In this document: positions 1 through 39,937 of the stretch, piece by piece
How positions within the stretch are numbered: the first letter of the stretch is position 1
Layout: each line of letters starts with the position of its first letter
Assembly (NCBI RefSeq): GCF_000826125.2
Contig: NZ_LN651373.1
Span: 1,769,425-1,809,361 of the forward strand
Origin: Bhargavaea cecembensis
Lineage (GTDB): Bacteria > Bacillota > Bacilli > Bacillales_A > Planococcaceae
Reading direction: 5' to 3'
DNA: 39,937 nt
Made by a program: the position numbers and the translations under genes
Notes under the pieces: generated by a model
Databases searched by the model: none
What the model was told of the DNA's origin: nothing
The model's input: only the letters and a program-made list of their open reading frames with translations

Positions 1-394
1 AGTCGCTCCCGTACTCGCAGTCCACTTTCCAGGAAATGCAGAAAGCCCCGTCATCGGTAATATGAGCCCTCACGTCGTGGGCCTTGAGGGTGGCGGCCGC
101 CGCCTTGTCCGCAGGAAGGTCGATATAGAGGGGCACCGCATACTCGAAATAGCCGGTCTCCCCGTCCATGTCGATTTCCTCGATCATCGTGGCTCCTGCA
201 GGGGCAGGCGTCGCTTCCTCCCCGTTGAACACCGCCATGCAGGTCATATGGTAGATCCCCGTCAGCCGGTAGGAATTGTCCGTCCGTTCGTCCGAATACT
301 GCGGCGTCACATTCACCGACTCCGCCCTCACCGGCTCCCCGCACCCTTCAGGGAACCGGAACAGCTGCTCCATCGACCAGGTCGACATGCCCAT
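1..394 (-). CDS. SpoVID-like spore morphogenetic protein, N-terminal part (runs off window)
   Basis: The reading frame is open from an ATG at 394 to the window edge (131 codons, no stop), so only the N-terminus is visible. The start is fixed by a perfect AAGGAGGAG ribosome site at 401-409. The protein opens with MSTWSMEQLFRFPEG and has an alternating beta-rich pattern (YRLTGIYHM, then FEYAVPLYIDLPADK). This resembles the N-terminal domain of SpoVID, which anchors the spore coat to the outer forespore membrane through SpoIVA. In B. subtilis spoVID lies directly downstream of hemL, as here. A sigma-E-like promoter precedes it and a terminator separates it from hemL. The SpoVID assignment rests on synteny, pattern and promoter. 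The sequence similarity is weak, and the C-terminal LysM domain expected of SpoVID lies outside the window. Confidence 0.72.
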   Translation of the reverse strand, partial: MGMSTWSMEQLFRFPEGCGEPVRAESVNVTPQYSDERTDNSYRLTGIYHMTCMAVFNGEEATPAPAGATMIEEIDMDGETGYFEYAVPLYIDLPADKAAAATLKAHDVRAHITDDGAFCISWKVDCEYGSD

Positions 395-429
395 GTGCTT
401 CTCCTCCTTCATGAACTTGCGCATACCGG

Positions 430-457
430 AGTATATGCACGGACAGGCATGGATATG
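430..457 (-). promoter_or_regulatory. Putative sigma-E (mother-cell) promoter of the SpoVID-like gene
   Basis: On the minus strand a CATATC -35 (452-457) is followed after exactly 14 bp by a CATATACT -10 (430-437). This fits the sigma-E pattern (ATATT-like -35, CATANNNT -10). Transcription would start near 423, giving a leader of about 29 nt with the ribosome site in the middle. No sigma-A-type alternative is evident between the hemL terminator and the gene. Confidence 0.5.
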
Positions 458-471
458 GCGGAATGGAATAA

Positions 472-522
472 AAAAAGCAAGGACGGCCGGCCCGCGGAAA
501 GCGACCAACGTCCTTGCTTTTT
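472..522 (-). terminator. Rho-independent terminator of the hem operon
   Basis: A 14-bp stem (472-485 with 509-522) and a 23-nt loop are followed on the minus strand by a T-rich tail. It lies just downstream of the hemL stop. The A/T ends of the stem are symmetrical, so it could also stop plus-strand transcription. Confidence 0.8.
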
Positions 523-570
523 GCTTTTACTGATATGGAGCCGGTTTTTCGGACAGCCCCTCTTCTTTCC

Positions 571-1863
571 TCAGCGTTTCAGCTGGCGGAAGACTTTATG
601 GAAGGCTTCGATCGTGCGGTCGATGTGTTCTTCGGTGTGGGCCATCGACAGGAACACGCCTTCGAACTGGGACGGCGGCAGGAAGATGCCTTCCTCCGCC
701 ATGAGTGCGTAGTATTTGCCGAACAGTTCCAGATCCGACGTCCGGGCACTGTCGAAGTCGGTGACGTCCTCGTTTGTGAGGAAATAGCCGATCATCGAAC
801 CGGCACGGTTGACCGTGTGCGGGATGTTGTTTTCTTCGGCCGCTTCGCGGAAGCCGGCCTCGATCCGGTCGCCGAGCTTCTTGAAGTGATCGTACGATTC
901 CGGCGTCAGCTTCTTGAGCGTCGCGAGGCCTGCGCTCATGGCGAGCGGGTTGCCGGAAAGCGTGCCGGCCTGGTAGATCGGACCGCTCGGGGCCACCTGT
1001 TCCATGATTTCGCGCTTGCCGCCGAATGCGCCGACCGGCAGCCCGCCCCCGATCACTTTCCCGAGGCAGGTCATGTCCGGCGTGACGCCGAAGTGCCCCT
1101 GGCCGGAGTTGTAGCCGACCCGGAAGCCGGTCATGACTTCGTCGAAGATCAGGATCGTGCCGTTCTGCTCGGTGAGTTCACGGAGACCTTCCAGGAAGCC
1201 CGGCTGCGGCGGGACGACGCCCATGTTGCCGGCGACCGGCTCCACGATGACGGCGGCGAGGTCTTCGCCGAACCGCTCGAACACTTCGCGGACCGCTTCA
1301 AGGTCATTATAGGCAACGGTGACCGTATTGCCGGCGACCGATTTCGGCACGCCCGGGCTGTCCGGCAGGCCGAGCGTGGCGACCCCGGAGCCCGCCTTGA
1401 TGAGCAGGGAATCGCCGTGGCCGTGGTAGCAGCCTTCGAATTTCAGGATCTTGTCCCGGCCGGTGACGCCCCGAGCCACGCGCAGTGCGCTCATCGTCGC
1501 TTCCGTCCCGGACGATACCATGCGGAGCATCTCGATCGACGGAACACGTTCCTTCACGATCTCCGCAAGTTCGTTTTCCACGAGCGTCGGCGCGCCGAAG
1601 CTGGATCCCCGCGACGCCTGCTCCTGGATTGCCCGGACGACGTCATCGTCCGTGTGGCCGAGGATGAGCGGTCCCCATGAGAGGACGTAGTCGATGTATT
1701 CATTGCCGTCGATGTCCTTGATGATCGCGCCTTTTCCTTCTGACATGAAGATCGGATCCATGTCGACCGCCTTGAACGCGCGGACCGGCGAGTTGACGCC
1801 GCCCGGCATCAAATTCACCGCTTCGGCATAGGCCTTGCGGGATTTCTCATACGAACGTGCCAT
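571..1863 (-). CDS. hemL: Glutamate-1-semialdehyde 2,1-aminomutase
   Basis: This PLP enzyme converts glutamate-1-semialdehyde to 5-aminolevulinate, the second step of C5-pathway haem synthesis in the cytosol. The start is MARSYEKS (ATG at 1863), with a GGAGGGG ribosome site formed by the end of hemB. The frame extends upstream, but only into hemB. The product is 430 residues, the usual family length. Visible motifs are the aminotransferase class-III segment [12 protein letters not shown] (about 239-250) and the PLP lysine K269 in [20 protein letters not shown]-specific features such as VNSPVRAF near the N-terminus separate it from ordinary transaminases. It is the last gene of hemAXCDBL and is followed by a strong terminator. 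Confidence 0.97.
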
Positions 1864-1864
1864 T

Positions 1865-2845
1865 TCAGTTCCCCTCCATGTAACGTACCGCATCTTTCGC
1901 GAAATACGTGATGATCATATCCGCACCCGCGCGTTTCATGCCGGTGAGTGTTTCCATGACGATCTTTTCTTCATCAACCCAGCCGTTCTGCGCGGCCGCC
2001 TTGATCATCGCGTACTCGCCGCTGACGTTGTAGGCGACGAGCGGCAGGCCGGAGAAGTCCTTCACTTCGCGCATGATGTCCATGTAGGCGAGCGACGGCT
2101 TGACGATGAGCATGTCTGCGCCTTCCTCGATATCGGACTGCGCTTCGCGGATCGCTTCGAGCCGGTTGGCGGGATCCATCTGGTACGTCTTCCGGTCGCC
2201 GAACTGCGGCGAGCTGCCCGCGGCTTCGCGGAACGGGCCGTAGTAGGCCGACGCATACTTGACGGCATACGACATGACCGGGATGTCTTCGAAGCCGGCT
2301 TCATCCAGTGCATGGCGGATGACCGTCACGAATCCGTCCATCATGTTGGACGGCGCGATGATGTCCGCTCCGGCTTCGGCCTGGCTGACCGCCGTCTTGG
2401 CGAGCAGGTCGAGCGACGGGTCGTTCAGGATCTTGCCACCTTCGATGACGCCGCAGTGTCCGTGGTCGGTATACTCGCAGAGGCAGGTGTCGGCGATGAC
2501 AAGAAGTTCCGGATGGCGTTCTTTCGCAAGCCGCGTCGCTTCCTGGACGATTCCGTGATTGTGATAGGCGCCCGTGCCTTCCGCATCTTTCTCGGCAGGC
2601 ACGCCGAACAGGATGATCGCCGGGATTCCGAGGGAGACGATGTCGTCGAGTTCCTCGCCGAGCAGATCAAGCGACAGGTTGAAGACACCCGGCATCGAGC
2701 TGACTTCCTGCCGGATGTTCTCGCCTTCAGCCACGAACAGCGGGTAGATCAGATCTTCTTTCTGAAGCTTCGTCTCCCGGACCATGGAACGCAGCGCCTC
2801 CGAGTTGCGGAGACGGCGGTGTCGGGTGAATTGAAGTGGGTTCAT
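1865..2845 (-). CDS. hemB: Delta-aminolevulinic acid dehydratase (porphobilinogen synthase)
   Basis: The enzyme condenses two 5-aminolevulinate molecules to porphobilinogen. The product is 326 residues, starting [13 protein letters not shown]. The metal-binding segment [17 protein letters not shown] has the three-cysteine zinc pattern, and both Schiff-base lysines are present ([16 protein letters not shown] and [14 protein letters not shown]). The ATG overlaps the hemD stop as ATGA, so the two are translationally coupled. The ribosome site is AAGGAAGG. One nucleotide separates its stop from the hemL start. Family, length and catalytic residues all agree. Confidence 0.97.
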
Positions 2846-3606
2846 GAGATTCCTTCCTTTCGGTTCCGAAGTTCGCGGACAAGGTCGAGCAACGTATATT
2901 TCTCCGGCATCACATCCGCACGGACGCCGGCGTCAAGCAACGCTTTTTCTGTAATATGGCCGATCGCTCCGATCGTAAACCGGTCCCAGCCCGTCACGGG
3001 CGCCACCCGCTCCGCGAATATGCGTACCGCGGAAGGGCTCGCAAACAGGACGGAAATCCGTCCGTCCCGGCCGAGCTCCTCGGTGAGCGACCGGATGCCG
3101 TCTTCGTTCTGGACCGTTTCATACACGGTCCATTCATCGACTTCATTCGGGAGGCCTTCCTTGATCGTGTCGCCGGCGAGCGCCCCTTTGACGAACAGGC
3201 AGCGCTCTCCTTCCGACGAGACATCCGGGAATTCCTCGACGAAGAAGTCCGCACTGTACGTTTCCGGGATGAAGTCCGCCGTGAAGCCGATTTCCTCCAG
3301 CGCCCTGGCCGTCTCGCTCCCGACCGCGGCAATCTTCACGGGAATGTCGCCGGCGGTCATTCCTTCATTCTCCATCTTGTTGCCGAACACGCGGACCGCA
3401 TTGGCGCTCGTGAAAATCAGCCACTCATAGGACGTGCAAGTCTGCATGCGGAGCGAATCCGTCGGAACGACGCGTTCGACCGTCTTGATCAGCGGCAGGA
3501 TGAGCGGTCGTCCCCCGTAGAGCCGGACGGCCGCCACCGCCTCCTGTGCTTTTGGGGTGCCGGTGAAGATGACCGTTTCACCGGCGAGGGAATATTGGTC
3601 ATTCAT
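2842..3606 (-). CDS. hemD: Uroporphyrinogen-III synthase
   Basis: HemD closes and inverts ring D of hydroxymethylbilane to give uroporphyrinogen III. The 254-residue product has the two-lobed family pattern: [21 protein letters not shown] at the start, [13 protein letters not shown] near 85, and [16 protein letters not shown] and [17 protein letters not shown] in the second lobe. The family is weakly conserved, so the call leans on the position between hemC and hemB. It overlaps hemC by 8 nt and hemB by 4 nt, indicating one polycistronic message. Confidence 0.93.
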
Positions 3607-4528
3607 CGAGCTCCGCCTTCACTTTCCGGAGCACCTCGTCCGCCCCCTGCTCTTTCAGCATCCGGGCAACCTCCATTCCGGCCTTGACCGGATCCGCATC
3701 CACGACGGTCGCGCGGAACACATCCGATGCATCGGGACTCGCGATAAAGCCGGTGAACCGGACCTGGCCACCGTCCACGACGGCATGGCCGCCGATCGGA
3801 ACCTGGCAGCTTCCGTCCATCGCGGAAAGGAACGTCCGCTCCGCGGAGACCGCTTCCTGCGTCGTCCTTTCCGTCAGCTTGGCCAGTTCGGCGAGGAGCT
3901 CCTCGTCGTCCGCACGGCATTCGATGCCGAGCGCCCCCTGGCCGACAGCCGGGATGCATTCTTCTTCATTCAGGTACTGGGTGACAATCTCCTCGTTCCA
4001 GCCCATCCGCTTGAGCCCGGCGGCTGCGAGGAGGATGGCGTCATATTCGCCGTCCTGCATCTTTTTCAGGCGGGTGTCGATATTGCCGCGGATCCACTTG
4101 ATCTCGATGTCCGGCCGCATGAGCAGCAGCTGGGCGCTCCGGCGCAGGCTCGACGTCCCGACGACCGCGCCGGCCGGCAGGTCCTCAAAACGGACATTGC
4201 CGTTTGAAATGAATGCATCCCGCGCATCTTCCCGTTCCGGAATGCAGCCGACCGTGAGGCCTTCCTGGAGCTCGGCCGGCATGTCTTTCATGGAATGGAC
4301 CGCAAAGTCGATTTCCTTGTTGAGGAGCGCCTGCTCGATCTCCTTGACGAAGAGGCCCTTGCCCCCGACTTTGGACAGCATGACATCGAGGATCTGATCC
4401 CCTTTCGTCACGATTTCCTTCACTTCGAACTCAAACGGCGCACCTGCCGCCTTCAGTTGATCGATGAACCAGTTTGTCTGTGTAAGTGCTAGCTTGGAAC
4501 GTCTCGATCCTACGATGATTTTTCTCAA
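3599..4528 (-). CDS. hemC: Porphobilinogen deaminase (hydroxymethylbilane synthase)
   Basis: The enzyme polymerises four porphobilinogens into hydroxymethylbilane on a dipyrromethane cofactor. The product is 309 residues. It has [15 protein letters not shown] at the N-terminus, the KDMPAEL and [11 protein letters not shown] substrate-binding segments, and the cofactor cysteine in [12 protein letters not shown]. The start is a TTG (4526-4528), since no ATG precedes the conserved beginning. A GGACGGGG ribosome site lies 5 nt upstream. It overlaps hemD by 8 nt and follows hemX after 23 nt. Confidence 0.97.
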
Positions 4529-4551
4529 ATTGACCCCGTCCTTTCAAAACT

Positions 4552-5382
4552 TCAGTACCAGAAATGGAAAATCGACAGCCGGCTGACGAGGAGGAAATTG
4601 ACGATGAGCGCGAGAAACGCGAAGATATGCCCCCATGCCACGTCCGGCCCCTGCAGCCTGCCCCGCTTCTGCAAGAACAGAAGGATGCAATAAATCACGA
4701 TCAGCAGAAACGATCCGATGATCTTCGGGTCCCAGACCGGGAACCCCTTCGCCGCGATGAACGCCCACTGCAGCCCGAGGATCAGGCTGACGAGCAGGAT
4801 CGGGATGCCGACGATGGCAGAACCGGTCATCGCCCGTTTGGCCTGCTCCAGCGAAGGCAGCCTGCCCCACTGGCTGTTCCACTTTTTCTTCTTCAATGTT
4901 TTGTAAAGCCTCAAGTAGAGGATGGCAAAAACGAATGACAGCGAAAATGCGGCGTATGCAAGCATCGCCGATGTGATATGGATAAACAGCAATTCCGAAA
5001 TGAGCGTGTCCCCGACTGCCGAGCCCCGTGTTCCGGCCGCTCCGAACGTGGCAATGACCACCGAAGCGAAACCGATGACATTCAGGAAGAAGACGGCAAA
5101 GTCCGCTTTCCTGAAGAAATGAATCACGAGCGACAAGCTGATCACGAGCCATGCGTAGAAGTTCACGCCCGCAAACAGGCTCAGGACCGGCAGGCGGCGC
5201 TCTTCCAGAAAGTCCATCCCGAGATAGATCGACTGGAGGACCCACACGAGGATCAGCGTCCATTCCGCAATCCTTCTGAGCCGGGCATTGCTGTTCAGAA
5301 AATCGATGAAATAAAAGACGAGGCTCACCGCATAGACGACGACCATCACCTCATGCAGCCTCATCGTCCCGATATCGGTCAT
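4552..5382 (-). CDS. hemX: HemX, membrane protein of the CcsA/cytochrome c assembly family
   Basis: This is a polytopic membrane protein of 276 residues with about eight hydrophobic segments, from MVVVYAVSLVFYFIDFL near the N-terminus to FLALIVNFLLV at the end. It retains part of the CcsA-type motif (GFPVWDPKIIGSFLL, with a downstream WGHIF). In B. subtilis HemX lowers the amount of HemA protein. A regulatory role rather than haem export is the known view. It sits between hemA and hemC, but a terminator and a 221-nt gap separate it from hemA. The ribosome site is AGAGG. Confidence 0.93.
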   Translation of the reverse strand: MTDIGTMRLHEVMVVVYAVSLVFYFIDFLNSNARLRRIAEWTLILVWVLQSIYLGMDFLEERRLPVLSLFAGVNFYAWLVISLSLVIHFFRKADFAVFFLNVIGFASVVIATFGAAGTRGSAVGDTLISELLFIHITSAMLAYAAFSLSFVFAILYLRLYKTLKKKKWNSQWGRLPSLEQAKRAMTGSAIVGIPILLVSLILGLQWAFIAAKGFPVWDPKIIGSFLLIVIYCILLFLQKRGRLQGPDVAWGHIFAFLALIVNFLLVSRLSIFHFWY

Positions 5383-5543
5383 AGAATTCCTCTGCTTTCA
5401 TGGATCAAAAACGCTGGACTGCCATGGCATGCTTAGGGCAGAGCACAATGCGGGAAACCCGCCGTCATGCCTTGCCGCCCGGCAGATTGGGCCATGCGCC
5501 CGCAACCGGACGGGCCGTCCCTTGTTTGATGTTTTCCTCAATG

Positions 5544-5592
5544 AAAAAGGCGTTTCCGCGTCTATAGTGTATCACATAGATGCGGAAACGCC
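5544..5592 (-). terminator. Terminator or attenuator between hemA and hemX
   Basis: An 11-bp perfect stem (GGCGTTTCCGC, 5549-5559, with 5582-5592) lies 11 nt after the hemA stop and is followed on the minus strand by five T. The loop contains a second short stem (CTAT/ATAG). It looks like a full intrinsic terminator inside what is otherwise one haem operon. No convincing promoter is visible between it and hemX (5383-5540), so partial readthrough is the simplest reading. Confidence 0.75.
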
Positions 5593-5603
5593 CCGGTAAA
5601 GAC

Positions 5604-6965
5604 TCAATGTGCGGCAGACGGCTCAAGCGGTCCGGGAACTGCGCCGGCCCGGCGCTTTTCCCGTTCCCTCTCCGCGGCATTCGCCTTCTCGTCGGCGACC
5701 GCCTCTTCAATGCCGAAAATCTTCTGGAACAGTTCAAGCTCGCGTGCGGCATTCGGCGAACCGGCAATTTCCTTCGCCTGGAGGATCGGCTCTTTCAGCA
5801 TCTGATTAATGATGGATTTCGTGTGCTTGCTGAGGACTTTCCTCTCCCGGTCATCAAGGTCGGGAATCTTGTTCAGAATGCTGTCCATCGTTTCCGCCTG
5901 GATGGCGAGCGCCTTTTTCCGGAGTGCGGAAATGACCGGCACCACGCCGAGCGTGGCCACCCAATCATTGAAGGCGTCCAGTTCCGAAGCGATCATGCCC
6001 ATGATCTCATCCGCCGCGCGCCGGCGTTCGGCCAAGTTCGCTTCCACGATCCCCTGCAGGTCGTCGATGTCATAGAGGAAGACATTCGGCAGGTCGCCGA
6101 TCCTCGGATCCAGATCGCGGGGAACCGCGATGTCCACCATGAACAACGGCTTCCCTTTCCGGAGCTTTTCGACAAACTGCATCAGTTCCAGGTCGATCAC
6201 GTAGTCTTTCGCTCCCGTCGAACTGATGAGAATATCGGCCTCCAGCAGCGTGCACTGCAGTTCGTCCATCGGCTTCGCCGTCCCGTTGAACTCCTCTGCC
6301 ATCGCCTGTGCCTTGCTGAACGTACGGTTTAAAACAGTCACCTTGCCTGCGCCGCTCCCGTGCAGGTTCTTGATGGCCAGTTCGCCCATCTTGCCCGCCC
6401 CGAGGATCACGACATGCTTTTTCTCGAGCGTTCCGAAGATCTTCTTGCCGAGCTCGACGGCCGCATAGGAAACCGAAACCGCGTTGCCGCCGATATCCGT
6501 ATCGGCATGCGCCCGCTTCGCTGTGGTGATCGCCCTCTTGAAGAGCTCATTGAACACGGTGCCGCTCGTGCCGTTCTCCTGCGCCAGCAGGAAACTCGTC
6601 CTCACCTGGCCGAGGATCTGGGTTTCGCCGAGGACCATCGAATCGATGCCGGCCGCGACGCGGAACAGATGCTCCATAGCCTGGTCCTGCTCCTCGATGA
6701 TGAGGTACGGCTCCAGTTCCTCAAGCGGGATTTTGAACCACCGGGCGAGGAACCGCTTCACATAATAGCGTGCCGTATGGAGCTGGTCACCGACGACGTA
6801 CAGCTCGGTCCGGTTGCATGTGGACACGATGACGTTCTCGAGGATGCTCTTTTCTTGTTGGAGTGCCTGCATGGCGGAGGGCAGCTCGGATTCATGGAAG
6901 CTCAGCTTCTCCCTCAACTCAACAGGCGCCGTGCGGTAGTTCACTCCGACGACAATCGTATACAT
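5604..6965 (-). CDS. hemA: Glutamyl-tRNA reductase
   Basis: HemA reduces glutamyl-tRNA(Glu) to glutamate-1-semialdehyde using NADPH, the committed step of C5 haem synthesis. The chosen ATG at 6965 gives [21 protein letters not shown] and 453 residues, close to the B. subtilis length. The frame extends further upstream, but that part covers the promoter. Visible features are the catalytic cysteine in [12 protein letters not shown] (about residue 50), the [10 protein letters not shown] segment, and the NADPH-binding [16 protein letters not shown]. The ribosome site is a modest GAGGCG about 11 nt upstream. The gene is preceded by two promoters and a PerR-like box, and followed by its own terminator. 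Confidence 0.97.
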
Positions 6966-7004
6966 AAGGTTGTCACGCCTCTCACGTTCTGATTCACGGC
7001 TTCT

Positions 7005-7013
7005 ATTATAACA
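7005..7013 (-). promoter_or_regulatory. Proximal hemA promoter (extended -10)
   Basis: On the minus strand TGTTATAAT forms a perfect extended -10 (TGn plus TATAAT). No good -35 lies 16-18 bp upstream, which is common for extended -10 promoters. Transcription would start near 6998, about 33 nt before the hemA ATG. Confidence 0.6.
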
Positions 7014-7085
7014 CGGTTGAGCCCGCGCCATTCCTGCCAATTGTGAACAGGCAATGAAACCAGGGCTCCGCCGGCCGCTTCTTCT

Positions 7086-7100
7086 TTATAATTATTCTAA
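7086..7100. promoter_or_regulatory. PerR-type operator at the distal hemA promoter
   Basis: The 15-bp sequence TTATAATTATTCTAA (plus strand) matches the PerR consensus TTATAATNATTATAA except for one base. It overlaps the predicted start site of the distal hemA promoter. In B. subtilis the hemAXCDBL operon is repressed by the peroxide sensor PerR. The site, position and target gene therefore agree. Fur and Zur boxes have a related 7-1-7 form, so the regulator is inferred from the sequence match and the target. Confidence 0.72.
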
Positions 7101-7103
7101 TTG

Positions 7104-7132
7104 AATATACCAAAGAACTTTCTTGAAATCAA
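7104..7132 (-). promoter_or_regulatory. Distal sigma-A promoter of the hem operon
   Basis: On the minus strand TTGATT (7127-7132), a 17-bp spacer and TATATT (7104-7109) form a good sigma-A promoter. Transcription would start near 7097, inside the PerR-like box, giving a leader of about 130 nt that runs through the proximal promoter to hemA. Confidence 0.7.
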
Positions 7133-7230
7133 TGCAATTGCCCGTGCCTTCAGATTACCCTCGCGGACTGCCGGATAACCTGGGAGAAAAGGGTGATTCG
7201 CGGTGCGGGGAGCACAGGGGCGGTGGTGTT

Positions 7231-7461
7231 TTTTCGGCTGTTCGATCGATTTGTGATTGTGGGGGGGAGGTTTTTCCGGCTGCTTGCCCGCTGCCGGGGT
7301 TTCACGGCCGCGATAGGCGTTTTCGCGGCCGCATTGACCCTTTTCGCGGCCGCTTTTCCGAAGCGGGGATTTTCGCGGCCGCATTTGGGGGTTTCGCGGC
7401 CGCATTGATCCTTTTCGCGGCTGCTTTTCCGATGAGGGGGTTTTCGCGGCCACTAATCGCC
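7231..7461. repeat. Intergenic tandem array 1 (core GCGGCCGCGAAAA on the minus strand)
   Basis: The gap between hemA and engB holds eight copies of a core read on the plus strand as TTTTCGCGGCCGC. They begin at about 7272, 7299, 7320, 7341, 7370, 7391, 7412 and 7441, with a degenerate copy at 7231. Spacings run 21, 21, 29, 21, 21, 29, so the array is a 71-bp trimer super-repeat. Matching spacers recur in the second trimer: ATTGACCC/ATTGATCC, then TTTTCCGAAG/TTTTCCGATG. The edge copies are degenerate. It does not look coding. The remaining part of the gap (7133-7230) shows nothing I recognise. Confidence 0.85.
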
Positions 7462-7483
7462 ATCCGAGAAAACCTCTCCCCAT

Positions 7484-7517
7484 AAAAACAGGACAGGCTG
7501 CCGGGGCAGCCTGTCCT
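7484..7517 (-). terminator. Terminator of lonA-engB
   Basis: A GC-rich stem of about 12 bp (7490-7502 with 7505-7517) is followed on the minus strand by five T. It begins 4 nt after the engB stop. Confidence 0.85.
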
Positions 7518-7521
7518 TTCT

Positions 7522-8103
7522 TTACATTCGTTTTTCGATTTCGGCCCATGCTTCTTCTTTGCCTTGTCCAGTCTCGGAGGAGAACAAGATGAGCGGGTCG
7601 GATGGAGCGAGGTCGAGGGCTTCTTTGATGATCTTCCGGTGTTTCGGAAGCCGGGCCCTTGAGATTTTGTCCGCTTTTGTGGCCACGATGATGATCGGCA
7701 GGTTGTAGTGCCTCAGAAAATCGTGCATGAGGATGTCATCCTCGCTCGGCGGATGCCGGAGGTCGACGAGCTGGATGACGGCCCGCAACGGTTCGCGGCC
7801 CGTCAAGTATTGCTCGATCATCCTTCCCCATGCTTCCCGCTCGGACCGGGATACTTTCGCATACCCGTAGCCCGGCACGTCGACGAAGAAGAGTTGTTCT
7901 TCGATTTTATAGAAGTTCAGCGTCTGGGTTTTCCCCGGCTTGGACGATGTCCTCGCCAGACTTTTTCGGCCGATCATCTTATTGATGAACGACGATTTTC
8001 CGACGTTTGACCGGCCGGCCAGCGCAAACTCCGGATAGCCGTCTTCCGGGTACTGTTCCGGCTTTACGGCGCTGATCGTGATTTCTGCCTGATTTACCTT
8101 CAT
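7522..8103 (-). CDS. engB: Ribosome biogenesis GTPase EngB (YsxC)
   Basis: This is a 193-residue essential GTPase of the TrmE-Era-EngA-EngB family that helps assemble the 50S subunit. G1 is GRSNVGKSS (about 31-39), G3 is [11 protein letters not shown]4 is TKAD and G5 is SSETG. Length and motif order match the family. Its ATG overlaps the lonA stop as ATGA, so it is translated with lonA, as in B. subtilis. A strong terminator follows. Confidence 0.96.
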
Positions 8104-10424
8104 GCTTGTTCCTCCTTGAGCGCCAGTGCGAGTACTTCGTCGGCCGTGTGGACAAGATGGAAGGTCAGGTCTTCACGGACGCTGTCCGGAATGTCGTCGA
8201 TGTCCCGCTCGTTGTCTGCCGGGATGATGATCGTCGTCAAACCCGCACGATGTGCGCTCAGCGTCTTTTCTTTCAATCCGCCGATCGGGAGAACCCGGCC
8301 GCGGAGCGTGATTTCACCGGTCATGCCGACTTCTCGCCGGACCGGCTTTTTCGTCAATGCCGATACGAGCGCCGTGGCGATCGTGATGCCTGCGGACGGC
8401 CCGTCTTTCGGGACGGCGCCTTCGGGCACGTGGATATGGATGTCGGTTTCGTCGATGAAGTCCGGTTCGATCCCGAGTTCCTTCGCATGCGAGCGCACGT
8501 AGGAAAGGGCCGTCTGGGCGGACTCCTTCATGACGTCGCCGAGCTTCCCGGTGAGAATCAGCTTCCCTTTTCCGGCGGACAGCGCCACTTCGATCTGCAG
8601 CGTGTCTCCGCCGACCGTCGTGTAGGCGAGACCGGTCGCCACGCCGATCTGGTTTTCCCGTTCGGCCATGCCGTACCGGAATTTCGGTTTTCCGAGCATG
8701 TCTTCCACTGTCGCCGGATTGACCGTGACCCGCTTGCTTTTGCCGGAGACGATCCGCTTCACTGCTTTTCGGGCGATCGCGGCGATCTGCCGCTCAAGGG
8801 AACGGACGCCCGCCTCCCTCGTATAATAGCGGATGATGTGAAGGATCGCTTCGTCGGTGATCCGCAGCTGGTTCTTCGTCAAGCCGTGTTCCTCCAGCTG
8901 TTTCGGATACAGGTGGTTCCGGGCGATCGCCTGTTTCTCAAGCTCGGTGTACCCGGCGATCGAAATGATTTCCATCCGGTCGCGGAGCGGTCCCGGAATC
9001 TGGCTCAAGTCATTCGCCGTCGCGATGAACAGCACATTCGACAAGTCATACGGCTCTTCGATGTAATGATCGCTGAAATCGTGATTCTGTTCCGGGTCGA
9101 GCACTTCGAGCATCGCCGAGGACGGATCTCCCCGGAAATCGTTGGACATCTTGTCCACTTCGTCAAGAAGGAACACCGGGTTGATCGTACCGGCCTTCCT
9201 CATCCCCTGGATGATCCGGCCGGGCATCGCCCCGACATAGGTCCTGCGGTGCCCTCTGATTTCCGATTCGTCCCTCACTCCGCCGAGGGAGATGCGGACG
9301 AATTTGCGTCCGAGCGATTCTGCGACGGACCGGGCAAGCGACGTCTTTCCGACGCCCGGCGGTCCGGCGAGGCAGAGGATCGGCCCGCGGAGCGAGTTCG
9401 TCATCTGGCGGACGGCGAGGTATTCAAGCACCCGTTCCTTCACCGACTCGAGGCCGTCATGGTCCCGTTCAAGGATGCGTTCGGCCCGGTTCAGATCAAG
9501 CCGGTCTTCCGTCGCTTCCTTCCACGGGAGCACCAGCAGCCAGTCGATATAGCTGCGGATGACGCCGCTTTCGGCCGCGGCGGCCGGGAGCCGCTCGTAC
9601 CGGTCGAGTTCACGCAGTGCGGCGGCGAGAACATGATGCGGCATGTCCGCTTCAAGGATCTGTTCGCGCAGCTCGGCCACTTCCCCGCCTTTGCCGTCGG
9701 CGTCTCCGAGTTCGGTCTGGATGGCCTTCATCTGTTCGCGCAGGTAGAACTCTTTCTGCGTCCGCTCCATCGCTTCCTTGACCCGCTGGTTGATCTTCTG
9801 TTCCAGCCCGAGCACTTCCTGCTCATTGAGCAACCGGCTGATTAGCCATTCAAGCCGTTCTTTCACGTCGAGCTGTTCGAGGACTTCCTGCTTTCCGGCC
9901 ACTTTCAGCGGCAGGTTTGCTGCAACCATATCCGCCAGCCGGCCCGGCTCCGAGATATCGGAGACCGATTCGAATGTCTCGGCGGTCACTTTCTTGGACA
10001 GTTTTGAGTATTTCTTGAACTGGTCCAGCAGCGAGCGCATGAGTGCCTCGTGCTCGATATCCTTCTCGGTCGTTGCGTCCAGGATCTCGATATCGGCCGT
10101 ATCGTACTTTTCGCCTTCATGCAGCCGGGTCAGGCGGGCCCGGTCCGTTCCTTCGATCAGGACGCGCATCGTCCCGTTCGGCAGTTTGACCGTCTGTTTG
10201 ACCTCTGCAATCGTGCCGATTTCATACAAGTCGTCCAGTTCCGGACGTTCGACGGCGATGTCCCGCTGGTTTCCGAGGAAGACGAGGCTGTCCTCGAGGA
10301 GAGACTGTTCAAGGGCTGCCATCGACCGCTCCCGGCCGACGTCAATATGGAGCACCATTTTTGGAAAGACCAGCATTCCCCTGAGCGGCAGGAATGGGAT
10401 CTCGTTTCGATTTGTTGTCGGCAT
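8100..10424 (-). CDS. lonA: ATP-dependent protease LonA
   Basis: LonA is a cytosolic AAA+ serine protease that degrades misfolded and regulatory proteins. The chosen ATG at 10424 ([16 protein letters not shown]) has a GGAGGTGA ribosome site 8 nt upstream and gives 774 residues, the B. subtilis size. Longer starts would place this site inside the gene. The order is an N-terminal substrate domain (1-200), a coiled segment (about 200-260), Walker A GPPGVGKT (354-361), Walker B FLLDEVDK (418-425), and the protease domain with Ser677 (PKDGPSAG) and Lys720 (GGLKEK). In B. subtilis the forespore paralogue lonB lies between lonA and clpX. Here the two are only 126 bp apart and lonB is absent. Confidence 0.97.
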
Positions 10425-10458
10425 ATCCGGAGTCACCTCCATGTATTCATGTCCGTTT

Positions 10459-10479
10459 GGGGATCGTTTAAACATCCCC
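10459..10479. promoter_or_regulatory. Inverted repeat upstream of lonA
   Basis: GGGGAT and ATCCCC flank a 9-bp centre containing the palindrome GTTTAAAC. It lies 35 bp before the lonA ATG and just behind the clpX terminator. It could be an operator or a small leader hairpin. No standard -35/-10 pair is visible in the 62 bp available, and it does not resemble CIRCE or a CtsR box. Confidence 0.35.
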
Positions 10480-10486
10480 GGTTGCG

Positions 10487-10538
10487 AAAAAAGCCGGCGT
10501 CCGCGCCTCGCCGTCCGGCGGCTGGGCGGATGCCGGCT
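10487..10538 (-). terminator. Terminator of clpX
   Basis: A 13-bp stem (10492-10504 with 10526-10538, one G-U pair) is followed on the minus strand by a run of six T. It lies 12 nt after the clpX stop. Confidence 0.85.
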
Positions 10539-10550
10539 CTTCCTTTTGGA

Positions 10551-11825
10551 TCAAGCCGATGTTTTTTCGCTGTTCGGATCATCGTTCACCGGTTTTCCGT
10601 CCTTGTCGAGCAGGATCGGATGTTTTTCATCGGTGACAGACTCTTTCGTGATGATGCAGTCAACGACGTCTTCCCTTGATGGAAGGTCGTACATGACATC
10701 CAGCATGATATTCTCGATGATGGACCGGAGGCCGCGCGCCCCCGTCTTCCGCTCGATCGCTTCGGCTGCAATGGCATGCAGGGCGTCATCTTCAAACGTG
10801 AGGCGGACGCCGTCCAGTTCGAGCATTTTTTGATATTGCTTGACGATGGCGTTTTTCGGCGCCGTCAGAATCTGGACGAGCGTATCCTCATCGAGCGGTT
10901 CGAGGCTCGCAAGGACCGGCAGCCGGCCGATGAATTCGGGAATGAGCCCGAAACGAAGCAGATCTTCCGGAATGAGTTTCGAAAGAAGGGATTCTTCCAT
11001 GACTTTCTTCTCGTTCGGTTCTGCCCCGAAGCCGATGACTTTCTTGCCGATCCGGCGCTTGATGATGTCTTCAATGCCGTCGAACGCACCGCCGACGATG
11101 AAGAGCACATTTGTCGTGTCGATCTGGATGAATTCCTGATGAGGATGCTTGCGGCCGCCCTGCGGCGGTACGCTTGCAACCGTGCCTTCCAGGATCTTCA
11201 GGAGCGCCTGCTGGACGCCTTCGCCGGAAACATCACGGGTGATCGACGGGTTTTCGGATTTCCGCGCCACTTTGTCGATCTCATCAATGTAGATGATGCC
11301 TTTTTCCGCGCGATCGACGTCATAGTCGGCCGCCTGGATGAGTTTCAGGAGGATGTTCTCGACGTCTTCACCGACGTAGCCGGCTTCCGTGAGAGATGTG
11401 GCATCCGCCATCGCGAATGGAACGTCCAGAATGCGCGCAAGCGTCTGGGCGAGGAGGGTCTTCCCGCTCCCGGTAGGCCCGATCAGGACAATATTGGACT
11501 TGGCCAATTCCACATCGTCGATCTTGCTTTCGGAGTTCACGCGCTTATAGTGGTTGTAGACGGCGACGGAGAGGGACTTTTTGGCCCGGTCCTGGCCGAT
11601 GACGTACTCATCCAGGATCCCCTGGATATCCCGGGGCTTCGGAACGTCTTTCAGCTCGAAACCTTCTTCGGTCCCGACTTCTTCCTCGACGATTTCCGAG
11701 CAGAGCTCTATGCATTCATCACAAATATATACACCCGGTCCGGCTACCAGCTTGCGTACCTGTTCCTGAGGTTTGCCGCAGAAGGAGCAGTTCAGGTTTT
11801 CATTTTCATCGTTGAATTTAAACAA
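10551..11825 (-). CDS. clpX: ClpX, ATPase subunit of the ClpXP protease
   Basis: ClpX unfolds tagged substrates and feeds them to ClpP. The product is 424 residues. The N-terminal zinc finger uses C13, C16, C35 and C38 (CSFC, CDEC). Walker A is GPTGSGKT (about 115-122), Walker B is IIYIDEIDK, and the ClpP-contacting IGF loop appears as KKVIGFGAE. The start is a TTG (11823-11825) giving MFKFNDENE, with AAGGGGTGA 8 nt upstream. No nearer ATG fits the conserved beginning. It has its own promoter and terminator, so it is monocistronic between tig and lonA. Confidence 0.97.
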
Positions 11826-11849
11826 AATGGTTCACCCCTTATCAAGTGA

Positions 11850-11865
11850 CAATCTTACAAGATTG
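11850..11865. promoter_or_regulatory. Perfect palindrome over the clpX -10 region
   Basis: CAATCTTACAAGATTG has 7-bp perfect arms and a 2-bp centre. It covers the -10 of the clpX promoter, where a repressor site would act. A second, looser inverted repeat (TTGCC, 8 bp, GGCAA) covers the -35 at 11863-11880. I know no regulator with this exact site. Confidence 0.45.
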
Positions 11866-11880
11866 CCTATATGATGGCAA
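11852..11880 (-). promoter_or_regulatory. Sigma-A promoter of clpX
   Basis: On the minus strand TTGCCA (11875-11880) is followed after 17 bp by TAAGAT (11852-11857). Transcription would start near 11845, giving a leader of about 20 nt with the ribosome site in it. Confidence 0.6.
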
Positions 11881-11952
11881 ATAATTCGTCCTCTCCCTGC
11901 CTGAGGACAAGCTTTCCTCTATTGTACCGGAAATCAATCTATTATATGTATA

Positions 11953-11985
11953 AAATAAGGCGCTGGATGTCCCGGCGCCTTATTT
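11953..11985 (-). terminator. Terminator of tig
   Basis: An 11-bp perfect stem (AAATAAGGCGC, 11953-11963, with 11975-11985) and an 11-nt loop. The 3' arm and tail on the minus strand are T-rich. It follows the tig stop by 19 nt. Confidence 0.8.
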
Positions 11986-12004
11986 GCCTTGCTATGGAGA
12001 TGAA

Positions 12005-13291
12005 TTATTCGTTTACGCTTGCGTTGTCGACGAGGAATTCGATCGTCTTTTTGAAGCGGATGTCGTTCTCGAGCATTTCTGTCCCGCCGAGCACCGATTT
12101 GATCTGCTCAGGTTCCATGCCGAACTGCTCGGACATCGTCTTCAGTTCTTCCTGGACATCGTCTTCCGACACGTCGATGTTCTCTGCATTGGCGATGGCT
12201 TCAAGAACAAGCGATACGCGGACGCGCATTTCTGCATCTTCCTGCATTTGCGCACGGAGCGCCGCCTCGTCCTGGCCGGAGAGCTGGAAGTACAGGTCAA
12301 GCGTCATGCCCTGCTGCTGAAGGCGCTGGCCGAATTCCTGAACCATGCGGTCGACTTCCGATTCAATCATCACTTCCGGAAGTTCGATCTCGGAGTTTTT
12401 CGCGACGGTTTCAACGAGCTCGTCGCGGAGCGCCATTTCAGCGGCTTCTTTCTTCTCCGTGGCTGTCTGTTCTTTCAGCTTGCTGCGGAGCTCGTCGAGT
12501 GTTTCGACTTCGCTGTCCAGTTCCTTGGCGAACTCGTCGTCAAGTTCCGGCAGCTCAGGCGACTTCACTTCGTGGACCGTCACTTTGAATGTCGCCGGCT
12601 TTCCTGCGAGTTCCGCTGCATGGTACTCTTCAGGGAAAGTCAGTTCGACGTCTTTCGATTCGCCGGTTTTGATGCCGACGAGCTGTTCTTCGAATCCTGG
12701 GATAAAGCTGTCGGAGCCGAGTTCGAGCTCGTAGCCTTCCGCTTTGCCGCCTTCGAAGGCCTCGCCGTCCGTGAAGCCTTCGAAATCGATGACGACCGTG
12801 TCGCCTTTCTCTGCCGGCTCGTCCTCTTTGATGATGAACTCGACATTGGCCTGGCGGCGGTCGTTCAGCTGTTCCTCGATTTCTTCATCGGTTACGTCCG
12901 TGTCCTGGCGTTCGACTTCAAGACCTTTGTAATCGCCGAGTTTCACTTCAGGCTTCACGGTTACGGTCGCCTTGAAGATGAGCGGCTGGCCCTGTTCGAT
13001 CTGTTCGATCTCGATATCCGGACGGTCGACCGGGTCAATGCCGGCTTCGTCGATTGCATTGGAGTACGCTTCCGGAAGGATCTCGTCGACTGCATCCTGG
13101 TAAAGGGACTCGACGCCGAACATCTGCTCGAACATTTTGCGCGGTACTTTGCCTTTGCGGAAGCCCGGAACGTTCACTTGCTTGACGACTTTCTTGAACG
13201 CCTTGTCGATGCCTTCGTTCACTTTCTCTGCGGGCACTTCTACAGTCAGGATTCCCTGGTTGCCCTCTTGTTTTTCCCAATTCACTGTCAT
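12005..13291 (-). CDS. tig: Trigger factor (ribosome-associated chaperone, peptidyl-prolyl isomerase)
   Basis: The product is 428 residues, the normal length. The N-terminal ribosome-docking loop [12 protein letters not shown] lies near residues 42-53. The FKBP-type isomerase domain follows ([20 protein letters not shown], about 164-183), and the acidic, helical C-terminal chaperone arms fill the rest. It binds L23 at the tunnel exit and shields nascent chains. The start has GGAGG 8 nt upstream. It has its own promoter and terminator. Confidence 0.97.
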
Positions 13292-13358
13292 ATTAAAAAC
13301 CTCCAGACATGATCATTCGCACGGTAGCGTTCGTGTTCACTTGTTTGACAACTTTTTC

Positions 13359-13386
13359 AGTATAGCACAGATGTGCGCAGTTTCAA
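13359..13386 (-). promoter_or_regulatory. Sigma-A promoter of tig
   Basis: On the minus strand TTGAAA (13381-13386), a 16-bp spacer and TATACT (13359-13364) are seen, with an extended TGC before the -10. The -35 lies just beyond the stop codon of the upstream TPR gene. The leader is about 60 nt. Confidence 0.7.
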
Positions 13387-13391
13387 CAATT

Positions 13392-14372
13392 TCATAACTG
13401 CCGGCTGTTGTGGGCGAGCTCGATGCGATTGATGAGGTCGATCACCGGATGGGCACCCGCATCCGTGCCATCGAACAGGCTTTCGATATATGTATGATAG
13501 GCATCCGCCACTTCCTCCGCCGGCTGTCCCGGCCACTCGAACGGATAAGCCGTGAAACGATAGGTCCTGAGCAGCTGGACGGCGATCTGTTCCTTCGACG
13601 GATCCTTAGAGAACCGGTCGATCAGGAGCCGCTCCACTTCGGCGGTCTTTTCCATCTGTTCGGGTCCCGGCAGGCCGTTCGGGATGAATTCACCGGAAAG
13701 GCCCAGCTTCCTGACGGTGACCGGTTTTCTGTACCCTGCCGCAGAAAGCAGGATCAGCGCATAGGTGATCACCATCGGCGGAGCTTCCTGCCTGCCGGCC
13801 AGTCCGACGAGAAAATCCGTCCAGCTGTGCAGCCCCGCGTCCGGGATGGCCGACAGGAGATCATGCTGCTCCACTTCCGGCAGGGAAAGGAAGTCGACGA
13901 TCGCCGGCGGCTCGCTCTCCGGTTCTTCTTCCGGCTCATCATCCCGGTCCTGCAGGCGCCGGTTCAGCCCTCTCAGGTAAATGAATTTCTCCCGTCTTTC
14001 CGGCGGGATGGCCCCCTCGTCAAGAAGTGCGGAGATCGTCTCCTCCACCTCCTCGTATTCCCGGAGCTGGATGCAGATCGACAAGTACATCTCCATCGCC
14101 TCGACATATTTGGCCGGCCCCGCCTGCAGGTAGCGGGAAGTCGCTTCCTTCGCCTCCGGGTATTCCCTCATCTCATAAAGACAGACGGACAAGGCGCCGA
14201 GGAGCCTCGGATTGGCCGGCTCATGCCGGAGTGCCTGATGGAGGACAGGAACCGCTTCGGCAAAGCGTTCCTCGTTCACGAGGCGCATCCCTTCCGCATA
14301 CAGGCGTTCAAAGGATCCCGGCAGAAAGATGACATTGCCCCGCTTTCGAAGATTTCTTTTCTTTCTGCGCAA
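13392..14372 (-). CDS. TPR-repeat protein, YsoA-like, unknown function
   Basis: A soluble protein of about 326 residues. A basic N-terminus (RRKKRNLRKRG) is followed by tetratricopeptide-like helices (YAEGMRLVNEERFAEAVPVL near 25-45, LGALSVCLYEMREYPEAK near 60-77). An acidic linker (EPEEEPESEPP) leads to a C-terminal helical domain. The position next to tig matches B. subtilis ysoA. The start is uncertain. TTG at 14372 has the best ribosome site (AAGGGGTG). GTG at 14381 (AAGAGG) and GTG at 14390 are alternatives that add 3 or 6 residues. Confidence 0.88.
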   Translation of the reverse strand: MRRKKRNLRKRGNVIFLPGSFERLYAEGMRLVNEERFAEAVPVLHQALRHEPANPRLLGALSVCLYEMREYPEAKEATSRYLQAGPAKYVEAMEMYLSICIQLREYEEVEETISALLDEGAIPPERREKFIYLRGLNRRLQDRDDEPEEEPESEPPAIVDFLSLPEVEQHDLLSAIPDAGLHSWTDFLVGLAGRQEAPPMVITYALILLSAAGYRKPVTVRKLGLSGEFIPNGLPGPEQMEKTAEVERLLIDRFSKDPSKEQIAVQLLRTYRFTAYPFEWPGQPAEEVADAYHTYIESLFDGTDAGAHPVIDLINRIELAHNSRQL

Positions 14373-14403
14373 CGATGCCACCCCTTCCACCTCTTGTCTT
14401 TAC

Positions 14404-14432
14404 ATCATAGCATAGCCGGAGGCGTGTTTGAA
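14404..14432 (-). promoter_or_regulatory. Putative promoter of the YsoA-like gene
   Basis: On the minus strand TTCAAA (14427-14432) and TATGAT (14404-14409) are 17 bp apart, with an extended TGC before the -10. Transcription would start near 14397, 25 nt before the preferred TTG start. Confidence 0.5.
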
Positions 14433-14496
14433 ATACGCATTTCCTTTCGGTTCCCGCATCCAACGGGAAAATAAAGGCACGAAGACAGCCAAAAAT

Positions 14497-14536
14497 AAAA
14501 AACGCCTTTCCTCGGCCAGGAGCCGTTGGAAAGGCG
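14497..14536 (-). terminator. Terminator of the tRNA-Arg gene
   Basis: A 9-bp stem (CGCCTTTCC, 14503-14511, with 14528-14536) is followed on the minus strand by six T, an A, then more T. It begins 6 nt after the tRNA 3' end. Confidence 0.85.
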
Positions 14537-14542
14537 CAGGTA

Positions 14543-14616
14543 CGTCCCAGGCAGGATTCGAACCTGCGACCGACAGCTTAGAAGGCTGTTGCTCTATCCT
14601 GCTGAGCTACTGGGAC
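14543..14616 (-). tRNA. tRNA-Arg, anticodon UCU
   Basis: All 74 nt fold as a cloverleaf. The acceptor stem is GTCCCAG/CTGGGAC, the D-stem GCTC/GAGC, the anticodon stem ACAGC/GCTGT with loop CTTCTAA, and the T-stem GCAGG/CCTGC with TTCGAAT. The anticodon TCT reads AGA (and AGG). The discriminator base is G. CCA is not encoded (the next bases are TAC), so it must be added enzymatically. The gene stands alone with its own promoter and terminator. Confidence 0.97.
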
Positions 14617-14651
14617 AAGCGGCAACCTGAAAGTTGCACAAGACAAAAACT

Positions 14652-14680
14652 ATTATAGGATGACGGAACTTGAAAGTCAA
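14652..14680 (-). promoter_or_regulatory. Strong sigma-A promoter of tRNA-Arg
   Basis: On the minus strand TTGACT (14675-14680) and a perfect TATAAT (14652-14657) are exactly 17 bp apart. The -35 overlaps the ysnB stop codon. Transcription would start near 14645, about 29 nt before the mature tRNA. Confidence 0.85.
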
Positions 14681-15198
14681 CGCCGCCCGGGGAAATTAAT
14701 GAATTCCTGCGCAGCCGCTTCCGTGCCGTCCGGCTTCTTGAACCGGACGGTGACTTGATCCCCCTCTTTTTCGATCACCGCATAGGTCGGCGGGTTTCCG
14801 GGCCAGGGCTTGGCGGCACTGCCCGGATTGACGAACAGCGTGCCGGCATCCTCTACTGCCCCGAACCGGTGGGTGTGGCCGAAGAGGACCAGGTCGGCGT
14901 CCCGTTCGGCCGCCTCGTACCGGAGACCGAGCATTCCGCTCTTCACACCTTGAATATGTCCATGGACGGCCAAAATCCGGAGATCCCCGGCTTCCAGCAT
15001 CCGGTGCTCGGGAAAGGCCCCCGGCGGATCGCAGTTCCCCTGGACCGCCGCGAAGCCGGAGAGCGCCGGGTCACCGGACTGGAACTCACTGTCCCCGCAG
15101 TGGATCAGCAAGTCCGCGCCTTTCTCGGCCTCCCTGAAACAGCGGATGACTTCCCGGTCGCCATGCGTATCGCTCAGGACGGCGATTTTCCAGTCCAT
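14677..15198 (-). CDS. YsnB-type metallophosphoesterase (MJ0936/YfcE family)
   Basis: The 173-residue calcineurin-like phosphodiesterase shows every metal-binding motif: LSDTHGD (D9, H11), HCGDSEF, QGNCDPP, HGH near 79, and FGHTHRFG near 106-113. Small proteins of this family hydrolyse phosphodiesters such as bis-pNPP in vitro. The physiological substrate is unclear. Its ATG overlaps the rdgB stop (TGATG), with GGAGGAAGG upstream, so the two are coupled as in B. subtilis (ysnA-ysnB). Confidence 0.92.
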   Translation of the reverse strand: MDWKIAVLSDTHGDREVIRCFREAEKGADLLIHCGDSEFQSGDPALSGFAAVQGNCDPPGAFPEHRMLEAGDLRILAVHGHIQGVKSGMLGLRYEAAERDADLVLFGHTHRFGAVEDAGTLFVNPGSAAKPWPGNPPTYAVIEKEGDQVTVRFKKPDGTEAAAQEFINFPGRR

Positions 15199-15803
15199 CA
15201 GCCTTCCTCCCCGAAGAGGGTCCCCGCCTCTTCTTCCAGCTGGCGGATGGCGGCTCCCCGGTGCGAGACCGCGGCTTTTTCCTCCGGAGTGAGCTGGGCC
15301 ATCGTCCGCTCTTCGTTCGGGACGTAAAACACGGGGTCATAGCCGAATCCGTTGTCGCCGGAAGGTGTGCGCATGATCCTGCCTTCACACGAACCTTCAT
15401 AGTAATGGGTCTCTCTCCCCGGTCCGGACACTGCCAGCACACAGATGAACCGGGCGGTGCGTTCCTCGTCGGGCACATCGGCGAGTTCTTCAAGTAGCTT
15501 TTCGATATTCTTCCCGTCGGTCGCATCCGGTCCGCTGAATCGCGCCGAATAGACCCCCGGCCGGCCGCCGAGCGCATCGACGGCCAGGCCGCTGTCGTCC
15601 GCGATGACCATCTTGCCGAGCCGTTCCGCCACCGTTTCCGCCTTCAGACGCGCGTTTTCCCTGAATGTGGTGCCCGTCTCTTCCACATCCAGATCCTCCG
15701 CCACGTCGTGGAGCGTGAGCACCCGGACGCCGTACGGTGCCAGCAGGGTTTCAAAGTCCTTCGCCTTGCCTTTGTTTTTCGTCGCAATGATAACTTCCTT
15801 CAT
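15198..15803 (-). CDS. rdgB: XTP/dITP diphosphatase (RdgB/HAM1 family, YsnA)
   Basis: The enzyme removes non-canonical purine triphosphates (dITP, XTP), preventing their entry into DNA. The product is 201 residues from the ATG at 15803, chosen for the AAGGAGGAG ribosome site 7 nt upstream. The frame extends further, but into the preceding terminator. Motifs are ATKNKGKAKDF at the N-terminus, DDSGLAVDALGGRPGVYSAR near 70-90, and SHRGAAIRQL near the C-terminus. In B. subtilis rph and gerM lie just upstream. Here a MarR gene does. Confidence 0.95.
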   Translation of the reverse strand: MKEVIIATKNKGKAKDFETLLAPYGVRVLTLHDVAEDLDVEETGTTFRENARLKAETVAERLGKMVIADDSGLAVDALGGRPGVYSARFSGPDATDGKNIEKLLEELADVPDEERTARFICVLAVSGPGRETHYYEGSCEGRIMRTPSGDNGFGYDPVFYVPNEERTMAQLTPEEKAAVSHRGAAIRQLEEEAGTLFGEEG

Positions 15804-15856
15804 TTTTCGTCTCCTCCTTGTCGCTCCTCCGTATGATTGCCTGTTCGGGAAAATCC

Positions 15857-15887
15857 AAAACCCGGAGGCACTTTCCGGCCCCCGGGT
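15857..15887 (-). terminator. Terminator of the MarR-family gene
   Basis: A 10-bp stem (15860-15869 with 15878-15887, one G-U pair) and an 8-nt loop, followed on the minus strand by TTTT and a second T-run. It lies in the 98-bp gap before rdgB. Confidence 0.7.
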
Positions 15888-15901
15888 CATGATCAACGGA
15901 T

Positions 15902-16396
15902 TCACTTACCTTTTTGCTGCTTCCGCTTCCGTCTGCCTTCCTGCATGCCTTCCTGCAGTTTCGTCAGCATCGACGAAAGATTCACCACTTCCTCCGGTGA
16001 AAAATCCGAAAGCACTTCCTGGAGATCATACCGCCGTTTTTCGATCACTTCTTCGATGATCCGCTCCCCGTCCTCCAGAAGGTGGATCCGGACGACCCTG
16101 CGGTCCTGATCATCCCGAACTCTCTTGACCAGCCGATTTTTCTCCATCCGGTCGACAAGGTCGGTTGTCGTCGAGAAGGCAAGATACATCTTGTTCGACA
16201 GGTCCCCGATCGTCATGTCCCCGTGTTCGAGCAGCCATTGAAGGGCCACGAACTGGGGCGGCGTGATCGGATAGTTGTCGAGAATCTCCCGTCCGCTCTG
16301 CTTGATCAGCGCGGATATATGACGCAGCTCTTTTTCCAGGAATGCGATTTCATCCGGATTGTGCTGCCCATGTTCTCTGTTGGAACCAGCCATCAT
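15902..16396 (-). CDS. MarR-family transcriptional regulator (YsmB-like)
   Basis: A winged-helix regulator of about 164 residues from the ATG at 16396, which has GGGGAG 7 nt upstream. An ATG one codon later is possible, and longer starts (ATG at 16423, GTG at 16447) lack a ribosome site. The DNA-binding part runs from ITPPQFVALQWLLEHGDMTI to LSNKMYLAFSTTTDLVDRME and the wing VRDDQDRRVVRIHL. The C-terminus is very basic (RRKRKQQKGK). Position beside gerE matches ysmB. The ligand and targets are unknown. Confidence 0.9.
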   Translation of the reverse strand: MMAGSNREHGQHNPDEIAFLEKELRHISALIKQSGREILDNYPITPPQFVALQWLLEHGDMTIGDLSNKMYLAFSTTTDLVDRMEKNRLVKRVRDDQDRRVVRIHLLEDGERIIEEVIEKRRYDLQEVLSDFSPEEVVNLSSMLTKLQEGMQEGRRKRKQQKGK

Positions 16397-16465
16397 CTCA
16401 CCACTCCCCGAAACCGATTGCATGTCTATATTGTGACGCGTTTCCACCGGAATGGCAAGGGGCTT

Positions 16466-16690
16466 TTAGTCAAGCGAGAGTTCCGACAGCCGAAGAAGCT
16501 CGACGATCGCCTGAGCGCGCCCGGATACCCCTAACTTCTGGATGGTGTTCGAGATATGGTTCCGGACCGTCTTTTCGCTGATTCCCAACCCGGCGGCGAT
16601 CTCTTTTGTCGTCTTGTCCTTCACGAGCAGCTGGAAGATCTCCCTCTCCCTTTTCGTCAGCAATGAACGATGATGCAGCTCATCCGCCAC
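16466..16690 (-). CDS. gerE: GerE, late mother-cell sporulation regulator
   Basis: The 74-residue product is exactly the B. subtilis length and consists of one LuxR-type helix-turn-helix (LLTKREREIFQLL, KDKTTKEIAAGLGISEKTVRNHISN, KLGVSGRAQAIVELLRL). GerE modulates sigma-K-dependent coat genes in the mother cell. The start is GTG at 16690 with GGGGAGGGG 6 nt upstream. A well-matched sigma-K promoter lies 31 bp upstream, as expected for gerE. Its presence is firm evidence that the organism sporulates. Confidence 0.96.
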   Translation of the reverse strand: MADELHHRSLLTKREREIFQLLVKDKTTKEIAAGLGISEKTVRNHISNTIQKLGVSGRAQAIVELLRLSELSLD

Positions 16691-16720
16691 TTAGCGCCCC
16701 TCCCCTCAACTCTTCATCAC

Positions 16721-16748
16721 AGCGTATGATGAAAAGGCCCGGCGGGTG
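16721..16748 (-). promoter_or_regulatory. Sigma-K promoter of gerE
   Basis: On the minus strand CACC (16745-16748) is followed after 16 bp by CATACGCT (16721-16728). This fits the sigma-K pattern (-35 ACC-like, N16, CATANNNT). Transcription would begin near 16714, 24 nt before the GTG start. Confidence 0.65.
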
Positions 16749-16768
16749 AGGGCTTTCGCCCGGCCGGC
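16732..16768 (-). terminator. Possible terminator of ysmA
   Basis: A GC-rich imperfect hairpin (GGCCCGGCGGG against CGCCCGGCC, with a bulge) is followed on the minus strand by four T. It overlaps the gerE -35 region and follows the ysmA stop by about 50 nt. The pairing is imperfect. Confidence 0.4.
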
Positions 16769-16819
16769 ATTCAGATGAGAGGAAAACTTTCGGCTCCCGG
16801 CTTGAGGGTGCGCCGTCTC

Positions 16820-17281
16820 TTAGCGTGCAGGCGTACCGGCCGGATTGAAGGCAAGGCGGTCGGCTTCCGTCCATGGTGACGGCTTTCCGGTCTTCCGGTT
16901 GATCTTGACGATCGTCCCGCGGCCGGTGAACACGGCATCGCCGTCCCCGTCTGTTGCAAGATAATGCAGGTCAACGGAAGAACCGCCGACTTTCGCGGCT
17001 TTCACATGAAGATGAATCGTCTCATCAAAAAACACTTGTTTCAGATAATCACATTGCAGATCCGCGACAACCGGGATATGTTCCTGGTCAGGATTGAGCC
17101 AGTCATTCACCAGTCCGATGTGCTTGAAAAATTCAATCCGGGCATGCTCGAAATAAGTGAAGTTCACTGTATTGTTCAGATGCCCGTACATATCCGTTTC
17201 AGAAAAACGGACGGTCACCGGCGTGGAAAACCGGAATCCCTCTTTCCATGCATCGAAGTCCTCTATATATTGTACTCTCAT
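16820..17281 (-). CDS. Acyl-CoA thioesterase, 4HBT hot-dog family (YsmA-like)
   Basis: This hot-dog-fold protein of 153 residues starts at ATG 17281 with GGGGGAtAAGG directly upstream. An ATG 33 bp earlier lacks a ribosome site. The catalytic segment is VRFSETDMYGHLNNTVNFTYFEHARIEF, with the D..GH.NN pattern typical of 4-hydroxybenzoyl-CoA thioesterase-like enzymes (about 23-50). It probably hydrolyses acyl-CoA esters, but the substrate is unknown. The gene sits between sdhB and gerE, as in B. subtilis. Confidence 0.9.
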   Translation of the reverse strand: MRVQYIEDFDAWKEGFRFSTPVTVRFSETDMYGHLNNTVNFTYFEHARIEFFKHIGLVNDWLNPDQEHIPVVADLQCDYLKQVFFDETIHLHVKAAKVGGSSVDLHYLATDGDGDAVFTGRGTIVKINRKTGKPSPWTEADRLAFNPAGTPAR

Positions 17282-17323
17282 CCTTATCCCCCATTCCACC
17301 GACTGAACGGTCATTCATTTTCA

Positions 17324-17332
17324 ATGATAGCA
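17324..17332 (-). promoter_or_regulatory. Putative extended -10 promoter of ysmA
   Basis: On the minus strand TGCTATCAT (extended -10) lies 43 bp before the ysmA start. The sequence 17 bp upstream (TTCCGT) is a poor -35. Confidence 0.35.
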
Positions 17333-17410
17333 GAATATTCAATGGAACGGAAGGAAATCCGCAAGAATCGATTGGAGTGTGCGCCGAAAACCTCGGGGCC
17401 CGTCCCAAAA

Positions 17411-17661
17411 CCTTGCAATCGTTGTGCAGGAATGCGGTTTGGATTGAGGATGAGGCAATTTGGAAGATAGGTTTGCAATTAGAATATGGAATTTGCAATT
17501 AGAGGAGCCGATTTGCAATTAGAAGCAGGAATTTGCAATTAGAGGACCGGATTTGCAATTAGAATCACGAATTTGCAATTAGAAGATCCGATTTGCAATT
17601 AGAATCACAAATTTGCAATTACAGGATCCGATTTGCAATTAGAATCAGGAATTTGCAATTA
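17411..17661. repeat. Intergenic tandem array 2, left part (20-bp units, core ATTTGCAATTAGAA)
   Basis: Nine complete 20-bp units run without gaps from 17471 to 17650, and a tenth is cut after 11 bp at 17661. Each is ATTTGCAATTAGA plus a variable tail. The tails alternate between two types, GAATCAGGA-like (units 1, 3, 5, 7, 9) and GAGGATCCG-like (units 2, 4, 6, 8), so the true unit is a 40-bp dimer. Three degenerate units stay in the same 20-bp register back to 17411. The period is not a multiple of three, and no coding frame is kept. The flanking sequence 17333-17410 shows nothing recognisable. Confidence 0.92.
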
Positions 17662-17888
17662 TATAAGTTGAATTATATTCTGTGCATTCATTATCCTGGC
17701 CGATTGGAGTGGAAGGCGGCGACTCCAGTGGGAACAGCGCGAGCTGAAGACCCCGCATGTGCTGTCCAACGCTTCGCTTTTGGACGCAGACGCCAACCTC
17801 CGTATTGGCGCCGGCTGAAGCCGTGCCCACGGAAAGCGTCCGCCTGCAACGGAAATCGACGGAATGAAGTTAATTATCTCAACTTATA
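17662..17888. mobile_element. MITE-like non-coding element with 10-bp terminal inverted repeats and TA duplication
   Basis: The 227-bp element begins TATAAGTTGA (17662-17671), ends TCAACTTATA (17879-17888), and is flanked by TA on both sides (17660-17661 and 17889-17890). It lies inside a unit of array 2. Removing it with one TA rejoins ATTTGCAATTA and GAAACACAG into one exact 20-bp array unit. A TA duplication is typical of IS630/Tc1/mariner-type insertion. There is no transposase frame. The interior is strongly structured: GTCCAA/TTGGAC at 17764-17785, CGCCAA/TTGGCG at 17791-17810, and GGCGG/CCGCC and GTGGG/CCCAC outer pairs. Its body (GGAGTGGAAGGCGG, GAAGACCCCGC, GGAAAGCGTCCGCC) resembles dispersed intergenic repeats I remember from other Bacillales. 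I cannot name the family. Confidence 0.8.
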
Positions 17889-17890
17889 TA

Positions 17891-17958
17891 GAAACACAGT
17901 TTTGCAATTAGAGAACGGATTTACTATTGGTCATACGGATTTGAAGATATTGTGCCGA
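17891..17958. repeat. Intergenic tandem array 2, right part
   Basis: After the inserted element the array resumes with the last 9 bp of the interrupted unit (17891-17899). One good unit follows (TTTTGCAATTAGAGAACGG, 19 bp), then two degenerate units at 17919 and 17939 that keep the 20-bp register. The array ends just before the sdhB terminator. Confidence 0.75.
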
Positions 17959-17964
17959 AAATGC

Positions 17965-18008
17965 AAAAAACCCGTCCGGGCCGGGTATGCCGGCTGCGGG
18001 CGGGTTTT
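17965..18008 (-). terminator. Terminator of sdhCAB
   Basis: AAAACCCG (17967-17974) pairs with CGGGTTTT (18001-18008), extended inward by a GC-rich imperfect stem. Six T follow on the minus strand. It lies 11 nt after the sdhB stop. Confidence 0.8.
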
Positions 18009-18019
18009 GGGCTTTTCGA

Positions 18020-18817
18020 TCAGTCGACCAGGTGGTCACTGCCGAAGAAGTTTTTGAACGAATGGATCGTTGCCGAGCGGTTCATTGCGGCAATCGACGT
18101 TGTGAGCGGAATGCCTTTCGGGCAGGCGACTACACAGTTCTGCGAGTTTCCGCATTCCTGGAGACCGCCGTCCTGAAGGAGCGCATCCAGACGTTCGTCT
18201 TTGTTCATGGCGCCTGTCGGGTGCGTGTTGAACAGGCGGACCTGCGAAATCAGTGCAGGGCCGATGAAGTTGGTCTTGTCGTTGACGTTCGGGCAAGCTT
18301 CGAGGCAGACGCCGCACGTCATGCACTTCGAGAGCTCGTAAGCCCATTGGCGTTTGCGTTCAGGCATGCGCGGACCTTCGCCGAGGTCATACGTGCCGTC
18401 GATCGGAATCCATGCTTTGACCCGCTTGAGCGAGTCGAACATGACTTCCCGGTCAACGATGAGATCACGGACAACAGGGAATGTGCGCATCGGCTCGAGT
18501 TTGACCGGCTGTGAAAGGTTATCGATCAATGCCGTGCAGGCCTGGCGCGGACGGCCGTTGATGACCATCGAGCAGGCACCGCACACTTCCTCGAGACAGT
18601 TCATTTCCCAGTTGATCGGAGTCGTCTTTTTGCCGTCGGTATTGACCGGATTACGCCGGATTTCCATGAGTGCCGAGATGACGTTCATATTCGGGCGGTA
18701 TTCCACCTCGAATGATTCCCAATACGGCTTCGAATCCGGACGGTCCTGACGCTGGATGTCAAAACGGACTGTCTTCTTCGCCGTATTCTTTTCCTGTACG
18801 GCAGTTTGTTCAGCCAT
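18020..18817 (-). CDS. sdhB: Succinate dehydrogenase iron-sulfur subunit
   Basis: SdhB carries electrons from the flavin of SdhA to the haems and menaquinone in SdhC. The 265 residues contain the [2Fe-2S] ligands in CLEEVCGACS with a later RQAC (about 74-93), the [4Fe-4S] motif CMTCGVCLEACP and the [3Fe-4S] motif CGNSQNCVVACP. The start has AAAGGAG upstream. It is the last gene of sdhCAB, 24 nt after sdhA. Confidence 0.97.
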   Translation of the reverse strand: MAEQTAVQEKNTAKKTVRFDIQRQDRPDSKPYWESFEVEYRPNMNVISALMEIRRNPVNTDGKKTTPINWEMNCLEEVCGACSMVINGRPRQACTALIDNLSQPVKLEPMRTFPVVRDLIVDREVMFDSLKRVKAWIPIDGTYDLGEGPRMPERKRQWAYELSKCMTCGVCLEACPNVNDKTNFIGPALISQVRLFNTHPTGAMNKDERLDALLQDGGLQECGNSQNCVVACPKGIPLTTSIAAMNRSATIHSFKNFFGSDHLVD

Positions 18818-18841
18818 TGTTTGTGTCTCCTTTCTCGGTGA

Positions 18842-20590
18842 TCAATGCTTCTTCGTATAGTCGCGTTCACGCGGCGGGATAAGCGAGACGTCGACGTCTT
18901 CGTACGAGAAGACCGGTGCAGAGACGCCGTCGAACTTGGCTTTCGTCGTCTTGAGCCACTCTTCGTCGTTCCGTTTCGGGAAGTCCGGCTTGTAGTGGGC
19001 ACCGCGGCTCTCATCCCGGTTAAGGGCGCCGAGCGTAATGACGCGCGCCAGATAGAGCATGTTCTTAAGCTGGCGGGTGAATGTCGCGCCCTGGTTGGAC
19101 CAGCGCTGCGTATCGTTGACGTTGATGTTGTTGTAACGTTCCAGGAGTTCCTGGATCTTGTAGTCCGTTTCCTGGAGCTGATCGTTGTAGCGGACAACCG
19201 TCACGTTCTTCGTCATGATCTCGCCGAGCTCTTTGTGGAGGACGTAGGCATTTTCCGTGCCGTCCATCTTCAAGATGCCTTCCCACTTGTCCTGTTCCTT
19301 CTTGACGGCGCCGTCATAAAGGGCCGAGGACAGGTCTTCGGCATGCTTGTCAAGACCTTCAATGTACTTGACCGCGTTCGGTCCGGCAACCATGCCGCCG
19401 TAGATCGCGGACAGGAGCGAGTTCGCACCGAGGCGGTTCCCGCCGTGCTGGGAGTAGTCGCATTCGCCGGCAGCGAACAGGCCCGGAATGTCCGTCATCT
19501 GATCGTAGTCGACATAGAGACCGCCCATCGAGTAATGGACTGCCGGGAAGATCTTCATCGGCACCTTGTGCGGATCTTCGCCCGTGAATTTCTCGTAGAT
19601 TTCGATGATGCCGCCGAGCTTGACGTCCAGCTCATGCGGATCTTTATGGGACAGGTCGAGGTAGACCATGTTTTCGCCATTGATGCCGAGCTTCTGGTTC
19701 ACGCAGACGTCGAAGATTTCACGCGTCGCGATGTCACGCGGCACGAGGTTTCCGTATGCCGGGTATTTCTCTTCAAGGAAGTACCACGGCTTGCCGTCTT
19801 TGTAAGTCCAGATCCGGCCGCCCTCGCCCCGTGCGGACTCGGACATGAGCCGGAGCTTGTCGTCTCCAGGGATCGCAGTCGGGTGGATCTGGATGAACTC
19901 GCCGTTTGCGTAAGTTGCACCCTGCTGGTAAACGATCGATGCTGCGGAACCGGTGTTGATGACCGAGTTCGTCGACTTCCCGAAGATGATCCCCGGTCCG
20001 CCGGTTGCCATGATGACGGCATCCGAGCGGAACGACTCGATTTCCATCGTTTTGAGGTTCTGTGCCATGATGCCGCGGCAGACGCCGTCGTCATCCACGA
20101 CTGCCCCGAGGAACTCCCAGTTCTCATACTTCTTGACGAGGCCTTCCACTTCATAGCGGCGGACCTGCTCGTCAAGGGCATAGAGGAGCTGCTGTCCAGT
20201 CGTCGCACCGGCGAAAGCCGTGCGGTGGTGCATCGTTCCGCCGAAACGACGGAAGTCCAGAAGACCTTCCGGCGTCCGGCTGAACATGACGCCCATCCGG
20301 TCCATCAGGTGAATGATGCCAGGTGCAGCCTCTGCCATTTTCAGGACAGGCGGCTGGTTTGCAAGGAAGTCACCGCCGTATACGGTGTCATCGAAGTGGA
20401 TCCAAGGGGAGTCGCCCTCCCCTTTCGTGTTGACTGCACCATTGATGCCGCCCTGTGCGCAGACGGAGTGCGAACGTTTAACGGGAACCAATGAAAACAA
20501 CTCGACCGGCGTGCCTGCTTCGGCAGCCTTAATCGTCGCCATCAGTCCGGCAAGTCCGCCGCCGACGACGATCAATTTGCTTTTCGCCAT
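18842..20590 (-). CDS. sdhA: Succinate dehydrogenase flavoprotein subunit
   Basis: SdhA oxidises succinate to fumarate. From the ATG at 20590 (AGGAGTGA ribosome site) it has 582 residues. The dinucleotide fold IVVGGGLAGLMATIKAAEAG opens the protein. The covalent-FAD histidine lies in RSHSVCAQGGINGA (about 38-51). Substrate-binding and catalytic segments include HPTAIPG, SESARGEGGRIW and HYSMGGLYVD. A start 9 codons upstream would absorb the ribosome site. It is the middle gene of sdhCAB. Confidence 0.97.
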   Translation of the reverse strand: MAKSKLIVVGGGLAGLMATIKAAEAGTPVELFSLVPVKRSHSVCAQGGINGAVNTKGEGDSPWIHFDDTVYGGDFLANQPPVLKMAEAAPGIIHLMDRMGVMFSRTPEGLLDFRRFGGTMHHRTAFAGATTGQQLLYALDEQVRRYEVEGLVKKYENWEFLGAVVDDDGVCRGIMAQNLKTMEIESFRSDAVIMATGGPGIIFGKSTNSVINTGSAASIVYQQGATYANGEFIQIHPTAIPGDDKLRLMSESARGEGGRIWTYKDGKPWYFLEEKYPAYGNLVPRDIATREIFDVCVNQKLGINGENMVYLDLSHKDPHELDVKLGGIIEIYEKFTGEDPHKVPMKIFPAVHYSMGGLYVDYDQMTDIPGLFAAGECDYSQHGGNRLGANSLLSAIYGGMVAGPNAVKYIEGLDKHAEDLSSALYDGAVKKEQDKWEGILKMDGTENAYVLHKELGEIMTKNVTVVRYNDQLQETDYKIQELLERYNNINVNDTQRWSNQGATFTRQLKNMLYLARVITLGALNRDESRGAHYKPDFPKRNDEEWLKTTKAKFDGVSAPVFSYEDVDVSLIPPRERDYTKKH

Positions 20591-20645
20591 TTCTAGTTCA
20601 CTCCTCAGTTCGTTCAATACTAAGCTACAATTGCGGATCCGGCGA

Positions 20646-21251
20646 TCAGACGAATGCGAAGATCGCGCGGATGCCGATCACGGACAGGGCGAGGAACAGC
20701 ACTGTCATGACGTATGTGGAGATGCGCTGGGAACGGGCAGACTGGGTAACGCCCCAAGTGACGAGGAACGACCAGAACCCGTTGGCGAAGTGGAATGTCG
20801 CGGAAACGACGCCGAGCACGTAGAACGCGATCATGAACGGACTGGAGAACACGTCCGCCATCATGTCGAAGTCCACTTCGGTTCCGAGCGCCTTCTGGAT
20901 GCGGGTCTGCCAGATGTGCCATGCGATGAAGACAACAAGAATCACACCCGTGATCCGCTGGAGCAGGAACATCCAGTTCCGGTATGTACCGTATCGGTTC
21001 ACGTTCGGCTTCCCGGTGAACGCGATGTACAGACCGAAGAATGCGTGGAACATGAGCGGGATGTAGATGACGATCCACTCCAGCCAGAGCACGAACGGCA
21101 GATTGCCCATGAAGGCGGATGCCCTGTTGAACGATTCCACTCCATTCGTGGCAAAGTGGTTGACGATCAAGTGCTGGGTCAGGAACAGGCCGATCGGAAT
21201 GATCCCGAGGAGCGAGTGCAGCCGGCGCAGGCCAAAATCATAATCTCTCAT
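20646..21251 (-). CDS. sdhC: Succinate dehydrogenase cytochrome b558 subunit
   Basis: This 201-residue membrane anchor with five hydrophobic helices holds two b haems and the menaquinone site. Four histidines match the B. subtilis haem ligands: H27 (LTQHLIVNH), H69 (MFHAFFG), H112 (AWHIWQT) and H154 (TFHFANG). The single large anchor subunit is typical of Firmicutes type-B enzymes. GGGAGGT lies about 12 nt before the ATG. It is the first gene of the operon, 55 nt before sdhA. Confidence 0.97.
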   Translation of the reverse strand: MRDYDFGLRRLHSLLGIIPIGLFLTQHLIVNHFATNGVESFNRASAFMGNLPFVLWLEWIVIYIPLMFHAFFGLYIAFTGKPNVNRYGTYRNWMFLLQRITGVILVVFIAWHIWQTRIQKALGTEVDFDMMADVFSSPFMIAFYVLGVVSATFHFANGFWSFLVTWGVTQSARSQRISTYVMTVLFLALSVIGIRAIFAFV

Positions 21252-21281
21252 GAATTCTCTTTACCTCCCTTGGTACTGACA

Positions 21282-21311
21282 AACAGGCAGGCGACGACGC
21301 CCCCGCCTGTT
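21282..21311 (-). other. Leader hairpin in the sdhCAB 5' UTR
   Basis: AACAGGCAGG and CCGCCTGTT form a roughly 9-bp stem with one bulge and an 11-nt loop, midway between the promoter and the sdhC ribosome site. Only three T follow, so it is unlikely to be a full terminator. It may stabilise the message or take part in post-transcriptional control. Confidence 0.4.
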
Positions 21312-21368
21312 GACGGAAGCGAACATTGACTGCTTATTTCATCATGATTACAATATTAGGACATGACC

Positions 21369-21397
21369 ATTGTACTCCTCCCCCCTAGGGAAATCAA
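21369..21397 (-). promoter_or_regulatory. Sigma-A promoter of sdhCAB
   Basis: On the minus strand TTGATT (21392-21397) and TACAAT (21369-21374) are 17 bp apart. Transcription would start near 21362, giving a leader of about 110 nt. Confidence 0.75.
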
Positions 21398-21498
21398 GGT
21401 GACCGACACAAATTCGACAAGAGCCGCCAATCCGGCTGCGGAGCAGCAGATAGCGGTGCCGGATCAGTTCGGAAGGTCAGAATGGATGAGGTGATTGG

Positions 21499-21909
21499 AT
21501 GTCTGAGGAAAACGGGACGGCCGTCCGGGAAGAGGCGACCCGGTTCGGTTATGAATTAATCCGCGACCACGTGCTTCCGTCGGTGCTCGGGAAGCATGAG
21601 AGTGATATCCTCTATTGGGCCGGCAAAGAACTGGCGAGGACCTTTCCCCTGTTCCGGATGGATGAGGCTCCGGAATTTTTCCGGGAGGCCGGCTGGGGTG
21701 GCCTTTCCGTCGAGCGGGAGGCCAAAAAGGAGGCTGTCTGGCTGCTGGAGCCCGATCCCGAGTACGTGAAGAGGGGCAGCCGGTCCTACATGCTCGAGGC
21801 CGGTTTTTTGTCCGGCCAGTATGCGAAGATCCACGAGTGCGAATGTGAATGCCATCCCGAGCCGGACAAAAAGAAAGGGCTGGTCCGGCTGAATCTGGTA
21901 TGGGCTTGA
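21499..21909 (+). CDS. yslB: YslB, DUF2507 family protein, unknown function
   Basis: This 136-residue soluble protein is divergent from sdhC. It carries the family signature FGYELIRDHVLPSVLGKHES and ILYWAGKELARTFPL near 16-50, followed by FFREAGWGGL. A cysteine-histidine cluster HECECECH near residues 112-119 stands out and could bind a metal, but that is inference. The ATG has GAGGTGATT upstream. The family is fused or related to V4R-like small-molecule domains. No function is established to my knowledge. Confidence 0.9.
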   Translation: MSEENGTAVREEATRFGYELIRDHVLPSVLGKHESDILYWAGKELARTFPLFRMDEAPEFFREAGWGGLSVEREAKKEAVWLLEPDPEYVKRGSRSYMLEAGFLSGQYAKIHECECECHPEPDKKKGLVRLNLVWA

Positions 21910-21925
21910 AACATGATAAAAGCGA

Positions 21926-21966
21926 AGGCCGCGACAGAGTGATCCACCCGCCGCGGCCATTTTTTT
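21926..21966 (+). terminator. Terminator of yslB
   Basis: GGCCGCG (21927-21933) pairs with CGCGGCC (21952-21958) around an 18-nt loop and is followed by seven T. It lies 17 nt after the yslB stop, between two convergent genes. Confidence 0.8.
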
Positions 21967-21982
21967 GTTGCCCTTTCTCCGT

Positions 21983-22351
21983 TCACCATTTCAGCTTGTC
22001 CTGGATCTGCCGGTTATACTCCTTGAACGCGCTGCTGTTCGTCGGAACTCCCTTTTTTGCAAGGAGAGAGTTCATTTTTTTCATCTGTTTGTTGTAGGCG
22101 GTTTCCAGGTCGGTCTTTTTCGAAGCCGGCGCATGCTCGATCCGGCCGCCGAGTTCGGTCATCTCTTTCTGGACGAACATCGCCTCGTCATCATAGCCGC
22201 TGTTCTTCAGGATCCGGACCGCCATCCGGATGTCGGGCGGCAAGTGTTCGAATTCATCTTTCGGGAGCGGCTTCCCTTTGCCCGGCAGGTGATCGAAGTC
22301 GCCCTGCTCCCTCGCCTTCCGGATCGCGTCTTCAACGATCGTCCAGTTCAT
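21983..22351 (-). CDS. DUF1992 (DnaJ-homologue subfamily C member 28-like) protein
   Basis: A 122-residue protein of the DUF1992 family, recognised by [25 protein letters not shown] at residues 5-29 and the following [14 protein letters not shown]. The rest is helical, with no J-domain. Its ATG overlaps the uvrC stop (ATGA) with GGAGGAG upstream, so it is co-translated with uvrC. Function is unknown. In B. subtilis lysC lies in this region, and it is absent here. Confidence 0.88.
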
Positions 22352-24156
22352 CCCTTCTCCTCCGATCCTTCTTTGGCCGCCTCCGCTTCCTTGAAATAGC
22401 CGGCGACGGTCTCGGCCACCGCCTGCGGAAGGCCCGCTTCCTTCAATTGTTCGGCGGTGGCTTCGCGGATTTTCTTGACGGAACCGAAATGCTTGAGCAG
22501 CTGGCTTTTCCGCTTCGGACCGACACCCGGAATTCCGTCGAGCGAGGAGGTGAGGGACTTGGCCCCCCTCCGCTGCCGGTGGAACGTGATGGCGAACCGG
22601 TGGACCTCATCCTGGATCCGCTGCAGCAGGTAGAATCCTTCGCTCGTCCGCTTGAGCGGAACGACTTCCGGCGGGTCTCCGTACAGGAGGAGTGCCGTCT
22701 GGTGCTTGTCGTCCTTCGCCAGTCCCGCGATCGGGATGTCGAGTCCGAGTTCGTCTTCCACCACTTCCCTGGCGGCGCTGATCTGCCCTTTCCCGCCGTC
22801 GATGAGGATCAGGTCGGGCAGCGGCAGCCCGTCTTTCAGCACCCGGACATAGCGCCTGCGCACCACTTCCCTCATGGCCCCGTAGTCGTCATGCCGGGCG
22901 GCGGTCCGGGTTTTGTACTTCCGGTAGTTCTTTTTATCCGGCCGCCCGTCGATGAATGACACCATCGCGGAGACGGCTTCCGCCCCGTACGTGTGCGAGT
23001 TGTCGAATGCCTCGATCCGCAGCGGGGCGGCAATGCCCATCGCCTCGCCGAGTTCCTCGCACGCCCCGACCGTCCGCTGTTCCTGCCGTTCAATCAGCTG
23101 GAACTTCTCGGAAAGTGCAATGCGCGCATTTTTGGCGGCGAGCCTGACGAGGTCTTTTTTCTTCCCGCGCTGGGGGACACTGACTTTCGCACTGAGCAGC
23201 TCCTGGACGATTTCCGCGTCCGTGCCTTCGGGCAGCAGCAGCTCTTTCGGCAGCAGGTGCTCGGACTTGCCGTAGAACTGTCCGATGTACGTGAGGAATT
23301 CCTCGTCCGGATCCCGGTAAAGCGGGAACAGGGAAACATCCCGTTCGATGAGCTTGCCCTGGCGGATGAAGAACACCTGGACGCACATCCAGCCCTTGTC
23401 GACCGCGTAGCCGAACACATCGCGGTCCGTCATGTCGTTCGTCGTGATCTTCTGCTTTTCCATGACCGTCTCGATATGGGAGATCTGATCCCGGTATTCC
23501 TTCGCCCGCTCGAACTCCAGTTCTTCCGCTGCCCGGTTCATCTTTTCCGTCAGGTCCCGCTTGACGTCCTTGTATCCGCCGCTCAGGAATCTGGCGATGC
23601 CGTCGGTCAATTCCCGGTAGGTTTCCGCGGGCACTTCATTGATGCACGGGGCCAGGCACTGGCCGAGATGATAATAAAGGCAGACCCGGTCCGGCAATGT
23701 CTGGCATTTCCGGAGCGGGTAAAGCCGGTCGAGCAGCTTTTTCGTCTCCGCTGCCGCGTAGGCGTTCGGATAAGGGCCGAAGTATTTGCCCTTGTCCTTC
23801 TTCACATTCCGGGTGATGATGAGCCTCGGGTGCCTCTCCGCGGTGATCTTGATATACGGATACGTCTTGTCATCCTTCAGCATGATGTTATATTTCGGGT
23901 CATGCTTTTTGATCAGGTTCAGTTCCAGTATGAGCGCTTCGATGTTGGATGATGTGACGATATACTCAAAATTCTCGATTTCAGAGACGAGCCGCTGGGT
24001 CTTCGCATCATGCGACCCGGTGAAATAAGACCGGACCCTGTTTTTCAGCACTTTCGCCTTGCCGACATAAATGATCGTCCCCTGCCGGTCCTTCATGAGG
24101 TAGCAGCCGGGCTGATCCGGCAAGATTGCCAGCTTCTGCTGGATTCGTTCGTTCAT
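22348..24156 (-). CDS. uvrC: Excinuclease ABC subunit C
   Basis: UvrC makes the dual incisions of nucleotide excision repair. The 602-residue product has the GIY-YIG domain ([20 protein letters not shown], about 16-35, for the 3' cut) and a UVR domain for UvrB contact ([19 protein letters not shown], about 200-222). The RNase H-like 5' endonuclease domain includes [11 protein letters not shown] and [11 protein letters not shown]-terminal helix-hairpin-helix motifs follow ([22 protein letters not shown]). The ribosome site is AGGTGAG. It follows the trxA terminator closely, and no clear promoter is visible in the 58-bp gap. Confidence 0.97.
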
Positions 24157-24171
24157 AGTTTCTCACCTGCC

Positions 24172-24203
24172 AAAAAGAACCGGGCACCACAGGGGCCCGG
24201 TTC
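24172..24203 (-). terminator. Terminator of trxA
   Basis: A 9-bp stem (GAACCGGGC, 24177-24185, with 24195-24203) and a 9-nt loop, followed by five T on the minus strand. It ends between trxA and uvrC. Confidence 0.85.
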
Positions 24204-24214
24204 TCGTGTTTCTG

Positions 24215-24529
24215 TTACGCGTGCTGTTCGATGAATTGGACAAGTTTTTCCTTCGGATTGAATCCGACGACTTTGTCCACGATTTCGCCGTTCTTAAAGA
24301 GGACGAGTGTCGGGATGGACATGATGCCGTACTTGCCGGCTGTTTCCTGGTTTTCATCCACATCGACTTTCACGATCTGTACTTTGTCTCCGATTTCAGC
24401 GTCCACTTCTTCCAGGACGGGCGCGATCATCTTGCACGGTCCGCACCACGTTGCCCAGAAGTCGACGAGCACGAGTCCGTCGGATACTTTGTTCTGGAAG
24501 TCCTGGTCGGTTGCATGTTGAATAGCCAT
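24215..24529 (-). CDS. trxA: Thioredoxin
   Basis: A 104-residue thioredoxin with the WCGPC active site (C29, C32) in LVDFWATWCGPCKM, the cis-proline in MSIPTLVLF, and K/D residues in the usual places. It reduces disulfides in the cytosol, fed by thioredoxin reductase. The ATG at 24529 has AAGGAGG upstream. The much longer open frame upstream covers the promoter and is not coding. It is flanked by its own promoter and terminator. Confidence 0.97.
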   Translation of the reverse strand: MAIQHATDQDFQNKVSDGLVLVDFWATWCGPCKMIAPVLEEVDAEIGDKVQIVKVDVDENQETAGKYGIMSIPTLVLFKNGEIVDKVVGFNPKEKLVQFIEQHA

Positions 24530-24623
24530 ATTGGAGATCCTCCTTGTTATCGGGCAATGCCCCGGTGAAAACAACCGGTGCACGCGGTACGCGGCATCGC
24601 CTTTTTTATTGACTGCTACCGGT

Positions 24624-24632
24624 AGTATAGCA
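24624..24632 (-). promoter_or_regulatory. Putative extended -10 promoter of trxA
   Basis: On the minus strand TGCTATACT is a good extended -10. The -35 region is GC-rich and has no clear match. The leader would be about 85 nt. A CTACCGGTAG palindrome overlaps it at 24617-24626. Confidence 0.5.
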
Positions 24633-24670
24633 CGGCCCCGGATTCCGGAGCGAATGTTCTGCCCGGGCCA

Positions 24671-24705
24671 AAATGCGGCCCCCGAAGTACTCATACCCGG
24701 GGGCC
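24671..24705 (-). terminator. Terminator of the fadR-fadB-etfBA operon
   Basis: GGCCCCCG (24677-24684) pairs with CGGGGGCC (24698-24705), with a short run of four T beyond GCA on the minus strand. It follows the etfA stop by 7 nt. Confidence 0.7.
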
Positions 24706-24712
24706 TGCAGGA

Positions 24713-25690
24713 TCATGCATTCACTTTTGTTTTCTTGATCTCTTCGATCATCATCGGAACCACTTCGAACAGGTCGCCGACGATTCCGTAGTCCGCCACC
24801 TTGAAGATGTTGGCTTCCGGATCTTTGTTGATGGCGACGATCACTTTCGAGTTCGACATCCCGGCGAGGTGCTGGATTGCCCCGGAGATGCCCGCTGCAA
24901 TATACAGATCCGGTGTGATGACCTTGCCTGTCTGCCCGATCTGCAGGGAGTAATCGCAGTAGTCGGCGTCGCACGCTCCGCGCGATGCGCCGATTGCTCC
25001 GCCGAGCAGGTCTGCGAGTTCTTTCAGCGGTTCGAAGCCTTCAGGCCCCTTGACGCCGCGGCCGCCGGCCACGACGACCTTCGCCTCGGACATGTCGACG
25101 CCGTCGGTCGCTTTTGTGACGACATCCTTTACAACGGAGCGCAGGTTCTGGATGTCTGCGCTCACGGACGAGACGTCGCCGGAGCGGCTTTCGTCCTTTG
25201 CCGGTGCCGCGATGTTGTTCGGGCGGATTGTGAAGAAGATCGGTCCTTCGTTGATCTTCACTTTTTCAAACGCCTTGCCGGAGTAGATCGGGCGGATGAA
25301 GACCGCGTCTTCCCCTTCGCCTTCGATGTCGGTTATGTCGGAGACGAGTCCGCTCTTGAGCTTGGCCGCGATCTTCGGCGACAGGTCCTTCCCGAGCGCC
25401 GTGTGGCCGAATACGATTGTTTCCGGCTGCTCCTGTTCGTAGACGGCCATGAATGCCTGGCCGAAACCATCGGATGTATAGTGTTTGAGGTGCGGGTGTT
25501 CGACTGTCACGACACGATCCGCGCCGTATTGGATCATTTCCTGGCCGAGCCCCTGTACGTCGTCCCCGATCAGGACACCGACAACTTCTCCGCCGTCCGA
25601 TACTTTCTTCGCTGCCGCGATGGCTTCAAACGAAACATTCCGCAAAGCGCCGTCGCGCGCTTCCCCTAGTACAATCACTTTGTTGGACAT
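24713..25690 (-). CDS. etfA: Electron transfer flavoprotein alpha subunit
   Basis: EtfA binds FAD and passes electrons from acyl-CoA dehydrogenases to the quinone pool. The 325 residues end in the classical FAD-binding segment, from [17 protein letters not shown] (about 263-279) through [14 protein letters not shown] to [33 protein letters not shown] precedes it. AGGAGGGG lies before the ATG. It follows etfB after 32 nt and closes the operon. Confidence 0.97.
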
Positions 25691-25722
25691 AGATTACCCC
25701 TCCTGATTCGAATAATACCGGC

Positions 25723-26496
25723 TCAGATGACTTTCGCTTCGGTGCGGAGCAGCTGGACGAGTTCCTTGACCTGGTCCCCAAGATCGCCTTCAAGCACACG
25801 TCCCGCAGCTTTCTCGGGCGGAAGGAAGATTTCGATCCGCTCCGTTTTCGCTTCGACCTCATCTTCATCGATGTCGAGGTCGTCAAGTTCGAGTTCCTCA
25901 AGCGGCTTTTTCTTCGCCTTCATGATCCCCGGAAGGGATGGATACCGCGGATCGTTCAGTCCCTGTTGCGCCGTGACGAGCAGCGGCAGTTCCGCTTCGA
26001 TCGTCTCGGAGTCGCCTTCGACGTCCCGCACGATGTTCGCCTTTTCGCCGTCGACCTTCAGTTCGGTGATCGTCGTCACGTAGTTGATGCCGAGAAGCTC
26101 GGCCACACGCGGGCCGACCTGACCGGAACCGCCGTCGATCGCCACGTTGCCGGCGAGGATGAGGTCCGCGTCTTTGTCCTTCAGGTATTCGGCGATGATC
26201 GTGGCCGCCGTGAATTCGTCGATGTCATCGAGATCGTCGTCCGTGTCGATGAGGACCGCTTTGTCGGCTCCCATCGCAAGCGCCGTGCGAAGCTGCTTTT
26301 CCGCGTCTTCCCCGCCGAGCGTGAGGACCGTCACTTCGCCGCCATGCTCGTCGCGGAGGCGGATCCCTTCTTCAACCGCATATTCGTCGTACGGGTTGAT
26401 GATGAATTCCGCTCCGTCTTCTGCAATTCCACCGTTCTGGACAGAGATCTTCTCCTCTGTGTCGAACGTCCGTTTTACAAGTGCGTAGATGTTCAT
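25723..26496 (-). CDS. etfB: Electron transfer flavoprotein beta subunit
   Basis: EtfB pairs with EtfA and binds AMP. The 257 residues contain MNIYALVKRTFDTEEKI at the N-terminus, INPYDEYAVEEGIRL (about 33-47), DLILAGNVAIDGGSGQVGPRVAELL (about 110-134) and a late ADP-type signature VTAQQGLNDPRYPSLPGIMKAKKKP. An acidic stretch (LELDDLDIDEDEVE) follows. The ribosome site is GGGGAGG. It sits between fadB and etfA. Confidence 0.97.
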   Translation of the reverse strand: MNIYALVKRTFDTEEKISVQNGGIAEDGAEFIINPYDEYAVEEGIRLRDEHGGEVTVLTLGGEDAEKQLRTALAMGADKAVLIDTDDDLDDIDEFTAATIIAEYLKDKDADLILAGNVAIDGGSGQVGPRVAELLGINYVTTITELKVDGEKANIVRDVEGDSETIEAELPLLVTAQQGLNDPRYPSLPGIMKAKKKPLEELELDDLDIDEDEVEAKTERIEIFLPPEKAAGRVLEGDLGDQVKELVQLLRTEAKVI

Positions 26497-26520
26497 GTTG
26501 CCATCCTCCCCTTCGAATGT

Positions 26521-27294
26521 TTATCTTCCCTGGAAATCGGGTTTGCGCTTTTCGATGAAGGCTGCGATGCCTTCTTTGGCGTCTTCCGAAACAAACACTT
26601 CTCCGAATGACTCGGCTTCCGCCTTCACGCCTTCATGGAAGCCTTCATGCTTTCCGTACTGCAGCATCCGGAGAGCGGCCCGCACGGAGACGGGGCTCAT
26701 TTTGGCAATCTTCCCTGCCGTTTTGAGCGTCTCATCGAGCAGTTCGTCTTCGCCGAAGGCCCGGTTTGCGAGCCCCCAGCTGACGGCTTCCTCCCCGGTG
26801 ATCGGCTCGGCGGTCAGCATCATCTCCGCAGCCTTGGCCGGTCCGACGTACCGCGGAAGCCGCTGCGTGCCGGCAAACCCCGGGATCAGTCCGAGCGAAA
26901 GCTCAGGAAGCCCCAGCTTCGCTCCGCTCGTGACGAACCGCATATGGCAGGACATCGCCAGTTCGAGTCCGCCGCCGAGCGCCGCGCCGTGAATGGCGGC
27001 AATCACGGGCTTCGGGAAGTTTTCCAGCCGTTCGAACACTTGCTGGCCTCTCCCGGAAAGCCCGGAAAATTCCTCGCCGGACTCTACTTCCGTGAATTCC
27101 TTGATGTCCGCCCCTGCCGAGAAGAAACGTCCTTCCCCGTGCAGAACGATCACCCGGACGTCCGGATCCTGTTCGACTTCATCCAGGAGCTGGTCGACCT
27201 CGCGGATCAAGCCTTGTGAAAGCGCATTCGCAGGCGGCCGCGTGATTGCGGCGATCGCCAGTTTGTCCTTCTTCTCCACTTTCAGGAATTCCAT
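26521..27294 (-). CDS. fadB: Enoyl-CoA hydratase (crotonase family)
   Basis: The enzyme hydrates trans-2-enoyl-CoA in beta-oxidation. The 257 residues have the oxyanion-hole segment [11 protein letters not shown] (about 58-68) and both catalytic glutamates, in [17 protein letters not shown] and [27 protein letters not shown] lies upstream of the ATG. It follows fadR by 16 nt and precedes etfB by 24 nt in a FadR-controlled operon. The symbol follows B. subtilis (ysiB/fadB). It is not the large E. coli FadB. Confidence 0.94.
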
Positions 27295-27310
27295 CCGAAA
27301 CTCATCCCCT

Positions 27311-27895
27311 TCAGTCGGCTTTCATGCCTTTCATGAGCAGCCTATGTACATTCGGCGCCAGTTTCATTAAATCATATTTCTGACCGTTCATCACCCATGA
27401 GGTGATAATTTCATCCATGGTGCCGAACACCATCTGCCGCGCGAGCCGGATATCCATCTCTTTTTCAAATTCTCCCCGCTCGATCCCTTCGGCCAGGATC
27501 CGGTCCAGGAGGGCCAGATAATCTTTGAGCACATTATTGATCTTGTGCCGCAGATCCTGATTGGATTGGCGGAGCTCGAGCTGGGTGACGATGGCCAGAT
27601 GATGGTCCGAGTAGATCACGCGGAAGTGGTTCTCGATCATCCGACGCAGCTTCTCCTCGGAAGTTTCGTTCCCATCCAGGATCTTCTGCAGGTTCTCAAC
27701 GAAGATCGACATCTTCTCACGGAACACCGAAACGAGAATGTCTTCTTTGTTTTTGAAGTAAAGATAAATCGTCCCGTCAGCGACGCCCGCCTGTTTGGCA
27801 ATCTTCGAGACTTGCGCCTGATGATAGCCGTTTTCGGCAATGACGATGACCGCGGCGTCCACGATCTGTTTGTATTTCGGCTTGTTCCGCTTCAA
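27311..27895 (-). CDS. fadR: FadR, TetR-family repressor of fatty-acid degradation
   Basis: The 194-residue protein matches B. subtilis FadR in length. The helix-turn-helix (about 10-50) runs [40 protein letters not shown], then KEDIL. Long-chain acyl-CoA releases it from DNA. The start is TTG at 27895, giving [10 protein letters not shown], because GGTGG lies just upstream. Starting at the TTG 15 bp earlier would place this site in the gene. A palindromic operator lies immediately upstream, so it is autoregulated together with fadB-etfBA. Confidence 0.95.
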
Positions 27896-27920
27896 AGATT
27901 CCACCACCAAAGAAAAAGAA

Positions 27921-27944
27921 ATATGAATGATGGTTCATTCATAT
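27921..27944. promoter_or_regulatory. FadR operator (perfect 10-4-10 palindrome)
   Basis: ATATGAATGA and TCATTCATAT flank TGGT. The central 18 bp match the B. subtilis FadR consensus TGAATGAMTANTCATTCA in all 14 arm positions. It covers about +1 to +22 of the fadR promoter, a classical repression position. Confidence 0.88.
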
Positions 27945-27948
27945 TTCT

Positions 27949-27977
27949 ATATTAGACTGCATATATCGGTCTGTCAA
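27949..27977 (-). promoter_or_regulatory. Sigma-A promoter of fadR-fadB-etfB-etfA
   Basis: On the minus strand a perfect TTGACA (27972-27977) is followed after 17 bp by TAATAT (27949-27954). It lies directly after the lcfA stop, so the operon has a promoter separate from that of lcfA. Confidence 0.75.
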
Positions 27978-27983
27978 GCGTTC

Positions 27984-29681
27984 TCAGGAACCGACTTTCT
28001 CCTCGTCGAGTTTCTTTTTCTCCTCGTCCACAAGCTTGCGGCGGAGGATTTTTCCGACGGCCGTCTTCGGCAGTTCATCACGGAATTCATACAGCCTCGG
28101 CACTTTGTAGGCAGCCAGATGCTTCCGGGAGAATTCGTTGAGTTCCTCTTCCGTCACTTCATGGCCTTTCTTCAGGACGATGTAGGCCTTCACGGTCTCT
28201 CCCCTGTACGGATCCGGCACGCCGGCGACCACGCATTCCATGATGGCGGGGTGCTCATAAAGCACTTCTTCGATGTCTCTCGGATATACATTATACCCGC
28301 TCGCGATGATCATGTCCTTCTTCCGGTCGACGACGTAGAAGTAACCGTCCTCGTCCATGTAGCCGAGATCGCCTGTCAGGAGCCAGCCGTCTTGCAGTGT
28401 GGCCGCGGTATCTTCCGGACGGTTCCAGTACCCCTTCATCACCTGGGGCCCCTTCACCGCAATTTCACCGACTTCTCCGACGGCCAGCGGCTCCGTTGTC
28501 CCGTTCTTGAACACGGTCGCTTCGGTATTCGGCCAAGGGATGCCGATCGAGCCTCTTTTGCGCTCCCCGTCCCAGATGAGGTTCGCGTGCGTGACCGGGG
28601 AGGATTCGGACAGGCCATAGCCTTCCACCAGTTTCCCTTTCGTCACTTTCTCGAACTTCTCCTGGATGTCGACCGGAAGCGGAGCGGAGCCGCTCAGGCA
28701 TGCCTTGATCGACTGGAGGTCGTATTTGGAGATGTCCGGGTGGTTGAGCAGGCCGATATAAATGGTCGGCGCGCCCGGGAACAAGGTCGGCGACTGTTTG
28801 TCGATCAGCTTGAGGACGGTCTCCGGATCGAATTTCGGAACGAGCACCATCTTGTTCCCCTGCGCCACGGACAGGACGAGGACGGTCGTCATGCCATACA
28901 CGTGGAAGAACGGGAGAATGCCGAGGACCGTTTCTTCGCCCGGCTCGCATTTGTACATCCAGGCCTCGCACATCTTCGCATTGGCCATCAAGTTGCGGTG
29001 GGTGAGCATGACGCCCTTCGGAGAGCCGGTCGTGCCGCCCGTGTACTGAAGGAGTGCCACTTCATCCGGCTCGGGGCCATCAAGCGCAATCGGTTCCGCC
29101 TCGGAGCGCTTGATGGCTTCCGTGAACAGATGGTTCCGTCCCCGGTGCTCGACTTTAACGGTCATCCCGTATTCCTTGCGCTGGACGAACGGGTATAGGA
29201 GGTTCTTCGGGAATGGCAGGTAATCCTTGATGCCCGTGATGATGACCTGCTCCAGAGGCGTTTCGCCGATGACCTTGGCGATCCGCGGATACAGGATATC
29301 CAGGCCGACGATCACTTTTGCTCCGGAGTCCTTCAACTGATAGGCGAGCTCCTTCTCGGTATACAGCGGGTTCGTCTGGACGACGATCGCCCCCGCATAC
29401 AGGATTCCGTAGAAGGCAATGACGTTCTGCGGACAGTTCGGCAGCATGATCGCCACGCGGTCCCCTTTTTGGACGCCCAGCCCCCGGAGGTAGTTGCCGA
29501 ACTTCAGCGAGGACTCATACAGTTCCCGGAATGTCACTTCCCTTCCGAGAAAATGGATGGCGACTTTGTCCGGATACTTCTCTGCCGAGTGCGTGAGACT
29601 CATCTGAATCGGTTCTTCCGGAATCTCGACGATCGGCGGGATTTCCTCGGGATAGTGCTTGAGCCATGGTTTTGCCGTCAT
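27984..29681 (-). CDS. lcfA: Long-chain fatty-acid-CoA ligase
   Basis: This enzyme activates free long-chain fatty acids to acyl-CoA with ATP, feeding beta-oxidation and supplying the FadR ligand. The 565 residues show the AMP-binding signature LQYTGGTTGSPKGVMLTHRN (about 209-228), VEGYGLSESSPV, the LTGDLGYMDEDGYFYVVDRKKD hinge region and the catalytic lysine in PKTAVGKILRRKL. The ATG has AGGAGAAAGGGG upstream. It has its own promoter with a cre-like site. Confidence 0.96.
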   Translation of the reverse strand: MTAKPWLKHYPEEIPPIVEIPEEPIQMSLTHSAEKYPDKVAIHFLGREVTFRELYESSLKFGNYLRGLGVQKGDRVAIMLPNCPQNVIAFYGILYAGAIVVQTNPLYTEKELAYQLKDSGAKVIVGLDILYPRIAKVIGETPLEQVIITGIKDYLPFPKNLLYPFVQRKEYGMTVKVEHRGRNHLFTEAIKRSEAEPIALDGPEPDEVALLQYTGGTTGSPKGVMLTHRNLMANAKMCEAWMYKCEPGEETVLGILPFFHVYGMTTVLVLSVAQGNKMVLVPKFDPETVLKLIDKQSPTLFPGAPTIYIGLLNHPDISKYDLQSIKACLSGSAPLPVDIQEKFEKVTKGKLVEGYGLSESSPVTHANLIWDGERKRGSIGIPWPNTEATVFKNGTTEPLAVGEVGEIAVKGPQVMKGYWNRPEDTAATLQDGWLLTGDLGYMDEDGYFYVVDRKKDMIIASGYNVYPRDIEEVLYEHPAIMECVVAGVPDPYRGETVKAYIVLKKGHEVTEEELNEFSRKHLAAYKVPRLYEFRDELPKTAVGKILRRKLVDEEKKKLDEEKVGS

Positions 29682-29728
29682 GAACAGACCCCTTTCTCCT
29701 GTTTAATCGTTAGAATATTCCTATTTCA

Positions 29729-29757
29729 AGGATACACAACATTGGAGGCGCTTTCAA
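29729..29757 (-). promoter_or_regulatory. Sigma-A promoter of lcfA
   Basis: On the minus strand TTGAAA (29752-29757) and TATCCT (29729-29734) are 17 bp apart. Transcription would start near 29722, about 41 nt before the ATG. Confidence 0.65.
29743..29756. promoter_or_regulatory. cre-like site (CcpA) over the lcfA -35
   Basis: TGGAGGCGCTTTCA matches the cre consensus TGWAANCGNTNWCA at 12 of 14 positions and overlaps the -35. In B. subtilis the lcfA operon is subject to CcpA catabolite repression, which supports the reading. The two mismatches lower confidence. Confidence 0.55.
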
Positions 29758-29770
29758 TAGCAGAATGAAT

Positions 29771-29794
29771 AAAAGCACGGGGGTCCCCCGTGCT
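29771..29794 (-). terminator. Terminator after the small membrane peptide gene
   Basis: AGCACGGGG and CCCCGTGCT form a 9-bp stem with a 3-nt loop, followed by four T on the minus strand. The hairpin shares its first base with the stop codon of the small gene. Confidence 0.75.
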
Positions 29795-29880
29795 CAGTTG
29801 AAAAACAGCCACCAGATGCCGACGATGATGAAGCCGGCGCAGATAACCAGCAGCAGTTTTGCAAGTTTGATCATATCCAA
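29794..29880 (-). CDS. Small single-pass membrane peptide (28 aa), unknown function
   Basis: A short frame encodes MDMIKLAKLLLVICAGFIIV plus GIWWLFFN. It is one clean transmembrane helix with a lysine at the N-side and an aromatic end. The best start is TTG at 29880, with AAAGGCGG 9 nt upstream. ATG at 29874 (26 aa) has a poor site. A terminator hairpin begins exactly at the stop codon, and the DUF350 gene ends 44 nt upstream on the same strand with no terminator between, so the two are probably co-transcribed. I do not recognise the family. Confidence 0.5.
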   Translation of the reverse strand: MDMIKLAKLLLVICAGFIIVGIWWLFFN

Positions 29881-29924
29881 TTCGGTTTACCGCCTTTCGA
29901 TCGCTGCGGATGGTGCCATGCGGG

Positions 29925-30338
29925 TCAGGTGATGCTCGCTCCGATGACAAAGCTGAGCCCGACCGAGATGATGAATGAAATAAAACCGACCGCCCGGTTG
30001 TCGTTGCCGATTTCCTCGTCGATCTTGAACTTCGGAGTGAGGAATTCGAACAGCCAGTAGGCCATGATGAGGAGGAAGAAGCCGAACAGGCCCCAGAGCA
30101 GCATTTCCGGCAGGGTCGAGTGCTGCTGGATGGAGTGCCGGAAGATATTGGCCACGCCGAAGATCTTCCCGCCGGTCGCCATGGCGACGGCCAGGTTGCC
30201 GTTCTGGATTTCTTCCCAGTTCTTATATTTCGTCACGAGTTCGAACAGCACCATCGCCACGACAAGGCAGAGGACGGTGACGCTGAAGTAGCCCGCTGAT
30301 TCAACGAGCGGATGGGTCCAAAAGCCGGATAGCAGCAT
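29925..30338 (-). CDS. DUF350 membrane protein (YshE-like)
   Basis: A 137-residue membrane protein with four hydrophobic segments (about 15-36, 50-66, 77-99, 113-136) and the family phrase NGNLAVAMATGGKIFGVANIF near 45-65, repeated in altered form as GNDNRAVGFISFIIS. DUF350 proteins consist of two such half-repeats. Function is unknown. AAAGGAG lies before the ATG. The 159-bp gap to mutS2 holds imperfect GC-rich inverted repeats (30437-30472) but no terminator or clear promoter. Confidence 0.9.
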   Translation of the reverse strand: MLLSGFWTHPLVESAGYFSVTVLCLVVAMVLFELVTKYKNWEEIQNGNLAVAMATGGKIFGVANIFRHSIQQHSTLPEMLLWGLFGFFLLIMAYWLFEFLTPKFKIDEEIGNDNRAVGFISFIISVGLSFVIGASIT

Positions 30339-30497
30339 ACAGTTGGCTCCTTTGCCGTTTTAATCTTTGCTTACGGCGCGGGCGCCCGGAAGGTTTCGTT
30401 TTTTTATGGAATGAGCACTTTGGATCAGGACGGAGAGGGCCGGTTGATCGAATCGGCCGGCTCGGCCGCCGGGCATCGTTCCCTTACGCCAATGATC

Positions 30498-32858
30498 TTA
30501 TTTCAGTTCTACGACCGTGACGCCGGATCCGCCTTCGCCCGCTTCCCCGAAGCGGAAGCTTTTGACGCGGGAGTGGCGGCGAAGGTATTTCTGGATGCCT
30601 TCGCGCAATGCGCCGGTCCCTTTGCCGTGGATGATCGAGACGCGTGGGTAGTTCGCGAGGAGGGCGTCGTCGATGTACTTTTCGGTCCGGCGGATGGCGT
30701 CTTCGTAGCGCTCGCCCCGGAGGTCGAGTTCCATCCTGACTCCTTCCGCGGAACGTCCGCGGACATTCGCGACTGTGACCGTTTCTTTCGGCTTCTCCGG
30801 TTTCACGTACTCCAGGTCCGATTCGTGCAGGCGCATCTTCAGGATGCCGATCTGGACGAGCCACTCGCCGTCCGATCCTTTTTCGAGAAGCGTTCCTTTC
30901 TGGCCGTAGCTGATGACCTTGACTTCGTCGCCGGGCTGAAGTTCATGTTTGGCCGGCTTCGCCTTGGTCTTCGGCTTTTTGCGCAGGTCCTCTTGAGGCA
31001 CTGCCCCTTCGAGCCGTTTCTTCGCCTCGATGAGTTCGTGCTCTTTCACCTGCGCACCGGCGTTGAGGCGCATCGACCGGAGTTCGGAAATGACGGTCTC
31101 CGCTTCCCGGCGGGCGTCTTCCACGATTTTCTTCGCCTTCTCCTTGGCCTTCTCTTCCAGCTGGTCCTTCTTCGAATCATACTCCGACAGCCGCTCTTCC
31201 AGTTGGCTCCGGAGTTCTTCGGATTCATGCAGTACGCGTGCGGTCTCTTCGGCGTCTTTCTCCGCCTGGACCCGGCTCGCTTCCAGCGACGTGATCATCG
31301 TCTCGACTTCATTTCGGTCCTCGCCGGTGAATGTCTTCGCATGACGGATGATGTGATCCGGGAGGCCGAGACGCTTGGAAATCTCGAAGGCGTTGCTTCG
31401 TCCGGGGACCCCGATGAGGAGGCGGTAGGTCGGGCTGAGCGTCTCGACGTCGAACTCGACGCTCGCATTCACGACGCCCGGCCGGTTGTAGCCGTACGCC
31501 TTCAGTTCCGGATAGTGGGTCGTCGCCATGACGCGTGCGCCCCTGCCGTGCACTTCATCGAGGATTGCGATGGCGAGCGCCGCGCCTTCCTGCGGATCGG
31601 TGCCGGAGCCCAGTTCGTCAAACAGGACGAGCGAGCGCTCATCGAACCGTTCGAGGATGCCGACGATGTTCACCATATGGGAGGAGAACGTGCTCAGGCT
31701 CTGTTCGATCGACTGCTCGTCACCGATGTCTGCATAGATGCCGTCGAATACGGCCATCTCCGATCCCTCGAGTGCGGGGATCGGAAGTCCCGACTGCGCC
31801 ATGAGCGTGCAGAGTCCGACCGTCTTCAGTGTGACGGTCTTGCCGCCCGTGTTCGGACCCGTGATGACGATGGCGGTCGTGTCTCCGCCGAATTCGATCG
31901 TGTTCGTGACCGCTTCTTCCCGCGGGATGAGCGGATGGCGGGCTTTCACCATGCGGATCGATCCTTCGTCGTTCACCCCCGGGATGGTCGCTTTTTCCGC
32001 CATTCCGTATTTGGCTTTGGCCAGGACGACATCCATGTCGCCGAGGATCCCAATGAGGACGAACAGTTCATGCGCATGCCCCTGGACCTGTTCCGACAGC
32101 ATCCGGAGAATCCGCTCGATTTCCTCGTTCTCCTTCATTTTCAGTCGGCGGATTTCATTGTTCGCCTGGACGACGGCATCCGGCTCGATGAACAGCGTCT
32201 GTCCGGAGGCCGACTGGTCGTGGACGATGCCGCCGAAATGGGTCCGGTACTCCTGTTTGACCGGGATGACATACCGGTCATTCCGGATCGTCACGATGGC
32301 ATCCGACAGCATTTTGGCGTTGTTGCGGGTGTACTGCTCGAGCTTGTCCCGCACGCGCCCTTCCTGCGCGCGGAGCTGCTGGCGGATCGACCGGAGAGCG
32401 CCCGACGCACTGTCGACGACTTTCCCGTTGTCATCGATGCACGCATTGATCTCATGTTCAAGTGCCGTCAGGACCGGCATCTCTTCTTTTTTCGCGAGGA
32501 ACAGGGGAATGTCGATCTCCCCTTCCGCTTCGATCGCCTCAAGAAATTGCCGGAGGATGCGGCCGGCGCGGATCGTGCTGGCGGTTTCCATCAGTTCCAT
32601 CGCGCCGAGCATGCCGCCAGCCTGTGCCCGCTTCGAATAAGGACGGATGTCGAACAGCCCGCCCATCGGAACGTTGCCGCGGATGCGGTAGATGGCGAGC
32701 GCCTCGTCCGTCTCTGCGAGCAGCGCGGCGACTTCGCCGAGATCAGTGGACGGGACGAGACCGGAGATCCGGCTCCTCCCGAGCACCGATGTGCAGTGCC
32801 CGGCCACTTCATCGCGGATTTTATCAAATTCAAGTGTCTTCAGGACTCGGGAGTCCAT
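30498..32858 (-). CDS. mutS2: MutS2, MutS-family ATPase/Smr endonuclease
   Basis: The 786 residues (ATG at 32858, GGAAG upstream; a GTG 9 bp earlier is unlikely) match the family length. The ATPase has Walker A ITGPNTGGKTVTLKTVGL (about 330-347), Walker B LVLFDELGSGTDP, and a long KOW-like/coiled-coil insert (about 510-620). The C-terminal Smr domain carries ELDLRGERYEDA and HGKGTGALREGI. MutS2 lacks the mismatch-binding domain. In B. subtilis it resolves collided ribosomes, and elsewhere it limits recombination. It follows polX by 36 nt. Confidence 0.96.
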   Translation of the reverse strand: MDSRVLKTLEFDKIRDEVAGHCTSVLGRSRISGLVPSTDLGEVAALLAETDEALAIYRIRGNVPMGGLFDIRPYSKRAQAGGMLGAMELMETASTIRAGRILRQFLEAIEAEGEIDIPLFLAKKEEMPVLTALEHEINACIDDNGKVVDSASGALRSIRQQLRAQEGRVRDKLEQYTRNNAKMLSDAIVTIRNDRYVIPVKQEYRTHFGGIVHDQSASGQTLFIEPDAVVQANNEIRRLKMKENEEIERILRMLSEQVQGHAHELFVLIGILGDMDVVLAKAKYGMAEKATIPGVNDEGSIRMVKARHPLIPREEAVTNTIEFGGDTTAIVITGPNTGGKTVTLKTVGLCTLMAQSGLPIPALEGSEMAVFDGIYADIGDEQSIEQSLSTFSSHMVNIVGILERFDERSLVLFDELGSGTDPQEGAALAIAILDEVHGRGARVMATTHYPELKAYGYNRPGVVNASVEFDVETLSPTYRLLIGVPGRSNAFEISKRLGLPDHIIRHAKTFTGEDRNEVETMITSLEASRVQAEKDAEETARVLHESEELRSQLEERLSEYDSKKDQLEEKAKEKAKKIVEDARREAETVISELRSMRLNAGAQVKEHELIEAKKRLEGAVPQEDLRKKPKTKAKPAKHELQPGDEVKVISYGQKGTLLEKGSDGEWLVQIGILKMRLHESDLEYVKPEKPKETVTVANVRGRSAEGVRMELDLRGERYEDAIRRTEKYIDDALLANYPRVSIIHGKGTGALREGIQKYLRRHSRVKSFRFGEAGEGGSGVTVVELK

Positions 32859-32894
32859 CGGCTGCACTTCCTTTCTTCTAAATAGCAGCGGCCC

Positions 32895-34598
32895 TCAGCC
32901 TTTCAGGTGGCCGAGGAACCGTTCGAGTGTCCATGTATTGACGATGTTGTCTTTGTTCAGCCAGGCGCGCCGGGCGTACCGGACGCCGGTGTCCATGTAG
33001 CCGAGCTGTCCGGTGCTGTGCGCATCGGTGTTGATCGCAATCGGCACGCCTTTTTCCTGTGCCAGAACGAGCCATTCCTCCGCCAGGTCGAGCCGGTACG
33101 GATTGGCATTGAGCTCAAGGATCTTTCCGTATTCCGCCGCCCAATCGATGAGCCGGGCCACATCCGGCGAGTAGCCGTCGCGTCGGCCGATGAGACGGCC
33201 CGTCGGATGGGCGATCATGTCGACATTCGGATTGGAGATCGCGGCATGGAGGCGTTCCATGATCTTTTCCTGGGACTGGTTGAAGTTCGAGTGGATGGAA
33301 GCGATGACGAAGTCCAGTTCCGACAGCAGCTCATCGGCGAAATCAAGCGTCGCGTCGGGGAGGATGTCCATCTCGGTCCCGCAAAGAACCGTGATGCCTT
33401 CCAGTTCTGCGTCCACTTCCCGCACTTCCGCGATCTGCATGCGGAGGCGATCCGGCGTGAGCCCGTTTGCGACTTTCAGGTAATGGGAATGGTCGGTGAT
33501 GACCATATGGCTGTATCCGCGGTCCCTGCAGGCCTCCGCCATCTCGCGGATCGACTCGGCGCCGTCCGACCAGACCGTGTGCATATGAAGATCGGTCCGG
33601 ATGTCCTCGAGCCGGACGAGCCCGTCCAGCTCATCGCCGCGCTTGAGTTCGGTCCCGTCTTTCCTCACTTCCGGCGGGAAGAACGGCAGGCCGAAATGGC
33701 CGAAGAACTCTTTTTCGGATGAAAATGTCAGCACCGAACCGTCTTCCTGCTCGACGCCGTATTCGCTGATCTTTTCACCGCGTTCCTTGGCAATCTGCCG
33801 CATCCGGACGTTATGATCCTTGGATCCGGTGAAATGGTGGATGGCGCTGGCGAACTGTTCTTCGGTCACGAAGCGGAAGTCCACGTCGACCGGATCGTCC
33901 GCCTCTACGGTGACCGAAAGCTTGGCGTCGCCGGAAGCAATCGTCTCCATGACCGGAAGGGTGTTCATCAGTCCCTCCCGCACCCGCTCCGGCTGTCCGG
34001 TCACGACGATGAAATCGAGGTCGCTGCTCATCTCTGCCATCCTCCTGTAGCTGCCCGTCGCGAGGAACCGGTCAACTTCAGGGATGGCGAGCAGGCTGTT
34101 TTCAATGGAATGGACAACCGGCTCGAGCGCCCAGTGTGGAAGCTTGTCCGGCCGCTGACCGAACGTCTCCAGCTCCGCCAGAAGATTCTTTTCGGTCTTT
34201 TTTCCGAAGCCTGGAAGCTTGCTCACGTCCCCCGCTTCGCAGGCCGCTTTCAGCGATTCGGCGGAATCAATGCCGAGTTCCTGATGGAGCTTGGCGATCT
34301 TCTTTCCCCCGAGTCCCGGAATCTTGAGCAGCGGAATCAGTCCGTCCGGCACTTCCTCCTGCAGCTCGACGAGCAGGTCCGACTCCCCTTTTTCGAGCAG
34401 GTCGGTGATAACCGCCCCCGTCCCTTTGCCGATCCCCTTCAGGGACAGGATATCATCCATTTCCGTCAGGCTCCGCGGGTCCTGCTCGAGCACGGCCGCC
34501 GCTTTTCGGAACGCCCCGACCTTGAACGGGTTTTCACCGAGCAGTTCCATATGGAGTGCGATCTCTTCAAGCGTCTGGATGATGATCTTCTTGTTCAT
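32895..34598 (-). CDS. polX: PolX, family X DNA polymerase with PHP exonuclease domain
   Basis: The 567-residue bifunctional repair enzyme starts with helix-hairpin-helix segments (LKGIGKGTGAVI, IPGLGGKKIAKLH, LPGFGKKTEKNL). It then has the nucleotidyl-transferase core (ATGSYRRMAEMSSDLDFIVV, about 184-203, and VDVDFRFV). The C-terminal PHP 3'-5' exonuclease (about 335-567) shows DLHMHTVWSDGA, ITDHSHYLKV, EMDIL and INTDAHSTGQLGYM. It fills gaps in base-excision repair. AGGGGAGG lies 8 nt before the ATG. Confidence 0.96.
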   Translation of the reverse strand: MNKKIIIQTLEEIALHMELLGENPFKVGAFRKAAAVLEQDPRSLTEMDDILSLKGIGKGTGAVITDLLEKGESDLLVELQEEVPDGLIPLLKIPGLGGKKIAKLHQELGIDSAESLKAACEAGDVSKLPGFGKKTEKNLLAELETFGQRPDKLPHWALEPVVHSIENSLLAIPEVDRFLATGSYRRMAEMSSDLDFIVVTGQPERVREGLMNTLPVMETIASGDAKLSVTVEADDPVDVDFRFVTEEQFASAIHHFTGSKDHNVRMRQIAKERGEKISEYGVEQEDGSVLTFSSEKEFFGHFGLPFFPPEVRKDGTELKRGDELDGLVRLEDIRTDLHMHTVWSDGAESIREMAEACRDRGYSHMVITDHSHYLKVANGLTPDRLRMQIAEVREVDAELEGITVLCGTEMDILPDATLDFADELLSELDFVIASIHSNFNQSQEKIMERLHAAISNPNVDMIAHPTGRLIGRRDGYSPDVARLIDWAAEYGKILELNANPYRLDLAEEWLVLAQEKGVPIAINTDAHSTGQLGYMDTGVRYARRAWLNKDNIVNTWTLERFLGHLKG

Positions 34599-34621
34599 AT
34601 GAAAAACCTCCCCTTTCGGCT

Positions 34622-34649
34622 AAAAAGCTCCCCTCTCGGGAGGGAAGCT
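34622..34649 (-). terminator. Terminator of zapA-cvpA
   Basis: A 10-bp stem (34626-34635 with 34640-34649, one G-U pair) and a 4-nt loop, followed by five T on the minus strand. It overlaps the cvpA stop codon and separates the zapA-cvpA unit from polX. Confidence 0.75.
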
Positions 34650-35188
34650 CATTTCACGTAAATGTACCACCAGTTCTTGGCCGCCTCGGAGATGAGCGGC
34701 GTATGCTTCAGGATGGCCCCCGCCAGGATCGACGAATCGATCCGGTCCTGGATAAAGCCGATCGGCAGCATGGCAAAAACATACAAAAGGAAAAAGAGGA
34801 CAAGATAAAATTCCAAAAAGCCGAGCGCCGCTCCGGTGAACGCGTTGATCGACCCGAGCACGGGCAAGTATTTCAGGAAATCCAGCATGGAAGAAAGCAG
34901 CTGGAGGACGAGCTTGACGGCGATGAAAATAAAGACAAACGCCAGCAGACGGTAGAACGTCTGGTCAAAATCGATGCTCCCGAATGCGATCTTGAGCGAA
35001 TTTCCGGCCTCCACCGCCGGATACGGCACCCAGAGGACGAACTTTTCGGCGAGCGGCTTGTAATAAACCCAGGCCACGATAAGTGCGACGATGAAACTTA
35101 CCATATGTATAAGCTGGACGATCAGGCCCCGCTTGAAGCCGGCGATCAGCCCTCCGAGCAGGACAAAAACTATCATTAAATCGAGCAT
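34649..35188 (-). CDS. CvpA family membrane protein (YshB-like)
   Basis: A 179-residue membrane protein with four hydrophobic helices: LMIVFVLLGGLIAGFKRG at the N-terminus, MVSFIVALIVAWVYY, LLAFVFIFIAVKLVLQLL, and a C-terminal LEFYLVLFFLLYVFAMLP. The GFKRGLI turn is typical of CvpA/colicin V production homologues, whose role in Firmicutes is unclear. The start is ATG at 35188 with AAGGG upstream. zapA ends 5 nt before it, so they are co-transcribed. Confidence 0.9.
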   Translation of the reverse strand: MLDLMIVFVLLGGLIAGFKRGLIVQLIHMVSFIVALIVAWVYYKPLAEKFVLWVPYPAVEAGNSLKIAFGSIDFDQTFYRLLAFVFIFIAVKLVLQLLSSMLDFLKYLPVLGSINAFTGAALGFLEFYLVLFFLLYVFAMLPIGFIQDRIDSSILAGAILKHTPLISEAAKNWWYIYVK

Positions 35189-35193
35189 GCACG

Positions 35194-35454
35194 TCAACCC
35201 TTCAGCGTTTTCAGTTCGTTTTCCAGCTCTTCGATGCGCTCTTTCAGCTTGACGGCATCGTTCACTGTGTTCACTGCCGTCAGGACGGCGATTTTCGTCG
35301 TATCGAGCGACCGGTTTTTCGAGGAGATTTCGCGCATCATGTCATCCACGAGCGAAGCGACGAGGCGCATATGGCTGCTGCTCTCCGTTCCGACCATCTG
35401 ATATGTCTGGCCATAGATCTCCACGGCCACACGGATTTTTTTCGGTTCAGTCAC
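35194..35454 (-). CDS. zapA: Cell division protein ZapA
   Basis: An 86-residue FtsZ-ring stabiliser. The start is GTG at 35454 with AAGGAGGTGG upstream, giving [20 protein letters not shown]. The long frame beyond it is antisense to rnhC and not coding. The globular head contains [16 protein letters not shown]. The C-terminal half (about 55-86) is a coiled coil ending [18 protein letters not shown]. It is first in the zapA-cvpA unit and divergent from rnhC. Confidence 0.94.
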
Positions 35455-35486
35455 TCCCGCCACCTCCTTGAAAAATCCTATACACC

Positions 35487-35495
35487 ATAATACCA
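35487..35495 (-). promoter_or_regulatory. Putative extended -10 promoter of zapA-cvpA
   Basis: On the minus strand TGGTATTAT forms an extended -10. A TTGAAT sits only 12 bp upstream, too close to act as a standard -35. The leader is about 25 nt. Confidence 0.45.
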
Positions 35496-35583
35496 TGAAA
35501 GCAGATTCAATGTGTAGGACGGAAAACGCCGGCCATCCTTTTTGGGAGCCGGCCGGATCTGCACAGGATGGAAGGATGAGAAT

Positions 35584-36534
35584 ATGTCGAATACGGTCAT
35601 CACGATGGACCCCGTGCAGATGAAGAAACTGATGGATCACTATGCCGCGTCGAAGGTCGAGCGCTCCGCTCCCGGCGTGGTCTTCGCCGCAAAGGCGGGC
35701 GGCGCCTCGATCACGGCGTACCGCTCCGGCAAAGTCATGTTCCAGGGGGCGGGAGGGCCCGCTGAAGCGGCCAAATGGAGCGCAGGCACCTCTGCGGGAC
35801 AGGCGCCGCCCGCAAAGAAATCGGCGGCCAAGGGAGACCGGCTTCCGGACGGGTTCTCCCGGATGTCCGTCCTCGGTTCGGACGAAACCGGAACGGGCGA
35901 TTTCTTCGGCCCCGTGACGGTCGCCGCCTGCTACGTGCCCGCCGAAAAAATTGCGCTTGCCGAGGAACTCGGCGTGAAAGACTCGAAGATGCTGACCGAT
36001 CCGCTCATGAGGCGGATCGGACCGGAGATCAAGGCGGCGTTCACGAACAGCGTGCTCGTCCTGCCGAATGAGAAATACAACACCGTCCAGGCGAAGGGCT
36101 GGTCGCAGGGCAAAATCAAAGCCCTCCTCCACAACCAGGCGATCCGTCATGTGCTTCGGAAACTCGGCGACGACCGGCCGGATTTCATCCTGATCGACCA
36201 GTTCGCCGAGCGGAATGTCTATTACCGGCACATCGCCCAGGAAGGGGAAATCATCCGGGAAAACGTGCTGTTTTCCACGAAGGCGGAAAATCTGCATGTC
36301 TCGGTAGCCTGTGCGTCCATCCTCGCCCGGGTCGCTTTTCTTGAAAAAATGGACCGGCTGAGTGAGAAAGCCGGCATCACCCTACCGAAAGGGGCCGGCA
36401 AGCCGGTCGATGAAGCGGCGGCGAAGATCATCCTCGGCAAGGGCGACGGCTTCCTGTCGTCGATCACGAAGCGCCACTTCGCCAATACCGGCAAAGCCGC
36501 CCTGCTCGCTGCGAAAAAACGCGGCAGGGGATGA
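35584..36534 (+). CDS. rnhC: Ribonuclease HIII
   Basis: RNase HIII removes RNA from RNA-DNA hybrids. The 316-residue product (ATG at 35584, GGAAGGATGA upstream) has an N-terminal TBP-like substrate-binding domain (about 1-80) and a linker. The catalytic domain follows, with [20 protein letters not shown] (about 97-116, holding the D-E pair), VKDSKML, and later D and E positions in [11 protein letters not shown]. It is one of two plus-strand genes and converges on pheT. Array 3 begins 9 bp after its stop, and no separate plus-strand terminator is obvious. Confidence 0.96.
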
Positions 36535-36543
36535 ATTTGACGC

Positions 36544-36671
36544 GAATAGATAGAAAGCGGACATGAATAGATAGAATGCCTGGACGAATAGATAGAAAGC
36601 TGACTCGGATAGATAGAATGCTGACACGAATAGATAGAAAGCTGACTGAATGCCGACACGAATAGATAGAA
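36544..36671. repeat. Intergenic tandem array 3 (21-bp units, core GAATAGATAGAA)
   Basis: Cores start at 36544, 36565, 36586, 36607 (GGATAGATAGAA), 36628 and 36660. The first four steps are exactly 21 bp. The last is 32 bp because one unit (36648) has lost TAGATAGAA between GAA repeats. The tails alternate strictly between an AGCTGAC type and a TGCTGACAC type, so the super-repeat is a 42-bp dimer. It lies in the convergent gap between rnhC and pheT, directly before the pheT terminator. Confidence 0.92.
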
Positions 36672-36676
36672 CAACT

Positions 36677-36714
36677 CAAAAACCCTTCCCCGTTCTGCAT
36701 CTCGGGGAAGGGTT
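36677..36714 (-). terminator. Terminator of pheST
   Basis: A 12-bp perfect stem (AACCCTTCCCCG, 36681-36692, with 36703-36714) and a 10-nt loop, followed by five T on the minus strand. It could also serve rnhC weakly (GTTGTT on the plus strand). Confidence 0.85.
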
Positions 36715-36723
36715 GTTACTCGT

Positions 36724-39135
36724 TCAGCTGCGGACGCGTGCGCCTTCGGCTTCCAGCGCACCGATGACGCGGTTGTGCGCTTCGGACACTTCTTCATCGG
36801 TAAGCGTGCGTTCCGGATCCTGGTAGGTGAGCGAGAAGGCGATGGACTTCATGCCTTCCGCCATCTTCTCCCCTTCGTACACGTCGAACACATGGACGTC
36901 CTTGAGCAGGCTTCCGGCATTCGAGCGGATCGCTTTTTCAAGCGTCGCGGATTCCGTCGTCTTCGGCACGACGAGTGCGATATCCCGGCTGATCGACGGG
37001 AACTTCGGAACCGGCGAGTAGACTAGCGGCTCATCGTCTTTCTTGAGGATGGCCTCCAGATTCAGTTCCATGACAAATGTGTCTTTCAGGTCACGTGCCT
37101 TCTGCTCGGACGGGTGCAGCTGGCCGACGACGCCGACCCGCTCGCCGCTGAGAAGGACATCCGCCGTCCGGCCCGGATGAAGGCCGGCCATCTCCCCTTT
37201 CCGGAACGAAAGCCCTCCGGAAAGTCCGAGGATGTCAAAGAGACCTTCCGCGATTCCTTTGATCGTATAGAAATCCGCCTTCCGGGCCGAGCCCTGCCAT
37301 TCGCTGCCGTTCCATTCCCCGGTGATGACCGCGGCGGCATGTTCAACTTCCGTCGGCAGGCCGTCCGCTCCTTCGCCGAGGAACACGGCGCCGGTTTCAT
37401 ACAGGGCGATCGAGCCGTTCTGGCGCGCCACATTGTAAGTGACCGCCTCAAGCAGATGCGGCAGGAGGCTCTGGCGGAGCGTGCTCCGCTCCTCGCTCAT
37501 CGGCATGAGCAGCTCTGTGACCGGCGCCGTTTCAAGCGCGAACTTCTGCGCTTCTTTCGCGGAAGTGAGCGAGTAGGTGATCGCCTGATAGAGGCCTGCC
37601 CCTTCCATGAAACGGCGGACGACCCGGCGCTTCGACTGGTACGGGCTCAGCCCGCCCGGAACCGATTCGGCCACGGGCAGTGTCTTCGGAATTTCATCGT
37701 ATCCGTAGAGCCTGGCGATTTCTTCGACGATGTCTTCTGGGATGGCGATGTCGCCGCGCCGGGTCGGAGCATCGATGACGAACAGGCCGTTCACCGCTTC
37801 GTACGGGAATTTCAGCCGGTCCATGATCCGCTCCATTTCTTCAAACGGGATTTTCATTCCGAGATGTTCGTTGATGAAATCCGGCGACACCGTGACGCGG
37901 AGCGGTTCTTTATCGAGTTCGTCAAAGAGGACCGTCCCGGACAGCACTTCGCCGCCCGCCAGGCTTTCCATGAGTGCGGCTGCGCGTTCTCCGGCTTCGA
38001 TCACCCGGTTCGGATCCACGCCTTTTTCAAAGCGGGTGCTGGCGTCGCTGCGGAGTCCGAGGTCCTTGGACGCGCGACGGACGGAGGCCGGGTCGAACCA
38101 GGCAGCCTCGATCACGACAGTCGTCGTTCCTTCATGGACTTCAGAATTCGCCCCGCCCATCACGCCGGCGATGGCGACCGGCTCGCGGCCGTTCGTGATG
38201 AGGAGATGATGAGGTTGGAGCGTTCGCTCGGTGCCGTCGAGCGTTTCGATCGTCTCTCCCTCGGATGCATGCCGGACGACGATCTCCCCCGTGCCGAGGC
38301 GGTCATAGTCGAACGCATGGAGCGGCTGGCCGTATTCGAGCAGGACGAAGTTGGTGATGTCGACGATGTTGTTGATCGGGCGGACGCCGGAAGCCATGAG
38401 GCGGGCCTTCAGCCATTCGGGCGAGCTGCCGACCTTCACATTGCGGACGACTTTCGCCGCGTACAGCGGGTTCGCCTCCGGTGCATCGACGCGCAGTTTC
38501 AGCTTTCCGGAAGCCGGATCCTCCGCTTCTCCGTGGGACGTATCGGGAAGCGTCACTTCCTTCGACAGGATCGCCCCGGCCTCATAGGCGACGCCGAGCA
38601 TGCTGAGCGCATCCGCCCTGTTCGGCGTGAGGTCCAGTTCAAGGACCGTGTCATCGAGCCCGAGCAGCGGGAGCGCGTCCTCGCCGGCAGGGGAATCGTC
38701 CGGAAGCACGTAAATCCCTTCGGAAACGGCTTTCGGGACGACCTTGCCATCAAAACCGAGTTCCTGCAGCGAACAGATCATGCCGTTCGATTCCTCGCCG
38801 CGCAACTTCGCTTTCTTGATCTTGATGCCGCCCGGGAGCCGCGCGCCGGGACGGGCCACGACGACGTGCTGGCCGGCTGCCACGTTCGGCGCCCCGCAGA
38901 TGATCTGGACGGGCTCTTCTTCGCCGACATCCACTTGGCAAATGTTCAGCTTGTCCGCCTGCGGATGCTTGCTGCATTCGACCACGTAGCCGACGACGAT
39001 GTTTTTCAGTCCTTCAGACCGGTCGTCCACGCTGTCGACTTCGATCCCGGAACGGGTGATTTTTTCCGCCAGCTCGGCGGGGGCCACTCCGTTAATGTCT
39101 ACATATTCGTTCAGCCAGTTCAATGATACATTCAT
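36724..39135 (-). CDS. pheT: Phenylalanine-tRNA ligase beta subunit
   Basis: The 803-residue beta subunit pairs with PheS in an alpha2-beta2 synthetase. The order is an N-terminal tRNA-binding (OB-fold) domain (about 40-155, GYVVECSKHPQADKLNICQV), the B3/B4 editing domain (about 210-400, DITNFVLLEYGQPLHAFDYD), the B5 domain (about 405-480, VTVSPDFINEHLGMKIPFEE), the catalytic-like core, and the C-terminal anticodon-binding FDX-ACB domain (YSPVPKFPSISRDIALVV). GAGGAGGG precedes the ATG. It is 15 nt downstream of pheS. Confidence 0.97.
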   Translation of the reverse strand: MNVSLNWLNEYVDINGVAPAELAEKITRSGIEVDSVDDRSEGLKNIVVGYVVECSKHPQADKLNICQVDVGEEEPVQIICGAPNVAAGQHVVVARPGARLPGGIKIKKAKLRGEESNGMICSLQELGFDGKVVPKAVSEGIYVLPDDSPAGEDALPLLGLDDTVLELDLTPNRADALSMLGVAYEAGAILSKEVTLPDTSHGEAEDPASGKLKLRVDAPEANPLYAAKVVRNVKVGSSPEWLKARLMASGVRPINNIVDITNFVLLEYGQPLHAFDYDRLGTGEIVVRHASEGETIETLDGTERTLQPHHLLITNGREPVAIAGVMGGANSEVHEGTTTVVIEAAWFDPASVRRASKDLGLRSDASTRFEKGVDPNRVIEAGERAAALMESLAGGEVLSGTVLFDELDKEPLRVTVSPDFINEHLGMKIPFEEMERIMDRLKFPYEAVNGLFVIDAPTRRGDIAIPEDIVEEIARLYGYDEIPKTLPVAESVPGGLSPYQSKRRVVRRFMEGAGLYQAITYSLTSAKEAQKFALETAPVTELLMPMSEERSTLRQSLLPHLLEAVTYNVARQNGSIALYETGAVFLGEGADGLPTEVEHAAAVITGEWNGSEWQGSARKADFYTIKGIAEGLFDILGLSGGLSFRKGEMAGLHPGRTADVLLSGERVGVVGQLHPSEQKARDLKDTFVMELNLEAILKKDDEPLVYSPVPKFPSISRDIALVVPKTTESATLEKAIRSNAGSLLKDVHVFDVYEGEKMAEGMKSIAFSLTYQDPERTLTDEEVSEAHNRVIGALEAEGARVRS

Positions 39136-39150
39136 GTCAACAATCCCTCC

Positions 39151-39937
<787 letters not shown>

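Follow-up and report, generated by a model that had tools for sequence, protein, structure and literature searches.

A mobile-element-like segment within a tandem array

The locus examined here raises the question of how a 227-bp segment came to interrupt a tandem-repeat array between two genes of Bhargavaea cecembensis, and what kind of sequence the segment is. The window, which is the whole stretch of 39,937 nucleotides that was analysed, contains the following features around it.

17662-17888, + strand: most probably a non-autonomous IS630-type MITE, 227 bp (sequence; borders shared by five genomic copies; ends common to IS630-type elements)
17662-17679, + strand: left terminal inverted repeat, TATAAGTTGAATTATATT, perfect over its first 10 bp
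17871-17888, - strand: right terminal inverted repeat, reading TATAAGTTGAGATAATTA on the - strand
17660-17661, no strand: TA target duplication, left; the restored target is TTAG
17889-17890, no strand: TA target duplication, right
17702-17862, + strand: passenger, a dispersed hairpin repeat ("body"; copies free of the ends in the genome and in relatives, covarying stem)
17750-17820, + strand: tip of the body hairpin, an exchangeable module; limits approximate and set by eye (alignments)
17472-17661, + strand: 20-bp tandem array with core TTTGCAATTAGA, portion to the left of the element (TRF)
17889-17922, + strand: right remainder of the interrupted array (TRF on the rejoined flanks)
16820-17314, - strand: neighbouring ORF of 164 aa, putatively named ysmA in the initial annotation (ORF list)
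18020-18817, - strand: neighbouring ORF of 265 aa, putatively named sdhB in the initial annotation (ORF list)
17969-17986, - strand: terminator-like hairpin after the 265-aa ORF, preceding the element on the transcribed strand (consensus scan; 2 found vs 1.1 expected)

Inspection of the sequence confirmed that the segment has inverted ends that are perfect over 10 bp (TATAAGTTGA at 17662-17671 and TCAACTTATA at 17879-17888) and is flanked by TA on each side, as had been claimed initially. When the flanks were rejoined with a single TA, they read ...GAATTTGCAATTAGAAACACAGTTTTGCAATTAGA..., with the 20-bp spacing and the core of the array kept, and TRF called a single period-20 array of 11.1 copies that spans the junction. 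The restored unit has the correct length and core, and its variable half matches no other unit as a copy. The earlier statement that removal of the element gives back an exact unit of the array thus held for length, core and register, but not for the variable half. The element contains no transposase gene; among the listed ORFs of 80 aa or more just one crosses it (17593-18057, +), and this ORF overlaps the array and the flank. Rfam, applied at gathering score to the whole window, returned nothing but a tRNA.

Both neighbouring genes are kept in seven of seven congeners with a short spacer between them, and by inspection neither the element nor the array is in the ysmA-sdhB spacer of any of the seven. 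Both are therefore additions in the lineage of the window, or losses elsewhere. The empty site is a reconstruction from the array, which is itself absent in the congeners.

Sister copies share the ends and the flanking TA

We searched the genome of the window (G000; 3.16 Mb, 4 contigs) by BLASTN with the element as query and obtained 16 matches, among which both ends were present at five places.

Window copy: 227 bp
C3:1813162: 227 bp
C2:85349: 225 bp
C3:1893387: 263 bp
C3:960450: 192 bp

All five full copies (192-263 bp) have TA on either side, and their borders coincide; the remaining matches consist of the interior alone (q43-q210), without the ends. The initial annotation had named the lack of a second copy, or borders that do not coincide with the inverted repeats and TA, as speaking against a mobile element, and what we found instead was four other full copies with identical borders. 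The 18-bp pattern TATATAAGTTGARATAAA, at up to 3 mismatches, had 10 matches in the genome vs 2 for the reversed control, and these comprise nine of the ten ends of the five copies and one solo end. Since five copies in one genome show these ends and TA, their recurrence goes beyond chance. Identity of the other copies to the window copy is 78-91% (BLASTN), so the last burst was not recent. The same pattern gave 0-3 matches per strand in the seven congeners vs 1-6 for the reversed control. The solo end (TATATAAGTTGAAATGGA at G000:C3:1222514) has no partner end among the nearby pattern matches and is perhaps a relic.

The ends match those of full-length IS630-type elements

Two full elements were found among 43 genomes of the family of Peribacillus cavernae: L203, of 1137 bp, with such ends and a transposase split across two frames, and L207, of 1167 bp, with a 327-aa transposase and one of its two ends degenerate. 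Pfam, applied to these two, identified DDE_3 (PF13358) in both transposases (E 3e-38 and 7e-35), together with HTH_33 and HTH_32. The transposases in the window's own family were assigned as homologues of that of L207, and such homologues were found in 8 of 121 genomes (E<=1e-20), none of them in the window's genus. At 8 of the 30 own-family loci that were fetched, TATAAGTTGA-type ends lie 1138-1140 bp apart (seven in G095, including L227, L233 and L240, and one in G120, L221), and the targets of these eight full elements are CTAG in six, TTAG in one and CTAT in one. The end search saw no ends of this type at the other 22 loci. Other related transposases are paired with different ends, such as the TATATAAGGTGA-type in the elements of G160 and TATGAAACGC in L248.

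One end of L227 is the same as one end of the MITE copy L006 over 18 of 18 bases, TATAAGTTGAGATAAATA, and its opposite end continues GAGTTAAAG, the equivalent in L240 being GAATTAAAG. The MITE copies L001, L002 and L006 have one GAGATAA end and one GAATTA/GAAATTAA end. The unlike pair in these three copies, which L227 also has, would be expected if they derive from such an element by internal deletion, and the fit is less clear in L003 and L005.

The ends of the segment thus match those of 1.14-kb IS630-type transposase elements, which sit mostly at CTAG, and we conclude with high confidence that it is a non-autonomous MITE derived from an insertion sequence of the IS630 family (Tc1/mariner-like). 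This agrees with the IS630/Tc1/mariner-type transposition proposed initially, which is supported by the TA, by the sister copies and by the ends held in common with DDE_3 transposase elements. Movement would have relied on an IS630-type transposase acting in trans, from a lost element or another strain, that cuts at the inverted repeats and pastes into TA with a preference for (C/T)TAG; at this locus the target would have been TTAG within one unit of the 20-bp array.

An IS630-type transposase was not found in the window's own genome (E<=1e-3, and likewise at 1e-20) or in the seven congeners at 1e-20, so present mobility is unsupported. A cognate transposase in the same genome is not needed by definition, and the partner may be lost or may reside in another strain. 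Full IS630-type elements with such inverted repeats, for which a search had initially been proposed, exist in relatives; none was found in the genome itself. A single DDE_3 match in Peribacillus cavernae (L188) was considered as a partner and rejected, since this fragment is degenerate, abuts the end of a contig and has no matching ends.

The interior is a dispersed hairpin repeat

Copies of the 160-bp interior are dispersed: the element query matches 23 of 41 genomes searched, its own included, and among the matches listed in relatives the extent lies within q37-q210. Body copies without these ends are present in the window's genome at L004, L007, L009 and L011, and copies in relatives often end at ...GTTGATT / AATCAAC..., likewise without the ends of the shell. 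IS630-type MITEs of G120 and G202 also contain partial matches to the body. Its tip differs between copies: L006 has a short one, the window copy a long one and L005 a double one.

These copies bear on the reading that the whole is one ordinary mobile repeat family, in which the TATAAGTTGA ends are the true ends and were lost from decayed copies. The body is present in all five shell copies, and the body-only copy L004 (90% identity over q43-203) is as close to the window copy as the shell copies are, both of which such a family would explain; the frequent stop of copies in relatives at the same two motifs, without the ends, speaks against it, as do the observations in other genomes described below.

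RNAalifold, applied to 20 copies, gave an imperfect hairpin of 25 consensus pairs, 15 of which show double changes; the hairpin covaries. The alignment comprised 20 of the 26 body copies; a different tip length or a weak match led to the exclusion of L005, L025, L029, L033, L034 and L036. Folding of the window copy gave z-scores of -3.4 (+ strand), -5.7 (- strand) and -3.6 (as DNA). Single folds of this copy favour the - strand, and the energies summed over the 26 body copies are close for the two strands (-1709 vs -1659 kcal/mol). The covariation fits RNA and DNA hairpins alike, as DNA palindromes also covary, so the hairpin may act as a structured RNA, as suggested initially, or as DNA.

The strong folding and the double changes would also be expected if the segment were no transposon but a regulatory or structured RNA locus, an attenuator or terminator whose stem had the inverted ends at its base. 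We regard this as very unlikely, since TA stands at both borders in all five copies at unrelated loci, the ends are common to transposase-coding elements, the element is placed after the terminator-like hairpin of the preceding gene, and covariation is also expected of DNA palindromes. Derivation from an IS630-family element accounts for the borders and leaves the hairpin as a passenger, which would multiply with its shell.

The same ends enclose other interiors

An exact scan of contigs for one 18-bp end, which may omit the window's own genome, returned 16 stretches, and only one of them, L147 in Peribacillus cavernae, had a close partner end. Among the others, 14 had no partner within 4 kb in the stretch covered, and in L155 a partner end with 1 mismatch, 3.9 kb away, was taken as chance. 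Peribacillus cavernae carries at least seven distinct TA-flanked elements with such ends (148-267 bp), and the target, read by inspection, is CTAG for five of seven distinct copies. In six of the seven, TRF found an internal 19-21-bp repeat with 1.9 to 9 copies; the interior of L164 is different. The arrays are thus outside the elements in the window's genome and inside them in Peribacillus cavernae, which associates ends and arrays in two distant genera. The six MITEs with a tandem interior of variable copy number are L160, L162, L163, L165, L173 and L179. A 637-bp candidate in Peribacillus (L182) and two further ones with imperfect right ends (L158 and L159) were set aside.

Paired ends were found at 7 of 19 loci examined in the family of Peribacillus cavernae, and further miniature elements of 190-203 bp are present in G083 and G075. 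Among 261 family genomes, 23 had 4 to 32 matches to the end at up to 1 mismatch; the reversed control never gave more than 2. Any match at all was seen in 67 of the 261 genomes vs 33 for the reversed control (manual count), so single matches mean little and only the 23 genomes with at least four were used. Paired ends were present at 23 of 48 further family loci, and 17 of these were analysed further; these 17 elements come from ten of the 23 genomes, measure 112-493 bp and have varied interiors. Six loci with weaker or ambiguous ends were left out (L291, L292, L296, L258, L259 and L271), with L296 used in the comparison of the second element below.

A second mobile shell carries the same hairpin

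In three genomes of another genus (G266, G267 and G268), the same body was found inside a different element of about 190 bp, which has the ends GAGGGCACTGAAAAAGT / GTGAAGCCACTGAAAAAGT and whose copies are among L298-L326. Several copies have target duplications of 6-8 bp, assigned by eye, such as CTTCGGCT in L306, ACACGAAG in L313 and CCTAAT in L325, and some, such as L312, have none. Copies of the second element were seen both in ordinary sequence and within IS630-type MITEs; L296, a MITE lacking it, is contiguous at that place.

The body inside an element with other ends, together with the same ends around unrelated interiors in Peribacillus and other genomes, goes against a single family with lost ends, which we consider very improbable. 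The presence of the body in the IS630 shell and in the second element indicates instead that the hairpin rides at least two different mobile shells, which it would have entered or been picked up by. As the repeat occurs without ends and in another element, the IS630 shell is not the general cause of dispersal but one vehicle among two or more. The initial suggestion that the interior is a dispersed repeat made mobile was therefore right about its dispersal and its carriage by the shell, but not about the shell as the general means of its spread. We tentatively propose that the hairpin may be a cassette taken up repeatedly by unrelated miniature transposons and common to them, with the IS630 shell as a chassis whose interior (hairpins, 20-bp arrays, mosaic pieces) is freely exchanged, a proposal that we hold to be somewhat less probable than its negation. 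If it is true, the hairpin may benefit its carriers, for example by insulation from transcription, or alternatively may itself be mobile, a third unit that moves into transposons.

Comparison with known elements

RUP of Streptococcus pneumoniae duplicates TA as its target, and bcr1 of Bacillus is said to be a mobile element. IS630 and ISY100 (Tc1/mariner) use TA targets and move by cut and paste (PMC2170065), and the MITE is like them in its TA duplication, its DDE_3-type element ends and possibly its CTAG-like target. It is unlike them in having no transposase gene and in that most of its sequence is foreign to the insertion sequence. The closest precedent is RUP with IS630-Spn1, since RUP is short, has no transposase gene, carries IS630-like ends and has a target duplication (PMC3049150); mobilisation in trans, and preferential insertion into or near IS elements, were proposed for it (PMC3049150). 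RUP is a simple AT-rich repeat of 107 bp with 110 copies in one genome (PMC3049150), whereas the MITE here has five copies and encloses a GC-rich hairpin, and its genome yielded no partner. The BOX elements of pneumococcus are similar in their modular interior, the length of which varies with the number of modules, and their ends resemble ISSpn2 and not IS630-Spn1 (PMC3049150). The bcr1 and Bhal stem-loop families of Bacillus are by description also dispersed stem-loop repeats of similar size, but they are families of other species (PMC2267715).

In the literature covered, which mostly excludes subscription papers, neither these MITEs nor the body sequence (searched as literal strings) nor 20-21-bp arrays in these genera were found described. 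What sets the element apart is its chimeric make-up, a widespread hairpin in two shells, and the insertion into repeat arrays. These results place unnamed Bacillales intergenic repeats in a known transposition system, with IS630-type elements of ~1.14 kb as the source of the ends, and provide a clear case of one dispersed hairpin repeat in two different mobile shells.

Target choice and tandem arrays

The restored targets of the five MITE copies are TTAG in three and CTAG in two; a preference of IS630 for CTAG was reportedly described by Tenzen and Ohtsubo in 1991. The flanks of the five copies consist of 20-21-bp units of three sequence families (TTTGCAATTAGA, ACGTTAATTA and AGATACACAACGTT), and the lag-20/21 scores at the rejoined sites are 15, 16, 13, 15 and 18. 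TRF called an array over the rejoined junction in two of the five (L001 and L006), so that the array at the other three rests on the lag score. A 400-kb sample of the genome contained 169 intergenic YTAG sites, 21.3% of which scored at least 13, and the chance that all five rejoined sites reach it is about 4.4e-4, or 2e-3 without the discovery copy (five events, post hoc). On this post hoc count of five events, the preference for arrays exceeds what the target motif and the intergenic position would lead one to expect.

Beyond its preference for (C/T)TAG, the transposon may be targeted to tandem-repeat arrays as such, either by their structure or by a protein bound to them, and we give this reading slightly less than even chances. 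The scores of 13-18 at all five sites point to it, as does the Peribacillus copy L164, which by eye sits at a CTAG adjoining an array remnant. Against it stand the small number of events, a threshold of 13 that was picked after the data were seen, the TRF call across the junction in just two of five copies and a crude ORF mask; survival bias may also contribute, as arrays may be harmless places, and the other six Peribacillus copies have by eye no array in their flanks. Where copies of the IS630-derived MITE interrupt arrays, their borders are exact and the empty site can be reconstructed, so that both transposition by an IS630 transposase in trans and the possible array preference can be tested directly.

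In the window, tandem arrays lie at 17472-17661, 36538-36651 and 7300-7421, and its genome is rich in arrays with a period of 20-22 bp, often with a higher order of 40-42, in many sequence families whose units have a conserved core and a variable remainder. We counted 46 in the 400-kb sample, which corresponds to 115 per Mb and by extrapolation to ~360 per genome; 29 of the 46 are mostly outside ORFs, and none were found at six control periods. Comparison samples of 200 kb held 0 arrays in the congener G003 and 3 in G266. A unit of two helical turns suggests arrays of protein-binding sites. In the body copy L008 (G000:C3:1567356-1567446), the hairpin gives way abruptly to a 20-bp array, CTCCGAATTTTGATCCCATA, which looks as though it had taken the place of the missing part. 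Local duplications of ~0.8-1.1 kb, which involve repeated context or arrays and are possibly assembly artefacts, were also observed in the assembly, at C3:1232346 and 1233408 (L049 and L050), in L128 (4870/5936), in L131 (7236/8103) and in L137 (15450/16292).
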